DNA of 64,000 bases from Saprospiraceae bacterium (GTDB lineage Bacteria > Bacteroidota > Bacteroidia > Chitinophagales > Saprospiraceae), in contig JABSSL010000001.1 in NCBI GenBank assembly GCA_013214355.1, forward strand, positions 148,404 to 212,403. Reading direction: 5' to 3'. Position 1 is the first letter of the stretch. Each line of letters opens with the position of its first letter. The notes beneath the pieces are model-generated. The model saw only the letters and a program-made list of their open reading frames with translations, had not been told where the DNA came from and did no database searches. Positions 1 through 64,000 of the stretch are shown piece by piece. Both the position numbers and the translations under genes were made by a program.

Positions 1-619
1 TATCATTTACGTTATACCAACTGCTATCCTCCAAAATATGAGCATCCGCGTAGTCATTAGAGTACTCAATCAAGGCGGCTAGGTCGGCTGGATCTTCACT
101 ATTCCACCATCGTCGGACCTTGTCTCCCTCTGGCACAGGTAGGGGCACTTTCAGGAAATGGCACCGAATGATTGGAGTCTCCAGTTGGTATTGCTCTTTG
201 TTTTTTTCGTAGAACTCTGTTAATTCTGCCTGTGAAATCGTGGAATCTAAGAGTTCTTCCACCAAATACTCTTCGTAGCTATTGCGAATCAAAGAGGCTC
301 GGTAGTCCCGCACCAATTTGTCGATGTTCAAATCGCTTGGGATGTGCAATTCGGCCTCGTGTAGCACTAAGGCTTCCTTCACCCATTTATCCACGTATGA
401 ATTCAAAAAACTCAGGCTATCATCGGCTGTGGCTTCTTCTGGAAATAAGCCATCTAACTCCTGGCTATATAAGCTTTTGTTGTAGACCTTAGCCAGCAGA
501 ATACCTTTTTCATCCATTTCTGTGGATTGGCAGCCTAGCAAAGCCACTGCACCAACAAGCAAGCATTGAATTGGCCATCTACGTGTAATAGCCAACCTCT
601 TTAATATAGTATCCCCCAT
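1..619 (-). CDS. Peptidyl-prolyl isomerase-like lipoprotein (3' end outside window)
   Basis: The frame is open from an ATG at 619 to the window edge (206 codons), so the C-terminus is missing. Residues 1-30 form a basic n-region and a hydrophobic stretch ending in the lipobox LLGC, so the protein should be exported and lipidated. The mature part is helical and acidic, resembling the chaperone-like N-terminal region of SurA/PpiC relatives; no parvulin domain is visible in the part present. The start lies 11 bp after the stop of a two-parvulin isomerase, so the two are probably one operon. Bacteroidota often carry such tandem periplasmic isomerase genes. An outer-membrane protein folding role is inference. 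Confidence 0.75.
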   Translation of the reverse strand, partial: MGDTILKRLAITRRWPIQCLLVGAVALLGCQSTEMDEKGILLAKVYNKSLYSQELDGLFPEEATADDSLSFLNSYVDKWVKEALVLHEAELHIPSDLNIDKLVRDYRASLIRNSYEEYLVEELLDSTISQAELTEFYEKNKEQYQLETPIIRCHFLKVPLPVPEGDKVRRWWNSEDPADLAALIEYSNDYADAHILEDSSWYNVND

Positions 620-630
620 TCGATCTATGC

Positions 631-2631
631 TTATTCTTTAATTAAGCTTTCGTACACTTTATCTCGGATCTTTACTTTGTACTCTTTCCGTAAATCTTTA
701 ATCCATTCGCGCTCCAAATGATCCTGATAATCAGCGACGATGTATCCACGAGCCTCTTTCAAGGATTTATTCGAAGGAGGTATGAGACTCAATACTTTAT
801 TAAAACTAATGATGTTCGCTTTGTCGTTCACATCTAGCGCCGTTACGGTACCAACTTCCCAACGCAATTTATTTACCTGAGGGTGTCGGCCCTTTTCCAA
901 TAACTTCTCTTCTACATTAACAATGATCTGATCAGGTGTGTTGAACTTGGCCTTTACTTCTTCGCTAGTATGTGCCACCGCATAATCGCGGATTTCTTTT
1001 GCTTTTGATTCGTATTGCTTGCTAATTCTATAAATCTCTACCTTAGCTCGCTCTCTCCACTTGTACTTACCTTCAATCCCCTTATAAAACTTCTCAAGTC
1101 CAACCGTATCCTGCGAAGCTTTGTCCCACACTAGCATTTTAGTAGCTTCAAAAAGCAATATACCTTCTTGATATTCGCGCATTAAGGCTTTGAAATCAGG
1201 ATTGGTAATCTCTAATTGAGTTTCCTGGTATTTCATCACCTGGTCATCCACAAAGCTATCGTACAGGGTTCTGGCTACTTGTTTGATATCCCCAGAACGA
1301 GCCAAACGCATGCGATCTCTTGAAGAGCGGGTTAAATAATCTCCAAATTCACCAAGCGTTGGCTTGAAGTCCTTTCCGAGGGTAAACAGTGGCTTATCTG
1401 TATCCGAGATTTCAGGCCGCCAACGGAAAGTCAAGAAGTTCTTATCTAAGCCAGACACAAAACTTTCGTAGGTCTCTGTATGCTCACGGTAATTTCCTTG
1501 CTTTTTGATCTCAGCTAACCTTTTAGCTTTAGCAATCGCCAGGCGGCTGTCTTTACTAACTGCCTGCTCTAAACGACTCTTCTCTCGCTCAAAGGGTTGT
1601 ATGCCCGGTCTACTAATTCTTTTAACAATGTGCCATCCCAAGTTACTTTGGAAGGGCTTAGAGTAACTACCATCTTCTTTTAGGGCAAACATAGCCTCTT
1701 CAAACACCTGGGCTACCCGCTTGATTCCAATGAATCCAATGTATCCATTTTTTCCTTTGGTTTTGCTGTCCTCTGAATGCTTTTGTACTAAATCTTCAAA
1801 GGATGTGCCCCCCTTTAAGGCTTGATAGATGCTATCTATTCTGGTTTTTGCGGCCTGTTCATCGCCCGCCTTAGCTCGAATCAACAAATGAGCAACTTCT
1901 ACCTCCCCTAATGCGGGTCGTCTCTCATTTACCCGAACCAAATGATAGCCACTATTGCTACGCACTGGGCCTTGGACCTTCTTCAAATCACCTTCGTAGG
2001 CCAGGCTCTCAATGCCATACATCCCTGCTGGAAGCATCGCGGTAACAAAGCCAATCCGACCACTGTTCCTTTGTGCCGATTTATCCCCCGAGACTTCCTT
2101 CGCCACGGCTTCAAATTCGGCCCCACCTTCAATTCGCTTCTTGATAGCCAGCGCACGCTGATACGCCTCGAGCGTATCCTTAGGCGTTGGATTCGTAGAT
2201 AAGTTTACCAATATATGGCTAATGTCTACATCCTGCTTTTTGCGCTCATAGACCTCCTTAGCCAAATCTTTCACTACGGTCTTCTCCAATAGATAGGAAT
2301 CAGCCAATTGCTTTCTATACCCCGCCAATTCTTTATTTAGAGCCGGAATGGTATCCAATTGCATCGTTTTGGCCTTACGGACCTTCAACTTAAATTTCAC
2401 GTACAGATCCAAATACTCATCTAAGGATTTTCGAGAGTAATCGGCCTGCTTACCATTGGTCTTATTGTAGATGTAAGTAAATTCTGATAGATACACCGGT
2501 ACCCCATCTACCTCAAATAAGATCGGATCTTCCTGCTGTCCAAACCCAGTATTGACAAAGGATACACTGATGATTAGGACCCAAATACAACTTACCACAG
2601 TCCCTCTCCACCAATTTGTTATTTCATTCAT
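631..2631 (-). CDS. Periplasmic peptidyl-prolyl cis-trans isomerase with two parvulin domains (SurA/PpiD-like)
   Basis: The 666-residue protein starts at ATG 2631, chosen because a signal peptide (WVLIISVSFVNTGFGQ) follows at once; the frame is open back to 2754 but that extension has no use as an export signal. A helical N-terminal chaperone region is followed by two parvulin (rotamase) domains, recognisable by DISHILV with GFVTAMLP, and by VAHLLIRA with GYIGFIG and LGWHIVK. A long C-terminal helical region follows. Family knowledge: such proteins help outer-membrane proteins fold. It sits between murF-alr and a related lipoprotein gene, all on the minus strand. Confidence 0.9.
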   Translation of the reverse strand: MNEITNWWRGTVVSCIWVLIISVSFVNTGFGQQEDPILFEVDGVPVYLSEFTYIYNKTNGKQADYSRKSLDEYLDLYVKFKLKVRKAKTMQLDTIPALNKELAGYRKQLADSYLLEKTVVKDLAKEVYERKKQDVDISHILVNLSTNPTPKDTLEAYQRALAIKKRIEGGAEFEAVAKEVSGDKSAQRNSGRIGFVTAMLPAGMYGIESLAYEGDLKKVQGPVRSNSGYHLVRVNERRPALGEVEVAHLLIRAKAGDEQAAKTRIDSIYQALKGGTSFEDLVQKHSEDSKTKGKNGYIGFIGIKRVAQVFEEAMFALKEDGSYSKPFQSNLGWHIVKRISRPGIQPFEREKSRLEQAVSKDSRLAIAKAKRLAEIKKQGNYREHTETYESFVSGLDKNFLTFRWRPEISDTDKPLFTLGKDFKPTLGEFGDYLTRSSRDRMRLARSGDIKQVARTLYDSFVDDQVMKYQETQLEITNPDFKALMREYQEGILLFEATKMLVWDKASQDTVGLEKFYKGIEGKYKWRERAKVEIYRISKQYESKAKEIRDYAVAHTSEEVKAKFNTPDQIIVNVEEKLLEKGRHPQVNKLRWEVGTVTALDVNDKANIISFNKVLSLIPPSNKSLKEARGYIVADYQDHLEREWIKDLRKEYKVKIRDKVYESLIKE

Positions 2632-2879
2632 GCTTTTGAGATTTCCTTTCTGAACTAAAAAACTGCGCAAAATTACTAAGAAGCTAGCTAAAAACGGGTG
2701 TACTGCCGGCAAAAAGCCTGTTAACGTTTTACTAAACCTCAATAAGAAGCGCACTCCTATGATAACCGAAAACAGCTATTTTTTATTATTCCCTTACCTC
2801 TGCAACACTTGCTGGAAAGGCAAAATAAACCGAGCTAGCGTAACGACTAGGAGTCTGCATTTCATTTTGAGCTTAGCCG

Positions 2880-5342
2880 TTAAGAGGTGTATAATCGTTG
2901 CACCCTAGTAGAGATCGCCGTTAGTATTTCGTAAACGATTCGATCGCTAGCTCCTGCCAAATCTTCAATCTTTGGAAGTGTTCCAAAGACGATCACTTCA
3001 TCTTTATACTGTACTTCCGGTATATCCGTTACATCTACCATGCACATATCCATACAAACGTTTCCCAAAATGGGAGCGGGTTGGCCGTGGATACGCACTT
3101 GATAAACGCCCGGGTCGATTCGACGGGGTAAACCGTCGGCATAGCCGATAGAAATGGTAGCTAAGCGGGTGCGGCGCGTGATTTTCCCAAGACGACCGTA
3201 TCCAACGGTATCTCCTGGTTCCAACCATTTGAGCTGCGAAACCGTGGCCTTTAGCGTTAGGACAACTTGCAATGGGAGCTGGTTCTTCTCACCCGATATG
3301 CCGTATAAACCAATCCCCAAACGCACCATTTCCATTTGGTGTTGAGGGAAACGGGCGATCCCTGAGCTATTCAAGATATGCCGGATTGGTTGGTACCCGA
3401 GCGCTGTGACAATCCGCGCATACCCTTCCTGAAAAACCTGAACCTGGCGTTCTGTGAACGGATCTTCCCGAGGGTCCTCGCTAGCCGCCAAATGTGAAAA
3501 AACCGAATTAACCTTAATTTGTGGGTGCTCCTGCAAATAAGCGAGTAAATCCCCCAAATCCTCCCCTGAAAAACCTAAGCGGCTCATACCCGTCTCGAGT
3601 TTTAGGTGTATGCTCAAGTCTACCTTTTCCAACTCGGCATAGTCATACAAATCTTTCAGTTGATCCAAAGTATAGACCTCCGGTTCCAGTTCGTACCTAA
3701 ATAGGTTGGAAAAAGCTGAAGGTTCAGGGTTCAACACCAAAATCGGCAGGCTAATTCCTCCCTGGCGAAGCTTCACGCCTTCATCTACATAAGCCACAGC
3801 CAAGTAATCCACTCCGAGATAAGCCAAATGTCGAGCCACTTGCAAACTCCCGATTCCATAGGCCGCAGCTTTGACCATCACCATCACCTTTGTTGCCGGC
3901 TCAAGACACTGTTGAAAGGCTAAGAGATTAGCTGAAATTGCCTCCATGTTCACTTCCAGTACCGTACGGTGTTGCTGGGCACTCAAGGCCTGACTAATGC
4001 GATCAAAAGCAAAGGAACGAGCGCCTTTTAGGAGTATAATCTCATTTGAAAAATAGCGAGTCAGGTCTTCACGTAGAAAGGTAAGCGTATCTCGGAAAAA
4101 GTAGGTCTGCACATCCGCAGACAGGAAGTCAGCTAGCAAAGGAACCCGCTGGCCAATACCGATCAGTTTTTCCACCTTAGCCGCGTGAATTAATTCGGCG
4201 ATCTGCCGATACAGTTGCGCTGGTGCCAATCCACTTTGCAAAAGGTCAGACAAGATCACAGTTCGCGGCAAATGCTGGGGCTGTTGATCCAAAAAACGCA
4301 GCGCATTTTTGAGCGAAGTAAGATCTGCGTTATAGGTATCATCAATCAGCGTACAATGGTTGATACCAGCCCGCAAAGCTAGACGCAGTTCCAGTCGCTT
4401 TAGCGATTTCATTCGCTGACTAATCCGGCCAGGTGCGATTCCTAGGTGGAGCAAGATTGCCCAACAATGGATGGCATTTTCGATCGACGCCTGATCAATA
4501 AAGGGGATTTCAATTTCTATAGACTGGTTTTCATACTTGGCAGTGATCTGCGTATGCCCCCTGTCTGTTGCTATCTGTAGGATGGAAAGGTCTGCCGCTT
4601 CCAACCGGGACCAGCTGAAAGAGCTTACTTTGCTTGCTTGAACGGCCTCCGAGATAAGATCATGGTCTTTACAATAGATGAGTATATCAGCACCTGTAAA
4701 TAGCTTGAGCTTCTCTCTTATTTTCTCTTTACGATTGCTGAAGCCTGCTGCGTGAGCTGTCCCAATATTGGTAAATAGGCCAATCTTACAATCGATGATA
4801 GGAGCCAGCTTCTGCATTTCATTCACTTCTGAAACCCCAGCTTCAAAAATACCTAATTGATCTTGAGGGCTAATCTGTAGAACCGATAGCGGAACACCAA
4901 CTTGTGAATTATAGCTAGCAGGACTGCGGACGATTCGATAGTCTTCTTCGAGTAATTGAAAGAGCCATTCCTTAACGATAGTTTTTCCATTGCTGCCGGT
5001 AACTCCTATGACCGGTAGGGTAAAACGTCCCCGATGGAAGGTCGCCCAGGATTGTAAGGCTTGATTGGTCTGGCTCACCACAATAAAGGTCGCTCCAGGA
5101 AAGTCTTGAAAGTGCTGCTCCTGATCCACCAAAAAGGCTCGGATTCCGGATTCGTAGGCAGCAGTAATATACCCATGCCCATCATGTCTGGGTCCGTGCA
5201 GCGCGACAAAGAGCTGATCCGGTGTTCTTGGTATCCTGCGACTATCATGGGTGATGTGGCCCACCGCTAAGTCAGCAGCATGACTAGGCCTGATCACCCC
5301 GCCTACAACTTCGGCGATTTGGTGAGTGGTATAGGGATGCAT
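2880..5342 (-). CDS. murF-alr: Bifunctional UDP-MurNAc-tripeptide:D-Ala-D-Ala ligase / alanine racemase
   Basis: This 820-residue protein fuses two cytoplasmic peptidoglycan-precursor enzymes. Residues 1 to about 455 are MurF: the ATP-binding loop GVTGSNGKT lies at 113-121, and the ligase C-terminal domain carries LIDDTYNAD. Residues about 460-820 are a fold-III alanine racemase: the PLP lysine is in VKAAAYG (about K491), followed by GMSRLGF, RLGIGLYG, the catalytic-tyrosine region VGYGR (about Y714), IGYADG and CMDM. The racemase supplies D-Ala, which becomes the D-Ala-D-Ala used by the ligase. The usual VKADAYG motif is VKAAAYG here. This fusion is known in Bacteroidota. purD lies 11 bp upstream, so the two are likely co-transcribed. 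Confidence 0.96.
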   Translation of the reverse strand: MHPYTTHQIAEVVGGVIRPSHAADLAVGHITHDSRRIPRTPDQLFVALHGPRHDGHGYITAAYESGIRAFLVDQEQHFQDFPGATFIVVSQTNQALQSWATFHRGRFTLPVIGVTGSNGKTIVKEWLFQLLEEDYRIVRSPASYNSQVGVPLSVLQISPQDQLGIFEAGVSEVNEMQKLAPIIDCKIGLFTNIGTAHAAGFSNRKEKIREKLKLFTGADILIYCKDHDLISEAVQASKVSSFSWSRLEAADLSILQIATDRGHTQITAKYENQSIEIEIPFIDQASIENAIHCWAILLHLGIAPGRISQRMKSLKRLELRLALRAGINHCTLIDDTYNADLTSLKNALRFLDQQPQHLPRTVILSDLLQSGLAPAQLYRQIAELIHAAKVEKLIGIGQRVPLLADFLSADVQTYFFRDTLTFLREDLTRYFSNEIILLKGARSFAFDRISQALSAQQHRTVLEVNMEAISANLLAFQQCLEPATKVMVMVKAAAYGIGSLQVARHLAYLGVDYLAVAYVDEGVKLRQGGISLPILVLNPEPSAFSNLFRYELEPEVYTLDQLKDLYDYAELEKVDLSIHLKLETGMSRLGFSGEDLGDLLAYLQEHPQIKVNSVFSHLAASEDPREDPFTERQVQVFQEGYARIVTALGYQPIRHILNSSGIARFPQHQMEMVRLGIGLYGISGEKNQLPLQVVLTLKATVSQLKWLEPGDTVGYGRLGKITRRTRLATISIGYADGLPRRIDPGVYQVRIHGQPAPILGNVCMDMCMVDVTDIPEVQYKDEVIVFGTLPKIEDLAGASDRIVYEILTAISTRVQRLYTS

Positions 5343-5353
5343 ATGGACGTTTT

Positions 5354-6619
5354 CTATAGATCAAATCCTATATCACGTCTGTAATTCTTTCCTTCAAACT
5401 GTATAATCTCAGCATTCTGATTTGAAAGCGTTAGGGCATCTTGAAAAGTCTCCCCATAAGAGGTGATGGCTATTACACGCCCGCCATTGGTTAAGAGGTC
5501 ATCTCCATCCATTCGTGTTCCGGCATGGAAAATAAGACTTCCTTCCGTTTGCTCTACTCCAGTAATTTTCTTTCCTTTTTCGTAGGCCTGTGGATACCCG
5601 CCTGATACTACAATAATTGCGGCGGCTGCTCTTTCGTCCTCTTCTACCTCAAACTCTCCAACTTTATCTTCATCTATTGCTTTTAACAGTTCCACCAGAT
5701 CATTAGCTAGGCGCGGAAAAACAACCTCCGTTTCTGGATCTCCCATTCGGCAATTGTATTCAATAACATAGGGTTCTCCATTGACTCGAATTAAGCCGAT
5801 AAATATGAAGCCTTTATAAGTCAGCTGCCGTTCTTGTATGCCCTGGATCGTCGGTTGTATAATGCGCTCATCTACTTTCTGCATCAATGCTTGATCCACA
5901 AAAGACACCGGGGAGATTGATCCCATCCCTCCTGTATTCAAGCCAGTATCTCCTTCTCCTATTCGCTTATAGTCCTTAGCCACTGGAAGGGTGACATAAT
6001 CCTTACCGTCAGTAGCCACGAAAACCGAGAATTCAATTCCATCCAGGAACTCCTCAATCACCACCTTACTACTGGCAGCGCCAAACTTTCCACCTAACAT
6101 CTCCTTCAGTTCCGCCTGCGCTTCCGCCACGCTCTGGCAAATCAGTACACCTTTACCGGCAGCCAGTCCATCCGCCTTCAATACAATAGGAGTAGGCTGC
6201 GTGGCCAGATAGGACAGTCCCTCCTCTAGTTGTTCGGCAGTGAATTCCCGATAAGCCGCCGTAGGAATATTAAATTCTCCCATGAACGCTTTGGCGAAGG
6301 CCTTACTCCCTTCCAACTGAGCAGCTGCTTGAGAAGGGCCAATCACGGCTATCTGCGAAAATCGTTCCTGTTGAAAATAATCATAGATTCCTCGCACCAA
6401 AGGCTCCTCAGGACCTACGACGATCATATCGATCTGCTGTGCTTCTACCCAATTGCCCACCGCCTCGAAATCATTAGGAGACAAATCCACATTGGTTCCA
6501 TGGGCGGCCGTACCTGCATTACCAGGTGCGATAAATAAAGCCTCACACATTGGACTTTGGCTCATTTTCCAGGCAAAGGCATGTTCTCTACCTCCACTTC
6601 CTAATAGCAGTATCTTCAT
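5354..6619 (-). CDS. purD: Phosphoribosylamine-glycine ligase
   Basis: The 421-residue protein is the ATP-grasp GAR synthetase of purine biosynthesis, joining glycine to phosphoribosylamine in the cytoplasm. Diagnostic segments are the N-terminal GSGGREHAFAWKM and APGNAGT, the ATP-grasp stretch LKADGLAAGKGV, EFSVFV, GGMGSISP and the metal site EYNCRMGDPETE. Length fits the family. It is first in a run of minus-strand genes reaching the window start. The 180 bp upstream hold degenerate direct repeats rather than another gene. Confidence 0.97.
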   Translation of the reverse strand: MKILLLGSGGREHAFAWKMSQSPMCEALFIAPGNAGTAAHGTNVDLSPNDFEAVGNWVEAQQIDMIVVGPEEPLVRGIYDYFQQERFSQIAVIGPSQAAAQLEGSKAFAKAFMGEFNIPTAAYREFTAEQLEEGLSYLATQPTPIVLKADGLAAGKGVLICQSVAEAQAELKEMLGGKFGAASSKVVIEEFLDGIEFSVFVATDGKDYVTLPVAKDYKRIGEGDTGLNTGGMGSISPVSFVDQALMQKVDERIIQPTIQGIQERQLTYKGFIFIGLIRVNGEPYVIEYNCRMGDPETEVVFPRLANDLVELLKAIDEDKVGEFEVEEDERAAAAIIVVSGGYPQAYEKGKKITGVEQTEGSLIFHAGTRMDGDDLLTNGGRVIAITSYGETFQDALTLSNQNAEIIQFEGKNYRRDIGFDL

Positions 6620-6800
6620 ATTTGATCAATTTGGCGGCAAAGATAGGTAGGGGGAAGGAATGTTTAGTGTAGAATGTGGAAATGTTTAATGAAGAATGAA
6701 GCGTGAATAATGTGGAATGGATAATGTTTAGTGTAGAATGTGGGATTTTCAATACCCATAGTTATACATTCAACCTTTAACATTCTTAATTACGAACTTC
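6620..6800. repeat. Degenerate AATGTTTAGTG-type direct repeats upstream of purD
   Basis: A 21-bp unit beginning AATGTTTAGTG occurs identically at 6659-6679 and 6723-6743, exactly 64 bp apart. The DNA between holds further degenerate AATGTTTAATG / GTGAATAATGTGG units, so this short spacer looks like decayed tandem duplication. No gene is visible. The purD promoter must be here, but I cannot pick a clear -7/-33 pair. Confidence 0.6.
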
Positions 6801-7607
6801 CTATACCCCACGAATTTTCCGATACATCTGCTGAGTCTCCGGCAAGGGTTCAATCCCAAATTCTTGGTCCAATACCTTTTGACATTGTTGGTAAGTCTTG
6901 ATGGCCATCGGGCGATTGCCTTTGGCAAAGTAGGCCTCCATTTGAATGCGGTAAGCGTCCTCCCAGGTGCTATCTATTTGGAGGGCCTGCTGGGTCAGGC
7001 GGATACTCTCCATAGGATTGTCTTTGACCAACAACTCGCTTAGACTGATAATGGCGCCTAAAGCGATAAGTTGGATTCGTTCTCGTTCTTCACTCGACCA
7101 ATCCTCGTATAGGCGATTGGGTAAATATACACCTTGGTATAGGTTGATGGCTTCTCGGTAGGCTTGCTGGGCGAGTCCGGGATCATCTAGCAGCGCTTGA
7201 TTACCCAAGGCTACGAACTGGTCCAGGGCTTCTACATCAATCCAAATATTTTCGAAACGCAACTGGTAAGTTGCTCCTTGTCTAATGATGTATTGCGACT
7301 CGGTTCGACTTTTACGATCCGGTTCCAACACCTTGGTTACGCCATGATGAGCTACCTTAAAATTTTGCTGCCCCGTTTTTCCGTCTACCCAAATTCGATC
7401 AATGATTTGTTCTTTGTGCAGGGCGTGACGATGACGGTTGGTCACCAGAAACTGAAAGAGCTGTTGAGACACATCTCTCCCCCACTCCTTAGAGCCAATA
7501 GCCTCATCATCTCTCCACAACTGAAAGTTCCCTAAAGTTTGTACCCTTAGGCTAACTCGATCTCGCCAAGTTCGCAGTTCTGCTATTTGATCTTCAATAG
7601 CTATCAC
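6801..7607 (-). CDS. SARP/AfsR-type transcriptional regulator (winged helix plus BTAD)
   Basis: The 268-residue protein starts at GTG 7607, immediately after the TAA of the phasin-like gene and in the same frame. Residues about 17-115 form an OmpR/PhoB-like winged helix beginning RVQTLGNFQLW, with a helix HKEQIIDRIW. Residues about 116-265 are the TPR-like bacterial transcriptional activation domain, with WIDVEALDQF, YQGVYLP, EDAYRIQMEAY and the closing EFGIEPLPETQQMY. SARP proteins activate promoters through heptamer-like direct repeats spaced 11 bp. Such repeats are found upstream of this operon and upstream of a second phasin gene (see regulatory entries), so autoregulation and phasin control are inferred. 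There are no effector or ATPase domains, unlike AfsR. Confidence 0.9.
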   Translation of the reverse strand: MIAIEDQIAELRTWRDRVSLRVQTLGNFQLWRDDEAIGSKEWGRDVSQQLFQFLVTNRHRHALHKEQIIDRIWVDGKTGQQNFKVAHHGVTKVLEPDRKSRTESQYIIRQGATYQLRFENIWIDVEALDQFVALGNQALLDDPGLAQQAYREAINLYQGVYLPNRLYEDWSSEERERIQLIALGAIISLSELLVKDNPMESIRLTQQALQIDSTWEDAYRIQMEAYFAKGNRPMAIKTYQQCQKVLDQEFGIEPLPETQQMYRKIRGV

Positions 7608-8159
7608 TTACTGCTGATTTTGGGTCAACTGGTCTACTTTGGCATTTAAGGCAGACACTTCTGCTGAAATGTCCGTCAATTTCTGCATGATTTCCTTAAA
7701 ATCTGATTTAGAAGCTGTCTTCCAAGTGTCGATTTCTAGTTTTTGGCTGATTTCATCCTTCACCTGATGACTAAGATCCTGGATCTGATCCTGAATCTGA
7801 GCCATACCTTTTTTCGGATCCTTGATGGTTTCCATTACCATCTTTGGTCCTTCAACGGCCATCTTCTTCCACATATCGAAACTCTTGGACAAAATCCCTT
7901 TCTGCTCCTCGATGGGTTTATCCTCCATCGCCTGGATAGTGAGATCAGCTAATTTGCTCTGGATAAAAGCAACCACATCATCAAACTTCGAAAAACGCTG
8001 CTCTTCTCCGCCTTGGACATGGCGAATATTGCCCCTCCATTGCACTTGTGGCTCTCCCGATTCATTGTTAAAGATCTTCTGCGTAAAGCGCAGCATGAAG
8101 GAAGCCGTTTCATCTTTTCTTACAGACATATTGTCTTTTATTTTGTGAAGTCTTTCCAT
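7608..8159 (-). CDS. Phasin-like coiled-coil protein
   Basis: The 183-residue cytoplasmic protein starts at ATG 8159 or, equally plausibly, at ATG 8129 (MSVRKDE), which has an A-rich leader. Residues about 20-70 form a small beta-rich module (FMLRFTQKIF, VQWRGNIRHVQ, RFSKFDDVVAFI). The rest is long amphipathic helix with phasin-like character (FDMWKKMAVEGPK, QIQDQIQDLSHQ) and a coiled-coil tail ending VDQLTQNQQ. I recognise no catalytic motif. The likely role is coating a lipid or polyester inclusion, inferred from helix character and from the divergent WS/DGAT gene. Its promoter carries 11-bp-spaced direct repeats. The SARP gene follows with no spacer, so translational coupling is likely. 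Confidence 0.65.
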   Translation of the reverse strand: MERLHKIKDNMSVRKDETASFMLRFTQKIFNNESGEPQVQWRGNIRHVQGGEEQRFSKFDDVVAFIQSKLADLTIQAMEDKPIEEQKGILSKSFDMWKKMAVEGPKMVMETIKDPKKGMAQIQDQIQDLSHQVKDEISQKLEIDTWKTASKSDFKEIMQKLTDISAEVSALNAKVDQLTQNQQ

Positions 8160-8199
8160 CCAACTGTAGCGCTGGAACTGACACTAAAGTACACAGATT

Positions 8200-8245
8200 G
8201 AAAATTACTACAATTCAGTTACACTCCGGTTACAAAACGGTAATA
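8200..8245 (-). promoter_or_regulatory. Phasin/SARP operon promoter with 11-bp direct-repeat operator
   Basis: On the plus strand the hexamers GTTACA, GTTACA and GTAATA begin at 8218, 8229 and 8240, an exact 11-bp period. Read on the minus strand they are TGTAAC-type repeats, and a -7-like box TAATTTTC (8207 to 8200) lies exactly 10 bp downstream of the nearest repeat. No convincing -33 TTG is present, as expected for an activator-dependent promoter. The geometry equals that at 24248-24304 and matches SARP operators. Binding by the neighbouring SARP protein is inference. Confidence 0.7.
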
Positions 8246-8263
8246 AGTTGTTCTGAGGCAAAT

Positions 8264-8358
8264 CCTGCGTTTGGAGACCATCAGAAATAAAAGGTAAAGC
8301 TTCTCTAACAGTAATCCTAAATGTCGCTTTTACCGCTCATTTTGTGTTTGTCCACGGG
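8264..8358. repeat. About 95-bp imperfect palindromic repeat, copy A
   Basis: This is the most diverged of three copies, the others being at 22350-22445 and 58276-58366. The left arm (GGAGACCATCAGAAATAAAA, then GGTAAAGC) pairs with the right arm (GCTTTTACC, then CTCATTTTGTG and TTGTCCACGGG). The tail ATCTAAGAAGG just beyond resembles the GCGAAGAAGG after copy B. It lies in the 364-bp divergent spacer between the phasin-like gene and WS/DGAT, on the WS/DGAT side of the direct-repeat operator. It has no coding capacity. Confidence 0.7.
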
Positions 8359-8523
8359 ATTTATCTAAGAAGGCAATAAGTTTACTATCTTAGAACCTGA
8401 CAGCAATGCCATCCTTCGGCAAAATTTTAATTTTTTGCTCTTTGAGAATTTTTGTGGTCAACCTTTTAGTAAAAAGGGGGACTCAACTTCACAAAAATCT
8501 CCAGAGAAACAAATTCACAAAGC

Positions 8524-10347
8524 GTGCTAGACAAGATACTTAAGCAATTTACCAATTCCAATGTGAAGCCTATATCGGGCATGGATGCGACTTTTTTATA
8601 CATTGAATCGCCCACCAGCCCTATGCATATCGGAAGTGTAGCCGTGATTGAAGGCTCTTTGGGCTTCGATCAATTTCGTTCCACCATTCTTTCCCGGATT
8701 CATATGATTCCAAAGTTGCGCAAGCGGCTTTTGTATGTTCCCTTCAAGATCGATTATCCCTATTGGGTCGATGATCCCAATTTTGATATCGATATGCATA
8801 TCCAACATATTGCTTTGCCGAAACCGGGGAATTGGAAAGCCTTGCGTAAGGTGGCTTCCCAAATCTTTAGTGATCCTTTGGATCAATCTCGCCCGCTTTG
8901 GTCCTTTACCTTTGTAGAAGGCTTAGATAGCATACCGCAGGTTCCAGCGGGTTCCGTGGCTGTCATTTCAAAGATTCACCACGTAGCCATTGATGGTGTG
9001 GGAGGAGCAAGTCTATTGAGTTTGCTGTTCGATTTCACGTCTGAGGCCAAACCCATTCCGGAGCCGCGCCCCTGGAAGCCAGAGCCTTTGCCTAATGAAG
9101 TGGAAATGGTGATCCGAAGCTCAATGAGTTTTGTGGAAAAACCATTGAAATTTCCGAAACTGATCACCGAAGCTGTCACCGCTTCTTTCAAAACCGGCGT
9201 ACTCACGAGGGTCAATAAGTTGGAATTGCCTACTGCCCCTTTTTCCGCTCCGCAAACACCTTTAAATGGCCTTCGCTCGGCACAACGTAAATGGAACTCG
9301 GCGATCCTATCTTTAGACCGAGTAAAGGCCCTAAAGAGCGTCATGGAGGTGACCTTAAATGATGTGGTGTTGGGAATCTGCGCTGGCGCCTTGAGAAGAT
9401 ATCTAAAAGAAAAGGATAAACTACCGATCAAGCCATTAGTAGCGATGGTCCCCATCTCCACCCGGACCAAGTCTGAGGATCACGATGCTGGTAATCAGGT
9501 ATCCTCTATGCTCATTCAATTGGCAACCAATATAGAAGATCCGATTGAACGCTTAGAAGCCATTCATGAAAATACAATTCGAGGAAAAACGTATCAAGGA
9601 GCACTCGGGGCTAAGACCCTAGCCAATATGGCGGAGGCCATACCTTTTGGTGTCGCCAATCAGGCAGCTAGGCTATACACTCGCTTCCAGATCTCCGAAA
9701 TGCATAATCCCGTCTTCAATCTCACGATTACCAACGTTCCTGGGCCGCAGTTTCCCTTGTACCTAAACGGACACAAGCTGCTATCCATCATGGGCATGGC
9801 CCCGATTATCGATGGCATGGGCTTGATCATCACGGTATTCAGCTACAATGGCTTGATTACCCTCAGTCCTACCTCGGATGCTGATACGATGCCTGATATT
9901 GATGTTTTCACCCGCTATCTTCGCGAATCCGCCAATGAGTTAGAAACCCTGATTTTGTCTATGAAAGACAAGAAAACGAAGGCGAAAAAGAAGCCGAAGG
10001 TAGCGGCCTCAGATGCTATTTTTGAACACTTCAAAAAGCACCTAAAACTCAATGCCGAGCACATCAAACCGAACAATGGTCTATTCCAATTTATTGTGAC
10101 GGGCGATGTCCCTAGAGAGTGGCGCTTAGATTTAAATCAATCACCACCGGTAGTACGAAAAGGAAAGGTGAAGGAACCCGATTGTACTTTCACCATTGCC
10201 GACCATCATTTGGTTAAGATTGGACAAGGCAAAATGAATTTGCAGGCCGCCTTCATCCAAGGCAGGCTTAAGATCCAGGGAGACTCCGGCAAAGCCATGA
10301 AACTGGGAACTATCCTGTCAAAGTTGCCGAAATTGGAGAAGGTTTAG
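8524..10347 (+). CDS. Wax ester synthase/diacylglycerol acyltransferase (WS/DGAT) fused to a C-terminal SCP2 domain
   Basis: The 607-residue protein starts at GTG 8524; a GTG at 8563 directly before KPISGMDATF is an alternative. Residues about 15-470 are a complete WS/DGAT: the N-terminal SGMDATFLYIE, PMHIGSV, the catalytic HHVAIDG (152-158), NDVVLGICAGALRRYL, NVPGPQFPLY and the C-terminal IIDGMGLIITVFSYNG. The family esterifies fatty acyl-CoA to fatty alcohol or diacylglycerol, making storage wax ester or TAG at the inner membrane. A lysine-rich linker (about 482-495) leads to residues about 500-607, an SCP2 sterol/lipid-carrier fold (LFQFIVTGDV, PDCTFTIADHHLVKI, AFIQGRLKIQGD). The fusion suggests lipid is handed directly to or from the active site; that is inference. 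Confidence 0.93.
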   Translation: MLDKILKQFTNSNVKPISGMDATFLYIESPTSPMHIGSVAVIEGSLGFDQFRSTILSRIHMIPKLRKRLLYVPFKIDYPYWVDDPNFDIDMHIQHIALPKPGNWKALRKVASQIFSDPLDQSRPLWSFTFVEGLDSIPQVPAGSVAVISKIHHVAIDGVGGASLLSLLFDFTSEAKPIPEPRPWKPEPLPNEVEMVIRSSMSFVEKPLKFPKLITEAVTASFKTGVLTRVNKLELPTAPFSAPQTPLNGLRSAQRKWNSAILSLDRVKALKSVMEVTLNDVVLGICAGALRRYLKEKDKLPIKPLVAMVPISTRTKSEDHDAGNQVSSMLIQLATNIEDPIERLEAIHENTIRGKTYQGALGAKTLANMAEAIPFGVANQAARLYTRFQISEMHNPVFNLTITNVPGPQFPLYLNGHKLLSIMGMAPIIDGMGLIITVFSYNGLITLSPTSDADTMPDIDVFTRYLRESANELETLILSMKDKKTKAKKKPKVAASDAIFEHFKKHLKLNAEHIKPNNGLFQFIVTGDVPREWRLDLNQSPPVVRKGKVKEPDCTFTIADHHLVKIGQGKMNLQAAFIQGRLKIQGDSGKAMKLGTILSKLPKLEKV

Positions 10348-10367
10348 TCTCCACTAAATACTATTGA

Positions 10368-10778
10368 ATGTGGACCTGCCCGAAATGTGAGCGTGTTTTT
10401 CAGAAAGACAATCAGTCTCACATTTGTAATGAGATAGATCTAGATTCACTCTTCGAAGGTAAACCAGATGAGTTGGTACTCGCCTTTGATGATCTGGTAC
10501 AAATGCTGGTGCAATGGGAGCCCTTTCACATGGGCGTAGCAGTGCACAGTATCGTGGTGACGAGCAAAAAGGCCTGGCTCATTCTGAAACCCATGAAGAA
10601 GGAACTCGACATCAAGTTCTATTCGGACAGCCCCGTCGAATCTGATCGAATCAAACGAATTACGGAGTATCGCGGAAAATACGCCCATCACATCCGAGTG
10701 AGCAGCCCGGAGCAGTTGACTGATGAGGTGTATCGGCTGTTGCGAGAGGGATTTGAGTGGTCGATGCGTTCTAGCTAA
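10368..10778 (+). CDS. DUF5655 domain protein with N-terminal zinc-ribbon-like segment
   Basis: The 136-residue protein starts WTCPKCERVF and has a following His-x-Cys (SHIC), so residues 3-21 look like a small zinc-binding ribbon. The rest matches the DUF5655-type fold: FEGKPDELVLAFDDLV, a KKAWLILKPMKKELDIKFY strand region and HHIRVSSPEQLTDEV. The function is unknown, although relatives often accompany DUF1801 genes, as here. It begins 20 bp after WS/DGAT, so it may be read through from that promoter. Its 3' end overlaps the convergent DUF1801 gene by 8 bp. Confidence 0.75.
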   Translation: MWTCPKCERVFQKDNQSHICNEIDLDSLFEGKPDELVLAFDDLVQMLVQWEPFHMGVAVHSIVVTSKKAWLILKPMKKELDIKFYSDSPVESDRIKRITEYRGKYAHHIRVSSPEQLTDEVYRLLREGFEWSMRSS

Positions 10779-11115
10779 ATTTTGAAGCTTGTAGGATCAT
10801 ATCTTTCAATCCATCTCGGTCGAAATCAGCCATACTTTTGATCTTGATATGTCGCATCCTTTTCCCTGTTCCTTCTAGGGGATAGGCTGGGTCTTCGATC
10901 TTCTCAAAACTGAAAAATCCCAGGTTGACATGCCCTTTATTAGCTTTCAAATAGAGGTAGTCTTTTTCCGTAGCGTAAACCGGCTGCTTCCACTTAAAGG
11001 ATTCCTTTGTATCAGGGACAGCCTCAAAGATTAAATCTCGTAAAGATCTCAGGGTATCTTGATGTTCAGCTGGAGATGTTGCTATATAGTTATCAACTTC
11101 GGCTATTCTTGTCAT
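10771..11115 (-). CDS. DUF1801 (YdhG-like) domain protein
   Basis: The 114-residue cytoplasmic protein has the DUF1801 pattern: an N-terminal VDNYIATSPAEHQDTLRSLR, then VPDTKESFKWKQPVYATEKDYLYLKANKGHVNLGFF and a basic C-terminal helix. Members have an iron-chaperone-like fold (frataxin/YdhG type), but their biological role is not firmly known. It is convergent with and overlaps the DUF5655 gene by 8 bp. ATG 11115 is the natural start for the fold. Confidence 0.8.
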   Translation of the reverse strand: MTRIAEVDNYIATSPAEHQDTLRSLRDLIFEAVPDTKESFKWKQPVYATEKDYLYLKANKGHVNLGFFSFEKIEDPAYPLEGTGKRMRHIKIKSMADFDRDGLKDMILQASKFS

Positions 11116-11246
11116 ACGGATGGTCTTTATTGGTTGAACTAAGCGCTAGTTTCGATAAGCTAGCTAAAATGTCCCAACTGTAGGGCAATTACGATCAAAA
11201 AATGGATAGGTTTCATAACTTCATGTGAAAACCATTCTTCATACCA

Positions 11247-11711
11247 TCACGGCAGTTGCAAAAAACGGCGCTCCATCAAAGGTTGAAAACCTAACTTCTT
11301 CCAAAAGGTACTGGCAGGAAGGTCATCGAGAACATATAATTCAATCCTGCGGATACCTTGTTCCCTAAACCAAGCCAATGTGGTTGAAACTAAAGCTTTC
11401 CCAACTCCTCTTTCTTGCTGTCCCTGTTTTACCGCCAGATACCTAATTAGACCAAGCTTTGCTCCACCAAACCAGCCTGGCAGCATCTCTTGCCTAGCCA
11501 AAATGAACCCCAGCACCTCCATTCCCATCGTTGCTACGAGCAGATTGCCCTCTTCCTGGCCGAGCATTCCGTTTAGGTAATCAAGGAAAGCCTCTTTGTC
11601 CAACTCCACCGCGTAATAGTCCGGATTTATTGTTTGTAAGTATTCCATGAAGTCCAGCCAGATCTGCATGATCTGTTCGAGATCTTCTTTCCTAGCTTTT
11701 CTTATTTTCAT
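11247..11711 (-). CDS. GNAT-family N-acetyltransferase
   Basis: ATG 11711 begins the fold directly (MKIRKARKEDLEQI), so I prefer it over an upstream in-frame codon at 11738. The 154-residue protein shows GNAT order: the first helix EDLEQIMQIWLDF, a beta stretch NLLVATMGMEVLGFILAR, the acetyl-CoA loop RYLAVKQGQQERGVGKAL (a Q/RxxGxG/A variant), and a closing RRIELYVLDDLPASTFWKKLGF. It transfers an acetyl group from acetyl-CoA to an amine, but the substrate cannot be told. It stands alone. Confidence 0.85.
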   Translation of the reverse strand: MKIRKARKEDLEQIMQIWLDFMEYLQTINPDYYAVELDKEAFLDYLNGMLGQEEGNLLVATMGMEVLGFILARQEMLPGWFGGAKLGLIRYLAVKQGQQERGVGKALVSTTLAWFREQGIRRIELYVLDDLPASTFWKKLGFQPLMERRFLQLP

Positions 11712-11756
11712 AAAAGCGCTTGTCTTTTTGAGTATCAAGATCTCCTAAATTACCAA

Positions 11757-11787
11757 AGGCATGAAGAATCATATGTTCTCCATGCCT
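11757..11787 (-). terminator. Probable terminator of the 11816-12208 lipoprotein gene
   Basis: AGGCATG (11757-11763) pairs with CATGCCT (11781-11787), with an inner GAA/TTC pairing. It lies about 28 bp past the lipoprotein stop on the minus strand and is followed by a short AT-rich stretch without a strong U-run. Confidence 0.4.
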
Positions 11788-11815
11788 CACAATCTTCTTT
11801 TAATGAACAGAGATG

Positions 11816-12208
11816 CTAATCGCGCGTGGCCTCTACTTGACAGTTGGTGTTAAAACCTCCACCCGTTAATGTCTCAGTTAGAGAGAATTTATCTCCATCG
11901 AGCGTAGTCATAACAGACCCCGTCACTCCTCCAGCAGAATTCGTTCTTTCAATCATACAATTGGTCACCGGAAGCGGATCAAAAGTGGTCGTAACAGAAC
12001 CAGTCACGTAGCGGATCACAATGTCATTGTCGCCACTAGCTGTGATCGTAACGGTAGCAGGATCAGCATTTCCATCACAATCTGCTGTTCCCGTATAGGT
12101 TCCAATCCAGTTGTCTCGTGTACAAGTGAGACCTTCATCGTCATCTTTTTTACAAGCAGAAAAGGCAATTAGCAAGGCTAATACATAAGTTAAGCGTAAT
12201 ACATTCAT
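11816..12208 (-). CDS. Small secreted lipoprotein of unknown function
   Basis: The 130-residue protein has a signal peptide with lipobox FSAC at residues 16-19, followed by KKDDDEG, a typical charged start of a mature Bacteroidota lipoprotein. The remaining 105 residues are rich in Thr, Gly, Val and Asp with alternating hydrophobic positions, suggesting a single beta-sandwich (TYTGTADCDG, TVTITASGDNDIVIRY). Four cysteines in the mature part could form two disulfides (one near each end). I do not recognise a family. A hairpin downstream may terminate it. Confidence 0.75.
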   Translation of the reverse strand: MNVLRLTYVLALLIAFSACKKDDDEGLTCTRDNWIGTYTGTADCDGNADPATVTITASGDNDIVIRYVTGSVTTTFDPLPVTNCMIERTNSAGGVTGSVMTTLDGDKFSLTETLTGGGFNTNCQVEATRD

Positions 12209-12403
12209 AGAAATGCGTATTAAGTAGTAATTGGTTACTTGGAAAATGGTGAAGGATTCAAAAAAGTGAGGAGACAGGAACTATACCTATATAGGCTACC
12301 GCAAATATAAGTACTTATTTATATAATAAATATTCCAAAACTGCCTTTGCTGGCAGGAACAGAGTATGATTGGCGGTTTTGTGAGCAAGAGGTGATGTAG
12401 GGT

Positions 12404-13615
12404 TTATTTCCGATAGGTAGTCAATAGCTCTAGTAATGTTTTTTTGGATCCCCCTTTTGATCGACTAAGAACCTCCATAGGAGTATGACCTTGATCGTTT
12501 GGATGAGCGGGGTTGGGCCCCCATCTAAGCAATAAGGCCAAAGCTTGCTGACGCCTATGCTGATCTTTGATCGTAGATCTGATAGGCTCAAAAATTGGGG
12601 TTTCTCCGGATAAATCTGAACGCTCTAGATCGGCTTCATGCTCTAATAAAACCTGTATTGTAGCCGTAAAACCTGCTTTGGCTGCACGATGCAAGGCCGT
12701 TTTTCCCTTTTTATCCTGATAGTTTATGTCTGCGCCATGCTCTAGCAAACGAAGTACTTCCTCTACATTTCCGCCATTGTCTCCACGACATAAATAGACC
12801 AAATGCCCACTTAACTCTTCTTGACTAGGCAAAGGAACTCCGTGAGCTGAAACCACCTGGAATAATGCTTGATTATCGGGTAGGGCTCTGGGAGCGAAAT
12901 CAGGATCAGCCCCATTTTCGAGCAAGAGGCGAACCATAGTAGGCTCGTCATCTGCGGCAATAAATAGCTGTTTAGAAAAAGGCCGAATACTAGCACCTTT
13001 CTTAATGAGATAGCTGACCGTCGCGACATCTCCTCCTCGCAGTGCATAACAGAGCGGTGTGGCCCAGGGAGTATCTGCTGGTGTAAAGTCAATGTCTTCC
13101 TGATTCTTGGGTGCCATGATGTGTTGAGGGTATCCCAGGTTGATACGGTTTGATGACGCTTCCAATAAGTTACGGACTAGGTCGTATTGCCCCACGAAAG
13201 CCGCATTGTGGATATCCAGGTAGGCCCCTTTTGACTCTAGGTACACTGCAACGGGCATTCGTCTTCTGTGTAGGGCGATGGCCAAACAGCTAACCTCAAC
13301 AAAATAGGGAGTGTAATGCGAACCACAAGCCTGAATATTGGCTCCTTGCTCCACCAGATACTGGACGACTTCCAAGCGGCCTTTATGACAGGCTTCCCAC
13401 AGCATAGTACGTCCATGAGATCCCACTTTGTGCAGCCAATGCGGTTTTTGATCCAATATTTGTTTGACCTGCTCCAACTGGCCGCGTTCCGCCGCCTTCA
13501 CACCAATCTTCAAGAAATCGCTGGCCTTGCCGGTGAGATGGATCATTTGGTCTTTGAGTTTTCCCCAAATCTTGACTTGGGTTGAGTGATCAGTCCATGG
13601 TCGATAGCCGATCAT
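12404..13615 (-). CDS. Ankyrin-repeat protein
   Basis: The 403-residue protein has no signal peptide. An in-frame ATG at 13546 (MIHLTGKASDFL) is an alternative start. From about residue 38 it is a solenoid of ankyrin repeats with recognisable helices: GRTMLWEACHKGRLEVVQYLVEQGANI, LCYALRGGDVATVSYLIKKGASI, TMVRLLLENGADP, VEEVLRLLEHGADI, GKTALHRAAKAGFTATIQVLLEHEADL and a last degenerate repeat. It should bind protein, partner unknown. It stands between the small lipoprotein and gpsA on the same strand, 121 bp from gpsA. Confidence 0.85.
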   Translation of the reverse strand: MIGYRPWTDHSTQVKIWGKLKDQMIHLTGKASDFLKIGVKAAERGQLEQVKQILDQKPHWLHKVGSHGRTMLWEACHKGRLEVVQYLVEQGANIQACGSHYTPYFVEVSCLAIALHRRRMPVAVYLESKGAYLDIHNAAFVGQYDLVRNLLEASSNRINLGYPQHIMAPKNQEDIDFTPADTPWATPLCYALRGGDVATVSYLIKKGASIRPFSKQLFIAADDEPTMVRLLLENGADPDFAPRALPDNQALFQVVSAHGVPLPSQEELSGHLVYLCRGDNGGNVEEVLRLLEHGADINYQDKKGKTALHRAAKAGFTATIQVLLEHEADLERSDLSGETPIFEPIRSTIKDQHRRQQALALLLRWGPNPAHPNDQGHTPMEVLSRSKGGSKKTLLELLTTYRK

Positions 13616-13736
13616 TTCGGTAAACTATAGGTCTCCCACTAATAAAATTTACTGCGTAAGCGACGCATATCTTTCGACTATCGACCGAAACACTATCGAC
13701 CCTTCCATGTTCCATCCCCTTCCTCTATCACTCCCC

Positions 13737-14738
13737 CTATCCCGGATCAGACTCAGCGCCAGACTGTTGACGCAGGAGGCCTTTGAAGGCGTCGCGTACC
13801 GTATTGCCTTGATGAACTACCTTGTATACCTCATGTGAAATGGGCATTTCAAGATTGTACTGTTCCGCTAATTCCATAACTACAGTACAAGTCTTCACTC
13901 CTTCGGCAACCATTGACATTTCCTCAATGATTTCATCCAAGGTACGGCCTTGTCCAAGGTTAAAACCAACGTGTCGATTACGGCTGAGTGTACTAATACA
14001 AGTGGCTACCAAGTCACCCATTCCGGCGAGGCCAGCGAAGGTTTCGGGTCGGCCGCCCATCGCCACACCGAGGCGGGTTAGCTCTGCCAGGCCTCGGGTA
14101 ATTACCGCAGCACGAGTGTTATCACCCGCACCCGCACCGTCACCCATTCCGGCAGCAATGGCAATCACGTTTTTCAAGGCTCCTCCTAATTCACACCCAA
14201 TTACATCATCATTGGTATATACCCGGAACAAACCCGTGCGAAAAATCTTCTGTAAGGCTGTCGCAATCGTATCATCTACCATAGCAATTACACTGGCCGC
14301 TGCTTGTCCAGCAACGATTTCTCGAGCTAGGTTCGGCCCCGTAAGCAGGCCGGCAGGATGTCCTGGCATCAGGCTCTCTATTACTTCCGTCATCCGCATG
14401 CGGGTTCCTTGTTCCAAGCCTTTTGAGAGACTAACGATCGGAACCCAAGGGCGAATGTAGGGCTTAGCGTCATTAAGTACGTATCGGAAACTGTGGGAGG
14501 GGATGCCCATGACAATGACGTCCGCATCCTGAACTGCCTCTTTTAAAGAATGGGTAGCAACTAATGATTCCGTAAGCTTTGCTCCAGGTAAGTATTTCTC
14601 GTTGCGATGATATTTATTGATTTCGTCAACCGTCTTTGCATTTTTAGCCCAAATTTTGGTAGGGGTGTTTTTAGCTGTGAGTGAAGCTACGGTAGTTCCC
14701 CAGGAACCACCGCCTAGTAGGCCAACCTTAAGTTTCAT
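13737..14738 (-). CDS. gpsA: NAD(P)H-dependent glycerol-3-phosphate dehydrogenase
   Basis: The 333-residue cytoplasmic enzyme reduces dihydroxyacetone phosphate to sn-glycerol-3-phosphate, the backbone for glycerolipids. The N-terminal nucleotide fold carries GLLGGGSWGTTVA; the conserved SLSKGLE, LLTGPNLAREI, GCELGGALKNVIAIAAGMGDG (catalytic lysine) and AGMGDLVATCIS follow. Length is standard. It lies 21 bp downstream of the PlsB-HAD-PlsC acyltransferase gene, so product and consumer are probably one operon. Confidence 0.96.
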   Translation of the reverse strand: MKLKVGLLGGGSWGTTVASLTAKNTPTKIWAKNAKTVDEINKYHRNEKYLPGAKLTESLVATHSLKEAVQDADVIVMGIPSHSFRYVLNDAKPYIRPWVPIVSLSKGLEQGTRMRMTEVIESLMPGHPAGLLTGPNLAREIVAGQAAASVIAMVDDTIATALQKIFRTGLFRVYTNDDVIGCELGGALKNVIAIAAGMGDGAGAGDNTRAAVITRGLAELTRLGVAMGGRPETFAGLAGMGDLVATCISTLSRNRHVGFNLGQGRTLDEIIEEMSMVAEGVKTCTVVMELAEQYNLEMPISHEVYKVVHQGNTVRDAFKGLLRQQSGAESDPG

Positions 14739-14759
14739 ATCCTTGTAAGTTTAGATCGA

Positions 14760-17700
14760 CTATTTCTTGACCAATTGCCCATTGGTTTTTTCCTTCTTCG
14801 GTGCTTCCTCTTGCCCTAATTCTTTTAGGTAGATCGCACGAATCTTGGCAACATGCTCGTTCAGCTTCTCCTTCTTCCAGCGTTTAGTGGAAATTGGTGG
14901 AAAAGCAACGACCTCAATGGCCACGGAACGCAGTACATTGGTACCGCGGGGCATGGCATCATGGGCATTACGGATGACTACTGGCACAATCGGAACACCG
15001 GCTTGCATCGCCAAATGGAAAGCTCCTTTTTTGAAGGGGCCTAGACGATAATCCCGGCTACGGGTTCCTTCCGGGAAAATGATGATGGACGTTCCTCCCT
15101 TTAAGGCATCAACCGCGGGCTTCATGGCTTCAATCGCCTTTTCCCTGTTTTTTCGATCGATAAAAATCACGCCGGAAGCTGCCATCAGCTGACCGATAAT
15201 TGGCATATTCCTCAGCTCTTTCTTCGCAATTCCAGTAGCATCTTTACGAATCAACTTGGAGACGATAAACAGGTCCGCACTACTCTGATGGTTAAAAATA
15301 AATACCGCGGGGCGCTGCGACCAAAGATGTTCTTCTCCCTTGACAACCATCTCAATCCCGGCAGCCTTTACCACAAAATCGCCGACTGAAGCCATCAAAG
15401 AATTCACGCCATCCTGCCAGGACAAACTAAAAGCGCCTTTGGTGACTCCGGAGATCACCGCGGGGATCAAGCTACCCAAGGCTGCACCTGTTCGTACAAA
15501 ATTGACCAGCCCAGGGCGCGCCTCGTCGTTGAATCGATAGACAGGCCAGTTATTCTTAAACGCCAGGGCTGAAAGCTTGGTATCAGGATTGATCGGGCGA
15601 GGATTACCTACAATTTCCAGTAAGGGTGCATCCGCAGCACTATCGGTATAGAAATAGGATTTAGTAAGGTCCAAATTAAAATCCTGGGCTAAGGATTTTG
15701 CTGCATGAGCTTTTCCTTCTCCCCAACAAGCAGGCTCTATGATGTTTCCAGTAAACTTACCCTTTTCTACTTCCATTCGGGTACACATCACATGGTGGAT
15801 GTCTAGGTCGCGAGCAACGGGATCTACTTGATAGGGAGTAGCCGCTGAAATAATGGCTACTGTATGTCCCATAGCGAGGTGAGCTTTCACTAAAGCACGA
15901 GACTCAGGGTAGATTTCATCGGCCAAGTGTTTAAGATAAACCTCCTCTCCCACTTCAATGAATAATTCTTCCTTTACCCCTTTAACGCCTTGCGCTCCTA
16001 CCGCCGCTAAGCCAGCAAAATTACCTTGCCCCATGGCGTACACTATGACCCCTGCAAATTGCGCAACGATTTCCCTGGCCGTCATCTTCCCACTTAACAG
16101 ACGAGTCTGAAAAAACTCCTTGGCAGAAAAATTCTTAATCAAAGTGCGATCGAGATCGAAGAAAGCCCCTACCTGTGGTCCCACCTCACCAGCCATGATC
16201 GTATTCGTCAAAGCCTCCGTTTTAGAGCCAGGAACAATTTCACGCTCGATCGGAATCACAGACACGGCCGCATCATTAACCGGTTTACTCAATATGATGT
16301 GTTGTAGGTCATTGATATGCTGTGCAATACCAATCAACTTCTCTTGGAAAGCCTCAATCGCTTTTTGCTTATCATCCTTAGCATTCGGAACTAGATCGAG
16401 ATTTCTTGCCAGCCGTAGTCCATTTTGCAAGAAAGGCTTGGATATAGAGTCAACTCTTTGAATGCGGCCCTGCCAATGCATTTCTTCGCTCAAGAACATG
16501 CACTCCTTGATGAAAGCCTCATCCTCAAAGGGGCGGGAAGGCTTCCAGCTTTTCAATGCATAAGCTACCACTCGATAAGCCTCAATATAAGAGTGCAAGA
16601 CTACCGGCGCTACAATCACTTCTTCCTGCTTGATGAAGGCCAGTTTTTCAGTTTTAGGTGCTTTGACTAGCTCTGGCCAATTGGGATCCAACATCTCCAG
16701 GTTAGCCTCAATCTCATCAGAGAACTGTGCTTTCCTGGAATAGAAGAATTCAAACTTAAACAAAGAGCGGAGTTCCATGATCGTCGACCAAAAGGCCTCC
16801 TGCCGGACCTCCTCCTGTGTCGTGGCCGATTCTAGCAGTGCTATTTCAATAAAGGCTCGATGATACAAATGATGCACCGACATATTGGCATAATACGTGG
16901 CCTGCATGTAACTTTCTGAGTTCAGCACATACTTCGCATCTAAGGTTTCACCATGCTTCAAGATTAGATTGGCACGTTCCAGAATATTTAGCGCCGCCTG
17001 TACACTCTTACCCGTCGGTTGGCCTCGATCTACCAATGCGTCTGGTTTAGTCTCTTCGATCAACCGCATCAGATCTACCACATCACGCTCGATGGTATTC
17101 TTATTCAAGGAAAACTTGCTGAGTAAAGAAATACAGATCAAGGAGGTGGTGGTCACTGGAGTGATCTGATTGATTCGATGTACCAGTTCCAGCGCGAATC
17201 GCGACAATTTCCCAGTGTGGGCTTCCGGCTGCTTCCCTTCTGTAATGATCGCTACGGAATTTTCCGCATTGATTTCTACTGGCTCACCGAAACGAATGGA
17301 GATTTTACCAAAACTACCATCCATTTTCCGGACATAATCAATAAACCATTTCAGGCTCTCAGGGTTTTTGTTCTTGCCACGCCCTTCTAGCGTCATATCC
17401 TTTACGTCCGGAATCAGATCATATACAATGGATACCGGCACATACTTTACCTCTTTACCCGATTCTTCTTCCGCCTCGCGAATATACTTGAGAATACCCA
17501 CTTTAGGCCAAACCAACTTACCTGTACGCGATCGCGTGCCTTCGATAGCCCACATGAAATGCCCTCCGTCCTTTACGAGAGAAGCAATGAAATGTCGCAA
17601 AGCAGCTTTGTAGATCAGATCGTTCTTGAATGAACGACGAATAAAAATCACACCATTTTGCCTAGCTATCTGCCCAAAACCCAAGAAATCCATATTGATC

Positions 17701-18053
17701 CCTGCAAAAGTATAAGGGAAAGGAATGCCATGACGAGCCAAGGTAATGGCCAAGACAAACATGTCCAGATATGTTTTATGCGTCATGACAAAGGCAATCG
17801 GAAACCGCCGAGCCAGTTTGGTCAGTTCCTTGACTTCCGTTGGGTTTACATCGATTGTCTTCTTGTAGGCACGGGAAAGAATATACTGAGAGAGCTGAAT
17901 CCCCATGATATTAGCCAAAGGTTGGTGTACGGTCTGTAACTCCTTAAGGCATTCGGCAGCTTCTTTTTGCACTTGATCATAGGGCTGACCAAGTTTTTCA
18001 GCAATGTCAATTAGTTTTTTTTGAAAGGCAGCATCGTTGAATAGTCCATCCAT
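14760..18053 (-). CDS. Three-domain acyltransferase: PlsB-like GPAT, HAD-IB phosphatase-like, PlsC-like LPAAT
   Basis: The 1097-residue protein joins three modules. Residues about 40-600 resemble PlsB glycerol-3-phosphate acyltransferase: HKTYLD (92-97), GVIFIRRSF (134-142) and EGTRSRTGK (171-179), with the long PlsB C-terminal part. Residues about 625-850 are a HAD-IB domain: FFDLDRT (D633, D635), IISAAT and YFYTDSAADAPLL. Residues about 870-1080 are PlsC-like: NHQSSAD (H922, D927), GVIFIDRKN and FPEGTRSR (993-1000). Known families suggest G3P to lysophosphatidate to phosphatidate, with the HAD domain perhaps a phosphatase. Mycobacteria carry separate PlsB2 and HAD-PlsC genes beside a WS/DGAT gene; here they form one chain. 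It precedes gpsA. Confidence 0.92.
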   Translation of the reverse strand: MDGLFNDAAFQKKLIDIAEKLGQPYDQVQKEAAECLKELQTVHQPLANIMGIQLSQYILSRAYKKTIDVNPTEVKELTKLARRFPIAFVMTHKTYLDMFVLAITLARHGIPFPYTFAGINMDFLGFGQIARQNGVIFIRRSFKNDLIYKAALRHFIASLVKDGGHFMWAIEGTRSRTGKLVWPKVGILKYIREAEEESGKEVKYVPVSIVYDLIPDVKDMTLEGRGKNKNPESLKWFIDYVRKMDGSFGKISIRFGEPVEINAENSVAIITEGKQPEAHTGKLSRFALELVHRINQITPVTTTSLICISLLSKFSLNKNTIERDVVDLMRLIEETKPDALVDRGQPTGKSVQAALNILERANLILKHGETLDAKYVLNSESYMQATYYANMSVHHLYHRAFIEIALLESATTQEEVRQEAFWSTIMELRSLFKFEFFYSRKAQFSDEIEANLEMLDPNWPELVKAPKTEKLAFIKQEEVIVAPVVLHSYIEAYRVVAYALKSWKPSRPFEDEAFIKECMFLSEEMHWQGRIQRVDSISKPFLQNGLRLARNLDLVPNAKDDKQKAIEAFQEKLIGIAQHINDLQHIILSKPVNDAAVSVIPIEREIVPGSKTEALTNTIMAGEVGPQVGAFFDLDRTLIKNFSAKEFFQTRLLSGKMTAREIVAQFAGVIVYAMGQGNFAGLAAVGAQGVKGVKEELFIEVGEEVYLKHLADEIYPESRALVKAHLAMGHTVAIISAATPYQVDPVARDLDIHHVMCTRMEVEKGKFTGNIIEPACWGEGKAHAAKSLAQDFNLDLTKSYFYTDSAADAPLLEIVGNPRPINPDTKLSALAFKNNWPVYRFNDEARPGLVNFVRTGAALGSLIPAVISGVTKGAFSLSWQDGVNSLMASVGDFVVKAAGIEMVVKGEEHLWSQRPAVFIFNHQSSADLFIVSKLIRKDATGIAKKELRNMPIIGQLMAASGVIFIDRKNREKAIEAMKPAVDALKGGTSIIIFPEGTRSRDYRLGPFKKGAFHLAMQAGVPIVPVVIRNAHDAMPRGTNVLRSVAIEVVAFPPISTKRWKKEKLNEHVAKIRAIYLKELGQEEAPKKEKTNGQLVKK

Positions 18054-18473
18054 AGGTAGTGCACCGCTAATGTTTAGTTGAGTCGCTCAAGATAATTAAC
18101 AAGATAGGAAATAATGCCTAAAAAAGATCATGCCCTTCCGTTAATGCCAGGACAGCTCCTGAAAAAGCAATTGATTTGGCTATTATTTCACATTTAGGCT
18201 CATCAAAGTAACCAGGGTCAAAGGGCTTTTAGAATATAACCCAAGCCACTTGAACAAAGTCTGCCCATAATTGTCTTTATACCAGCTTAATGTATGAAAT
18301 CGAACTATTATTAGTCAATTTAGGTTAATTAATAGTATAACATTCTTAATTTAGCGAATATCCCAACGATTATTACAGATTCCCAAAACGGATTTACAAA
18401 CATTGAACAAACATCAACTTAAACAGATGGAGTAGGATTGTCGAGGAAGTCCATCTGTTGCAAAAGCAGAGCT
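18054..18473. other. Divergent intergenic region
   Basis: The 420 bp between the acyltransferase gene (minus) and the first alpha/beta hydrolase (plus) hold no ORF with coding character. The central part (about 18280-18360) is very AT-rich and is the likely seat of divergent promoters. I see no 11-bp GTTACA repeats and no copy of the palindromic repeat here. Confidence 0.5.
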
Positions 18474-19256
18474 ATGTGGAAATTTAGAAAAGATTCGAAT
18501 ACAGTAGACCGCCCCCCCTTATTCTGGTTATTGACGGAAGGGAGTCGTGCTATTGCAGAATTGGGATTCTCTATTCCTTACCGAAAGTTTTTAGCTGGCC
18601 AAAACGAAGGTGATGGACACCCTGTCCTGGTTTTACCTGGTTTCCTTTCAACGGATATGTCTACAAAACCTTTACGAAGGTTTATCAAAAAACTGGGTTA
18701 TACGCCCTACGGTTGGGAGTTGGGCAGAAATACGGCTGACGCATCTTTTGTGGAAGCCTTGGAGGAAAGAGTACAGTACTTGTACGAAGATTACCAAGTA
18801 CCTGTCACGATAATCGGCTGGAGCCTTGGTGGAGTCTATGCTCGACAATTAGGCAAGGCGATGCCAGATAAGATTCGCCAGCTCATTACGCTTGGCTCCC
18901 CCTTTGCAGGCATCCAAGAACCTAATAATGTGGCATGGATCTACAATCTGATCTCTAAAGGAGATCGAATTCGCCGGGTTGACCCTAAGTTGTTCGACGA
19001 TATTCCTTTACCTGCACCCGTTCCAACCACTGCAGTGTATACCAAAGAGGACGGTATTGTTCCTTGGCACCTTTGCATGGAAGAAGAAGACGAAATTCAT
19101 CAAAATATTCAGGTGAGAGGAAGCCACTTTGGTCTTGGTGTTAATCCTACCGTTATGGAAATTATTGCGGACAGATTGTTGCACCAAAAAGACGACTGGA
19201 CCTATTTCACCCCTGCCAATATTGTGCAGGATCTACTATTCTATCCTTCGTTATAG
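18474..19256 (+). CDS. Alpha/beta hydrolase (esterase/lipase-like), paralogue 1
   Basis: ATG 18474 (MWKFRKDSN) is chosen over an upstream in-frame TTG at 18438. The 260-residue protein has the alpha/beta hydrolase order: HPVLVLPGFLSTD (oxyanion strand), VTIIGWSLGGVYARQLG (nucleophile elbow GWSLG), LITLGSPFAG, an acid strand TKEDGIVPW and a closing SHFGLGVNP histidine. No signal peptide is present. It is clearly paralogous to the 20325-21107 protein (DGHPVLV-PGF-TD, the elbow and the C-terminal SHFG/GHFG region all align). In this lipid region it may hydrolyse neutral lipid or acyl esters, which is inference; mycobacterial WS/DGAT loci also carry a lipase gene. Confidence 0.85.
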   Translation: MWKFRKDSNTVDRPPLFWLLTEGSRAIAELGFSIPYRKFLAGQNEGDGHPVLVLPGFLSTDMSTKPLRRFIKKLGYTPYGWELGRNTADASFVEALEERVQYLYEDYQVPVTIIGWSLGGVYARQLGKAMPDKIRQLITLGSPFAGIQEPNNVAWIYNLISKGDRIRRVDPKLFDDIPLPAPVPTTAVYTKEDGIVPWHLCMEEEDEIHQNIQVRGSHFGLGVNPTVMEIIADRLLHQKDDWTYFTPANIVQDLLFYPSL

Positions 19257-19287
19257 ACGGAGATAACCCAAACTAAACACACAAATC

Positions 19288-19329
19288 GGGAAAGGCCCTG
19301 ACAGCAGTAAGCTGGTCAAGGCCTTTCCC
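19288..19329. terminator. Bidirectional terminator between convergent genes
   Basis: GGGAAAGGCC (19288-19297) and GGCCTTTCCC (19320-19329) form a perfect 10-bp stem with inner GAC/GTC pairing, flanked by AT-rich tracts on both sides. It lies between the plus-strand hydrolase stop (19256) and the minus-strand hydroxylase stop (19353), so it can serve both. Confidence 0.85.
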
Positions 19330-19352
19330 ATTTATTTACAGTAAGAACTGTA

Positions 19353-20171
19353 CTAATAATCTGTTTTGATTGAACTGTCGAATGGTACCTTGAGCTGGTA
19401 CATCAAATCGTTGGAATGTTCATCTTCCAATACATCTAGTCCATATTGGATTTGCTTTGGATCTTCGTACACAAAAGTGCCGAAGATTCTATCCCAAAAG
19501 GAGAAGATGTTTCCGAAGTTGGTATCTGTCCAAGGACGTTCGAAGTGATGGTGGAATTTGTGTGTATTGGGTGTTATAAAAATAAAACTTAAAACCCGAT
19601 CCAAAGCCTTTGGCATGTTCAAATTAGAATGCGACCAATAGGTAAAAAGAACCGTTGAAATACGATAGATAATGTATACCCCAAAGGTCACGCCTCCCGC
19701 CAAAATCGCCAACAAGGCGAATAATTCTCTAAACACATAATCTCCAGGGTGGTGCCGGGTACCTGTTGTTACATCAACCTCTGTATCGCTATGATGCACC
19801 ATGTGGAACTTCCACATAAACTTCACTTTGTGTAATAAGTAGTGCACTGTATATTGAGCAATTAAATCCAGCAACATGACTCCTAGAAGTACTTCCAACC
19901 ATAGCGGAAGATCGACTAGATAAAGCAGACCAAAATTATTGGCACCCGCCCAGATAAATATGCCAGCCGTTGCTAAACCAAATAATACATTAATTATAAT
20001 AGTAGAAGTCAATAAGGCAAGATTCACTCTGGCATGACGCCACTTCTTGTAGTCGAATTGGAACAAGGGATACACTCCCTCTAAGATCCAAAACATCCCC
20101 ATGCAGATAATAATCCAAAGAAACTTTTCGCCATTTCCTAGATTTTCGAAAAAGCTCACAAAATTTTCCAT
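19353..20171 (-). CDS. Membrane fatty acid hydroxylase / sterol desaturase family protein
   Basis: The 272-residue protein has about four membrane segments (residues about 17-37, 50-75, 90-110 and 145-170). It holds the family's di-iron histidine clusters: HYLLH (110-114), HMVHH (123-127), a later RHHPGD and THKFHHHF. Members hydroxylate or desaturate fatty acyl chains, sterols or carotenoids at the inner membrane using O2; the substrate is not determinable. It lies between two paralogous alpha/beta hydrolases within the lipid region, so an acyl-lipid substrate is likely. Confidence 0.9.
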   Translation of the reverse strand: MENFVSFFENLGNGEKFLWIIICMGMFWILEGVYPLFQFDYKKWRHARVNLALLTSTIIINVLFGLATAGIFIWAGANNFGLLYLVDLPLWLEVLLGVMLLDLIAQYTVHYLLHKVKFMWKFHMVHHSDTEVDVTTGTRHHPGDYVFRELFALLAILAGGVTFGVYIIYRISTVLFTYWSHSNLNMPKALDRVLSFIFITPNTHKFHHHFERPWTDTNFGNIFSFWDRIFGTFVYEDPKQIQYGLDVLEDEHSNDLMYQLKVPFDSSIKTDY

Positions 20172-20324
20172 AATTGATTTTGTTGTTACTAGCGAGGATT
20201 AGTTTGTTCTCAGCTCTATACTAGCTTGATACAAGGGAAAATTAAGGAAAAATTCCAGAAGAGGAAAATAGGCTGCTGTCGGATTACAGCAAATACAGGA
20301 AAGTTATCCGGGTTTAAGCTTCGC

Positions 20325-21107
20325 TTACAAAGAAGGGAAGACGACCAAATCAGGTAGGGGGCGCTGCGGCTCAAATGCCTTCCAAGTATCCGCCTGATGC
20401 TGTAGACGATCAGCAATAACCATCAAGGTAGCCGGGTTGTACCCCATACCGAAATGCCCACCGGTAACTTCGATGTTCTGGTGAAAGCGACTTTCTCTGG
20501 GCTCTAGACAGGTTTGCCAATGGACTACCCCATCTTCTTTAGAAAAAAGGGCCGTAGTTGGCACGGAGGGAGGATTAGGAAGATCATCAATCCATCGTTG
20601 ATCTTCTGACGAGATAGGGCGATGGTCATTGAACAAGCGGTAGAGCCTGCTTGCGCGATTGGGTTCTGTGATCCCGGCGAAGGGCGAGGCGAGGGTAATC
20701 ACCTGACGTATCATCTCCGGTTTTTCCTTAGCCAGCTGCCGAGCATAGACGCCTCCGAGGCTCCAACCGATCAAACTCACCGACGTCTCATGCTTAGCGT
20801 ATAGCTGCTCTATTTGTAGTACCAATTTTTTCAGTTGACGGATATCCCCAAAGTTCCGCCCCATCCCCCAAGGATAAGGAGAATAGCCCTGTTCCCGAAT
20901 AAACTTGCGGATGGGGTAAGAGGATAAATCAGTAGCTAGAAATCCTGGGATGACCAGCACTGGATGTCCATCGCCTGCTTTGGTTACTTGGTACGACTTG
21001 CGGAACGTACGTGCGCGCCAGAGTTCAATCCAAACCTTTACATTCTCCCCCATAAATCTGAAGAAAGAGGGCTTTGCTATCTTTTGCTCTTGAGATCTGG
21101 ATTCCAC
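20325..21107 (-). CDS. Alpha/beta hydrolase (esterase/lipase-like), paralogue 2
   Basis: The 260-residue protein is a paralogue of the 18474-19256 hydrolase. It shows HPVLVIPGFLATD, the nucleophile elbow IGWSLGGVYARQLA, ITLASPFAG, the acid strand SKEDGVVHW and the closing histidine in GGHFGMGYNP. No signal peptide or membrane anchor is visible, so it is cytoplasmic. It is separated from the hydroxylase by about 150 bp and from the ArsA-like gene by 57 bp on the same strand, so the three may be co-transcribed. Confidence 0.85.
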   Translation of the reverse strand: MESRSQEQKIAKPSFFRFMGENVKVWIELWRARTFRKSYQVTKAGDGHPVLVIPGFLATDLSSYPIRKFIREQGYSPYPWGMGRNFGDIRQLKKLVLQIEQLYAKHETSVSLIGWSLGGVYARQLAKEKPEMIRQVITLASPFAGITEPNRASRLYRLFNDHRPISSEDQRWIDDLPNPPSVPTTALFSKEDGVVHWQTCLEPRESRFHQNIEVTGGHFGMGYNPATLMVIADRLQHQADTWKAFEPQRPLPDLVVFPSL

Positions 21108-21164
21108 TGGCAGATATTTGCTATGATTCTGTGTTGTTCGTTAAGGTCTTGTGCCGTTCTTTGC

Positions 21165-22322
21165 CTACTTGACTAGCGATACCACTAGCCAAGGCGCTTG
21201 AAAGCGGTATTCTTCAAGTTTCAAAAAGCTGGCGAAACGTGGGAGCATCAATGATCGACGACGATTACCCAAGTCAATCACCAATTCATCTCCAAATTTC
21301 TTCAGTTCGATCTCTTCCTCTCCTACGAAAGGAAGGCGAGTCTTAAAGAAGTATCCGTTTTCATTCTCAATCACCTCAAAAGGCTTGTCCAGGTATAAAA
21401 CCTCAGCGGCTTCTTTCTCCTCATACAGAGAACTACTGATGGCTTCTAACTGCTGAAGACCAAATACCTCTCTGCCCTGGTGTTGTACTTTGAGGATGGG
21501 CAGTGGATTGAAACTTTCCTCAATTTCCTTGATGTACTTCTTCTGCGAGGACAAGTAATATTTGAAGGCCTCCCCTACTTTCTCTTCAGGTAGAATCCGA
21601 TTGATCACTACTGCATCCACATTATAGCCGTACAACTGCAAGTAGGTGTAGGCTCGGCGGGCCTCTTTAATTACCATCCGCTCTGGGTTGGTAACAATCC
21701 GGATAGAAGCAACTTCCGGATCTAGAAACACCTTTTGTATGCTTTCCAATTTCTGGAAGAGCTCATCCATTTCTTCTAGCCCCTTATCCAAGGGTACACC
21801 AGTAAAAAATTTCACACCTTTCGTTACCGTTTTGACGGCTAGGTTCTTTCTCGAAAAGGCCTTTGTCATCCAAGATTTAGCCACCTGTGGAAGAGAAAGC
21901 AGGGTGAGGGTTTCTCCAGTAGGTGCACTATCGATTACGATGACATCGTAGGTTCCTTCGTTGTAGTATTTTTCTAACCACAAAAAAGCTGAAGCCTCCT
22001 CCATTCCCGGTAGAACAGACAACTCCTCTGCCACCACATTTTTCACGCCTTTCCAGCGAAAGATGGTGTTCATTAGATTCCTCATATTATTCCAATACTT
22101 CTGCATGGAATAATACACATCAAACTCCTGAGCGTACAAGTTAGGGGCAATTTCGGTTGGTTCTGGACTCAACTGAATGTCAAGCGCATCAGAAAGACTA
22201 TGAGCTGGGTCAGTGGAAATAATGAGTGTTTTTTTCCCTTCCTTAGCTGCTTTTAAAGCGGTAGAAGCCGCTACTGTTGTTTTCCCAACTCCACCTTTAC
22301 CCGTAAATAGGATAATTCGCAT
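21165..22322 (-). CDS. ArsA/Get3-like ATPase with C-terminal HSP20-like domain
   Basis: I take ATG 22322 as the start (MRIILFTGKGGVGKTT); a frame open to 22370 runs into the palindromic repeat copy B, which argues against the longer form. The 385-residue protein has the deviant P-loop GKGGVGKT, switch I STDPAHSLSDALD, switch II IDSAPTGETLTLLSLP and VTNPERMVIKEARR. The last 80 residues (PFEVIENENGYFFKTRLPFVG onward) form a small beta sandwich of the ArsA_HSP20 type. No metal-binding cysteines typical of arsenite pumps and no arsB gene are present, so a Get3-like client-protein targeting role is more likely. Its position beside phasin genes could point to inclusion proteins; this is speculation. 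Confidence 0.88.
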   Translation of the reverse strand: MRIILFTGKGGVGKTTVAASTALKAAKEGKKTLIISTDPAHSLSDALDIQLSPEPTEIAPNLYAQEFDVYYSMQKYWNNMRNLMNTIFRWKGVKNVVAEELSVLPGMEEASAFLWLEKYYNEGTYDVIVIDSAPTGETLTLLSLPQVAKSWMTKAFSRKNLAVKTVTKGVKFFTGVPLDKGLEEMDELFQKLESIQKVFLDPEVASIRIVTNPERMVIKEARRAYTYLQLYGYNVDAVVINRILPEEKVGEAFKYYLSSQKKYIKEIEESFNPLPILKVQHQGREVFGLQQLEAISSSLYEEKEAAEVLYLDKPFEVIENENGYFFKTRLPFVGEEEIELKKFGDELVIDLGNRRRSLMLPRFASFLKLEEYRFQAPWLVVSLVK

Positions 22323-22349
22323 AAACATTGTTTGGTTCTTCGACAAAGT

Positions 22350-22445
22350 CCCATGTTTGAAGACAATCAAAAATGAAATTCAATGCTTTACTGACAGTTA
22401 TCGTCAGTGGGCGCTTTTTCATCTCATTTTATGCTTGTCCATGGG
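22350..22445. repeat. About 95-bp imperfect palindromic repeat, copy B
   Basis: The outer ends CCCATG (22350-22355) and CATGGG (22440-22445) are complementary. Inside, AGACAATCAAAAATGAAAT pairs with ATCTCATTTTATGCTTGTC, and a central hairpin is CTGAC-agttatc-GTCAG. Arms and spacing correspond to copies A (8264-8358) and C (58276-58366). It lies just upstream of the ArsA-like start and downstream of the phasin-like gene 22589-22957, so it could act as a transcript-end or 5' leader structure. Confidence 0.8.
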
Positions 22446-22588
22446 ATTTGGCGAAGAAGGTATTATTTTAGATAGCCAAAAGCGCACACAAATAGCGGGC
22501 GCATTACTGCCCCACTATCTGTACTGCGAGTCGAAATAGTACGGACAACAAAAGCAGTCGTCGATACAACTGCTACTGTCTGTGTCAA

Positions 22589-22957
22589 CTATTCCAACAT
22601 ATCGTCAATAGTAACAGCCTTCTTCTGCCTCTTAGCATTCTTGCGCTTAGGAGCTGTTTTAGCTTTCTTACCATCGGCCTGCTTCGCTTCCTGTGGTCGC
22701 ATGCTCTGCGTCACATCTTTAAAGGCCTGTCCAGAAGTTTTGATCAATTCTTTTTGATTGTCAACTGCTAGATCCACTGTTTGCTTCACTACTTCCTTCC
22801 CCAAATCAAAAGCTTTAGATCCTGCCGCTCTATAGATAGACGCGATTTGTTTCATTGTGTGGAAAGAAGTCTTGATCATTGCTCCTCCTGCCTTGAACAG
22901 AATAGCATTTGCTGCTCGGGTGGTTTTGAAAGCTTTACCTATTGTGCTTTGTGCCAT
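22589..22957 (-). CDS. Small phasin-like protein with histone-H1-like basic tail
   Basis: The 122-residue protein has an amphipathic helical N-terminal part (KTTRAANAILFKAGGAMIKTSF; ASIYRAAGSKAFDLGKEVVKQT) and a Lys/Ala/Pro-rich tail from about residue 88 (KKAKTAPKRKNAKRQKK) ending TIDDMLE. This layout, amphipathic helix plus H1-like basic tail, resembles the nucleoid-binding phasin PhaF; sequence homology is not established. A rho-independent terminator lies between it and the preceding phasin gene, so it may be expressed at a lower level by readthrough. Confidence 0.65.
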   Translation of the reverse strand: MAQSTIGKAFKTTRAANAILFKAGGAMIKTSFHTMKQIASIYRAAGSKAFDLGKEVVKQTVDLAVDNQKELIKTSGQAFKDVTQSMRPQEAKQADGKKAKTAPKRKNAKRQKKAVTIDDMLE

Positions 22958-22977
22958 GATTTTTTACTTAAAGCGTT

Positions 22978-23017
22978 AAAAAAAGCGCCTCTGGATGAAT
23001 GATCCACTAGAGGCGCT
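22978..23017 (-). terminator. Rho-independent terminator between two phasin-like genes
   Basis: On the minus strand AGCGCCTCT and AGAGGCGCT (plus 23009-23017 and 22984-22992) form a perfect 9-bp stem, followed by a run of seven T (plus 22978-22984). It lies 38 bp after the stop at 23055 and only 21 bp before the ATG at 22957, so the third phasin gene is reached by readthrough or from a promoter within the preceding gene. Confidence 0.9.
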
Positions 23018-23054
23018 CCGAACTGTTTGAAACTTTTTCTGTGCGTGTAAACGC

Positions 23055-23522
23055 CTAGTTGTTAGAAAACAACTTTTTAAAGCGAGAAGCACTTTCGCTT
23101 AGCTGGCCCTTCACTGTCTCTAGTGTATTGAAAACGATATCCTGCTGCTTGGCTGCCAACTTCAACCCACCTTTTACCGCTTTGGTAGCCACACCTTGCC
23201 ATTTCTCACTGTTTTCAATCGCTCCGTCAACCACCTCTGTAGCCGTTTTCAATGCGTACTCATTTACATCTTTAGCCGCTTTAGCGATCTTCTCTCTGTT
23301 AACCGTCTCAGTAACCCTATTGTATGCTTTATCGTAAGCCTCTTTTACTGGTGCAGTCGCACGGTCTCTAAGTTGCTCACCATTCTCTTTCAGATCTTCC
23401 ACGATCTCAGAAGTCATCTCACGTACTTGTGTATTGACTGTCTTTGCTGCTTCACGGATAGCTTTTACACTATCAGAAAAATCGAATTTCTCGTTTTTTG
23501 GATTTACTTTCTTGTTTGCCAT
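23055..23522 (-). CDS. Phasin-like helical protein
   Basis: The 155-residue protein is almost entirely amphipathic helix, with alternating Lys/Glu and Ala/Val (SVKAIREAAKTVNTQVREM; VNEYALKTATEVVDGAIENS). Residues 125-151 share the pattern KQQDxVxxTLExxKGQ followed by RFxKL with the 23607-24182 protein, so the two are paralogous there. There is no signal peptide and no catalytic motif. Phasin-like proteins coat polyester or lipid inclusions. It lies 84 bp downstream of the HhH-phasin gene and ends at a strong terminator. Confidence 0.75.
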   Translation of the reverse strand: MANKKVNPKNEKFDFSDSVKAIREAAKTVNTQVREMTSEIVEDLKENGEQLRDRATAPVKEAYDKAYNRVTETVNREKIAKAAKDVNEYALKTATEVVDGAIENSEKWQGVATKAVKGGLKLAAKQQDIVFNTLETVKGQLSESASRFKKLFSNN

Positions 23523-23606
23523 TTCAATTTATTTTTATCTGTGCTGCCCTACCAAGAGCTTAGCAACAGGATGTTTCTCAAAAAGTTGAATTATGCTCTA
23601 ATCTGC

Positions 23607-24182
23607 TTAAGCCAATTTCTTAGCTTCTTTTTTCCAGTCTGCAGGATTCTGTGTTTTGAATCGAGGTCCAGCAGCTTCGAGGATCGGTGCAAGATCCTTG
23701 ATGGCAGCATTAGACAATTGGAAATAAGTGTAGATACCAGCTTCGTTCAACAAGTTTTCCATTTTAGGACCAATACCGTTGATCACTTTCAAATCGTCTT
23801 TAGCAAGATCACTAATAGAGGTTGCTGTTGCTTTCGCACCTTTAGTCGCTTTTGCTTTTGCTTGCTTGGCCAACTCCTTCGCTTTTTGGGCTCTGCGGTT
23901 GTTCCAGCCTACTAGTTTGCGGAAACGCTTGTTACCTGTGGAGTACTGTCCTTTAAGTTCCTCTAAAGTGCTAAGTACTAGATCTTGCTGCTTGCCCATC
24001 ATCACGGTACCTTGATCCAATACTTTCGCCATCAATTTCTGCCACTTAGCTCCGGTTTCAAGAGAAACGTCTACTAGTTGGTCAGTAACATTGATTGCTT
24101 CAGCGTTGAAGTCTTTTACAGTTGATTTGACGTTATCTAGTCTGTCCTGTACGCTTACTGTATTTGCTTTCTTCGTTGCCAT
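23607..24182 (-). CDS. Phasin-like protein with Lys/Ala-rich linker and C-terminal helix-hairpin-helix module
   Basis: The 191-residue protein has three parts. Residues about 10-92 are phasin-like helix and share the KQQDxV/TLExxKGQ/RFxKL pattern with its downstream neighbour. Residues about 96-120 are a basic Lys/Ala-rich linker. Residues about 128-190 form a helix-hairpin-helix module (LKVINGIGPKMENLLNEAGI, then AGPRF and the closing ADWKKEAKKLA) of the type annotated as HhH_5/COG3743. HhH modules often contact DNA, so the protein could link inclusion surface to nucleoid, as PhaM or PhaF does in other bacteria; that is inference. Its promoter carries four 11-bp-spaced repeats. Confidence 0.8.
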   Translation of the reverse strand: MATKKANTVSVQDRLDNVKSTVKDFNAEAINVTDQLVDVSLETGAKWQKLMAKVLDQGTVMMGKQQDLVLSTLEELKGQYSTGNKRFRKLVGWNNRRAQKAKELAKQAKAKATKGAKATATSISDLAKDDLKVINGIGPKMENLLNEAGIYTYFQLSNAAIKDLAPILEAAGPRFKTQNPADWKKEAKKLA

Positions 24183-24247
24183 CTCGTATTTTTTTTGTTT
24201 CCTAAGAAGGATAATTCTTTTGTTTTCCTTTGAATCAAATGACGATG

Positions 24248-24304
24248 CAAATGTATAGGGAGGTAGTTACAGCCGAGTTACAATAGAGTTACACTTCAGT
24301 AACA
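24248..24304 (-). promoter_or_regulatory. HhH-phasin promoter with four 11-bp-spaced direct repeats
   Basis: On the plus strand GTTACA begins at 24266, 24277 and 24288, and GTAACA at 24299: four repeats, exact 11-bp period. On the minus strand a perfect Bacteroidota -7 box TACATTTG (24255 to 24248) lies exactly 10 bp downstream of the nearest repeat, and the start codon follows after about 65 bp. No good -33 box is seen; the repeats occupy that position. This copies the layout at 8200-8245 and matches SARP operator geometry. Confidence 0.8.
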
Positions 24305-24573
24305 AGCAAACAAAACTCTTTACAAACAACTGAAATACAAACACTTAACAGGTAAAAAGATTTTTCAAAAAAAAGATAAAAAATCGAAATGAACGAGCTT
24401 GATTTCGGAAATTCCTGACCTAAAGAAGATTTTCTCTCTAGATGAACAATTATATGTTCGCAACAAACGATTGATATATAATGCCCATTGACTAAAAAGG
24501 GTCCCCCCCTTTTCGTTATTTTTGCAGGAGGAAGAGGCTCCCCGACATTCACAAAGATTTTCTAAAGCAAGGC
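24305..24573 (+). promoter_or_regulatory. Leader and promoter region of the ECF sigma gene
   Basis: With the phasin promoter this completes a 390-bp divergent spacer. A -7-type box TATTTTTG lies at 24517-24524, preceded by a GGGTCCCCCCC tract and a TTG at 24488. The spacing of 26 bp is longer than the usual 17-23, so the -33 assignment is weak. No coding sequence is seen between 24305 and 24573. Confidence 0.45.
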
Positions 24574-25077
24574 ATGCAAAATCCGGTTTGTAAGGAAGAT
24601 GTTTTTGGATCGATCTTTTTGGCTGAGGCCGAGGGGCTTCGGAATTTCCTGTATTACAAAACTGGGAATCTACCGCAGGCTGAGGACTTAGTGCAGGAAG
24701 CCTTTGGAAAACTCTGGGAGAATTGTAGCAAGGTAGAGCGAGCAAAAGCCAAATCCTACCTCTTTACGGTGGCTAATAATCTTTTTTTAAATCAAGTGGC
24801 CCATCAGAAGGTAGTTTTGCGTTTCGAAAAGCAACCGCACACCCAAGCCTCCCACCTCACCCCACAATTTCTACTGGAAGAGGAAGAGTTTCGGAAAAGG
24901 CTAGAAGCGGCGATCGCTGCTTTACCAGAAGACCAACGAATTGTATTCCTTATGAATCGAATGGATAAGAAAACCTACCGAGAAATAGCCGAACGGCTAG
25001 ACCTGAGCGTCAAAACGATTGAAAAGAGAATGCACAAAGCTTTACAAGCTTTGAGAAAAGTATCCAAAAAAGTGTAG
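24574..25077 (+). CDS. ECF RNA polymerase sigma factor (FecI-like)
   Basis: The 167-residue protein has sigma region 2 (LRNFLYYKTGNLPQAEDLVQEAFGKLWEN, with SYLFTVANNLFLNQ) and region 4 (IAALPEDQRIVFLMNRMDKKTYREIAERLDLSVKTIEKRMHKALQ). It should direct RNA polymerase to specific promoters and be held by the downstream FecR-type protein. Sigma, anti-sigma and TonB receptor in this order are the classic surface-signalling unit. A 14-bp palindrome, AGCTCAATTGAGCT, lies just after its stop. Confidence 0.95.
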   Translation: MQNPVCKEDVFGSIFLAEAEGLRNFLYYKTGNLPQAEDLVQEAFGKLWENCSKVERAKAKSYLFTVANNLFLNQVAHQKVVLRFEKQPHTQASHLTPQFLLEEEEFRKRLEAAIAALPEDQRIVFLMNRMDKKTYREIAERLDLSVKTIEKRMHKALQALRKVSKKV

Positions 25078-25121
25078 GGTATAGCTCAATTGAGCTGTTA
25101 TATCTACGTAAAGGGATGATT

Positions 25122-26021
25122 ATGGATAAAGACACTTTATATGCACGATGGCTGAGTGGCGAGATCACTGCTGAGGAAGAGCAGGAACTCAAGCAGAGTG
25201 GTGCGTTGGAGGAACTGGAAGCGATTACTCGCTTTACGGATAGCTCCCGTCTTCCTCCCTACGATCCCAAAGCAGCCTTAGAGAAATTCAAAGCTACTCG
25301 GATGCAGCCCAAAGCGGCTAAAGTTCGCCGATTGGATTGGCGCTGGTATGCAGGAGCCGCGGCTAGCGTAACGGTTTTATTGGGGCTTTGGTTTTGGCTG
25401 GGGTCGGGCAATTCCAGCCTGGATGCCGCGCCTGGGGAGATGGCGGAGCGCACCTTCCAGGATGGTTCTTCGATTGTGCTGAACGATGGCTCTCGCATTA
25501 CTTACCAGGACAGTGATTGGGGCGAAGAGAGAAGGATTAGCTTAGAGGGCGAGGCCTTGTTTGACGTAACCAAAGGAGTCCCTTTCATTGTAGAAACGGC
25601 TCAAGGTGAGGTACGTGTTTTGGGCACCTCATTCAACGTCAGAGCCTGGGATGAGCATTTCCGAATAGAATGCTACAGTGGAAAAGTAGCTATCGAAAGG
25701 AATGGCCAAAGAGATACGATCGTGGCGGGTGAGGCTGGACAGTGGCGGGATAATCAATGGGAAATTGCACGCGATCTAGTGGCTACATCTCCTGCTTGGT
25801 CCGATGGAAAATCAGTGTTTAAAGGAGAACCCTGGAATGCTGCTTTTCAGGAACTAGGACGGCAATACAATGTACAAGTAGAACACCCTGACATTGATGC
25901 CCCCTTTGTCGGAAATTTCCCACATAATAATCTAGATACCGCCTTGTACATACTGCTACGTCCTAAAGGGTTAAAGTATGAAACCAGTGCCGACCGTTCT
26001 GAGGTGAGAATTTTCAAGTAA
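25122..26021 (+). CDS. FecR-family anti-sigma factor
   Basis: I prefer ATG 25122 (MDKDTLYARWLSGEI), 6 bp after AAGGG, over ATG 25116. The 299-residue protein has an N-terminal cytoplasmic anti-sigma helix region, a single membrane segment (WYAGAAASVTVLLGLWFWLG, about residues 75-95), and a periplasmic FecR domain (RTFQDGSSIVLNDGSRITY, EGEALFDVTK, PFIVETAQGEVRVLGTSFNV). A C-terminal STN-like DUF4974-type region ends LRPKGLKYETS. It transmits the receptor signal to the sigma factor. Confidence 0.93.
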   Translation: MDKDTLYARWLSGEITAEEEQELKQSGALEELEAITRFTDSSRLPPYDPKAALEKFKATRMQPKAAKVRRLDWRWYAGAAASVTVLLGLWFWLGSGNSSLDAAPGEMAERTFQDGSSIVLNDGSRITYQDSDWGEERRISLEGEALFDVTKGVPFIVETAQGEVRVLGTSFNVRAWDEHFRIECYSGKVAIERNGQRDTIVAGEAGQWRDNQWEIARDLVATSPAWSDGKSVFKGEPWNAAFQELGRQYNVQVEHPDIDAPFVGNFPHNNLDTALYILLRPKGLKYETSADRSEVRIFK

Positions 26022-26105
26022 AACCCAATACTACACCCCTTCATCGAGTAGATCCAAATCTTGTATCTTTAAGCATATCTTTCATCATAATCCCTTGAAT
26101 TCACT

Positions 26106-28706
26106 ATGCGGTGGCATATACTATTGAGTTTTCTGGTAATAAGTATTCCCCAGTTAGTGATAGCTCAAACATCCGTTCTTCAATTCGAAAGTACTCCGCT
26201 GGCGGATGTCTTTAAACAAATTGAGCGCAAGTCAGATCTCACCTTTAATTATGATCAAACACTAGTAGAACCGTATCAATTTACTGGGAAGCTAGCTATC
26301 GGATCAAATAACTACCTAGATAAACTGTTAGCTAGCACTCCTTTAAGTTTTGAAATTCTCAACAAGAACGTTTTGGTCTTTCTGGCGGAGAAGCAGGAAT
26401 ATTCCATTTGTGGCTATCTCATGGATGCCACGTCCAGCTACCCTTTAGGTTACGCCAATATCTTCACTGCAGACGGACTTCAGGGGACACAATCCGCTCT
26501 GGATGGTCGCTTCGAATGTAAAATAACGGCTCGCAAGAACGAGTTGATCACCTTAAGTTATTTGGGATATCAGAAAAAGAAGGTTCCAATTCAAACCTTT
26601 GCTGGAGATAACTGTCCCACCTTTTTGCTAAACATGGATCCCCTCGTATTTGGCACAGAAATTATCGTTAAAGATTATATTCTTGATGGTATCGAGGAAG
26701 GGGATCATTACAATGCGGTAGATATCAGTTTCCAACGGATTGCCAATAACTATGTAAACATTGAACAAGACTTACTGAAGACCATCCAATATCTACCCGG
26801 AATCTCTAGCAGTGACGAAAGCGCTACCAACATCCAGATTCGTGGCGGATCGGCAGATCAAAATTTGATCCGTTGGGAGGGAGTAAGCCTGTATGAACCT
26901 GGACACTTCTTTGGAATGATCTCAGCTATCAATCCTTTTGTGGTGGAAAATGTGAAGGTTTACAAGGGAGTATTCGATCCTTCTTATGATGATCGAGTGG
27001 GTGGCGTGGTAGATATATCCTTGAATGATTCCATCGCTACGACCTTCAAGGCTGGCTTAGGCACCACGCTGACTGAAGCACATGCTTTTATCGATTTGCC
27101 CATTCAGCCGAAGAAATTGTCTCTATTATTATCCGGTAGGCGATCGCTTACCCCTTTATTTGGTACGCCTACTATGGAAAGCTATACCAATAGGGTATTT
27201 CAAGGCACCAAAGTGGTGGAAACAGAAGATGAACTAAGCCCTGAGCAAGCCCTGAGGTTTTATGATTGGAACGGCAAACTCAATTGGCAACTGGCCAAAA
27301 ATGCTCGCCTGAAACTAAGCTACTTCAAAAGCCAGAATGATTTCAACTTTACGACTCAGCTTTTTGAAGAAGACTGGCTGACGACCGATGATGTGATCTT
27401 TGGCACCGAGGCCATTAGCACAAGTCTAGATCTCGCCCTTAGTCCAAAGTGGTCCAGCAAAATCTTTGGCAGCTATTCAAACTATAAAAATGACTACAAT
27501 TATTTAATTGAAGAGGAGGAGGAAGACAGCACGGGAGCACAGATTTTTCTCAACAATGTTTTCAATCAGATACGCGACCTCTCCCTTGGTCTGACTAACC
27601 ATTGGGCCTGGACGCCTAATATTTCTTTACAATTGGGATACACCTTCAACCAAAAGTTAGTGGATTTTAATATTGATTACAGATCGATCTTTGAAGGGCA
27701 ACACCAAGATCTGAATAATCAAATAGGAAGCTTTCACAACCTATATTCAAGTTTGCAGTATCAAAATCAAAAGTGGCAATTAGATTTTGGACTTCGGGGC
27801 ACCTACTACCAGGAAGTCCAGCAAATCGCCCTTTCCCCTCGTTTCAATGCTCAGCTGGCTCTGAATAAGAAGCTGAAGTTGAAGTTTTCGGCAGGTCTAT
27901 TGCAGCAATACATTACGCAGTTGCGGGAATTTGGAGAAAATGATCTCGAGATCAATAGCCCGGTCTGGGTGATTAGTCGAACCGAAACCAACAATTCACA
28001 AGAAGCTCAAAAACTGGCGCTAGGTGCTCTTTACCAAGGCAAAGGGTGGCTATTCGACATAGAAGCCTATCATCACTTTACTAGGGGATTGTCGACCTAC
28101 TCCTCTGCCTTCCGGAGACAAGACAATATAGAGGAATTCGCCTCCGGAGATTCTAGAGCTAGTGGAATCGACCTATTAGTGACCAAGCACTGGAAAAACT
28201 ATAAGCTGTGGTTCAATTATAGTTTTAGCGATGCTACCTACCTTTTCCCAGCTATTGAAGAGGAGCCTTTCGCAGCGACAAATAATCAGCCACACAAGCT
28301 GAGTGTTATGAATAGCTTCACTCATGGCCAATGGACATTATCCCTCAACTATCAATATCGCAGTGGTTTACCGTTTTCCGCGCCGGAGGATCTTGAAGCG
28401 TATTATGATGAAGAGGATGAGGAATTTTATTATGAATTGCTTTACCCTTCACTCAACGCTGATAAACTCCCCGACTATCAGCGCCTAGATCTAAGTTTAA
28501 GTCGAAAATTCTCTATATCTGGAAATAATGGAAAGGGAGAAGTAGCCTTATCCTTCCTCAACGTATTGGATAGTGAAAATCTCTTTCAGCGGGATCACTA
28601 CATATTTGTCGATGAAGAACTAGAAGATCCAGAACCTCAATTGGGTGTATTCGATAGATTGCTGTTGGGTCAGAGTATGCAGTGTTTATTTCGAGTCTAT
28701 TGGTGA
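26106..28706 (+). CDS. TonB-dependent receptor with STN signalling and carboxypeptidase-like domains
   Basis: The 866-residue outer-membrane protein begins with a signal peptide (ends VIAQ), then an STN signalling domain (about 22-95), a carboxypeptidase-regulatory-like domain (about 98-175: GYLMDATSSYPLGYANIF), a plug (LLKTIQYLPGISSSDES, NIQIRGGSADQNLIRWEG) and a 22-strand barrel ending LFRVYW. It imports a ligand and signals to FecR. No SusD partner follows, so a sugar-polymer role is not indicated; siderophore or small-molecule uptake is as likely. A possible -7 box TATCTTTA lies near 26067. Confidence 0.93.
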   Translation: MRWHILLSFLVISIPQLVIAQTSVLQFESTPLADVFKQIERKSDLTFNYDQTLVEPYQFTGKLAIGSNNYLDKLLASTPLSFEILNKNVLVFLAEKQEYSICGYLMDATSSYPLGYANIFTADGLQGTQSALDGRFECKITARKNELITLSYLGYQKKKVPIQTFAGDNCPTFLLNMDPLVFGTEIIVKDYILDGIEEGDHYNAVDISFQRIANNYVNIEQDLLKTIQYLPGISSSDESATNIQIRGGSADQNLIRWEGVSLYEPGHFFGMISAINPFVVENVKVYKGVFDPSYDDRVGGVVDISLNDSIATTFKAGLGTTLTEAHAFIDLPIQPKKLSLLLSGRRSLTPLFGTPTMESYTNRVFQGTKVVETEDELSPEQALRFYDWNGKLNWQLAKNARLKLSYFKSQNDFNFTTQLFEEDWLTTDDVIFGTEAISTSLDLALSPKWSSKIFGSYSNYKNDYNYLIEEEEEDSTGAQIFLNNVFNQIRDLSLGLTNHWAWTPNISLQLGYTFNQKLVDFNIDYRSIFEGQHQDLNNQIGSFHNLYSSLQYQNQKWQLDFGLRGTYYQEVQQIALSPRFNAQLALNKKLKLKFSAGLLQQYITQLREFGENDLEINSPVWVISRTETNNSQEAQKLALGALYQGKGWLFDIEAYHHFTRGLSTYSSAFRRQDNIEEFASGDSRASGIDLLVTKHWKNYKLWFNYSFSDATYLFPAIEEEPFAATNNQPHKLSVMNSFTHGQWTLSLNYQYRSGLPFSAPEDLEAYYDEEDEEFYYELLYPSLNADKLPDYQRLDLSLSRKFSISGNNGKGEVALSFLNVLDSENLFQRDHYIFVDEELEDPEPQLGVFDRLLLGQSMQCLFRVYW

Positions 28707-28719
28707 TATGATAAAGAAA

Positions 28720-28747
28720 GGAAGTCGATTTTGCTGAACCAACTTCC
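28720..28747 (+). terminator. Probable terminator after the TonB receptor gene
   Basis: GGAAGT (28720-28725) pairs with ACTTCC (28742-28747), extended by flanking A/T pairs. It lies 14 bp past the stop and before the convergent gene ending at 28785. The stem is short. Confidence 0.45.
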
Positions 28748-28784
28748 TACTTTCCATACACTATTTGTTGTCTCTTGTCTTTGC

Positions 28785-30152
28785 CTATCGAGTAATCTTT
28801 ACTACTCTTTCCGTCATACGTTGACGTCCATCTCTGGTAGTCATAGCCAAAATATAGACTCCATCTGGAAAATTAGATAAGTCGAAGGTGTGTCGATTGG
28901 TCCCAATCTGAGATCGATACTGTCCCTGCAAAATAGTACTGCCCATCGTGTTAGAAAAATAGTAGGTCAATGGCTCTTGCTCCAGTGTATTGAACTCTAG
29001 GACAATGTTGGCATTCGTCGGGTTGGGAAAGACCTTGTAGTTGGCAATCGGCGAATCTGGATCATCGGTGGCATTAACACCAGTAGTGCTAAAATAGACG
29101 GAAGCGCTCCAGGCTATTTCCTCCCCACAAATAACCCCAATCTGCAGGATGTAATCCGTGTACGGCTCCAATTCTTCAATTAGCATACTGGTCTCTTCCG
29201 TTTCATCATCCTCAATATTCAATTCATCCGCTTTGGTGTAACGTATGAAATACAAGTCGAAATCACCAGCGCCCGGCCAACTTACCAGCGCAGAATTTCC
29301 CGTAATCTCAGTGACCATAATTCCATCTACCCTGAAACAATCCGGATCCTGCTCCCCTGTAGTGAAATTTTCAACCTCAGAATAAAAAGTCTCATCATCA
29401 CAAATAATCGCTACCCGAAATTCATAGTCCGTATCAGGTGCTAGATTAATGAGCAGGATTTCAGCTTCATCCGTTTCGGCTTCCATCCACTCTCCCTCGC
29501 CCGTCCGATATTCAACCACAAAGAAAGCCTCATCTCCCGCTAGCTCATAATCCCAGCTTAAGTAGGCTTCTGACTCTGTCACAGCCTCCACATATACCCC
29601 CTCTATGAAGGCACATTCATCTCCCCTGCTAGGAATGCTATCTAAAGATTGATTGGATAGCAAATTGAACTTGATCTCCGCCAGTCCATAACAGGACTCG
29701 TCTCCATGATTAGATAGAGCCGTTAATAACACGTATCGCGCTTGAAGTCCTACCATATCCGGTCCAGAGAATCCTCCATACACAGCCTCGCCCGTCCCCA
29801 TTGGGAAGACCATTTCACCCCAGTAAGTCCACACTTGCCCATCGACGGAATAATCCACTTTCACTTGTTGAAATCCGCGTTGCAGTTGGTTTGGATCATT
29901 GGTATTCCAAACCCAGGTTTTCGACAAATTCCGAACGCTCCCAAAATCGTATTGTATCCAATGCGTATTTCCATATTCTGCCTTTGGGCTTAGGCTAGGC
30001 TGGCAGGATGCCCAAGTATCCAGCCAGATGTTAGCATCAGCATCTTCGCATTGGGCGGACAGGAGATTGGCGACTAGGAGCATACCTAAGATTAGGTATC
30101 CACTCACGGGGTGAGTACTCACCCGGTGAGTGGTAAGTGTCCAGTTTTTCAT
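28785..30152 (-). CDS. Secreted discoidin / fibronectin-III protein with type IX sorting domain
   Basis: The 455-residue protein has an N-terminal signal peptide (LILGMLLVANLLSAQ), a discoidin (F5/8 type C)-like domain (about 35-175: THWIQYDFGSVRNLSKTWVWN, KVDYSVDGQVW), two fibronectin-III domains (about 185-270 and 275-360) and a C-terminal T9SS type A sorting domain (YKVFPNPTNANIVLEF ... GVYILAMTTRDG). It should be exported through T9SS and sit on the cell surface, binding glycans or protein. Codons 7-24 contain two adjacent palindromes (30082-30133). It is the last gene of a four-gene set with DUF1501, SGNH and DUF1800 genes. Confidence 0.88.
   Translation of the reverse strand: MKNWTLTTHRVSTHPVSGYLILGMLLVANLLSAQCEDADANIWLDTWASCQPSLSPKAEYGNTHWIQYDFGSVRNLSKTWVWNTNDPNQLQRGFQQVKVDYSVDGQVWTYWGEMVFPMGTGEAVYGGFSGPDMVGLQARYVLLTALSNHGDESCYGLAEIKFNLLSNQSLDSIPSRGDECAFIEGVYVEAVTESEAYLSWDYELAGDEAFFVVEYRTGEGEWMEAETDEAEILLINLAPDTDYEFRVAIICDDETFYSEVENFTTGEQDPDCFRVDGIMVTEITGNSALVSWPGAGDFDLYFIRYTKADELNIEDDETEETSMLIEELEPYTDYILQIGVICGEEIAWSASVYFSTTGVNATDDPDSPIANYKVFPNPTNANIVLEFNTLEQEPLTYYFSNTMGSTILQGQYRSQIGTNRHTFDLSNFPDGVYILAMTTRDGRQRMTERVVKITR
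30082..30133. repeat. Two adjacent palindromes inside the signal-peptide codons
   Basis: ATACCTAA (30082-30089) and TTAGGTAT (30092-30099) form a perfect 8-bp stem with a 2-base gap. Immediately next, 30100-30133 is a 34-bp palindrome (CCACTCAC ... GTGAGTGG, centred on AGTACT) with one mismatched pair. On the mRNA they lie 20-70 nt after the start codon of the discoidin protein gene. Confidence 0.75.
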
Positions 30153-30251
30153 TTATATCACTTTTAAATGTGTAACAATTTGATAAAAAGCCCCTTATTC
30201 CTTTTCAAGGGTCAAACACTCACTGACAGGAGTGCATCCAATAATCCAGGA

Positions 30252-31661
30252 TCAGGACAGGTTCATAAAGCCCAGTGGTGGAGTCGTAGACATCGTGTTA
30301 TAAAAGTTCCCAATATTAGGGAATAGAATTGGCAGATCCGATTTGGACACGCCATACCATAGCGCCAACTCGGCAAAGTATTCATCCGTTGAGACCTTGG
30401 GTATAAGCACCCCTCCTCCAATCTCCAAGTCCGTGTTCAGGGCCAAGCTAGGGTAAGATCCATAGACTTCCTTTCCTTTCACCTTCCCCCCCATGACTAG
30501 GACATTACCTCCCCACGCATGATCGGTCCCATTTCCATTAGAGGTCAGTGTGCGACCGAAGTCAGAGACAGTGAAGGTGGTGACGCAATCCTCTAGATTT
30601 AGTTCGCCCATAGCGGTTTGGAACTCACTCATGCCTTTGCTTAACATAGTCATTAGAGCACCGTGATTGTTGAGCAATTCATCATGATTATCAAAGCCAT
30701 CGATCCGCACGAAGAAGGTCTGGCGCTTCACCCCTAACTGCTGCCGTACTTTCATGGTTCGTGCCACCATCTGAAGGGATTGTGAAAGCGGATTTGTCGA
30801 GAACGTGGTAGTGAGGGTAGAATTCCCAACAGCTGCGGAGAATAATTCATGTGTGTTTTGGCTAGCTTGTACGACACTAGCATAGGTTTGCTTGAAAATA
30901 TCCTGGTACTGCTTTTCCATCAGGCTCTTGACCGCAGAGGTACGAATCTGGTCAAAGGTAGAAGTACCATTATAGCCACGGATTCCAATGCTACCAGTTC
31001 CTGTTGGCAGAATACTGTATTCGGCAGACTGCTCGCCTAGCTGAAAGAGGTTCTTTCCCGCGAGGGAAATGTTCATAGAGATATTTTGGTTAGTATTAGC
31101 AGATTGAACGAGGTCTGCCAGTCGGCCGCCCCAGCCGGTGGGGGAATTAGTTTGGGGAACTGAGGTTTGCCATTGCTTTTCCTGATCTGCGTGGGAGAAT
31201 AGCGCAAAAGGAAGTCGGTAGCTATTGTTATAATCACTTTTGGTGGTAGGCTGAACTAAGGTACCTACATTGCAAAGTACCGCTAACTTTCCTGCATCAA
31301 ACAGCGTCTTTAGCTCTGGCATTGATGGGTGTAGGCCCAACTCTTTTTCATTGTAGGAGGTCGGACTTAAGTTAAGAAGATTGGCTTGCGGGATGGCCTG
31401 ATTACTTCGGGTAGTCTGGTACTCACTGTAATGCTCATTGCTGGTCGGCACGATCATGTTGAAGGAATCATTTCCACCTCCTAACATGATGCAAACCAGC
31501 GCTCGATAATCCTCTCCACCTCCCCACCAGTCGCTACTCATTGATGCGGCATTCATGGACTGTAGATTGAAGAGGGTTGAAAAGAAAGTAGTGCTTCCGA
31601 TCGCAGCACAACTGGCTGTTCCTAGGAATGACCTCCGACTATATTTATGTTCTTTCGACAT
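30252..31661 (-). CDS. DUF1501 protein (Tat-exported, sulfatase-like fold)
   Basis: The 469-residue protein begins with a twin-arginine signal (YSRRSFLGTASCAAIG), so it is exported folded. The body is DUF1501: ALVCIMLGGGNDSFNMIVP, a LHPSMPELKTLFDAGKLAVLCNVGT segment, FFVRIDGFDNHDELLNNH, TVSDFGRTLTSNGNGTDHAWGG and VMGGKVKGKEVYGSYP. The family belongs to the alkaline-phosphatase/sulfatase-like superfamily, but its substrate is unknown. It almost always accompanies a DUF1800 gene, as here with one SGNH gene between. Confidence 0.92.
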   Translation of the reverse strand: MSKEHKYSRRSFLGTASCAAIGSTTFFSTLFNLQSMNAASMSSDWWGGGEDYRALVCIMLGGGNDSFNMIVPTSNEHYSEYQTTRSNQAIPQANLLNLSPTSYNEKELGLHPSMPELKTLFDAGKLAVLCNVGTLVQPTTKSDYNNSYRLPFALFSHADQEKQWQTSVPQTNSPTGWGGRLADLVQSANTNQNISMNISLAGKNLFQLGEQSAEYSILPTGTGSIGIRGYNGTSTFDQIRTSAVKSLMEKQYQDIFKQTYASVVQASQNTHELFSAAVGNSTLTTTFSTNPLSQSLQMVARTMKVRQQLGVKRQTFFVRIDGFDNHDELLNNHGALMTMLSKGMSEFQTAMGELNLEDCVTTFTVSDFGRTLTSNGNGTDHAWGGNVLVMGGKVKGKEVYGSYPSLALNTDLEIGGGVLIPKVSTDEYFAELALWYGVSKSDLPILFPNIGNFYNTMSTTPPLGFMNLS

Positions 31662-31707
31662 GTTATTCTGATTTTTTAGAACTCATAATTGAACTGGAGC
31701 GCTTAGC

Positions 31708-32466
31708 TTATTTCGTGATGTTCAACTCGATGGCGGCGAAGTAGCGATCAGCCACCAATCTAGCTCCCGCAAGATTGTAATGGACCGGATCTGCTAAGTA
31801 TTCGTCCTTCCAGTCTGCAGCCATATCGACGGCAATAACCTTAGAATTGGCATTGGATTTACGCTGTGCCACCTCCAGGATACTCGCATTAAAAGTGTTG
31901 AATTGTGTGGTGAAAGCTGGTGTCATTATAGTTGAAACTCCAGGAGCAATCTGCTCCAGAAAAATGATAACTTTCGGAGACTGTGCTTGTAACTGGTCAA
32001 TAATGCCTTCAATATTGGCGATAGTAGCAGCCGGGGTAGCCCCAGCATCTAGCAGGTCATTTCCACCGATACCTAGTAAGACGATATCTGGCACACCGTA
32101 GTCATTGCCAATCTGCATTAGTGTTTCCAGGATATCTGTGGTAATGGCTCCACCGGTTCCTTCGTGATCATTGTCAAAACAAGTTCCCTGCACGGGTGCC
32201 TGCACGGCTTCCTCCTTTCTTGAACCAATGAAGTCCACATCCCAAGCATTTTCCATTAGTTTTTTCCATAAGGAGTATCGATAGCTTTCGTATTCCGGGC
32301 TGCCGCCTTCTACTCTAGAATCGCCTAAGGGAAGAATTTTGAGCGTCGTATCTGAAGACAATATGGGGTTGCAGTCCTGTACCGGATTACCCTCATCCTC
32401 ACAGCTAATCAAGAAAAATACAATGACCAAAAGAGCAAAGCCCTTTTTTGCAAATTGAACGTACAT
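31708..32466 (-). CDS. SGNH/GDSL-family hydrolase lipoprotein
   Basis: The 252-residue protein has a lipoprotein signal with lipobox LISC (about residues 18-21). SGNH blocks are all visible: LPLGDSRVEGG (nucleophile Ser), a GTGGAITTD block, GIGGNDLLD (Asn), and the C-terminal DPVHYNLAG (Asp and His). It is an ester hydrolase acting outside the inner membrane, for example on acetylated or acylated carbohydrate; the substrate is unknown. It lies between DUF1800 (41 bp upstream) and DUF1501 (46 bp downstream), so one operon is likely. Confidence 0.9.
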   Translation of the reverse strand: MYVQFAKKGFALLVIVFFLISCEDEGNPVQDCNPILSSDTTLKILPLGDSRVEGGSPEYESYRYSLWKKLMENAWDVDFIGSRKEEAVQAPVQGTCFDNDHEGTGGAITTDILETLMQIGNDYGVPDIVLLGIGGNDLLDAGATPAATIANIEGIIDQLQAQSPKVIIFLEQIAPGVSTIMTPAFTTQFNTFNASILEVAQRKSNANSKVIAVDMAADWKDEYLADPVHYNLAGARLVADRYFAAIELNITK

Positions 32467-32507
32467 ATGTAGTAGTTGAAAGGGTTGAAATATGGGGTTA
32501 ATGACTA

Positions 32508-34379
32508 TTACTTCAGGATCGCGTAGTCGGGAGCAATCAGGATCAGATACAGGGCCATCTTTAGCCGTTCCTCCGGCGTCTCCAATTGTGTAAGCGCACC
32601 ACTAATGATTTGCTTGGTGTCATCCTGTAACAAGCCATTAGCAATGAGAATATCGAGGTAGTCGACTAGCTCTGAAGGATCAGCCGTGAGCGGTAGAACC
32701 TCAGAGAAATCCATCTGATACAGCAGTGGGGCCTCTGCATAATCTTCTTCCTCATCTTCCTCTTCCTCCTCCTCGTCTCCATCTTCTTCGCCTCCTTCCT
32801 CCTCGTCATCTCCGTCTTCTTCTTCCTCTTCTTCAAAAACCTCGTCTCCAATACACTCTGATGCTAGGTAACTACTCCTAATGGTCCTTAGATCCACATC
32901 ATTGACAATTCCTATGGCATTGGTGGAATTCAGGATCTGGAAAGTTGGAGCCGTTAAGTAATTCTGGTTAATTGGCCCTTGAGGGCTATAATCCGGTAGG
33001 AAAAAGTTGAATACGCTGGGCGACTCCAAGGGCGACTGACCCGTCTGGTCCGCAAAACACCCCAGCAAGGTGAAATAATCTTCATTGGGATTGGTGGATA
33101 AATGAAAGGCTTTTAGAAGATTCATCAGTCGGACCACGGGTTCTCGCAATTTTCCGAAGGTATAGCCTTCTGTAAGATTACAAGTCCTGGCTTCGGGGTG
33201 CAGTAGGATGGCTTTGAGCACCGTCTGGAAATTGTTGGCGGCATTGGGATCAAAGGCAGCTCCGACATCCTGGACATAGGTAGCACTAGGATTGGAGGTG
33301 GTAAAGAGCTTAATCAAGGATTTACTAATGAAAGGAGCGGTGTTGGGGTGATTGGATAGATGGGCGATGGTTTGATTGATATCATCCATGCCAGATTGAT
33401 TAGCCGGTAACACTACTCCATTCAAGAGATGTTTTTCACTCGTATCGTGATAATCGGGATACATTTTCATGGGGTTCACCACGATCGGGACCACATCTTC
33501 CAATAGTTCATTCGTTACTAGACCAAATACACCATTTGGCACCCCCGCTCCAAGTCCCGTGAAAACTTGCGCAAATTCCTTGATATCAGCATTGGTGTAA
33601 GTAGGTATAAATTGACCTTGCTCATCCCGACGACGAAGGCCATTGGGGTTGAGTTCCCAGAGGCCGATGCTGAACAGCTGCATGATTTCCCTGGCATAGT
33701 TTTCATCTGGATGGATATTCTCAGCAAGGTTCTCTTTTGGGTTATTGAAATGGGAAAGGAAAAACCCCATCGCTGGACTAAGGGTCACATCGGTAAGTAA
33801 GGTTTGATAGTTGGTAAAAGCATTGGTCTGCAGCATTTCATAATAGGTACCAATGATCTGCCCGACGTCTTCAAAGAAGTCTGATTTATCATTGATTACC
33901 ATAATCTGACTCAGGTTGAAGGTCATTCTCTGTCTCAGTAGATCTGGCGAACTAAGATTATTGGTCATCCAGGCAGAGCGGAAGTACACATGAAAGATGG
34001 GTTCTTCAATCGATTCCCCCTCATCCCCGTACAGTAGGTTGTGAATGAGCATCTCATCCATAATCGAGACCTTAGGGAGTTGGAATTGCTCGTCCAACCA
34101 GGCCTCATACCCCATAGCAGCCGTCATCTGTATGGTAGCATAATCGGCGCCCATTGTAGCTTGTGCTAGAAAGCGAGAAGCCGCTTTCAACTGCTCTTGG
34201 TTTTGGATCGGGAATCCATCCACTGTTCGTTGACCATCTGTTTCATTGGAGGCAGAGGAGGAAGTAGTGACGACGACATGATTATCGTGCCCTCCCCCTA
34301 GGTAATCTAGGTGCTTCAACTGAGCTTGAGCGAAGATCGGCCAACTCAGCAGCAAAAACAAGAAGCCTAATTTTTCCAT
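32508..34379 (-). CDS. DUF1800 secreted protein with a Glu/Asp-rich insert
   Basis: The 623-residue protein has a signal peptide (FLFLLLSWPIFAQAQ) and the DUF1800 body: AASRFLAQATMGAD, YEAWLDEQF, LLRQRMTFNLSQIMVI, NYAREIMQLFSIGLWELNPNGLRRRDEQG, ADIKEFAQVFTGLG, LIKLFTTSNPSATYV, FGKLREPVVRLMNLLKAF and SPSVFNFFLPDYSP. Between about residues 508 and 550 is an almost pure Glu/Asp/Gly tract, likely a disordered or calcium-binding loop. DUF1800 function is not established; partners are DUF1501 proteins. It is first in the operon. Confidence 0.92.
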   Translation of the reverse strand: MEKLGFLFLLLSWPIFAQAQLKHLDYLGGGHDNHVVVTTSSSASNETDGQRTVDGFPIQNQEQLKAASRFLAQATMGADYATIQMTAAMGYEAWLDEQFQLPKVSIMDEMLIHNLLYGDEGESIEEPIFHVYFRSAWMTNNLSSPDLLRQRMTFNLSQIMVINDKSDFFEDVGQIIGTYYEMLQTNAFTNYQTLLTDVTLSPAMGFFLSHFNNPKENLAENIHPDENYAREIMQLFSIGLWELNPNGLRRRDEQGQFIPTYTNADIKEFAQVFTGLGAGVPNGVFGLVTNELLEDVVPIVVNPMKMYPDYHDTSEKHLLNGVVLPANQSGMDDINQTIAHLSNHPNTAPFISKSLIKLFTTSNPSATYVQDVGAAFDPNAANNFQTVLKAILLHPEARTCNLTEGYTFGKLREPVVRLMNLLKAFHLSTNPNEDYFTLLGCFADQTGQSPLESPSVFNFFLPDYSPQGPINQNYLTAPTFQILNSTNAIGIVNDVDLRTIRSSYLASECIGDEVFEEEEEEDGDDEEEGGEEDGDEEEEEEDEEEDYAEAPLLYQMDFSEVLPLTADPSELVDYLDILIANGLLQDDTKQIISGALTQLETPEERLKMALYLILIAPDYAILK

Positions 34380-34544
34380 ATAAATTGTTTTTGAGTTCTC
34401 TGACCATTTCTTTGTTCAGAGAAGAAGTTTTTGGTGTGTATATGGATGGAACAGGCTTAGCAAGAGATACCCTACCCTACTTGATATTTTTTTATTTTTA
34501 GCCACTGAACTGATTTCCCAAAGTCCATTCATTCAGATGAAGAC

Positions 34545-36029
34545 ATGAACACCGCAAACCCGAAACCTCTCGAATCCAAATCCATCGCCGTTCTTCCCTT
34601 TGTCAACCGCAGTCCTGATCCAGACAATGAATACTTCAGCGATGGTATTACCGAAGAGATCATCAATGCCCTGACTAAAATCCAATCCCTGAAAGTCATT
34701 GCACGTACTTCTGTTTTTGCCTTTAAGAATAAGAATATTGATGTACGACAAATTGGGCGTCAACTTGGCGTCAACACTATTCTAGAAGGTAGTGTGAGAA
34801 AGGCTGCATCTAAAGTTCGTATTACAGCTCAACTGGTCAGGACAAGCGATGGGCTTCATTTATGGTCCAAAAGATTTGATCGCCAACTGGAAGACATCTT
34901 TGAGTTGCAGGACGAGATTAGCCTGCTTATTGCGGATCAGATCCGAGAAAACTTTGGCCATTTTGACTTGCAAGAACATTTGGTGCAAGCGCCCACCCAA
35001 AACATTACCGCTTATAATTTATACCTAAAAGGTCGCTTCCATCAATTGCGCTGGAATGCGGAAGACCTGAAATTGGCTACGGTCTATTACGAGCAGAGCT
35101 TGAGTGCGGATCCCCAGTTCGCCCTACCCTATTTTGGAGCCGGGCTCACCTATGGGATATTGGCTTCTTGGGCTTTCATGCCTTATGAAGAAGGCATAAA
35201 GAAAGCCGTTCAACTATTAAATCGGGGGCAAGAGATCAATCAGGAGAATCATCTCAACTACTTCGCACAGGCCACCATCAGCCTTTGGGGACGCTGGGAC
35301 TTTCGCATGGCCCACCAACAGCTGACTAAAGCAATCGAATTGAATCCCTCCTTTACAGATGCACAAGAGGGCTTAGCGGAACTGTACACTGCCATTGGTG
35401 AGTTTGATAAAGCTATGAACCTCACCAAACAAATCCTCAATCTCAATCCGCTCTCCCCGAATCATCACTACACCAAGGGGAATATCTATTACCTAAGGGG
35501 ACAATATGATAGAGCCATTGAAGCTATGAATGGGGCCCTACAAATTGACCCCGATTTTGCACTGGCCCTAGAGGTGAAAGCGGCTTGTTATATATTGAAA
35601 GGGGACTACCCTTTGCTGGATGGTTTTTTACAAACACATAATCAAATACAGCTGCCGCACTATTGTAGAGCACTTTTTAAACTCATTCATAAAGCTGAGC
35701 AAATTGCTATCGACCTTTCAGCTATCCAATCTAGCATAGCTAGTCAAAACCAGCATGAGGCACCGGCTAGCCTGATCGCTTGGCACTTGTATCTACAGGT
35801 ATATTTAGGTCATAGACAAGCAGCCCTGGATGTACTGGAAGCCGGTATTGGAAAGAGGCTCGGACAACTAATCAATTTTCAGTTTGATCCCTTCCTAAGA
35901 CCATTGGAGTCAGAGGCGAAATATCAGGCTTTACTAGCTGAAAACTTTGCTAAAAATCGCCTTCCATCACCTACTACTAAATCTGAAAATATATCACAGG
36001 AGGAGCAATCACGCGAACTATTGACATAG
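34545..36029 (+). CDS. TolB-like N-terminal/TPR regulator, separated from its HTH by an in-frame TAG
   Basis: The 494-residue product starts with a TolB/FlgO-like domain (SIAVLPFVNRSPDPDNEYFSDGITEEI, LGVNTILEGSVRK, LVRTSDGLHLWSKRFDR) followed at about residues 145-430 by TPR units (AYNLYLKGRFHQL, GDYPLLDGF). In Bacteroidota this architecture usually continues into a C-terminal AraC helix-turn-helix on the same chain. Here TAG at 36027-36029 stops it, and the HTH follows in the same frame after six codons. The TAG could derive from CAG by one C-to-T change. It may be a nonsense mutation, a two-gene arrangement or a readthrough site. Confidence 0.85.
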   Translation: MNTANPKPLESKSIAVLPFVNRSPDPDNEYFSDGITEEIINALTKIQSLKVIARTSVFAFKNKNIDVRQIGRQLGVNTILEGSVRKAASKVRITAQLVRTSDGLHLWSKRFDRQLEDIFELQDEISLLIADQIRENFGHFDLQEHLVQAPTQNITAYNLYLKGRFHQLRWNAEDLKLATVYYEQSLSADPQFALPYFGAGLTYGILASWAFMPYEEGIKKAVQLLNRGQEINQENHLNYFAQATISLWGRWDFRMAHQQLTKAIELNPSFTDAQEGLAELYTAIGEFDKAMNLTKQILNLNPLSPNHHYTKGNIYYLRGQYDRAIEAMNGALQIDPDFALALEVKAACYILKGDYPLLDGFLQTHNQIQLPHYCRALFKLIHKAEQIAIDLSAIQSSIASQNQHEAPASLIAWHLYLQVYLGHRQAALDVLEAGIGKRLGQLINFQFDPFLRPLESEAKYQALLAENFAKNRLPSPTTKSENISQEEQSRELLT

Positions 36030-36047
36030 CAAGAGGTAGAAGTATAC

Positions 36048-36374
36048 ATGAACCGATTATCGGACGTATTGGAATCGAATGAAGCTTTTCTTGATCCTGA
36101 CCTCAGTTTAAAGGGCTTAGCCGACCAGCTGGATCTTCATCCCAATAAACTCTCTTGGTTAATCAATGAGCAGCTAGAGCAAAACTTCAATGAATACATC
36201 AATGGTTTTAGACTAGAAGCCTTTAAACAGAAGGCGCTACTCCCTGCTAATGCTCATTTAACCTTATTGGCCCTAGCCTATGAAAGCGGTTTCAATTCGA
36301 AGACGGTTTTCAACACTTATTTTAAGAAGAAGATGGAAATGACACCGAGAGCATGGGTCAAATCTCAGTCTTAG
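36048..36374 (+). CDS. AraC-type helix-turn-helix domain, probable detached C-terminus of the upstream TPR regulator
   Basis: The 108-residue reading frame from ATG 36048 is a full AraC HTH: DPDLSLKGLADQLDLHPNKLSWLINEQL (first HTH), FNEYINGFRLEAFKQKAL and LTLLALAYESGFNSKTVFNTYFKKKMEMTPRAWVK (second HTH). It is in frame with the gene ending at 36029, separated only by TAG plus QEVEVY. Alone it is a DNA-binding domain lacking a sensor. An RBS before ATG 36048 is not convincing (GAGGTAGAAG lies 6-15 bp upstream), but reinitiation is possible. Confidence 0.75.
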   Translation: MNRLSDVLESNEAFLDPDLSLKGLADQLDLHPNKLSWLINEQLEQNFNEYINGFRLEAFKQKALLPANAHLTLLALAYESGFNSKTVFNTYFKKKMEMTPRAWVKSQS

Positions 36375-36395
36375 GTGAGCCAGGGGAAGGTTAGG

Positions 36396-36423
36396 TCAAG
36401 GGCTACCAAGAAGCAGCCCTTGA
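36396..36423. terminator. Bidirectional terminator hairpin
   Basis: TCAAGGGCT (36396-36404) and AGCCCTTGA (36415-36423) form a perfect 9-bp stem with a 10-nt loop. It is placed between the convergent AraC HTH gene and the carbonic anhydrase gene. There is no long U-run on either side. Confidence 0.7.
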
Positions 36424-36437
36424 TCTGCGTGAGATTT

Positions 36438-37007
36438 CTACAAGAAATCTACAGCTCCCGTATCCAGATTGTAGTAAGCAGGAAGGATCATTAGCTTACC
36501 GGCTTCAACCGCTTTTGTTATGATCGTTGAACGGTTTACTAATTCTGCTGCCGTCAATTCCGCGTTTTTCTTCACCACATCATTTACCGTAGCCCCCTCC
36601 GCAGAAGCAGCGATGGCAGGCGTAATATGCATTAACAAGTGATTCAGATTATAGCCATTATCTCCGCCAGATACGGCAGCCGTCACCGCGCCACAGCTTT
36701 GGTGTCCCAAAACTACAATGACAGGGGTACCAATGTGGGCTACCGCATATTCGATACTAGCGATGGACGAGCTATTGGCCACATTACCCGCTACCCGAAC
36801 TACGAAGATTTCTCCCAAACCAGTATCAAAAGCTAATTCGGGAACTACACGGCTGTCTGCACAGCTAAGAATAATTGCATAGGGCTCTTGGCCACCTGTT
36901 AAGGCCTGGCGGCGCGAACTATCTTGCAATTTTCCATCTTTTTGATCCGCCACAAAACGGGCGTTTCCATCCTTAAGTCTTTGGATTACCTCTTCAATTG
37001 TCAGCAT
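36438..37007 (-). CDS. Beta-class carbonic anhydrase
   Basis: The 189-residue cytoplasmic enzyme interconverts CO2 and bicarbonate. The zinc site is visible as CADSR (Cys and the Asp-Arg dyad) and HQSCG (His and Cys). IFVVRVAGN and SIEYAVAHIGTPVIVVLGH match the beta class. The length is standard for bacterial types. It is monocistronic, convergent with the AraC HTH gene, and its promoter should lie in 37008-37100. Confidence 0.95.
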   Translation of the reverse strand: MLTIEEVIQRLKDGNARFVADQKDGKLQDSSRRQALTGGQEPYAIILSCADSRVVPELAFDTGLGEIFVVRVAGNVANSSSIASIEYAVAHIGTPVIVVLGHQSCGAVTAAVSGGDNGYNLNHLLMHITPAIAASAEGATVNDVVKKNAELTAAELVNRSTIITKAVEAGKLMILPAYYNLDTGAVDFL

Positions 37008-37366
37008 CTTAATTGGAATTTCAAGTTTTAAGTTATTAGTATTAAGTTGTATATAAAGTACCTAGGCTGCGAAAGGCAGATTCACAGCTTTGTTAAATCT
37101 CGATGTCAGAAAACTGGCAGAAGTTAAGCAAAGTTTTGTTTTTTCCCTCTATCCATTCCCTCCTACTGCATCTTTAAGCCCGCTTTTGCCAAAAGTGCGG
37201 AATATCAACTATAGGTTCCAAATAATAATTTCGAACGATTACCCATCCACAGCACTGCATCTTTGTACTGTAATCAAGATCACGGCTCACGACCGCCTGA
37301 TGATTACAGCAATACAACCAGACATTAGGAAATAATTTTACTACAAACCCAATAAAACAATCTATT
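37008..37366. other. Intergenic region upstream of the outer-membrane barrel gene
   Basis: The 359 bp carry divergent promoters for carbonic anhydrase and the barrel protein. A weak -7-like box CATCTTTG lies at 37258-37265 about 100 bp before the ATG at 37367. No ORF with coding character and no strong hairpin are seen. Confidence 0.35.
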
Positions 37367-38038
37367 ATGAAACTTAGTAAAGTCCTATTTACTAGCCTTT
37401 TTGTTCTATCTCTTTTGACCACTGTAAAAGCCCAACAGATGGAAATCGGACTACGAGCTGGGTATAGTCTATTCACCGTTAAAAGTGACCTTTTTGAACT
37501 AGACAACCAGTACACAGGTGGGCTGAACCTGGCAATTCCCGTGACCATTCCATTGAATGAACGTTTTGCTATCCAGCCTGAAATGCAATTCATCCAAAAG
37601 GGAGTAGCGTTCAAATTTGAAGAGGCAGGCATTACAACCAAGACTGCTTTGAAAACAAATTTCTTGGAACTTCCCGTGCTCTTTAAAAGTAACTTCCAGG
37701 TAGGGAAAATGCAGCTGAGTGCGCTAGCAGGCCCCAGTGTAGGCTATGCCCTGAATCGCTTCGTATCTCAGAAAATCGGAGATGGCGATCGAGCAACAGA
37801 AGATGTAGACTTCATCAAGGAGGGTAATGCCAAGGACCAGCGTTGGGATATCGGTTTGGTCGGTGGCGTGGAAGCCTCCTGGCCACTGGGAAATGGAGCT
37901 ATGGTATTTGATGCGCGTTTCAACCTTGACTTGAATGATGATGCTCGGTTTGAAGGAGATAAACCAGCAGGATACAAGAAATCAACCAACAGAGGATTCA
38001 TGTTCTCAGCGGGATATGTGATCCCGATTGGAAAATAA
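37367..38038 (+). CDS. Outer-membrane beta-barrel protein (PorT-like fold)
   Basis: The 223-residue protein has a signal peptide cleaved near KAQQ (residues 22-25), followed by amphipathic strands typical of the 8-stranded OmpW/PorT-like fold: MEIGLRAGYSLFTV, GGLNLAIPVTIPL, FAIQPEMQFIQKGVAFKF, NFLELPVLFKSN, WDIGLVGGVEASW and a C-terminal FMFSAGYVIPIGK. The substrate is unknown. The following hydrolase starts 80 bp after the stop on the same strand. Confidence 0.85.
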   Translation: MKLSKVLFTSLFVLSLLTTVKAQQMEIGLRAGYSLFTVKSDLFELDNQYTGGLNLAIPVTIPLNERFAIQPEMQFIQKGVAFKFEEAGITTKTALKTNFLELPVLFKSNFQVGKMQLSALAGPSVGYALNRFVSQKIGDGDRATEDVDFIKEGNAKDQRWDIGLVGGVEASWPLGNGAMVFDARFNLDLNDDARFEGDKPAGYKKSTNRGFMFSAGYVIPIGK

Positions 38039-38117
38039 ACACAAAACAGCACCGCATCCTGGTAGACTTGCCAAAGTGGACCGGGATGCCTTTTCACCCG
38101 ATCGTAAAGAAACATTC

Positions 38118-38978
38118 ATGCATTCCATCTATCCTTCCCCCATTGCCAAAGAAATCTTTGTGGAATTATATCAAGAAAAGCTAGAGTCCTTAGATTTTGC
38201 TTTTCAAATGAGAATGGTTGAGACTTCTTTTGGGCACACCAATATTATTCTGGCAGGTCGTGAAGAAGCCCCTCCGATGGTGTTGATCCACGCTTGGAAT
38301 GAATGCGCGCCAATGGCATTAGAAGCCTTCAGCAACCTATTAGGTGATTTCAGAATTTATGCCGTTGATGTGTTGGGGCAACCCAATCTAAGTGCCGAAG
38401 TTCGACCCAATATTCACGGTACCAGCTACGGAGAATGGTTATATGAAATCATCTCCCTCTTGAACCTGAGGCAAGTGTACCTAGTCGGTCTATCTTTTGG
38501 TGCATTCATAGGCTGGAAAGCGCTACTACATGATACCCGGCGGATCCACAAGGCCTTTTTCATTAATCCCATGGGCATAATTCCCCCAAATAATTGGAAG
38601 CGATTTATCGGATTGCGGGCACCTATATATCTATTCAAACGCTGGCCTTCAGTCTTACTGCACCGGTGGTATTTTCGAGGAATGTACAGCAGCGACAACA
38701 CCTTTGCAAAACGCTGGGCTTACAACCTGCTGTCCTATTTCAATTGGGATCTAGAAATGATTCCAGCCATCAGTAAAGCACAAGCGCAATTAGTACAGGT
38801 CCCCATTTACACAGTCGGAGCAGCTTTAGACATACTGGGCCCTGGCAGGCATATACTTGTCCGTTCAGAACATCTTTTCCCTTCTTTCGCAGAAGGTTTA
38901 TTATTAAAAACCAACAGGCACTTCCCCAGTATAGCGGGCTACCATCAAATTATATCCTTTATCAAAGAACACCAATAA
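38118..38978 (+). CDS. Alpha/beta hydrolase
   Basis: ATG 38118 (MHSIYPSPIAKEIFVELYQEKL) is chosen; the frame is open back to 38028 but would overlap the barrel gene. The 286-residue cytoplasmic protein has the hydrolase order: APPMVLIHAWNECAPMA (oxyanion), YLVGLSFGAFIGWKAL (nucleophile elbow GLSFG), VPIYTVGAALDILGP (acid strand) and a C-terminal HFPSIAGYHQI. The nucleophile motif is G-L-S-F-G. The natural substrate is not known. It is first of four plus-strand genes, the last two joined by ATGA overlaps. Confidence 0.85.
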   Translation: MHSIYPSPIAKEIFVELYQEKLESLDFAFQMRMVETSFGHTNIILAGREEAPPMVLIHAWNECAPMALEAFSNLLGDFRIYAVDVLGQPNLSAEVRPNIHGTSYGEWLYEIISLLNLRQVYLVGLSFGAFIGWKALLHDTRRIHKAFFINPMGIIPPNNWKRFIGLRAPIYLFKRWPSVLLHRWYFRGMYSSDNTFAKRWAYNLLSYFNWDLEMIPAISKAQAQLVQVPIYTVGAALDILGPGRHILVRSEHLFPSFAEGLLLKTNRHFPSIAGYHQIISFIKEHQ

Positions 38979-39012
38979 ACACCTTCACCTAAACCCTCAA
39001 AGCTTGATCGTC

Positions 39013-39570
39013 ATGAAGATACTTGCAATATCCGGCACCAATAGCTGCTACTCGATCAACGAGCAGTTGTTAATCTATCTCAGTAAGCAGGTAAAGCAAT
39101 TGTCTGTGGAGTTAGTCCCTTACACCACTTTCAATTTGCCCATTTACAGCATTGATATGGAGCAATTTGTAGGTATCCCCGACAGTGTTCAATTCTTCGC
39201 CCAGCAGCTACGAGCTGGTGATGGACTTATCTTGTCAATACCTGAACACAACGGCAACGTCACAGCCTATTTCAAAAATCTGATCGATTGGTTATCCAGA
39301 ACGGACCATCAGTTCTTACGTCATACAAAAATATTCTTACTCATTACTTCCAACCAATTAGTAGGAAGCAGGCAGGTTCTACAGATTATGAACGATTGTA
39401 TCCCTTCATTTGGAGGAGAAATCACAGCTCAATTATCGTTAGGCGGTTTTCAACATGCATTCGCCGACGGAGTTATGCTCGATCCCAAGATAGAAACGGC
39501 TTTGCAGACACAGCTTTGGCAATTTATCCAATCTCTTTCTGATCATAATCAACTAATACAAGCCTCATGA
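39013..39570 (+). CDS. NAD(P)H-dependent FMN reductase-like flavoprotein
   Basis: ATG 39013 begins the flavodoxin fold (MKILAISGTNSCYSINEQLL). The 185-residue protein shows FMN loop SGTNSxxSIN, YTTFNLPIYSID, an AGDGLILSIPEHNGNVTAYFKNLIDWLSR segment typical of the NADPH:FMN/azo-reductase family, and IFLLITSNQLVGSRQVLQ. It likely reduces flavin or quinone using NAD(P)H. It overlaps the next gene by ATGA at 39567-39570, giving translational coupling. Confidence 0.88.
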   Translation: MKILAISGTNSCYSINEQLLIYLSKQVKQLSVELVPYTTFNLPIYSIDMEQFVGIPDSVQFFAQQLRAGDGLILSIPEHNGNVTAYFKNLIDWLSRTDHQFLRHTKIFLLITSNQLVGSRQVLQIMNDCIPSFGGEITAQLSLGGFQHAFADGVMLDPKIETALQTQLWQFIQSLSDHNQLIQAS

Positions 39571-40610
39571 TACAGCATAAAGAAGAGCTACAACAACTGA
39601 CCAAGCGTTGGCTCAATCGGAACAAGCTGACCAACCTTAGCCTCTCTCTTTCCCAAAGAGAGCACCATTGGAATTTTGTTTCCGGGGATTTCCAAACCCA
39701 TCCCTCCTATTTTATAGCCAGTACCACAAAACTATTCATTACAGCTCTATTCCTGCAACTGCAAGCTGAGGGCCGCCTGGATTTAGATGATCGGATAGCA
39801 AAGTACTTGCAGGACAGTATACTCGACCAGCTGCATGTGTGGAAAGGCAAAGACTATAGTCGTGAGATTAGTATCAAGCACCTACTCAGTCAAACTTCCG
39901 GCCTCGCCGATTATTTCGAGCAAGCGCCAAAAGGACAAGAGAGCTTTCGCGACCAGTTAATGGCGGGAAAGGATCGTGCCTGGAAACTATCTGACGTCCT
40001 CGAATTGGCTAAATCTAAAGGTGCTCAGTTCCCCCCCGCATACCGCAGGAAAGCACTATACAGTGACACCAATTTCCAACTCTTGGGTCACTTGCTTGAG
40101 ATCATCCTTGACAAAGACCTGAGCACAATTATAGCAGAACGCATTTCGCACTCGCTAGAAATGGAGCAGACCTTTCTTTTCGAAGATCCTAACAACAAGA
40201 CCCCGGCACCCCTACAGTATAAGGGGCTTCCTCTAAAGATCCCTCAGGCCATGGCTAGCTTTGGCCCTGATGGCGGAATCGTCTCCACTTCAGAAGATAT
40301 GATGCGATTTATCAAAGCCTTCTTTGGTGGACAGCTCTTCCCCCTTAATTACATCAATACCATCCAGGACTGGCGTAAGATATTTTTTCCCTTGCAATAC
40401 GGAATTGGATTGATGCGGTTTCGTCTGCCACGCATCTTCACCCCATTCTCACCTAGTCCAGAATGGATTGGGCATTCAGGGGTTTCTGGGGCCTTCGCAT
40501 TCTATTGCCCGCAAAAAGACCTGTACCTGACGGGAACTGTAAATGAAATTCATCCATCAAGCTTGCCCTTCCAACTGATGGCCAAGCTTACTAATATCAT
40601 TCCATCATGA
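39567..40610 (+). CDS. Serine hydrolase of the beta-lactamase/DD-peptidase fold
   Basis: The 347-residue protein has the class C-like active-site serine motif STTK (in FIASTTKLFITALFLQLQ), the second motif YSDTN (YSDTNFQLLGHLLE), RIAKYLQDS, IKHLLSQTSGLADYF and a C-terminal WIGHSGVSGAFAFYC carrying the HSG triad. No signal peptide is seen, so it is cytoplasmic, and an esterase or peptidase role is more likely than antibiotic resistance. It is coupled by ATGA to genes on both sides. Confidence 0.9.
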   Translation: MIQHKEELQQLTKRWLNRNKLTNLSLSLSQREHHWNFVSGDFQTHPSYFIASTTKLFITALFLQLQAEGRLDLDDRIAKYLQDSILDQLHVWKGKDYSREISIKHLLSQTSGLADYFEQAPKGQESFRDQLMAGKDRAWKLSDVLELAKSKGAQFPPAYRRKALYSDTNFQLLGHLLEIILDKDLSTIIAERISHSLEMEQTFLFEDPNNKTPAPLQYKGLPLKIPQAMASFGPDGGIVSTSEDMMRFIKAFFGGQLFPLNYINTIQDWRKIFFPLQYGIGLMRFRLPRIFTPFSPSPEWIGHSGVSGAFAFYCPQKDLYLTGTVNEIHPSSLPFQLMAKLTNIIPS

Positions 40611-41473
40611 AAGTATTACTAGCAGGAGCAACGGGTTACCTAGGCAGCCATATTGCCAAAGCCATGCTCAACAAAAAAATGGATTTTAAAGCTATTGCCC
40701 GCAACCCTCAAAAATTAATAGCTATGGGCATCCCGAAAGAGCAAATCATTGAAGCCCAACTGACAGACAGGGCCAGTCTGAAGGGAATTTGCTCAGGTTT
40801 TGATGCCGTCATCTCAACGGTCGGTATCACTCGTCAAAAAGACGGCTTGAGCTACATGGATGTCGACTATCAAGCCAACAAAAATCTATTAGAGGAAGCG
40901 CTGGAAAGTAAGGTTCAAAAATTTGTCTACGTTTCTGTTTTGCATGGAGCGGCCTTGCAACATCTGCAAATCTGTGCAGCCAAAGAGCGGTTTGTCACGG
41001 AGTTGAAAGCCTCTGGTATGCCGTATAGTATCGTTCGCCCCAGCGGTTTCTTTTCCGACATCACCGAATTCTATGAGATGGCTAAGAAAGGAAGAGCCTT
41101 CCTATTTGGAGATGGACAGGTCAAGGTCAACCCAATTCATGGGGCTGACTTAGCACTAGTGTGCCTAGATGCACTCCATGAACCAAACACGTCCATTGAT
41201 GTCGGTGGTCCCGAGGTTTTAACTCACCAAGCTATCGCAGAGGCAGCTTTCAATAGTTTGGATCGTAAAGCCAAGATCACCTATATCCCCAATTGGCTTA
41301 GGAAGATCATACTCCGGATATCCTCTCTATTTCTACCCAAAGCCCAATTTGGTCCGCTTGAATTTTTTCTACACGTAATGGCGATGGATATGTATGCCCC
41401 TGCTTACGGACAACATACCATCCGAGGCTACTTCAATGAACTAAAGCAGACAGAAAAGACACGCCACCGATAA
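40607..41473 (+). CDS. Atypical SDR / NmrA-like NAD(P)-binding protein
   Basis: The 288-residue protein opens with the dinucleotide motif GATGYLGSHIAKAM, then FKAIARNPQKL, a GFDAVISTVGITRQ segment, VQKFVYVSVLHGAA and SIVRPSGFFSDITEF, as in atypical (a5-type) short-chain dehydrogenases and DUF2867-like NAD(P)-binding proteins. The catalytic YxxxK is absent (CAAKERF in that region), so it may be a reductase with altered chemistry or a redox sensor. It is last in the ATGA-coupled operon. Confidence 0.88.
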   Translation: MKVLLAGATGYLGSHIAKAMLNKKMDFKAIARNPQKLIAMGIPKEQIIEAQLTDRASLKGICSGFDAVISTVGITRQKDGLSYMDVDYQANKNLLEEALESKVQKFVYVSVLHGAALQHLQICAAKERFVTELKASGMPYSIVRPSGFFSDITEFYEMAKKGRAFLFGDGQVKVNPIHGADLALVCLDALHEPNTSIDVGGPEVLTHQAIAEAAFNSLDRKAKITYIPNWLRKIILRISSLFLPKAQFGPLEFFLHVMAMDMYAPAYGQHTIRGYFNELKQTEKTRHR

Positions 41474-41632
41474 AGACTGAGGCAACTAAGTGCCTCTCCA
41501 TCATCACATCGAGCTAAACACCGATCAATCAAGCAATACCACCAAGTACTCAATTGACTAGGGAGATCACTAAGAAAGGAAGATGACTACCAAAGAATAA
41601 GCGTAATTTGTTGTAGTGAAAACAAACTACCA

Positions 41633-44600
41633 ATGACCCCCTTTCCCCATCGAAGACTGTTGAGCTGTTTATTCAGCAGCTGCCTGATCGTTCTGAGTCA
41701 AGTCTCTTTAGTAGCCCAGGAGAACACCTTAACCGAAGCCGAAGTCTTGTTAACCTCAGCCCAGATTCACCTGGACTCCCTTGCCTACCAGCTGGCCGCT
41801 CAAGAGGGTATAGAATCGCTAGCCCTTTTTGAGGCCAGTCTGGGAAGTGAGCACTTGCAGACAAGCAGGGCACTTCATTTATTGGGTGAGATAGCGTTTG
41901 GTCAAGGTAATTTTGAGCAAGCCATTGCCCAGTACAATCGGGCCTTAGCTATTCGCAGAAGTCATCCCGAGCAAGGAGATAGTCTCAGCATCCAAACCCT
42001 GATTGGCTTGGGCCTTGCGGCTGAGGGCCAAGGTAATTTGAAGGAGGCGACCACCTATCTCGAGGAAGCCCTAGCTCTGCAAAGAGCTTCCTTGGGAATT
42101 TGGCATCGCCATACCGGTATCATTTATATGCGTTTGGGTGTGATAGAGGATTTAAGTGGGAACTATGAGGAGGCTTTGGATTGGCACTTTCAAGCGGTAG
42201 AGGTGTTTGACGAGGTTTTAGATGCTACAGCTTATGAGTGGGCTACGCTCTACAGTTGTATCGGCATCGTCTATGATTTCATGGGAGACCTGAACCTCGC
42301 CTTGGATTATCAACACAAAGCACTTGATATTTTACAATACTTCCCTGAAAAAAAACATCAAACTGCAAATTGCTATAACAATATTGGAATCCTGCATCGG
42401 CTAAAGGGCGATTACATCAAGGCGCTAAAGTATCAAGAGCAGGCCATGAAGATCCGTTTGAGCATCTATGGCAAACAACATCCAAACGTCGGTGCGTCCT
42501 TTGCCAATATGGGGGTTCTTCACCGATACATGGGAGAGTTTGACGAGGCACTGGAATATTTCCACCAGTCCATACAGGTACGAAAGGCAGTTTTTGGAGA
42601 AAAGCACCGAAGAGTTGCCAGTTCTTATGACAACATTGCCAGTATCTACAAGGAACGCGGGGATCTTGACAATGCCCTTTGGCATGCTCATAAGGCCTTA
42701 GAAATCAGAGCATCCATCTGGCAAGACCAACATCCTGATCTAGCTGTTTCTTATCAAAACCTCAGTTCTCTTTACAACCTCCGGGAAGAACATGCTACCG
42801 CCTTTGCATACCTGCAGAAAGCAGAGCAAATGTGGCGCGATATCTACGGCAATGAACATCATACTACTGCTACCGTTCTCGATAGCAAAGGCAAGATGTA
42901 CAGAAACATTGAGCAGCTGAACCAGGCGCTACCTTTCCTAAGGCAAGCCCTCCAGTTGCGTCTAAAGATTTTTGGGCAGCATCATCCAGCCACCGCTGAT
43001 TCCTATGCCACTTTAGGAGGGCTATTCAACAGCTTAGAGCAGACAGATAGTGCAAAGTATCATCTGCAACAAGCAATATCGATTCGCCTTTATCTACAAG
43101 AGAGAGATCACTTCCAGCTCATGAATCACTACTACCAAATGAGCGAAATCTCTTACCAAGAGGAGGATTATCTTTTGGCCGCAGAATGGGCTGACAAAGC
43201 CTTACAAAAGTTAGATCAGGTCCGCTGCCGATATTTATCCTCGGGGACCAAGCAGGTGCATCTATCTCAGCATTATCACATCTTTGAGCATGCCATTAAA
43301 ACTTACCTTAAGCTAGCTGAATTATGCCCAAATGAGGGTTATGATCAAATGGCTTTCCGTTTTGCGGAAAAGGCTAAAAGCAATCTACTGCTCGAGTCTT
43401 TCAAAAATGTACAGGCTAGAACTATTGCTGGTATACCCGATGAGCTCATACAGCAGGAATATGATCTGGGTATCGAACTTTCCTACTATCAGCAAAAACG
43501 CTTTCAGGAAAGCAATCGCCCGCAGCCTAGCGACCTCCTCCTGGCTCAATACAATGACGAGATTTTCAGGCTCAGGAATGAACGAGAGAACTTGGTCCGA
43601 CAATTTGAAACTACCTATCCCGATTATTATCGCCTAAAGTACGATGATCAGGTAGTCGGCGTCACAGACATCCAAAAACACTTGCAAGCGCATCAAAGTC
43701 TGATTGAATACTTCGTTGGAGATAACAACATCTACGTATTCCTGATTTCTCCAGACCGTTATCGCATCTTCCAAATCGAGAAGAGCTTCTCCCTACAAAC
43801 GCTCATCGAAGACCTTAGGCAAGGTGTCACCGCCTACCATCAATCCGGGCAGAAAAGCGAAGAACACTATGATCAACGTAATCTGCAATTGATTGAGAAT
43901 GCACATTGTCTGTACCAAGTACTCATTCAACCACTCGGTCCTTTGAGCGAAGAACTTCTAATCGTACCAGACGGCGTATTGGGGCATCTCCCCTTTGAAT
44001 TGCTACTAAAAGAAATACCCGAGGAAGCCCACCGGTTTACCACGCACCAGTACTTGATTCAGGATCATACGATTGGCTATAACTTTTCAGCTACCCTATG
44101 GCAACTGATGCGGGAAAAGACTCACAATAGCAACGGATTGCTTAGTATGGCCCCCAGTTTCCCAGCTTCCTCTGTGAGCATTAAATCAGAGGTGGGACAG
44201 CGGCGATTGGGGCCCTTATCACATAACTCTACAGAGGTAAAAGCCATACAATCTCTGTTTGGCGGAAAGACCTTAAACGGAGAAGAGGCTACCTTGGATC
44301 AATTTCAGGCGTTTGCACCTACCTACCAATTTCTGCATTTAGCTACGCATGCCCAGTTAGAAGACCGGGATATCAACTACTCTTTCCTAGCATTTACCCC
44401 ATCGATTGATAGCAGTCAATCCGATAAACTCTTCATCAGGGATTTGTACAACTTACGGCTTGCTTGCGATATGGTAGTGCTAAGTGCTTGTGAAACTGGA
44501 GCGGGGAAATGGCAAAGTGGCGAGGGCATCGTCAGTTTGGCTAGAGGGTTTGCTTATGCAGGTGCGAAGAGCATTATCACCTCTTTATGGTCAGCAAACG

Positions 44601-44881
44601 ACCATTCCACTGCCCAAATTATGGCGTACTTCTATACTAAGCTGAAGGAAGGGCTGAGCAAGAAAGAAGCCCTTCGGCAAGCCAAACTTCAGTTTGTATC
44701 TAGTCAAAAAGATCCTCTGAATACACACCCTTTTTACTGGGCAACATTTATTCCTATCGGAGACTTGGAAACCTCTATTGCTACAGCAAACCATGCAAGC
44801 ACCTCTTGGTTTTGGTGTCTACTTTTGATGTGCAGCTGTGTCCTCTTGGGCTGGCTTCCGGCCAAGCTGAAGCGTCAATAA
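41633..44881 (+). CDS. TPR-CHAT protein (caspase-like protease domain), exported or membrane anchored
   Basis: The 1082-residue protein has a signal peptide (LFSSCLIVLSQVSLVAQ), about ten kinesin-light-chain-type TPRs (residues about 55-520: ALAIRRSHPEQGDSLSIQTLIGLG, IRLSIYGKQHPNVGASFANMG and similar), a coiled middle part, and a C-terminal CHAT domain (about 760-1050). The caspase-type dyad is visible as His906 in LHLATHAQLED and Cys953 in LSACETGAGKW, followed by VSLARGFAYAGAKSIITSLW and HPFYWATFIPIG. A C-terminal hydrophobic helix (WCLLLMCSCVLLGWL) could anchor it. The convergent neighbours encode a sigma factor and an anti-sigma-like protein. A stress-triggered protease is inference. Confidence 0.92.
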   Translation: MTPFPHRRLLSCLFSSCLIVLSQVSLVAQENTLTEAEVLLTSAQIHLDSLAYQLAAQEGIESLALFEASLGSEHLQTSRALHLLGEIAFGQGNFEQAIAQYNRALAIRRSHPEQGDSLSIQTLIGLGLAAEGQGNLKEATTYLEEALALQRASLGIWHRHTGIIYMRLGVIEDLSGNYEEALDWHFQAVEVFDEVLDATAYEWATLYSCIGIVYDFMGDLNLALDYQHKALDILQYFPEKKHQTANCYNNIGILHRLKGDYIKALKYQEQAMKIRLSIYGKQHPNVGASFANMGVLHRYMGEFDEALEYFHQSIQVRKAVFGEKHRRVASSYDNIASIYKERGDLDNALWHAHKALEIRASIWQDQHPDLAVSYQNLSSLYNLREEHATAFAYLQKAEQMWRDIYGNEHHTTATVLDSKGKMYRNIEQLNQALPFLRQALQLRLKIFGQHHPATADSYATLGGLFNSLEQTDSAKYHLQQAISIRLYLQERDHFQLMNHYYQMSEISYQEEDYLLAAEWADKALQKLDQVRCRYLSSGTKQVHLSQHYHIFEHAIKTYLKLAELCPNEGYDQMAFRFAEKAKSNLLLESFKNVQARTIAGIPDELIQQEYDLGIELSYYQQKRFQESNRPQPSDLLLAQYNDEIFRLRNERENLVRQFETTYPDYYRLKYDDQVVGVTDIQKHLQAHQSLIEYFVGDNNIYVFLISPDRYRIFQIEKSFSLQTLIEDLRQGVTAYHQSGQKSEEHYDQRNLQLIENAHCLYQVLIQPLGPLSEELLIVPDGVLGHLPFELLLKEIPEEAHRFTTHQYLIQDHTIGYNFSATLWQLMREKTHNSNGLLSMAPSFPASSVSIKSEVGQRRLGPLSHNSTEVKAIQSLFGGKTLNGEEATLDQFQAFAPTYQFLHLATHAQLEDRDINYSFLAFTPSIDSSQSDKLFIRDLYNLRLACDMVVLSACETGAGKWQSGEGIVSLARGFAYAGAKSIITSLWSANDHSTAQIMAYFYTKLKEGLSKKEALRQAKLQFVSSQKDPLNTHPFYWATFIPIGDLETSIATANHASTSWFWCLLLMCSCVLLGWLPAKLKRQ

Positions 44882-44898
44882 ACCCGGAACCGAGGCGG

Positions 44899-45657
44899 TT
44901 AGAATCGCCGCCAGAAGCTCTGCAGGCGTGATCGTAATGTAAGTGCATCTTGATAATACGGATGCTGTTCGTTCTGTAATATGGTATTGATCTGCTGGTC
45001 TACCATCGATTCTTCACCTACCTTTAAGTAGGCCAAGGCTAGAAACCAATCAACATTTTCCTGGTAACGCTTGTCATTTTGTTGTTTCAGAGCATTGAAG
45101 GTTTCAACCGCCTCTTCACCGGCGTCAGCTTGTAGTTGAAGATGAGCCATCACGTACAAAGCTACATTGTAAGCTTCATCATCACGCCCTACTTTTGAAA
45201 GTTGATCGGCAGCTTCTTCTACCTCATTATTCTGTAGTGAAGAAATAGCTTTATCGTACGTAGAGTTAGTGGGTTGATCTCCTCGGTTACTATCCCAACT
45301 AGGTCTCTCATATTGCTTTGCGAATAGGCGATCATCGCTATATTCTTGATGGCCATACAGGAACATCAAGGCTCCAATTAGAATCAGCACTCCGGCAGCC
45401 ATGGCCCAAGTCCTCCTGGTCAGCCCCAATACCTTTACCTCTGGCACTGGTTTCCGTTGAGCAATTTCATCTAATTTGGCTAGAATCTCTTCTTTTACAA
45501 ACTCATCAATTGCCTTTTTGGTAGCCAAATAAGCTTGGTACTCTTCCTGTAGATCTGGATTCTCTTCCAGGTCATTCTCGAATTCGCGCTTTTCTTCCGC
45601 TGAGTTTGTGCCTTCTACATAGGATTCAATTCGGTCAAAGTAAATCTCTTTTGACAT
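44899..45657 (-). CDS. Membrane anti-sigma-like protein with TPR-like periplasmic part
   Basis: ATG 45657 (MSKEIYFDRIESYVEG) is chosen over 45663. The 252-residue protein has a cytoplasmic N-terminal acidic helical region (SAEEKREFENDLEENPDLQEEY, an anti-sigma-like start), one membrane segment (WAMAAGVLILIGALMFLYG, about residues 84-104) and a C-terminal helical repeat region (YDKAISSLQNNEVEEAADQLSKVG, AYNVALYVMAHLQLQADAGEEAVETF, DWFLALAYLKVGEESM) like TPRs. It follows the sigma gene by 27 bp, so it probably holds that sigma factor. Confidence 0.8.
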   Translation of the reverse strand: MSKEIYFDRIESYVEGTNSAEEKREFENDLEENPDLQEEYQAYLATKKAIDEFVKEEILAKLDEIAQRKPVPEVKVLGLTRRTWAMAAGVLILIGALMFLYGHQEYSDDRLFAKQYERPSWDSNRGDQPTNSTYDKAISSLQNNEVEEAADQLSKVGRDDEAYNVALYVMAHLQLQADAGEEAVETFNALKQQNDKRYQENVDWFLALAYLKVGEESMVDQQINTILQNEQHPYYQDALTLRSRLQSFWRRF

Positions 45658-45684
45658 AAGCATAGGTTAGGAACCGGGGGTAGC

Positions 45685-46275
45685 TTACCCCAATAATTCT
45701 TTTATTAAATCAGGCTGTTCTTTTATTTTATTCATCAGGGCTTTAAAGCATTGATGCTTTTTCTTCCGCGTCATCCCTTCGCTCTTATAGCCTACTTCCT
45801 GTGTAATCTCTCTCATTGAATAGTGTAAGGCCCAAAGGCTAAGAATCTTCTTGCACTTCTCTCCCACCTGAGCCAAGATCTTCTGCAAGCCTTCGGAGCG
45901 TTCCTTCAACAACAGCTCTTCGTCCGGCCCCATTTCAAATTTTTCCTCGACTGGGATTTGCTCTATGATATTTGCATATCGATTACTTCGGGTATACTGG
46001 GTAAACCATAAATTCTTGCAGATTGTAGTCAGGTAAGTTCGGAGCGTACTTTTGCCTTCAAACTTTCCCTTTTGGATACTTATCACCATTCGACTGATAC
46101 CCTCTTGAAAAATATCTTCAGCATCCTCCCGGCTGCCCATTCGTTTTTGGATAAACTGTAGGATAGACTGCCTGTAGGGACTGTAATGGTATATAAAGAC
46201 CAAAACCTCCTCTAAGGCCGATCCCCCTTTCTGGATACCACGGATCATTTCCTCCTCGGTGAAAACTCTTTTCAT
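45685..46275 (-). CDS. ECF-like RNA polymerase sigma factor
   Basis: The 196-residue protein has region 2 (YSPYRQSILQFIQKRMGSREDAEDIFQEGISRMVIS, TLRTYLTTICKNLWFTQ) and a region 4 with LSLWALHYSMREITQEVGYKSEGMTRKKKHQCFKALM. The HTH resembles sigma factors of Bacteroidota paired with TPR membrane proteins. It is first of a sigma/anti-sigma pair convergent with the CHAT-TPR gene. Confidence 0.9.
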   Translation of the reverse strand: MKRVFTEEEMIRGIQKGGSALEEVLVFIYHYSPYRQSILQFIQKRMGSREDAEDIFQEGISRMVISIQKGKFEGKSTLRTYLTTICKNLWFTQYTRSNRYANIIEQIPVEEKFEMGPDEELLLKERSEGLQKILAQVGEKCKKILSLWALHYSMREITQEVGYKSEGMTRKKKHQCFKALMNKIKEQPDLIKELLG

Positions 46276-46796
46276 GTAATAGGACTATTTAGAAGTAGGA
46301 AGTGTTACCCTTCCTCCCTTCGTTCTTAAAACTGGACCTATACTGTAACCTAACATTGATGCGACACAAAACTACTAGCGACCTGATCAAAGCCTGTCAT
46401 GGGGTGCTCAGCAAGTTATTTGTGCGCGTTCCGAAGTGCTTGAGTGGGTAGAGTAAAAAAATTCAAGTAGTTTGATACTAGCTATTCCTAATTTTCATAT
46501 TGCTAAAGCAAATTAGTAAAGAAGAACCTTTGTTTCAAGGGTCAAACCCACTAACTACTACATAATCACTGCTGAAAACGAAAAATATCCAACGTACCGT
46601 ATTTTTCAGTACCACTTATTAGAAATGGGCGCATGAAGAACCGATCAGTAAGTAGATCCACCGCTTGTGGTCCGCCTATAGCAATGAGCCATGATGCTGA
46701 GAAAAATCAACTTTCGAGAGAATTTCCATCAATTCTATTGCCTCGTCAGGGATCTAATTTGCAACTTGTAAGTGAAAACTAAATCTGCTCGTGACT
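46276..46796. other. 521-bp divergent intergenic region
   Basis: I find no convincing gene or RNA. A possible -7-like TAAATCTG lies about 20 bp upstream of the GNAT start, with a TTTG about 18 bp before it. The region also holds a 15-bp string TTTCAAGGGTCAAAC (46533-46547) also found at 30203-30217; this could be chance. Confidence 0.4.
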
Positions 46797-47552
46797 ATGG
46801 AAATCCTGAAGTTGACGGAAGAAAACATCCAAGATCAGCACATCTGCTGTGCATTCAGTGATAAAAAATGCGTTGAAGGCTACCAGAAGAAGAAGGATTG
46901 GCTGAAGACAGCGTTCAAGAATGGATATACTTTCCGCAAGTTGAATGAAAGGGGCAAGGTGTTCATTGAGTATGTTCCGATCGAAAACGCCTGGCTGCCG
47001 ATTGCTGGTCAAAATTTCATGGTGGTCAATTGCTTTTGGGTGTCCGGGAAGTTTAAAGGAAAGGGATGGGGCAAAAAGCTACTAGCGGCTTGCATGGAAG
47101 ATGCTCAAGCAGCGGGCATGGATGGCGTAGTAGCCATCTCGAGCGATAAGAAAAGGCCCTTTATGAGTGATCCGAAATTCTTTCAAAAACAAGGTTTTAC
47201 GGTGATCGATGAAGCTCCGCCATTCTTTAAGCTCTATGGAATGAGATTCAATCAAACAGCAGCATGGCCACAGATTATGGAGAACGCTCGCCAAGGCCAA
47301 AGTCCCTACAAAGAAGGGATTACCGCTTATTACAGCAATACCTGCCCATTCAACGATTACTGGGTCAACCAACACTTGGCCCAATACGCAGCTGAAAGAA
47401 ATGTTCCGCTACACATTCACCATATAAAAACACAAGCAGAGGCGCATCAAATGCCAATTCCATGGATTATTCACAGTGTTTTCTACAATGGTGAGTTGGT
47501 TACTCTAGAGGTAAAGCCTGATCGACATCTAGATAAAATCATAAACGTATGA
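46797..47552 (+). CDS. GNAT acetyltransferase with C-terminal YoaP-like domain
   Basis: ATG 46797 (MEILKLTEENI) is chosen over an in-frame GTG 6 bp upstream. The 251-residue protein has a GNAT domain (about 1-150: FMVVNCFWVSGKFKGKGWGKKLLAACMEDAQAAG with the acetyl-CoA loop, DPKFFQKQGFTVIDEAPPFFKLYGM) and a YoaP-type C-terminal domain (about 180-250: YSNTCPFNDYWVNQHLAQYA, IHHIKTQAEAHQMPIPWIIHSVFYNGELVT), a thioredoxin-like extension. The substrate is unknown. Its stop TGA overlaps an ATG as ATGA at 47549. Confidence 0.88.
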   Translation: MEILKLTEENIQDQHICCAFSDKKCVEGYQKKKDWLKTAFKNGYTFRKLNERGKVFIEYVPIENAWLPIAGQNFMVVNCFWVSGKFKGKGWGKKLLAACMEDAQAAGMDGVVAISSDKKRPFMSDPKFFQKQGFTVIDEAPPFFKLYGMRFNQTAAWPQIMENARQGQSPYKEGITAYYSNTCPFNDYWVNQHLAQYAAERNVPLHIHHIKTQAEAHQMPIPWIIHSVFYNGELVTLEVKPDRHLDKIINV

Positions 47553-47562
47553 AAAAGTCAAA

Positions 47563-47775
47563 GTGGCGTTCCAGGTTATCCTTGAACAGAAAATATTAAA
47601 ACAGCAAGCAAAGCTCATCAATTCTGTTAGCTACTGGCTCCTGCGCCCCAATGATGAGTCACGCCTGGATGAATCAAACGTCGAAGTAGCAAAAGATATG
47701 GCCCATACCCTGGGCAAACAAACAGCCAAAGCGCTATTGGCCTTAGCGGTTGAGGTATCGATGGAGACGCTCTAG
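47563..47775 (+). CDS. Small ORF of unknown function, possibly frameshifted
   Basis: A 70-residue helical frame from GTG 47563 ([21 protein letters not shown] to EVSMETL) follows the YoaP gene. The ATGA-overlapping start at 47549 reads [16 protein letters not shown] and stops after 16 codons in another frame, so the pair could be one gene with a frameshift. It overlaps the convergent gene's 3' end by 33 bp. No family is recognised, and it could be non-coding. Confidence 0.3.
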
Positions 47776-48396
47776 ATCCGGCTTTGACTGGAGCAACTTC
47801 TCTCCGGTCATGTGGGCTGTTTTGATTTCTTTTAAGCTGGGCCAGCGCAGTCGCCCATGGGCTAGAGAATACATCCACAGGAGGTCGAGGTAATTAATGA
47901 AGATATTCAGTTTTTCTCCCCCACCAGTATCCTTCAATTCAAAGCCTAATCGCCTAGCCGTTCGATCGCTAAAGAAGTACGAACTCCCCCGAATTTCAAC
48001 GGTTTCAGGCAGTTCTTTGCGTTCCAATTTTTCTACAATCCGCAAGAGTCCTTCAATGTAGTACAACAAAAGCTTCTTACGCAGTGGCGTACCCGGCTTA
48101 ACTCCACGCATCACCATCAAATAATCAAAGGAAGTGCCATTGTGCAAATCATAACGCTTTTTGCTAGCGGAATACACCAGAAGCATTGGGGATAGATAAG
48201 TGTATGTACCTATAAGGCGGAATAGCGGGGTACCGGCAAATTGAAAGATCGGCACGATCAGAAACACCAGTAACCAAGCCCAAGGCTGGTCCATAGTTAG
48301 ATCCATCCAAGTTCCCAAAATTATAACCATCAAAAGACCAAGGAGGAGCGCAATCCCCCATTGCGTAACCTTATGGAGTTGATAGAAGCTGTTCAT
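47743..48396 (-). CDS. Hypothetical membrane protein with two N-terminal transmembrane segments
   Basis: The 217-residue protein has two hydrophobic segments near the N-terminus ([18 protein letters not shown] and [20 protein letters not shown]). A cytoplasmic or periplasmic helical part follows ([44 protein letters not shown]), ending in a basic tail. I recognise no family. It lies 15 bp downstream of the rhomboid gene on the same strand, so it may be co-expressed. Confidence 0.75.
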
Positions 48397-48411
48397 CTAG
48401 TGTGTAAATGA

Positions 48412-49119
48412 TCAAAACCAGTCTGTTCGTTCTCGTTGCTGACGCTCCTTTTCTCGTTCCATTTTAGTCTTTTCAAAGAGGTCATTTTCGAAGAAGTTCC
48501 GAGGAGGAAGTTCAGGCTCAGTCTCCCAGGAATAGGGCTGACGCACCTCATCTTTTTCAATCTCCTCTTTGTACCACCAAGCGACAAAGATCCCAACCAA
48601 TCCACCCAACAGGTGGCTTTCCCAGGAAATGCCTTCTTGCCCTGGCAACACTCCCATGAACATGGAGCCGTAGTAAAAAACGACCAACAAAGCTAGAGCA
48701 ATGGACTTGAAGTTACGTCTAAAGATTCCACTCCAAAAAACAAAAGCAACCAGGCCATAAATCACCCCGCTAGCTCCAATATGAAACACCGGACGACCGA
48801 ATAGCCAAACGGCTAAGCCGGTAAGCAAATAGATCATAGTAAACGATCGCATGGCTACCTTCTTGTAGAAAAAGAGGACGAGGGCGCTCAGAACAAATAA
48901 AGGAGGCGTATTGGAAAGTAAATGGCCAAAATCCCCGTGGATTAGCGGGGCAAAGAGAATGCCTTTTAAACCAAAAATCTTCTGAGGGAAAACGCCTAAA
49001 AACCCCAATTTCAATCCTAAAAACCACTGTACGATATGAATACTCCAAAGTACAGTAATCATCTTTAGGGGAATGGCGAGACTAGCCGCTAATTTTTCAG
49101 ACATTTTTTGTTTACCCAT
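48412..49119 (-). CDS. Rhomboid-family intramembrane serine protease
   Basis: The 235-residue protein has six membrane segments. Catalytic signs are HGDFGHLLSNTPPLF (oxyanion histidine and Asn), the nucleophile GASG in HIGASGVIYGLVAFVFW, and the histidine in ESHLLGGLVGIFVAWW. It cleaves membrane-embedded substrates, which are unknown here. The C-terminal tail is acidic and cytoplasmic. A long hairpin occupies the spacer upstream (49148-49312), and a two-TM protein gene follows by 15 bp. Confidence 0.93.
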   Translation of the reverse strand: MGKQKMSEKLAASLAIPLKMITVLWSIHIVQWFLGLKLGFLGVFPQKIFGLKGILFAPLIHGDFGHLLSNTPPLFVLSALVLFFYKKVAMRSFTMIYLLTGLAVWLFGRPVFHIGASGVIYGLVAFVFWSGIFRRNFKSIALALLVVFYYGSMFMGVLPGQEGISWESHLLGGLVGIFVAWWYKEEIEKDEVRQPYSWETEPELPPRNFFENDLFEKTKMEREKERQQRERTDWF

Positions 49120-49147
49120 AAGCCCTCTGATTTGATATGGTCACACT

Positions 49148-49312
49148 GAACTGATCTAAGCTTATTAGCTGCTGATGAGGCCAAAGTATTGGACTTACTG
49201 GCGAAGCTCTTTTTGAGTTTCATACCTTTACGGTCTGGGACGAAAAAAAGCTGAAGTCCAGGAAGTTCAGGGCTTTAGGTCGCAGTCCAGATGAATAAGC
49301 TTAAATCAGTTC
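49148..49312. repeat. 165-bp long hairpin (element D)
   Basis: GAACTGATCTAAGCTTATT (49148-49166) is complementary at 18 of 19 positions to AATAAGCTTAAATCAGTTC (49294-49312). Inner pairings continue: GGACTT with AAGTCC, AGCTCTTTTT with AAAAAAAGCT, and AGGCCAAAG with CTTTAGGTC. The arms pair over most of their length, so the transcript would fold into one rod. It is in the rhomboid/Pro-rich-protein spacer and has no coding frame. Confidence 0.75.
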
Positions 49313-49430
49313 ACATAGAATTAAGTTATGCTTATTCAACGATTATCACAAGAAAGAGGTTGTTAAAACCCCTATTTATTCGACGAAGAACCACAGACTT
49401 TCACAACCTACGGTGGCTTATCAGCAGTGC

Positions 49431-50174
49431 TTAGAGATATCTTCTTCGAACTAACTTGATCAAGGATATGGCAGTATCTGTCTTTTCTTCGCTCGTCCAA
49501 TCATATTTTTCTGCCAATTCTTCCAACATCGGCTGTGCTTGATCCATGCTGCTCAGGCCATTGAGTTGTTTCAAAGCTGCATTCAAGGCGTTGTTGTCTT
49601 TACCAAACAGATCATTGGTATACAAGAGACGATCGTTAATCGCCATGGACTTAGTAAGGTCCTTGATCGGCTGAGCACTCAATTTCTCGGACAGTTCCTT
49701 AGCCTCTTTGAAAACAAAAAGCTTTTTGATTTTAGGATTGGAAGAGCCCGTGGCCGTAGGAGCAGGCTTGGGTGCTGGGGGCGCTTTCGGAGGCTCCGGC
49801 TTAGGGGCGGGCTTCGATTTAGGAGCAGGCTTGGGCGGCGGCGGCGGTGGAGCCTGTTTCTTGGGAGCTGGCGGCGTTTCTTTGACGGTATCAGGAATTT
49901 CGATGATACGCGGCGGTTTATACTTCTTTACTGGAGGTTTAACTGCAGGCTCATTTGTAATCTCTAAATCGGGATTTTGTTTTACCTTAGCATCACGACT
50001 TTTCGGACTAGCAACCGTCCCATTCTCATCCATCTGATGGAATGTCTCATACAACTGCCGGATATAACTTAGCATAAGATCACGCTCGATGGTCGCTATC
50101 TCACCATCCATGCTAATGCTTTTGTAAAGAGAGTTGATTTTTTCGAGTAGGATTTTTGCTTGTTGCAAGTTCAT
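49431..50174 (-). CDS. Proline-rich hypothetical protein of the Bacteroidota
   Basis: The 247-residue protein has an N-terminal helical region (MNLQQAKILLEKINSLYKS, DLMLSYIRQLYETF), a central Pro/Lys/Ala-rich linker (about residues 75-145, PPAPKKQAPPPPPPKPAPK) and a C-terminal helical domain (KAKELSEK-like start, AINDRLLYTNDLFGKDNNALNAAL, DTAISLIKLVRRRYL). No signal peptide is seen. The C-terminal domain resembles a conserved hypothetical domain widespread in Bacteroidota; its function is unknown. Confidence 0.85.
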   Translation of the reverse strand: MNLQQAKILLEKINSLYKSISMDGEIATIERDLMLSYIRQLYETFHQMDENGTVASPKSRDAKVKQNPDLEITNEPAVKPPVKKYKPPRIIEIPDTVKETPPAPKKQAPPPPPPKPAPKSKPAPKPEPPKAPPAPKPAPTATGSSNPKIKKLFVFKEAKELSEKLSAQPIKDLTKSMAINDRLLYTNDLFGKDNNALNAALKQLNGLSSMDQAQPMLEELAEKYDWTSEEKTDTAISLIKLVRRRYL

Positions 50175-50276
50175 GTTAGTTGATTTTGGACTAAGCCGGG
50201 GAATGTTTTCAATTTCAAGCTTCCAAAGTTAGGCTTCTTGCTTATCTTTTCAAACTGCTTATACAAATTAATAAAG

Positions 50277-50864
50277 ATGTTTTTAGAACCTCATTTTAAA
50301 GGCCAAAGGAGTGGTTGGATCGAAGTAATTTGCGGCTCCATGTTCTCTGGAAAAACGGAGGAATTGATCCGTAGATTGAAGCGCGCAAAGATAGCCAACC
50401 AGAAAGTGGAAATCTTCAAACCAGCTGTAGATAAACGCTATGATGACACCAAAGTAGTATCCCACGATGCGAATTATATCCTTTCCACGCCCATCAACCA
50501 TTCCTCAAAGCTTTTGGAATTGACGGATGGGGTTAATGTAGTAGGGGTGGATGAAGCACAATTCTTCGATGAGGAACTAACGGAAAATTGTCAGCAACTA
50601 GCTCTACGAGGTATTCGGGTAATTGTTGCGGGCTTAGACATGGACTTCAAAGGGCGTCCGTTTGGCCCTATCCCCAACTTGCTAGCCGTCGCTGAATACA
50701 TCACCAAAGTACATGCCATATGCCAGCATTGCGGCAACTTGGCCACTCATTCTTATCGACTCTCAGAAGAAGAAGGAACCGTTGTCTTGGGAGAAAAAGA
50801 TCGCTATGAAGCTCGTTGTCGAACCTGCTATCATATGGGGAACATACTTAGCCTACGCCCGTAG
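50277..50864 (+). CDS. tdk: Thymidine kinase
   Basis: ATG 50277 ([10 protein letters not shown]) is chosen over an upstream in-frame codon at 50238. The 195-residue type II thymidine kinase phosphorylates thymidine with ATP. Signs are the P-loop [18 protein letters not shown], the Walker B-like [29 protein letters not shown] (lasso/substrate region), and a structural zinc site of two Cys pairs (CQHCG and CRTCYH). A long hairpin (50873-51064) begins 9 bp after the stop. Confidence 0.95.
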
Positions 50865-50872
50865 GTATTTCA

Positions 50873-51064
50873 GCAGACTTTCAAGCTAAGATCATGTTTA
50901 AATTTCAGTAATCGACCTACGAATGCCCCTTTTTCGCTGACACTGCGTTGGCTAAAGCGGCTTGATAGCTATGGCTATCATCCACTTCAGCCGCCTTGCT
51001 TCAGCAAAAAATCGATCCTTCTCGACTCAAAGACCGAAACTTAAACATGATCTAATTTGTCTGC
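50873..51064. repeat. 192-bp nested palindrome (element E)
   Basis: GCAGAC (50873) and GTCTGC (51064) are complementary ends. AGATCATGTTTAA (50889-50901) pairs perfectly with TTAAACATGATCT (51041-51053). Inner pairings include GCTGA/TCAGC, AGCGGCT with AGCCGCC-type arms, and a central GATAGC-tatg-GCTATC hairpin. The element starts 9 bp after the tdk stop. No coding frame runs through it. Confidence 0.75.
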
Positions 51065-51164
51065 CAGCAGTGCGCTCCTTTTAATAGATTGAAAAATTTA
51101 AAGGATATCCTTATCTTGTGATAAGCCCCAGAGCATAATTATGTATAGGAAAAAGAGGAGTGAA

Positions 51165-51244
51165 TTTTTAGTAGAATCGAGGCGCGAAAACCGAGCCTAG
51201 ACATAACTAAGCGAGGCTTTGAGCAACGAAGAGTCTACTAAAAA
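51165..51244. repeat. 80-bp hairpin (element F)
   Basis: TTTTTAGTAGA (51165-51175) and TCTACTAAAAA (51234-51244) form a perfect 11-bp terminal stem with an inner AGCCT/AGGCT hairpin. It lies in the spacer between tdk and the lytic transglycosylase gene, 84 bp before the latter's start. It could be a leader structure or terminator. Confidence 0.6.
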
Positions 51245-51327
51245 GTCGCCTTCATTAACTGTAGATAATTTTGATTTGGTGCTTATGCCCTAGACCCCGT
51301 TTAATAATCCTGTAAACATAACCCGTC

Positions 51328-52263
51328 ATGCAAAAGGCTTTGCAAAATTACACCCTGCTATTAGCCTCCTTTCTCACCGTGGTGATCTTTGCCTCTTACG
51401 GCAAAAAGAAGGAGAATAAAACCGAAGAAACTACCGTGGCTACCGCCCCGATGGCCAAGATTCCTCAGGTCATCAAACCGATCGAGTTAGATCAAACCTT
51501 TAGCCTGGCAGGCGAAAGAGTGCCCATCGAAAATCCAGATGTTTATGAAAGGATGGATAGAGAATTATCAGTGAATACCTACTGGCACTCTACTACCCTT
51601 CTTAACATTAAGAATGCTTACAAGTATTTCCCGATCATCGAAAAGATATTGGCAGAGGAAGGGGTTCCTGATGACTTCAAATACCTAGCCATTGCAGAAA
51701 GCAATTTACGCCCAGCTACTTCCCCCGCAGGAGCTAGGGGGCTCTGGCAATTTATGTCCGAAACGGGAAGGTACTATGACCTAGAAATCAATAAGGAAGT
51801 GGACGAAAGATACCATGTCGAAAAATCCACTCGGGCAGCTTGTCAATATATCAAAGACTATCATAAGCGTTTTGGGAGCTGGACCTTAGCGGCGGCGGCC
51901 TATAATATGGGCGGAACCCGCTTGAAGCGCGAAATGGATGTACAGCGCGGAGATACTTACTATGACCTCAACCTAAATCAGGAAACGGATCGCTACGTCT
52001 TTCGCATTATTGCCATTAAGGAGGTGATCGGTAATCCAGAAAAGTTTGGCTTCTATCTAGACCGGGAGGATGGTTATGAGCCTATGACGGATTTTGAATT
52101 GGTAGAGGTGGATGGCCCGATCCCAAATCTTGGAGATTTTGCCTTAAAGCATGGCATCAGTTACCGTACTTTAAAGGTGTACAATACCTGGTTGCGTAGC
52201 AGTAAATTGACTAATTCCGCTCGAAAAACTTACGAAATTAAAATACCGAATAAGAAGTTCTAA
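51328..52263 (+). CDS. Membrane-associated lytic murein transglycosylase (SLT family)
   Basis: The 311-residue protein has a hydrophobic N-terminal signal or anchor (YTLLLASFLTVVIFASYG), then an SLT domain (about 90-230: VPDDFKYLAIAESNLRPATSPAGARGLWQFMSETGRYYDL with catalytic Glu in AESN, AACQYIKDYHKRFGSWTLAAAAYNMG). The C-terminal 60 residues (FGDFALKHGISYRTLKVYNTWLR) look like a LysM-like cell-wall binding module. It cleaves peptidoglycan in the periplasm. The next gene begins 4 bp downstream. Confidence 0.93.
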   Translation: MQKALQNYTLLLASFLTVVIFASYGKKKENKTEETTVATAPMAKIPQVIKPIELDQTFSLAGERVPIENPDVYERMDRELSVNTYWHSTTLLNIKNAYKYFPIIEKILAEEGVPDDFKYLAIAESNLRPATSPAGARGLWQFMSETGRYYDLEINKEVDERYHVEKSTRAACQYIKDYHKRFGSWTLAAAAYNMGGTRLKREMDVQRGDTYYDLNLNQETDRYVFRIIAIKEVIGNPEKFGFYLDREDGYEPMTDFELVEVDGPIPNLGDFALKHGISYRTLKVYNTWLRSSKLTNSARKTYEIKIPNKKF

Positions 52264-52266
52264 GCA

Positions 52267-53400
52267 GTGAGTGAACAACTCCACCTTTTCTATGGATACT
52301 GGCAAATCGCCATTTGCAGTTTCGCCTTTCTTGCCTTGTTTTCCATCTGGCAGCACATTACAAAAGGTAATGACCAGGGGCAGCGAGACTTGGGGTTGTT
52401 CTGGCTGTCGGTAGCTATTTTAGTATGGGCTCTTTCCGGTGTACTAGAAGTCTATTATGCGGAAGGGTTAGCCGACGCAAATTTTGACTCTACCCAGTAC
52501 GAAGGCTTGAAAAGCATGCTTTCGATCTTCAATAGTGCCTTTATTCTTTTAGCACTCCCTCGTTTTCGGCACCTCCCCAAATTGATCCGCCCGGTGGTGC
52601 GTTCTGAATCTTGGCGCTGGTTAGTTATCTCCACTTTTAGTTTCTCCGTGGTTATCACATTATTGATGCTATCCGGCGTGATCATCCCCAAACGAATCAC
52701 GCTCATCTCTTCCGTTGACCTGATCTATGCCATCTTCACCTTATTCTTTCTCGGCCTGACGCTCTGGGCCTCCTTTGATAGGAGGGGATTAACCATACTG
52801 GCCTATTTGGCTGTCACTAGCATTGCTTTCACCTTAGCTGCACAGATTCTAAAGCTAGGCGATTCTGATTTTCTAAAAATCTTACTCAGTACCACCTTTA
52901 AAACCATTTTGATTGTTCTGTTCTTCGCCCTGGCCTTGAGTTGGGTGGAAGAATTGGGGAAGTCAGCTCGAAGGTTCACTCGAAATCTGGCCATACAGTT
53001 TTCTACTGGCCGTAACCATCAGAACCGCAGAGAGTACATTGCGCACCTCCAACTACCCGAAGCAGCAGATTGGCAACGAATCTATTTTACAGAAAAACCA
53101 TTTCTGCTTTTACATCGATTTGCGGAAAAACGCAAAAGGGAAGGAATCGAAGGAGGCTGGCTTGAAATCCAACCTAAGACAGCCGTGAAGAAGGACTATG
53201 ACATCAAAGATTACAATGAGATTGGACGTATACTTGATACGATTTGCACCAGCATCTCGAAATCGGATAGACTCCCTACGCTTAGCAAAAGTGACCTGAA
53301 AGAGATTTTATTCGAATATGGCAAGAGCCGACGCATCCGACTTCGGGTAAAAGCAGAACATATCGAACTCAACGCTCATCCACTCCCGGTAAGCTCCTAG
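52267..53400 (+). CDS. Multi-pass membrane protein of unknown function
   Basis: Start is GTG 52267, 3 bp after the transglycosylase stop. The 377-residue protein has about seven membrane segments (residues about 12-28, 45-60, 90-105, 130-150, 155-175, 185-200 and 212-230), then a soluble C-terminal domain (about 235-377: EAADWQRIYFTEKPFLLLHRFAEKRKREG, KSDLKEILFEYGKSRRIRLRVK). No motif or family is recognised. Its tight link with the transglycosylase suggests an envelope role. Confidence 0.75.
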   Translation: MSEQLHLFYGYWQIAICSFAFLALFSIWQHITKGNDQGQRDLGLFWLSVAILVWALSGVLEVYYAEGLADANFDSTQYEGLKSMLSIFNSAFILLALPRFRHLPKLIRPVVRSESWRWLVISTFSFSVVITLLMLSGVIIPKRITLISSVDLIYAIFTLFFLGLTLWASFDRRGLTILAYLAVTSIAFTLAAQILKLGDSDFLKILLSTTFKTILIVLFFALALSWVEELGKSARRFTRNLAIQFSTGRNHQNRREYIAHLQLPEAADWQRIYFTEKPFLLLHRFAEKRKREGIEGGWLEIQPKTAVKKDYDIKDYNEIGRILDTICTSISKSDRLPTLSKSDLKEILFEYGKSRRIRLRVKAEHIELNAHPLPVSS

Positions 53401-53443
53401 CACTCAAATCCATGCCCTTTCCCAGATAGTAGATTGGATTTTA

Positions 53444-53821
53444 TCAATACTTAATTACCAAGTAAAGACAGACAAAGAGTATTACTAAAGGTATTAAACT
53501 GATCAACTTATGTGAGATGGACGATGTGTTTTCAAATCTTTCTTCCCACGAACTATTGTCTGCTACCCACTTGAGTGAGCTACTCCCGCCTAAATTTAAA
53601 AGGCCAATTATCGCTACGCCTAATGGGCTCAATAAACTTCGAAAGTCTGTTAGGCCATTTTGGGCCACGATGAAAATTAAATCAAGCCCCCCCATTGCTA
53701 GGACTATGTAGCCTAAAATCTTGGGGATTTTATGGTTTCTGATTAGGAAGTTCTTACCAGAAAGGGCCGTGGTAATTTTCACCCTTTCAGGCCAATCTTG
53801 ATATTTAATATGTTCTTTCAT
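53444..53821 (-). CDS. Small membrane protein of unknown function
   Basis: The 125-residue protein has hydrophobic segments at about residues 32-50 (ILGYIVLAMGGLDLIFIV), 62-78 (LLSPLGVAIIGLLNLGG) and 107-124 (ISLIPLVILFVCLYLVI). The N-terminal 25 residues are basic and cytoplasmic. No motif is recognised. It is convergent with the multi-pass membrane protein gene. Confidence 0.6.
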   Translation of the reverse strand: MKEHIKYQDWPERVKITTALSGKNFLIRNHKIPKILGYIVLAMGGLDLIFIVAQNGLTDFRSLLSPLGVAIIGLLNLGGSSSLKWVADNSSWEERFENTSSISHKLISLIPLVILFVCLYLVIKY

Positions 53822-53994
53822 ACTTACCGTGGTTTTAGGTTTTGTCGCAGGATTTATAACTACTAATCCATCCTATTAAGAATAATTGTCTTCGAATACG
53901 TTAACTTTAATTCTTTCTTTTTGTTTAGGACAAAACCTTTTGAGAGGTATAAGTTACCCACTAAATCCAATCCAATGATTTGAAAGATACGGTA

Positions 53995-54348
53995 CTAATT
54001 CCTGCTTTTAAGTTTTCCATTTTTGTGATCTTTCTGTTGTTCTTCATCATTCAAGGTTTTGCTTTGCTCTGCTATCAGGTTTTCCAAACTTATTTTGATT
54101 AGATCTAGCATATACTCAACAAATCATGTACACAGACCTTCTTTGTCTGATATCGATAATACTGAGTAATACTCTTCTTGCTTATTCTGGATTTCCAATT
54201 CAATCGGTAAATATTCGAAAACTGGATTCTCTTGCATCAAGATGATCGTCTGCCATAGTCGTCCCATTCTACTATTTCCATCCATAAACGGATGTATGAA
54301 TTCCATCTCATAATGAAAAACACAGCTCTTTATGATCAAGTTAGCCAC
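53995..54348 (-). pseudogene. Broken Fic-family (AMPylase) gene remnant
   Basis: The frame reads VANLIIKSCVFHYEMEF then the Fic signature HPFMDGNSRMGRLWQ, then continues to EGLCT and an in-frame TGA (54124-54126). Beyond the TGA the same frame goes on as FVEYMLDLIKISLENLIAEQ and ends at 53995, as a Fic C-terminus would. The N-terminal half of a Fic protein is missing: the AraC gene's stop (54356) lies 8 bp away. It is therefore truncated at the 5' end and interrupted by a nonsense codon. Fic proteins transfer AMP to target hydroxyls; this one should be inactive. Confidence 0.8.
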
Positions 54349-54355
54349 AGTAAAC

Positions 54356-55270
54356 TTAATTCATATTTCTGTACTCGCTTGGACTATAACCTGTTTTGGA
54401 TTTGAAAAAATTACTAAAACGCTGTGGGTATTCAAACCCAAGAGAATAGCCTATTTCACTTATTTTACTACCTGACTTCAACAGAGTGCTTTTAGCTCGT
54501 TCTACAACAAAAAGATGTATATGTTCTTGAGCTGTCTTCCCTGTTTCCTTCTTTAACAGATCACTTAAATAATTTGCAGATAAGTTTAACTTCCTTGCCA
54601 TGTATTGCACATTAGGAACTCCTAACTCATTAACTACACCGGCTTGATAATAAGCTTTTAAAAGTCTTTCAAATTTTGAGATAATATCGGTATTCAAATT
54701 GGTGCGTGTGTAAAATTGGCGATCATAGAATCGATTACAGTAATCTAATAATAGTTCAATATTGGATATTATCAGGTTCTGACTGTGTTTATCCAAATTT
54801 TGGCTGTACTCCTTTACTATTTTATCCAATAATTGTTCAAGCGTTTTTAATTCATCCTCTGAAAGGTGCAGTGCTTCGTTGACATCGTAATGAAAAAATG
54901 AATAGCTATCAATTTTATCTGAAAGTGTTGATTTTCGAATTAAATCGGGATGAAAAGCTAATGTCCAACCTTCATCGGCTTCATTCGTTGTGGGCATCTG
55001 TCCCTCAAACGTAGATACTTGACCAGGAGAGGTGAATACTAAAGTGCCTTCTTCATAATCATAGGAATTTTTACCGTAGAATAAATTTCCACAACCAAGT
55101 CGCTTGAGAGTAACTTGATATAGATTATTGATGATTTTCACACCAGTGAAATCCATTTCGGTGTTAAAGTCTTTCGTTTGGACTACTGAAACTAAAGGAT
55201 GTTTTGGTTTCGGTAGTCCCATTGCTTTATGTGCCTGACTGATAGAATCTATTGAAAACTCTTGCATCAT
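54356..55270 (-). CDS. AraC-family transcriptional regulator
   Basis: The 304-residue protein has an N-terminal cupin-like sensing region (about 20-140: FGKNSYDYEEGTLVFTSPGQVSTFE-like) and a C-terminal AraC HTH (about 210-302: VPNVQYMARKLNLSANYLSDLLKKETGKTAQEHIHLFVVERAKSTLL, KISEIGYSLGFEYPQRFSNFFKSKTGYSPSEYRN). It lies 7 bp downstream of the DJ-1 gene, so it likely controls that enzyme. Base composition is more AT-rich than flanking genes, suggesting recent transfer. Confidence 0.92.
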   Translation of the reverse strand: MMQEFSIDSISQAHKAMGLPKPKHPLVSVVQTKDFNTEMDFTGVKIINNLYQVTLKRLGCGNLFYGKNSYDYEEGTLVFTSPGQVSTFEGQMPTTNEADEGWTLAFHPDLIRKSTLSDKIDSYSFFHYDVNEALHLSEDELKTLEQLLDKIVKEYSQNLDKHSQNLIISNIELLLDYCNRFYDRQFYTRTNLNTDIISKFERLLKAYYQAGVVNELGVPNVQYMARKLNLSANYLSDLLKKETGKTAQEHIHLFVVERAKSTLLKSGSKISEIGYSLGFEYPQRFSNFFKSKTGYSPSEYRNMN

Positions 55271-55277
55271 GAATTTT

Positions 55278-56144
55278 TTACATCAGTTCTTCAAACAGTG
55301 CTTCAACAATGATTTTACCCAACTCATCGCAAGCTTTGGGACTATCGCCTGAAATAAGCTTTCTATCTACATGTGTAGCACCTGTGATTTTTTCGTTGAT
55401 AACCGTGATTCCTTGTTTTTCTAACTCCTCGCACTGAAACCAAGTAAGTTGCCCAGGCAGGTAACCTATTGAAGGAGATTGCTTGTCAAACTTATCAGGA
55501 AAAGCTACCATTTTGTATCCTTTGTAAGGATTAGGTTCATCATTGTTTTTTGCAGTTGCAATCATTGCGGCAGGACCATGGCACACTGCAACCAGGTATC
55601 TATTTGATGCTTCTATCCAACGAAGCAACTTGCCCACATTTTCATCATCTGGAAGCCCTACCATAGAGCCATGACCACCCGGAAGAAAAAGAGCAATATA
55701 ATCTGAGTCTTGATTTAACTGGTTGTTTTCTACAAGATTTTTGAGTGAAAGTGGATTATCAAACTTAGCTTGATTTACGCTTCTGAATTTTAAAACAGCA
55801 TTATCCTTGTGTGGAACAGACCACTCCTCTAAAATTGCTGGCTTACCAGTGGGTGTTACTACTTCAAAGTCAAACCCTGCATTGATCAGATGCATCAAAG
55901 GTACCATGGTTTCTTGAACGTTATTTCCGGTAGAAAAGTCTTTCCCATTAGCCATGGTGAAGTAGCGTTCTTCAGTACAAAGCACTAATACTTTCTTTCT
56001 TCCAGTATATTTTTTCCCTCCAAAGTCTGTAGCCTTATAGCCGCTTACTTTATCCACTCCAAGCATTCTGCCCATTGGAGATGGAATATATCCTGAGCCA
56101 TTTTTTTCTTTTGTGGGGGCAATTCCGAATATTCTTTTAATCAT
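55278..56144 (-). CDS. DJ-1/PfpI-family protein (Hsp31/HchA-like)
   Basis: The 288-residue protein has the HchA-like pattern: a long N-terminal extension (SGYIPSPMGRMLGVDKVSG), a FLPGGHGSMVGLPDDENVGKLLRWIEASNRYL stretch and the nucleophile elbow VAVCHGPAAMIATAK. A Glu two strands before (catalytic site) is present as DFEVVTPTGKPAILEEW. Family members act as glyoxalase III, deglycase or holding chaperone; which applies is uncertain. It is upstream of and coupled with the AraC gene. Confidence 0.9.
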   Translation of the reverse strand: MIKRIFGIAPTKEKNGSGYIPSPMGRMLGVDKVSGYKATDFGGKKYTGRKKVLVLCTEERYFTMANGKDFSTGNNVQETMVPLMHLINAGFDFEVVTPTGKPAILEEWSVPHKDNAVLKFRSVNQAKFDNPLSLKNLVENNQLNQDSDYIALFLPGGHGSMVGLPDDENVGKLLRWIEASNRYLVAVCHGPAAMIATAKNNDEPNPYKGYKMVAFPDKFDKQSPSIGYLPGQLTWFQCEELEKQGITVINEKITGATHVDRKLISGDSPKACDELGKIIVEALFEELM

Positions 56145-56428
56145 GTTTATCGCATTTTTAGTGATAACACAAAGGTCTATAGAATATCACGAGATGATTT
56201 AATCATATCTCGGAAATGCTAAATGAAATCACAGAAGTTTTAAGGTGGCACTTTCTATTGTGTCTAACTAGTATATATCTGTAGAATTCAGCCTACTGAC
56301 ACGATCTTGTCAGTAAAACTCTTACTGACAAAAAAACAGATTCCCGCTGAAATCATAATCTCATCCAGGTCTTTCCCGCCGATACTTGTGGCATTTACAA
56401 CAAGCCAGCATAAGGCTATAAAAACCAA
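56145..56428. other. Divergent intergenic region
   Basis: The 284 bp carry promoters for the DJ-1/AraC pair and the symporter. An inverted repeat CTTGTCAGTAAAACTCTTACTGACAA lies at about 56312, able to form a TTGTCAGTAA/TTACTGACAA hairpin. No gene is seen. Confidence 0.4.
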
Positions 56429-58084
56429 GTGATGAACATCGTAGAATTTCAGCAGATGATCAATCCCTTTTTGTATCCGATTTTGATCGTGATGCTTTTG
56501 GGAACGGGACTTTTCCTAACGATTCGTTTAGGATTTATTCAATTTCGTAGACTTGGCCATGGTATTCGGGTGGCCATGGGGCATTATGACGACCCCGATG
56601 ATCCAGGTGATGTATCCCATTTTCAAGCCTTGACTACCGCTCTATCTGCCACCGTAGGCATTGGAAATATTGCCGGAGTAGCCATTGCTATTCACTTTGG
56701 TGGGCCCGGAGCCATCTTCTGGATGTGGGTGACGGCCTTAGTCGGTATGGCCACTAAGTATTCGGAGGTTACCTTAGCTCAACAGTACCGGGAAGTGACG
56801 CCAGCTGCAGGAGGAGCAAAAGGCAGTGTAGCGGGTGGACCGATGTATTATATTGAAAAAGGACTGGGCAAGAAGTGGAAGCCCATGGCCGCTTTTGTGG
56901 CCTTTGGCATTATGCTCACCGCTTTCCTATCGGGCAATGCCATTCAAGCCAATTCCATCGCCGACCTAATGAATAGTGAATTTGATATTCCGATGTGGTT
57001 AAGCGGTGCGGTTACTGCTGCCGTGGTAGGTCTGGTCATTTTGGGAGGTATCCAGCGCATTGGGAAGGTGACCAGTATCATCGCCCCCTTCATGGCTTTG
57101 CTATACGTGGCAGGCGGTCTAATGGTTTTAGGGATTAATGCCGACATGGTCTGGCCCTCATTCAAATCCATTTTTGTGGAAGCTTTCAATCCAACGGCCG
57201 GTATTGCAGGAACAGGAGCTGGCATCTTTGTACAAACGCTGTTATGGGGCGTGCGTCGGGGGCTGTTTTCAAATGAAGCCGGACAGGGTTCTGCACCGAT
57301 TGCACACTCGGCAGCCAAAACCAAGTACCCTTCTTCGGAGGGAGTAGTGGCTTTGCTTGAGCCTTTCATTGACACGATCGTCATCTGTACGATTACGGCT
57401 TTGGTTGTACTTTCAGCCGGTGTCTGGAAAGAAACCACCCCGACCACTTTACGCTTGAATAGTGGTGATGTCACTTACGTAGAAGCTGAGGCAGAAATCT
57501 ACCGGGCCTTTAGTCCTTCAGATGGGGATGTGATTGAAGTATTAGCAGGAAAACCAAATGCCACCAAGGATCAGCCCTTACTTTTGGCATGGCATGAAGT
57601 TCCAGTGGAAGTATTCTATACAGACGAGGGACATACGCAGCTTTTTGTAGGAAAGATTTTCCCAGATCAGCAATTGGCAATAGCCTCCGATGGTACTTCC
57701 TACGATACGCTGTACGGAGATGCGATGGAGAATGCCGCTCCACTTACCCAACTCGCTTACACTAAATCCTTAGGGCATTGGGGGACTGGCATCGTATTGC
57801 TATGTGTTATTCTCTTCGGAATTTCTACCTCCATATCCTGGAGTTACTATGGAGATCGCTGTGTCAATTATCTATTCGGTGAAAAATCTATCCTTCCCTA
57901 TAAAGCCATCTACGTCATTATGCACTTCATTGGTGCCGTGACCTCTCTGAACACTATTTGGGGACTCGGGGATACGGTTTTAGCCTTTATCACCATTCCA
58001 AATGTCTTAGCCTTACTGCTACTTTCTGGAGTGGTAAAAAAATTGACAGACGATTACTTTGCGAAGATCAAAGAGGAAGCTTAG
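56429..58084 (+). CDS. Alanine/sodium symporter (AGCS family)
   Basis: The 551-residue inner-membrane transporter takes up alanine or glycine with Na+ or H+. AGCS signs are the N-terminal TGLFLTIRLGFIQFRRLGHGIRV-like start, FQALTTALSATVGIGNIAGVAIAI, GGPGAIFWMWVTALVGMATKYSEV, GGPMYYIEKGLG, RRGLFSNEAGQGSAPIAHSAA and SWSYYGDRC. An extra-membrane insert (about 340-430) enlarges it beyond the usual 450-490 residues. It is monocistronic; a 13-bp-stem hairpin follows at 58122. Confidence 0.93.
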   Translation: MMNIVEFQQMINPFLYPILIVMLLGTGLFLTIRLGFIQFRRLGHGIRVAMGHYDDPDDPGDVSHFQALTTALSATVGIGNIAGVAIAIHFGGPGAIFWMWVTALVGMATKYSEVTLAQQYREVTPAAGGAKGSVAGGPMYYIEKGLGKKWKPMAAFVAFGIMLTAFLSGNAIQANSIADLMNSEFDIPMWLSGAVTAAVVGLVILGGIQRIGKVTSIIAPFMALLYVAGGLMVLGINADMVWPSFKSIFVEAFNPTAGIAGTGAGIFVQTLLWGVRRGLFSNEAGQGSAPIAHSAAKTKYPSSEGVVALLEPFIDTIVICTITALVVLSAGVWKETTPTTLRLNSGDVTYVEAEAEIYRAFSPSDGDVIEVLAGKPNATKDQPLLLAWHEVPVEVFYTDEGHTQLFVGKIFPDQQLAIASDGTSYDTLYGDAMENAAPLTQLAYTKSLGHWGTGIVLLCVILFGISTSISWSYYGDRCVNYLFGEKSILPYKAIYVIMHFIGAVTSLNTIWGLGDTVLAFITIPNVLALLLLSGVVKKLTDDYFAKIKEEA

Positions 58085-58121
58085 GGAAAGAGATTCCGAT
58101 TGTTAGTTTAAATAGAGGTAC

Positions 58122-58151
58122 GATGGTGGAACCGAAATCGGTTCCACCATC
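58122..58151 (+). terminator. Strong hairpin after the AGCS gene
   Basis: GATGGTGGAACCG (58122-58134) and CGGTTCCACCATC (58139-58151) form a perfect 13-bp stem with loop AAAT, 38 bp past the symporter stop. No U-run follows, so factor-dependent action or mRNA 3' protection is as likely as intrinsic termination. Confidence 0.7.
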
Positions 58152-58275
58152 CCCTGAAACTATGCTAGGATTTCTAAAAAAACACTCACTTTAGCGGATA
58201 TACTTGACCCTAGGAAATGGGAGATTCCCAATCCTGGTTTTTAGACCGGTTTCAGCGCATAAGCTTTCGATCGTT

Positions 58276-58366
58276 CCCGTGTGAGTAGACAATCAAAATG
58301 AAATTCAAGGCTTCACTTACACTATTCTCGCACTGGGCTTTCATCTCATTTTTGATTGTCCACGGG
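58276..58366. repeat. About 91-bp imperfect palindromic repeat, copy C
   Basis: Ends CCCGTG (58276-58281) and CACGGG (58361-58366) are complementary. AGACAATCAAAATGAAAT pairs almost perfectly with ATCTCATTTTTGATTGTC. Between copies B and C the arms are nearly identical (GACAATCAAAA, TGAAATTCAA and TCATCTCATTTT shared), while the loops differ. It is intergenic, downstream of the AGCS symporter gene. No coding frame is present. Confidence 0.85.
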
Positions 58367-58666
58367 CTGTCTTGAATAAGGAAAACATTTGGTGTCCTGG
58401 GACCATGATGACTAAGAACGATAAAACTGGATTACTTTATTTACATGCAGAAGCCATTAGTATGATTTACGAGGGCAAGTTGCAGGAATTTATGGTGAGC
58501 AATTCCCACTATTGTTGCAAAAAGGTTCATTATTGTCTCAATTGCTAGAATCGGTCACTCCTCACCTGTCACCCGCTATTTTTTCCTTAGTTTTGGGTAT
58601 TACCATAGCAGATGTTGCGGTACTCTTTACTCACTCATCAGATCGATCTCAGTCTAAGCAATAGAT
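58367..58666 (+). other. Possible decayed small gene upstream of the aminopeptidase
   Basis: Two overlapping frames suggest a broken small gene. From an ATG near 58409 a 47-codon frame (TKNDKTGLLYLHAEAISMI) stops at TAG. In another frame a 58-codon stretch without a start (GIYGEQFPLLLQKGSLLSQ, then PAIFSLVLGITIADVAVLF) runs to TAG just before ATG 58667. A single indel would join them. Neither matches a family I know. The region also holds the aminopeptidase promoter. Confidence 0.25.
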
Positions 58667-61234
58667 ATGAACACTCTTCTACGCCTTCCTCTTCTTCTCT
58701 TAAGTTTCGCAGCCATGACCAATTGTGAAAGCCCGCCTCCAAGAGACACAAATCTTGAAGCGGGAGTCTCCCTAGCCTTGGCACAAGCCCGTGCCCAGGA
58801 AATTCAGGACGTTAGGTACAATTTGTTCTTCAACATACCAGCCGAACTTGATGCCTCTATTCCTGCCAGCATGGAAGTGAAATTCTCATTAGAAACGGTG
58901 GTTAACGATCTAATCTTGGATTTCCGGGCAGATAGCAGCCAGGTCATTGGCGTACAACAGGGAGGGGAAACCATTGACTTCCGATTTGAGCAAGAGCATT
59001 TGATCCTACCTAAGCGCTACCTTTCGGCAGGCGAAAACAGTTTTCAGATCAAGTTCATAGCTGGCGATCAATCCTTGAATAGGAGTGAGGAATATCTCTA
59101 CACCCTATTCGTTCCTGAACGGGCAGCAACAGCCTTTCCCTGTTTCGACCAACCGGATATCAAGGCTAAGTATACCTTAAGCTTAGAACTACCTGCGGAT
59201 TGGGTCGCAGTAGCCAATGGCTCGCTCTTGGAAAAGAAAGATCGTACAGATCGAGTTGTCTACCGTTTTCGCGAAAGCGCCCCCATCAGCACCTATCTCT
59301 TTGCCTTCGGGGCGGGGAAGCTCCGACAAGAAACTCGAACGCGTGATGGCCGAGAAATGACCCTATTTTTCCGGGAAACGGATGATCAGAAAGTAGCCGC
59401 CAATGTTGAGGTCGTCTTTGATCTTCATGCTACCGCCCTCAAATGGCTGGAAGACTATACGGGCATCCCCTACCCTTTCGAGAAGTTTGATTTCGCCCTA
59501 TTTCCTACCTTCCAGTACGGTGGGATGGAACATGTCGGCTCTATCTTCTATCGGGAATCCAGTCTATTCCTAGATGAAACCGCCACGGAAACGCAGAAAT
59601 TGAGTCGGGCCAGTTTGATTGCTCATGAAACGGCCCATATGTGGTTTGGAGATTTAGTGACTATGGAGTGGTTCAATGATGTATGGCTGAAGGAGGTATT
59701 TGCCAACTTCATGGCGGCCAAGATCGTCAACCCCAGCTTTCCAGAGATCAATCACGACCTACGTTTCCTATTGGCTCATCAACCGGCTGCCTACGGAGAA
59801 GATAGATCTGAAGGGACGCACCCCATTCAACAAAAGCTAGAAAACCTAAAAGATGCTGGGACACTCTATGGCCGTATCATCTATCAGAAGGCACCCGTGG
59901 TCATGCGCCAATTGGAAACCTTACTCGGAGAAGAACAACTTCGAGAGGGGCTTCGGGAGTACTTGAAAGTATTCTCTTTTGGCAATGCTACCTGGGATGA
60001 CCTGATTGGCATTTTGGATAAACGAACTGAAATAGACTTGGCCAATTGGAGTCAAGTTTGGGTAAAAGAAGCAGGCATGCCTCAGTTCACTTCCCGCTTA
60101 GAGGGGCAAAATCTTGTCATTGACCAAAAACCACAGGCTGAGAGTGGGCGTTTCTGGACAGAGCAAACAGATCTGATCCTCTTCGAGAAGACAGGACCTA
60201 ATAAAATCCCAATACAAATTGAAGGACAAGCACAAACCAGCATCACGCTTGCGGAAGAGATTCCCGAGGGTACCCCCTATATCCTGAACGGGTCGCCCAT
60301 GAGTTATGGCTATTTCCCCTTGGAAAGTGGTATTCAAAGCTATTTGTTGGAAAACAGCAAGGATCTAGCCGATCCATTATTGAGAGGTGCGACAAGGATG
60401 GCCCTATATGAATCCTGTTTGCGTGGGGAGCTTAGCCCTAATGCACTATTCAGCAGTTTGCTCGAAGCAGTACCCTTAGAATCAGAACCACTCAATCGGC
60501 GAAACTTACTCGGAAACCTCCGAACCTTATATTGGCGGTTCTTGGATGCGGCGGAACGCAGCGAGGTAAACCCCAAGTTGGAGGGCTTACTCTGGCAGCA
60601 ATTGCAAGAAAACCAAGATATCTCTGCAAAATCCGCCTACTTCCAAGCCTTCGTCAACATTGCCCAAACCAATACCGCTACGGATCAATTATACGCCGTA
60701 TGGTCAGGCGAGCAGCCGGTTGAAGGGCTTCCGCTTTCTGAGAGCCAATTGACCAATCTCGCTTGTGAATTGGCATTGAGGCTTCCAGCGCAAGCTGATC
60801 AAATCCTAGATCAACAGTACGCCGCCATCAAGAATCCGGATCGTCAAAAACGTTTAGCTTTCATTCGGCCAGCTTTATCAGCTGAAGTAGGGGTACGAGA
60901 TCAGTTCTTCGAAAGCTTAAAGGAAGCGGAAAATCGCCATTATGAGCCCTGGGTAGGGAGTGCCCTCAATTATCTGCATCACCCCTTGCGGGCCAAAGAA
61001 GCAGAGAAGTACATCCTGCCAAGTTTAGCGTTAATGGAAGAAATACAAGTGACCGGTGATATCTTCTTTCCACGCCGTTGGGTCACTGCTACCTTAAGTG
61101 GACATCAAAGTACCAGCTCCGCAAGAATCGTCAGAGACTTCCTAGCAGAACGTCCCGATTATCCCTACCGCCTGAAGAATAAGATATTAATGGGGGCTGA
61201 CTTACTCTTTAGAGCGGAAAAGGGGCTAGACTAG
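58667..61234 (+). CDS. M1-family aminopeptidase, putative lipoprotein
   Basis: The 855-residue protein begins with a signal segment (LLLLSFAAMTNCESPPP); the cysteine at residue 20 is a candidate lipidation site although the -1 residue is Asn. The M1 catalytic core is complete: FQYGGMEHVGSIFYRESSLFL (exopeptidase GGMEH), zinc site HETAH with Glu 18 residues later in WLKEVFANF, and a downstream Tyr region YGRIIYQKAPVVM. A helical ERAP-like C-terminal domain follows. It releases N-terminal residues from peptides at the cell surface or periplasm. Confidence 0.93.
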   Translation: MNTLLRLPLLLLSFAAMTNCESPPPRDTNLEAGVSLALAQARAQEIQDVRYNLFFNIPAELDASIPASMEVKFSLETVVNDLILDFRADSSQVIGVQQGGETIDFRFEQEHLILPKRYLSAGENSFQIKFIAGDQSLNRSEEYLYTLFVPERAATAFPCFDQPDIKAKYTLSLELPADWVAVANGSLLEKKDRTDRVVYRFRESAPISTYLFAFGAGKLRQETRTRDGREMTLFFRETDDQKVAANVEVVFDLHATALKWLEDYTGIPYPFEKFDFALFPTFQYGGMEHVGSIFYRESSLFLDETATETQKLSRASLIAHETAHMWFGDLVTMEWFNDVWLKEVFANFMAAKIVNPSFPEINHDLRFLLAHQPAAYGEDRSEGTHPIQQKLENLKDAGTLYGRIIYQKAPVVMRQLETLLGEEQLREGLREYLKVFSFGNATWDDLIGILDKRTEIDLANWSQVWVKEAGMPQFTSRLEGQNLVIDQKPQAESGRFWTEQTDLILFEKTGPNKIPIQIEGQAQTSITLAEEIPEGTPYILNGSPMSYGYFPLESGIQSYLLENSKDLADPLLRGATRMALYESCLRGELSPNALFSSLLEAVPLESEPLNRRNLLGNLRTLYWRFLDAAERSEVNPKLEGLLWQQLQENQDISAKSAYFQAFVNIAQTNTATDQLYAVWSGEQPVEGLPLSESQLTNLACELALRLPAQADQILDQQYAAIKNPDRQKRLAFIRPALSAEVGVRDQFFESLKEAENRHYEPWVGSALNYLHHPLRAKEAEKYILPSLALMEEIQVTGDIFFPRRWVTATLSGHQSTSSARIVRDFLAERPDYPYRLKNKILMGADLLFRAEKGLD

Positions 61235-61848
61235 TCTCGTAATTTCTGTATAGCTGCACGAACAGCAGATGCTGTTTGTAAGCCTTGTAGTCGATCGAAT
61301 AGATAAGGCCAGGTAATTGCCTCAAAAGCGGGTAGGAAATCTTCCCCGCTTTTTTTCTGGCGATAGATAAAGGTACTATACACTGAGCGCCGATGGGGGA
61401 CATTCTCCAAGAGACTACCATCCTCAGTCACTAGATCTTTATAATCCTTTACACTCGCTTTCTTGATAAAGAGTAGTTCTTTGTCTCCGTTGCCATCAAT
61501 GTCTTCAAAAAAGACTGTAATTACCTGCTCCGGCTCACCTCCACCAGTAAATAGGATTCTATCTATCAAAACGGTTTGATATTGATGCTTTCCTTGGGGT
61601 AGAAAAACGCAGGCTTGCATCATTCCGTTAGAGGTGAATTTGGCTGGAATGAAACAGAGGATCTTTTGTCCCTTTCGGGTATCTCCCCAAGCATATTCAA
61701 TAATAGGATGCAGCTCAAGAATAGCCTGCTGCTGCTCTACATGAAATTGCCTTAAGACGAAATCCTTTGCAGACTCATCTACCTTTCGTTCAAGTAGTGA
61801 TCCCTGCAGCGATATAAGACAAAATAGATAGGCATATAGCTGACTCAT
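61231..61848 (-). CDS. Secreted protein of unknown function
   Basis: The 205-residue protein has a short signal peptide (LYAYLFCLISLQGSLL). The mature part has strands around KILCFIPAKFTSNGMMQACVF and EQVITVFFEDIDGNGDKELLFIKKAS; the DIDGNGDKE stretch is an FG-GAP/EF-like calcium loop. I recognise no family. The stop overlaps the aminopeptidase stop (CTAG), and the start lies 7 bp after a T9SS-type protein gene, suggesting co-transcription with it. Confidence 0.75.
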   Translation of the reverse strand: MSQLYAYLFCLISLQGSLLERKVDESAKDFVLRQFHVEQQQAILELHPIIEYAWGDTRKGQKILCFIPAKFTSNGMMQACVFLPQGKHQYQTVLIDRILFTGGGEPEQVITVFFEDIDGNGDKELLFIKKASVKDYKDLVTEDGSLLENVPHRRSVYSTFIYRQKKSGEDFLPAFEAITWPYLFDRLQGLQTASAVRAAIQKLRD

Positions 61849-61855
61849 AGCTGGT

Positions 61856-62713
61856 TTAGGGGTTAATAATAAAAAAAGGTAGACTCTGAATATGCTCCCC
61901 CTTCTTGGCCATCAGATAATACTGTCCAGCCGCTAAGGAGGAAAGGTCTAATTCCCTCTGCCATTCAGATTTCAGGTTTTTGGAGAAGAGTAGACGCCCA
62001 CTGTTATTCACCACATGAAACGATTCAAAGGGTGCTCCTCCCCTGATGTACAGCTTCGCATTCCGTTTCGATAAGACGGTTGGATAAACGCTAAGGGGAC
62101 GCAAAGATTGATGTTGCACTGAAATCAGCTCAGAATAATCATAACTTCCATCAAAGTCTATCTGCTTTAAGCGATAATAAATCAATGGCACCTGAGGAGG
62201 ATGAGTATCAAAAAACTCGTAGGCAGAAGGCTCTTGGGTGCTGCCTCGTCCTTCCACCCAGGCGATGCTTTCAAATCGGATTCCGTCTTGGCTCCGCTCC
62301 ACAGCAAAGCCGCTGTTATTGCTTTCTGTCAGGGTCTCCCATTCCAAGGCGATAGTTTCTCCTTTAAGCATACTGCGGAAATAACCCCATTCGACTGGAA
62401 GGAGAAGATCTACTACGGTCGAAGATATCCATTCTCCGATCGGTGGGCTGGGCAAATTACTCGTCTCAAAATCAATAATCATGCCCGTTAAATCTGGCTG
62501 ACTACCAAAAATCCACAGACCTGCGGAGCGAAAGAGATAAACGTTCGCCGTGATATGTTTATAATTGGTCACGCCATCGGTCGTCGTAAAAGGCCGATAG
62601 GTGCCAGCAATACTTGGGTAAAAAGGGCTGGAAACGCTATATTCTTGGGATAATAATTGAAAGTAGCAGCATAAAGCCACAAGGCTTAACCCTAGGGACT
62701 TTTGAGTAAGCAT
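61856..62713 (-). CDS. Secreted protein with C-terminal T9SS-type sorting domain
   Basis: The 285-residue protein has a signal peptide (GLSLVALCCYFQLLSQ). The middle (about 125-205) is an Fn3-like/Bacteroidota T9SS-associated module (IALEWETLTESNNSGFAVERSQDG, YEFFDTHPPQVPLIYYRLKQIDFDG). The C-terminal 75 residues (LSVYPTVLSKRNAKLYIRGG, SSLAAGQYYLMAKKGE) form a sorting-type beta fold. It is probably exported and surface attached. The function is unknown. Confidence 0.82.
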   Translation of the reverse strand: MLTQKSLGLSLVALCCYFQLLSQEYSVSSPFYPSIAGTYRPFTTTDGVTNYKHITANVYLFRSAGLWIFGSQPDLTGMIIDFETSNLPSPPIGEWISSTVVDLLLPVEWGYFRSMLKGETIALEWETLTESNNSGFAVERSQDGIRFESIAWVEGRGSTQEPSAYEFFDTHPPQVPLIYYRLKQIDFDGSYDYSELISVQHQSLRPLSVYPTVLSKRNAKLYIRGGAPFESFHVVNNSGRLLFSKNLKSEWQRELDLSSLAAGQYYLMAKKGEHIQSLPFFIINP

Positions 62714-62865
62714 AGTGTTTGTACGTGTTGTTCATAGTTGAAATACGATCTCAAGATAAGGGCTCGATCAGCAAATTAATCGAGCTTCTCAGCAGTGTCG
62801 TGTTTCTCTTTGTGTACGTTAGCTTAGCCTTTGTGAACGTTTTGTTGGGAGCGCCTGATCGGAGC

Positions 62866-63615
62866 CTATTGGAGTCGCATTAATTGTTCAACTAGGAGCT
62901 TCTGTCGTCGAACTGCTACGGGTATCTGTTGTCCCGTTCGTAGCACTAGACTTCCCCCTTCCGTTCTTTCAAATCGGAGTACGTGGTTTAGGTTAACCAA
63001 GTAAGATTGGTGGGTGCGAAAAAAGGGGCCATGCTTCAAGACACCTTCAAAATACTTCAGATTTTTGCTACTTAACCACTCTCGTTCCTCTTTAAAAAAC
63101 AAACGAGTGTAACTCCCTTCTGCCACCGCATATAGCAAATTCTCCACCTCAAAAAGGTGAATATTATCCATATCCCTCAACACTAAGCGACGTGGTAATT
63201 TATTGGATTGCAAATTCTCGACCAGCACCTCCAACTGCTGGAGCTTTGCGGATTGTTGAATCCCAATACGTGCCCGATCCACGGCCTCTTGCAGACGTTC
63301 GGGATCGAAAGGCTTCAGCAGGTAGTCAATGGCGCTAAACTGGAATGCTTGGACAGCATAATGGCTATGGGCGGTTATGAAAACCACTTCAAAATCCCGG
63401 GATGGTACATTTTGCAATAACTCAAGTCCTGTACCATCTCCCAATTCAATATCTAGGAAAACTACATCTACCTCATGCGCCTGGAGCCATAGCTTCGCCG
63501 CCTGGCAAGATCTAGCTTCCCCTACTATTTCTAGGTCGCTACAATATTGGCCAATCAGCAGCCTTAGCGACTGAATAACATCCTCCTCATTATCAACTAT
63601 AAGTGCCTTCATCAT
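62866..63615 (-). CDS. LytTR-family response regulator
   Basis: The 249-residue protein has a receiver domain (about 1-120: KALIVDNEEDVIQSLRLL, phospho-acceptor Asp55 in VVFLDIELGDG, FITAHSHYAVQAF, LLKPFDPERLQEA) and a LytTR DNA-binding domain (about 150-249: DMDNIHLFEVENLLYAVAEGSYTRLFF, FFRTHQSYLVNLNHVLRFERTEGGSLVL). It overlaps the kinase gene by 23 bp, so the pair is one two-component system. Confidence 0.95.
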   Translation of the reverse strand: MMKALIVDNEEDVIQSLRLLIGQYCSDLEIVGEARSCQAAKLWLQAHEVDVVFLDIELGDGTGLELLQNVPSRDFEVVFITAHSHYAVQAFQFSAIDYLLKPFDPERLQEAVDRARIGIQQSAKLQQLEVLVENLQSNKLPRRLVLRDMDNIHLFEVENLLYAVAEGSYTRLFFKEEREWLSSKNLKYFEGVLKHGPFFRTHQSYLVNLNHVLRFERTEGGSLVLRTGQQIPVAVRRQKLLVEQLMRLQ

Positions 63616-64000
63616 TGGGTAGCTTTAAGGTGATCTGGGTTCCAGCTTGCGTGCTAGATTGAATTTGAATTTCGTGAGGTTCTTGTCGGAGCTTGCTAAG
63701 TATTTGTAGCCGATCCTTGAGGATGTCCAAAGCGAGTCCTCGCCGCTGCCGCTGCGAGCCTACGCCTCTATGCTCAGGCCAGCCGCTGCCGTTATCTGCC
63801 ACCTTTATCCATAACTCCGTTCCTCTTTCAACGATACTTACCGCCAACTCGCCTTCCTCTTTTTCCGTAATTCCTGAATGTTCAATGGCATTTTCCACCA
63901 AAGGTTGCACCAGGAGTGGAGGAATCCAGGTGTCCATAGCTGATAGTGCTGGATCCAAATCAATGCTATAGTTTAACCTATCCTTCCAACGTAGTTTTTG
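63593..64000 (-). CDS. LytS-type sensor histidine kinase (5' end outside window)
   Basis: The frame is open to the window edge, and only the C-terminal 135 codons are present. The visible part holds the HATPase N-box region (LLVQPLVENAIEHSGI), IKVADNGSGW (G1 box) and GLALDILKDRLQIL (G2-type region), as in His_kinase/HATPase_c proteins of the LytS-YehU type. The sensor and phospho-His regions lie beyond the window. It pairs with the LytTR regulator by a 23-bp overlap. Confidence 0.9.
   Translation of the reverse strand, partial: QKLRWKDRLNYSIDLDPALSAMDTWIPPLLVQPLVENAIEHSGITEKEEGELAVSIVERGTELWIKVADNGSGWPEHRGVGSQRQRRGLALDILKDRLQILSKLRQEPHEIQIQSSTQAGTQITLKLPNDEGTYS

Follow-up and report, generated by a model that had tools for sequence, protein, structure and literature searches.

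Within the window, the 64,000-nucleotide stretch of a Saprospiraceae bacterium genome analysed here, the gene for a phasin-like protein with a C-terminal HhH domain is preceded by an array of direct repeats and a promoter box (site 2; Table 1). On the minus strand, from 24304 to 24248, the site reads TGTTAC-TGAAG-TGTAAC-TCTAT-TGTAAC-TCGGC-TGTAAC-TACCTCCCTA-TACATTTG, i.e., four units at an 11-bp period followed after 10 bp by a perfect Bacteroidota -7 box, which appears as CAAATGTA (24248-24255) on the opposite strand. The original prediction had placed this site correctly, and its perfect box 10 bp from the nearest repeat is confirmed (spacer 24256-24265); of the four hexamers that it described at this period, those at 24266, 24277 and 24288 are exact copies of GTTACA, whereas the unit at 24299 (GTAACA) carries one mismatch. 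The ATG of the HhH-phasin gene, at 24182, lies 65 bp downstream of the -7 box, and transcription would start near 24243. Genes for a FecI sigma factor, FecR and a TonB-dependent receptor (24574-28706, plus strand) are divergent from this promoter.

A related site in the same window (site 1, 8234-8200, minus strand) consists of two TGTAAC repeats followed after 10 bp by TAATTTTC, a -7-like box without the final G of TAnnTTTG. It leads into two adjoining genes that would form one operon, the first for a 183-aa companion protein and the second, at its end, for a 268-aa SARP regulator. The offset proposed to be common to site 2 and to positions 8200-8245 is present, with 10 bp from the repeat at 8218 to TAATTTTC, although the box is imperfect and the perfect repeat units start at 8218 and 8229; the hexamer at 8207 (ACTACA), previously counted as the fourth repeat of site 1, sits in the spacer and touches the -7 box, and is probably not a repeat. 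Between the two operators lie genes for a wax ester synthase/diacylglycerol acyltransferase (WS/DGAT) with SCP2, a glycerol-3-phosphate dehydrogenase and a GPAT fusion, which together constitute a neutral-lipid synthesis island. By its domain content, the fusion (14760-18053, with a HAD-IB phosphatase) could make diacylglycerol in one protein. An ArsA/Get3-like ATPase with an HSP20-like domain (21165-22370, minus strand) is encoded downstream of the phasin-like genes, with relatives in 3/80 of the SARP loci compared below, and an ArsA-like open reading frame likewise follows the phasins in locus L069 (10473-11630).

Table 1 Features at and around the two operator sites, with positions in the window
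Feature	Coordinates	Strand	Evidence or remark
Site 2, repeat unit 4 (TGTTAC), most upstream	24299-24304	-	One mismatch to TGTAAC
Site 2, repeat unit 3 (TGTAAC)	24288-24293	-	Sequence
Site 2, repeat unit 2 (TGTAAC), upstream half of core operator	24277-24282	-	Sequence and genome scan
Site 2, repeat unit 1 (TGTAAC), downstream half of core operator	24266-24271	-	Sequence and genome scan
Site 2, -7 box TACATTTG	24248-24255	-	10 bp after repeat unit 1
Phasin-like protein, Lys/Ala-rich linker and C-terminal HhH, 191 aa	23607-24182	-	HHH_5 4.2e-05, PhaH phasin 7.5e-06, both below cut-off
Second phasin-like gene, 155 aa	23055-23522	-	34% to residues 7-97 (N-terminal half) of the HhH protein
Third small gene, 122 aa	22589-22957	-	Weak Phasin_2, below cut-off; relatives in 1/80 loci
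GPAT - HAD phosphatase - acylglycerol-phosphate acyltransferase fusion, 1097 aa	14760-18053	-	Relatives in 33/80 SARP loci
Glycerol-3-phosphate dehydrogenase	13737-14738	-	Relatives in 32/80 SARP loci
WS/DGAT with SCP2	8524-10347	+	Relatives in 62/80 SARP loci
Site 1, upstream repeat TGTAAC	8229-8234	-	Sequence
Site 1, downstream repeat TGTAAC	8218-8223	-	Sequence
Site 1, -7-like box TAATTTTC	8200-8207	-	10 bp after repeat
Companion gene of SARP, conserved, 183 aa	7608-8159	-	Weak phasin similarity
Small SARP regulator, predicted OmpR-type winged helix and BTAD, 268 aa	6801-7607	-	Proposed operator-binding activator; BTAD 1.8e-19

We compared the frequency of the pattern with shuffled and reversed controls. 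The bare repeat pair (up to two mismatches) matches the window 8 times, whereas shuffled sequences average 3.43 matches and a count of 8 is reached in 2 of 100 shuffles; exact GTTACAN5GTTACA has three matches in the 11.2-Mb genome, all within sites 1 and 2, and the reversed control also has three. Taken alone, the repeat pair is weak evidence. Without the -7 box, the hexamer pair (up to two mismatches) gives 450 matches genome-wide versus 843 in the reversed control, which is too weak, and therefore only the full operator was used. In its TGYAAC form and with up to two mismatches, the full operator with the -7 box matches the own genome at four positions and the reversed control at none. Sites 2 and 1 are the best matches (0 and 1 mismatch, respectively), and the other two carry two mismatches, one (L203) overlying a mutY-like gene on the opposite strand and the other (L204) adjoining a response-regulator gene, with its box pointing away from that gene. 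When at most one mismatch is allowed to TGTAAC-N5-TGTAAC-N10-TAnnTTTG, only sites 1 and 2 are found in the 11.2 Mb. Weaker three-unit GTTACA-like runs at the 11-bp period, each pair with two mismatches, occur elsewhere in the own genome (G000) at C29:3413-3440, C10:31175-31202 and C1:147066-147093.

The genome-wide scan by which the original prediction was to be checked shows that the pattern does not fall at random positions. Across 60 genomes (own genome included), the operator with up to one mismatch has 11 matches in 8 genomes, against 1 in the reversed control, and all 11, by comparison of coordinates, lie directly before phasin-like or SARP-operon genes. A close SARP orthologue (at least 49% identity) is encoded in 11 of the 60 genomes, and the operator at this threshold is present in 8 of these 11 versus none of the 49 without SARP, where four genomes with only weak BTAD matches (G004, G011, G029 and G054; 23-35% identity) are counted as SARP-negative. 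A random draw would yield this split with a probability of about 6e-8, or about 1.5e-5 when each genus is counted once (5/8 genera versus 0/48), both being rough values for related genomes. Among the SARP-bearing exceptions, G037 has TGCAAC and a TTnnTTTG box, G021 has a degenerate copy with two mismatches, and G018 (L063) has the repeats and the box with a spacer of 9. In a class-wide sample of 295 genomes, exact matches (TGYAAC form) occur only in the own genome and in G165, where the match (L172) is not before a phasin gene and the genome has no SARP at E <= 1e-40; at that threshold, no SARP was found among the 295 beyond that of the own genome, and the family is therefore patchy.

When named genomes were scanned using the SARP alignment, 129 relatives were obtained, from which 80 loci were kept, belonging to Saprospiraceae, many Flavobacteriaceae (Polaribacter, Winogradskyella, Lacinutrix, Tenacibaculum, Ulvibacter, Croceivirga) and others. 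A phasin-like gene lies within the examined stretch in 54 of the 80, and in 51 of these 54 the operator precedes at least one phasin-like gene (TGY and YA variants allowed); within the loci examined, no operator with up to three mismatches was found in L068, L101, L114 and L128. Whole-genome searches covered 48 SARP-bearing genomes, drawn from 49 of the 80 loci with L093 left out, at least three of which (G352, G354 and G361) are also among the 60. These contain 57 exact sites (TGYAAC form) in 36 genomes, against none in the reversed control, in line with the original view that two promoters sharing sequence, period and offset are difficult to attribute to chance. Judged from the loci examined, the 12 genomes without an exact site comprise 7 with a one-letter variant, 1 with the spacer of 9 (G018/L063) and the 4 named above with none up to three mismatches. 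When distinct exact sites are pooled from the loci (leaving out those with less than 120 bp of following sequence), 97 of 98 precede a phasin-like gene, 88 recognised by direct similarity to the HhH gene and 9 via a profile of small phasin-like proteins; much of this pool comes from SARP loci, so that the whole-genome counts make the fairer comparison. The operator is retained where the phasin gene is distant from the SARP gene, and several Saprospiraceae have it at a phasin promoter on a different contig from the SARP gene, pointing to a diffusible factor. Given their relatedness, the SARP-bearing genomes do not represent independent events. Two complete operator-promoter modules about 80 bp apart precede one phasin-like gene in L083 (8932/9013), L085 (8967/9046) and L094 (9035/9112), with further pairs at this distance in L099 (9041/9118) and L129 (8826/8905), and in loci labelled Polaribacter the second repeat can be TGCAAC (L095 at 8837, L103 at 8826, L119 at 10360).

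The geometry of the operator is sharply defined. The pattern TGYAAC-TGYAAC-YAnnTTTG at period 11 and spacer 10 is present in 76 of 128 regions upstream of phasin-like genes (regions shorter than 200 bp left out); since the pattern was defined from such sites, its sharpness outweighs this count. Other periods from 6 to 16 (at spacer 10) or other spacers from 3 to 18 (at period 11) give no match in the same 128 regions, and the period-11 operator at any spacer tested is found for none of 698 other genes. The operator consensus is TGYAACTCATYTGTAACT-N9-TAnnTTTG, with the box starting 10 bp after TGTAAC, 9 after the TGTAACT heptamer and 8 after TGTAACTC. By analogy with the flavobacterial TAnnTTTG element, which lies at -12 to -5 (PMC9723704), the two core repeats would occupy -39 to -18. 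This arrangement resembles the afs box of Streptomyces AfsR, described as two 11-bp direct repeats at -40 to -19, and SARP sites generally, whose 3' repeat is 8 bp from the -10 element (PMC10936776). Two sequence hallmarks of a SARP operator are found, namely direct repeats of 11-bp (or 22-bp) period and a 3' repeat about 8 bp from the -10 equivalent, overlapping the -35 region if the start lies where we infer it. Unlike the Streptomyces afs box, the repeat here is TGTAACT and the -10 equivalent is the Bacteroidota TAnnTTTG.

The regulator encoded behind site 1 carries a BTAD domain (PF03704, 1.8e-19) over residues 123-266, as expected of a SARP; the Pfam search named no DNA-binding domain in it, and the NCBIfam AfsR family matches residues 17-265 (3.9e-06, below its full-length cut-off). 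In a sequence search of solved structures, designed TPR proteins rank above AfsR (E 0.0062), so that this search did not decide the matter; the fold comparison did. The AlphaFold model, built from 11 orthologues, has a pLDDT of 79 and a pTM of 0.77, and is weak in its DNA-binding part, over residues 41-120 (block-mean pLDDT 35-69). With Foldseek, AfsR in its transcription complex occupies ranks 1-3 and EmbR ranks 4-6, and VIA alignments to AfsR and EmbR, which begin at residues 13-19, end at 268 and cover 233-242 residues, reach Z 14.9-16.0; TPR proteins also reach scores of up to Z 12.9, which the BTAD part would lead one to expect. The comparison points to an OmpR-type DNA-binding domain joined to the BTAD, with the N-terminal part modelled at low confidence, and the predicted fold is that of the small SARPs of the Streptomyces AfsR/SARP type. 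Loci L019-L022, from three genomes of the window's genus and from G032, encode another BTAD protein of greater length (about 415-425 aa, 26-32% identity).

A homologue of the companion gene is present in 78 of the 80 SARP loci, or in 79 of 81 when the window is counted as well. In a comparison of 11 picked loci rather than all 80, the box before the SARP operon is present with 0-1 mismatch in the window, L051-L053, L055, L062 and L067, and with 2-3 mismatches in L057, L058 and L060, accompanied by a TAnnTTT box at the same offset; it was not found in L054. Its presence is confined to the window's genus and some other Saprospiraceae, and in the Flavobacteriaceae loci examined the sequence preceding the companion gene scores at background level; autoregulation is therefore not general, and the two-promoter wiring is lineage-specific. 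Judged from the sequences compared, the conserved part of the regulon is the phasin target.

The genes behind the operator lie in a neutral-lipid context. The second phasin-like gene (23055-23522) has relatives in 50 of the 80 loci at E <= 1e-10. WS/DGAT is found in all 11 SARP-bearing relatives versus 4 of 49 others, one of the 4 being a weak partial match. PhaC_N (PF07167), the sole PHA-synthase marker searched, is found in none of the 11 SARP-bearing genomes (own genome included) and in none of 25 further ones, a subset of the 48 described above; among the genomes without SARP it occurs in 4 of 49, one below cut-off. With WS/DGAT in all 11 SARP-bearing relatives and PhaC_N in none, the regulon probably serves neutral-lipid droplets, and a reading of the targets as PHA-type phasins is disfavoured by the absence of PhaC_N from the SARP-bearing genomes searched. 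As for the two-promoter phasin regulon of the original prediction, the two places in the genome stand, with the SARP gene in the operon behind site 1, but the "phasin" is most likely a lipid-droplet coat, and the gene context suggests that the phasin-like proteins coat triacylglycerol/wax-ester droplets. The HhH protein consists of a helical N-terminal part (in a low-confidence model), a Lys/Ala-rich linker of variable length and the C-terminal HhH domain; its model is poor (pLDDT 61, pTM 0.34) and confident only at about residues 131-190.

Our data strongly favour the reading in which this feature serves as operator and promoter in a SARP regulon that governs neutral-lipid storage in Bacteroidota. 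As a plausible mechanism, the small SARP (6801-7607) would bind as a dimer, side by side on two neighbouring 11-bp direct repeats (TGTAACTnnnn), and these repeats, at about -39 to -18, would overlap the region upstream of the -7 box that is normally contacted by sigma region 4, thereby allowing the dimer to bring the housekeeping sigma/RNA polymerase to TAnnTTTG in the manner of AfsR at the afs box. Two promoters would respond in the own genome, that of the HhH-phasin operon (site 2) and that of the SARP's own operon (site 1, autoregulation), and the output of the regulon would be the phasin-like proteins, most likely as a droplet coat.

Among the alternatives, the one that survives best, though we consider it unlikely, keeps the SARP at the operator but has it repress, or bind only jointly with the companion product (7608-8159). 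The box does overlap the stretch immediately preceding the -7 box, where RNA polymerase sits, the companion gene is nearly always retained (78/80 loci), and MLDSR of Rhodococcus is described as both activating and repressing (PMC5504291), but known SARPs activate from such a position (PMC10936776, PMC10972967). Moreover, no DNA-binding domain is recognised in the companion protein. Direct repeats of 11-bp period are also used by PhoP/PhoB-type regulators, so that an OmpR/PhoB-type response regulator, and not the SARP, might occupy the repeats as a Pho-box-like site. In Streptomyces, the site of AfsR is itself a target of PhoP (PMC10972967), and one of the two 2-mismatch matches (L204) adjoins a response-regulator gene; however, the box of L204 points away from this neighbour and L203 overlies the opposite-strand mutY-like gene, while the genome has just two copies of the operator (up to one mismatch), both at storage-lipid genes, and the operator follows the SARP gene from genome to genome, making such a site improbable. 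That site 2 is instead a promoter of, or for, the FecI-type ECF sigma factor (24574-25077) would fit the adjacent, divergent position of the sigma gene, yet the operator faces the other way, its -7 box is a housekeeping-type one, and a relative of the sigma gene is present in only 1 of the 80 SARP loci, so that the comparison of loci largely refutes this very unlikely reading. Chance repeats in AT-rich intergenic DNA, which the equal counts of exact repeat pairs in the own genome and its reversed control (3 and 3) and the 2 of 100 window shuffles that equal the observed count might suggest, are refuted by the conservation of the full operator at an invariant geometry (57 sites against 0 in the 48 genomes), leaving this explanation a negligible probability.

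SARPs have been studied mainly as activators of antibiotic production in Streptomyces, with EmbR as a mycobacterial relative. Unlike those of the Streptomyces SARPs, the targets of the proposed SARP regulon are storage-lipid coat-like genes rather than antibiotic clusters, and they belong to a different phylum. At PHA granules, PhaR is the regulator of phasins. The target proteins share a weak phasin-family similarity with the PHA phasins, whereas in contrast to the PHA phasin/PhaR system, the SARP-bearing genomes searched contain no PhaC_N and the context is WS/DGAT with GPAT. Another parallel is the Rhodococcus jostii regulator MLDSR, described as encoded in one operon with the droplet protein MLDS, a DNA-binding protein, and as controlling both MLDS and itself (PMC5504291). 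By analogy, the SARP would likewise be a dedicated regulator in one operon with a droplet-type protein, but with a SARP and direct repeats in place of the XRE-type helix-turn-helix and palindromic sites described for MLDSR. DNA binding by the HhH protein is a guess, and its role as a droplet-to-DNA tether like MLDS is speculation.

Sediment Bacteroidota (Polaribacter, Winogradskyella, Lacinutrix and others) are described as having an SCP2-bearing WS/DGAT with an acyltransferase gene nearby, resembling the arrangement in the window, and the same paper calls the synthesis and accumulation of neutral lipids in Bacteroidota unexplored; a word search of its main text found none of the terms SARP, regulator or transcriptional (PMC10351704). 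Among the matches listed in the open-licence PMC literature, judged by title and the opening of the abstract, none describes a Bacteroidota SARP operator or regulon. We regard the SARP regulon as known in kind, and a Bacteroidota SARP regulon with storage-lipid targets as a new variant. More tentatively, and more likely wrong than right, the regulon might sense the lipid-storage state across Saprospiraceae and Flavobacteriaceae, with targets that coat droplets and tether them to the chromosome via the Lys-rich linker and HhH, as an independent counterpart of Rhodococcus MLDS/MLDSR arisen from an antibiotic-type activator. The finding extends the SARPs to another phylum, where one has a sharply defined candidate operator at storage-lipid genes, next to a -10 element of a different kind, and yields a candidate regulator, operator and droplet proteins for the culturable Polaribacter, Winogradskyella and Lacinutrix. 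It suggests that a Bacteroidota promoter retains the geometry by which SARPs recruit sigma, and this invites a comparison of activation mechanisms.
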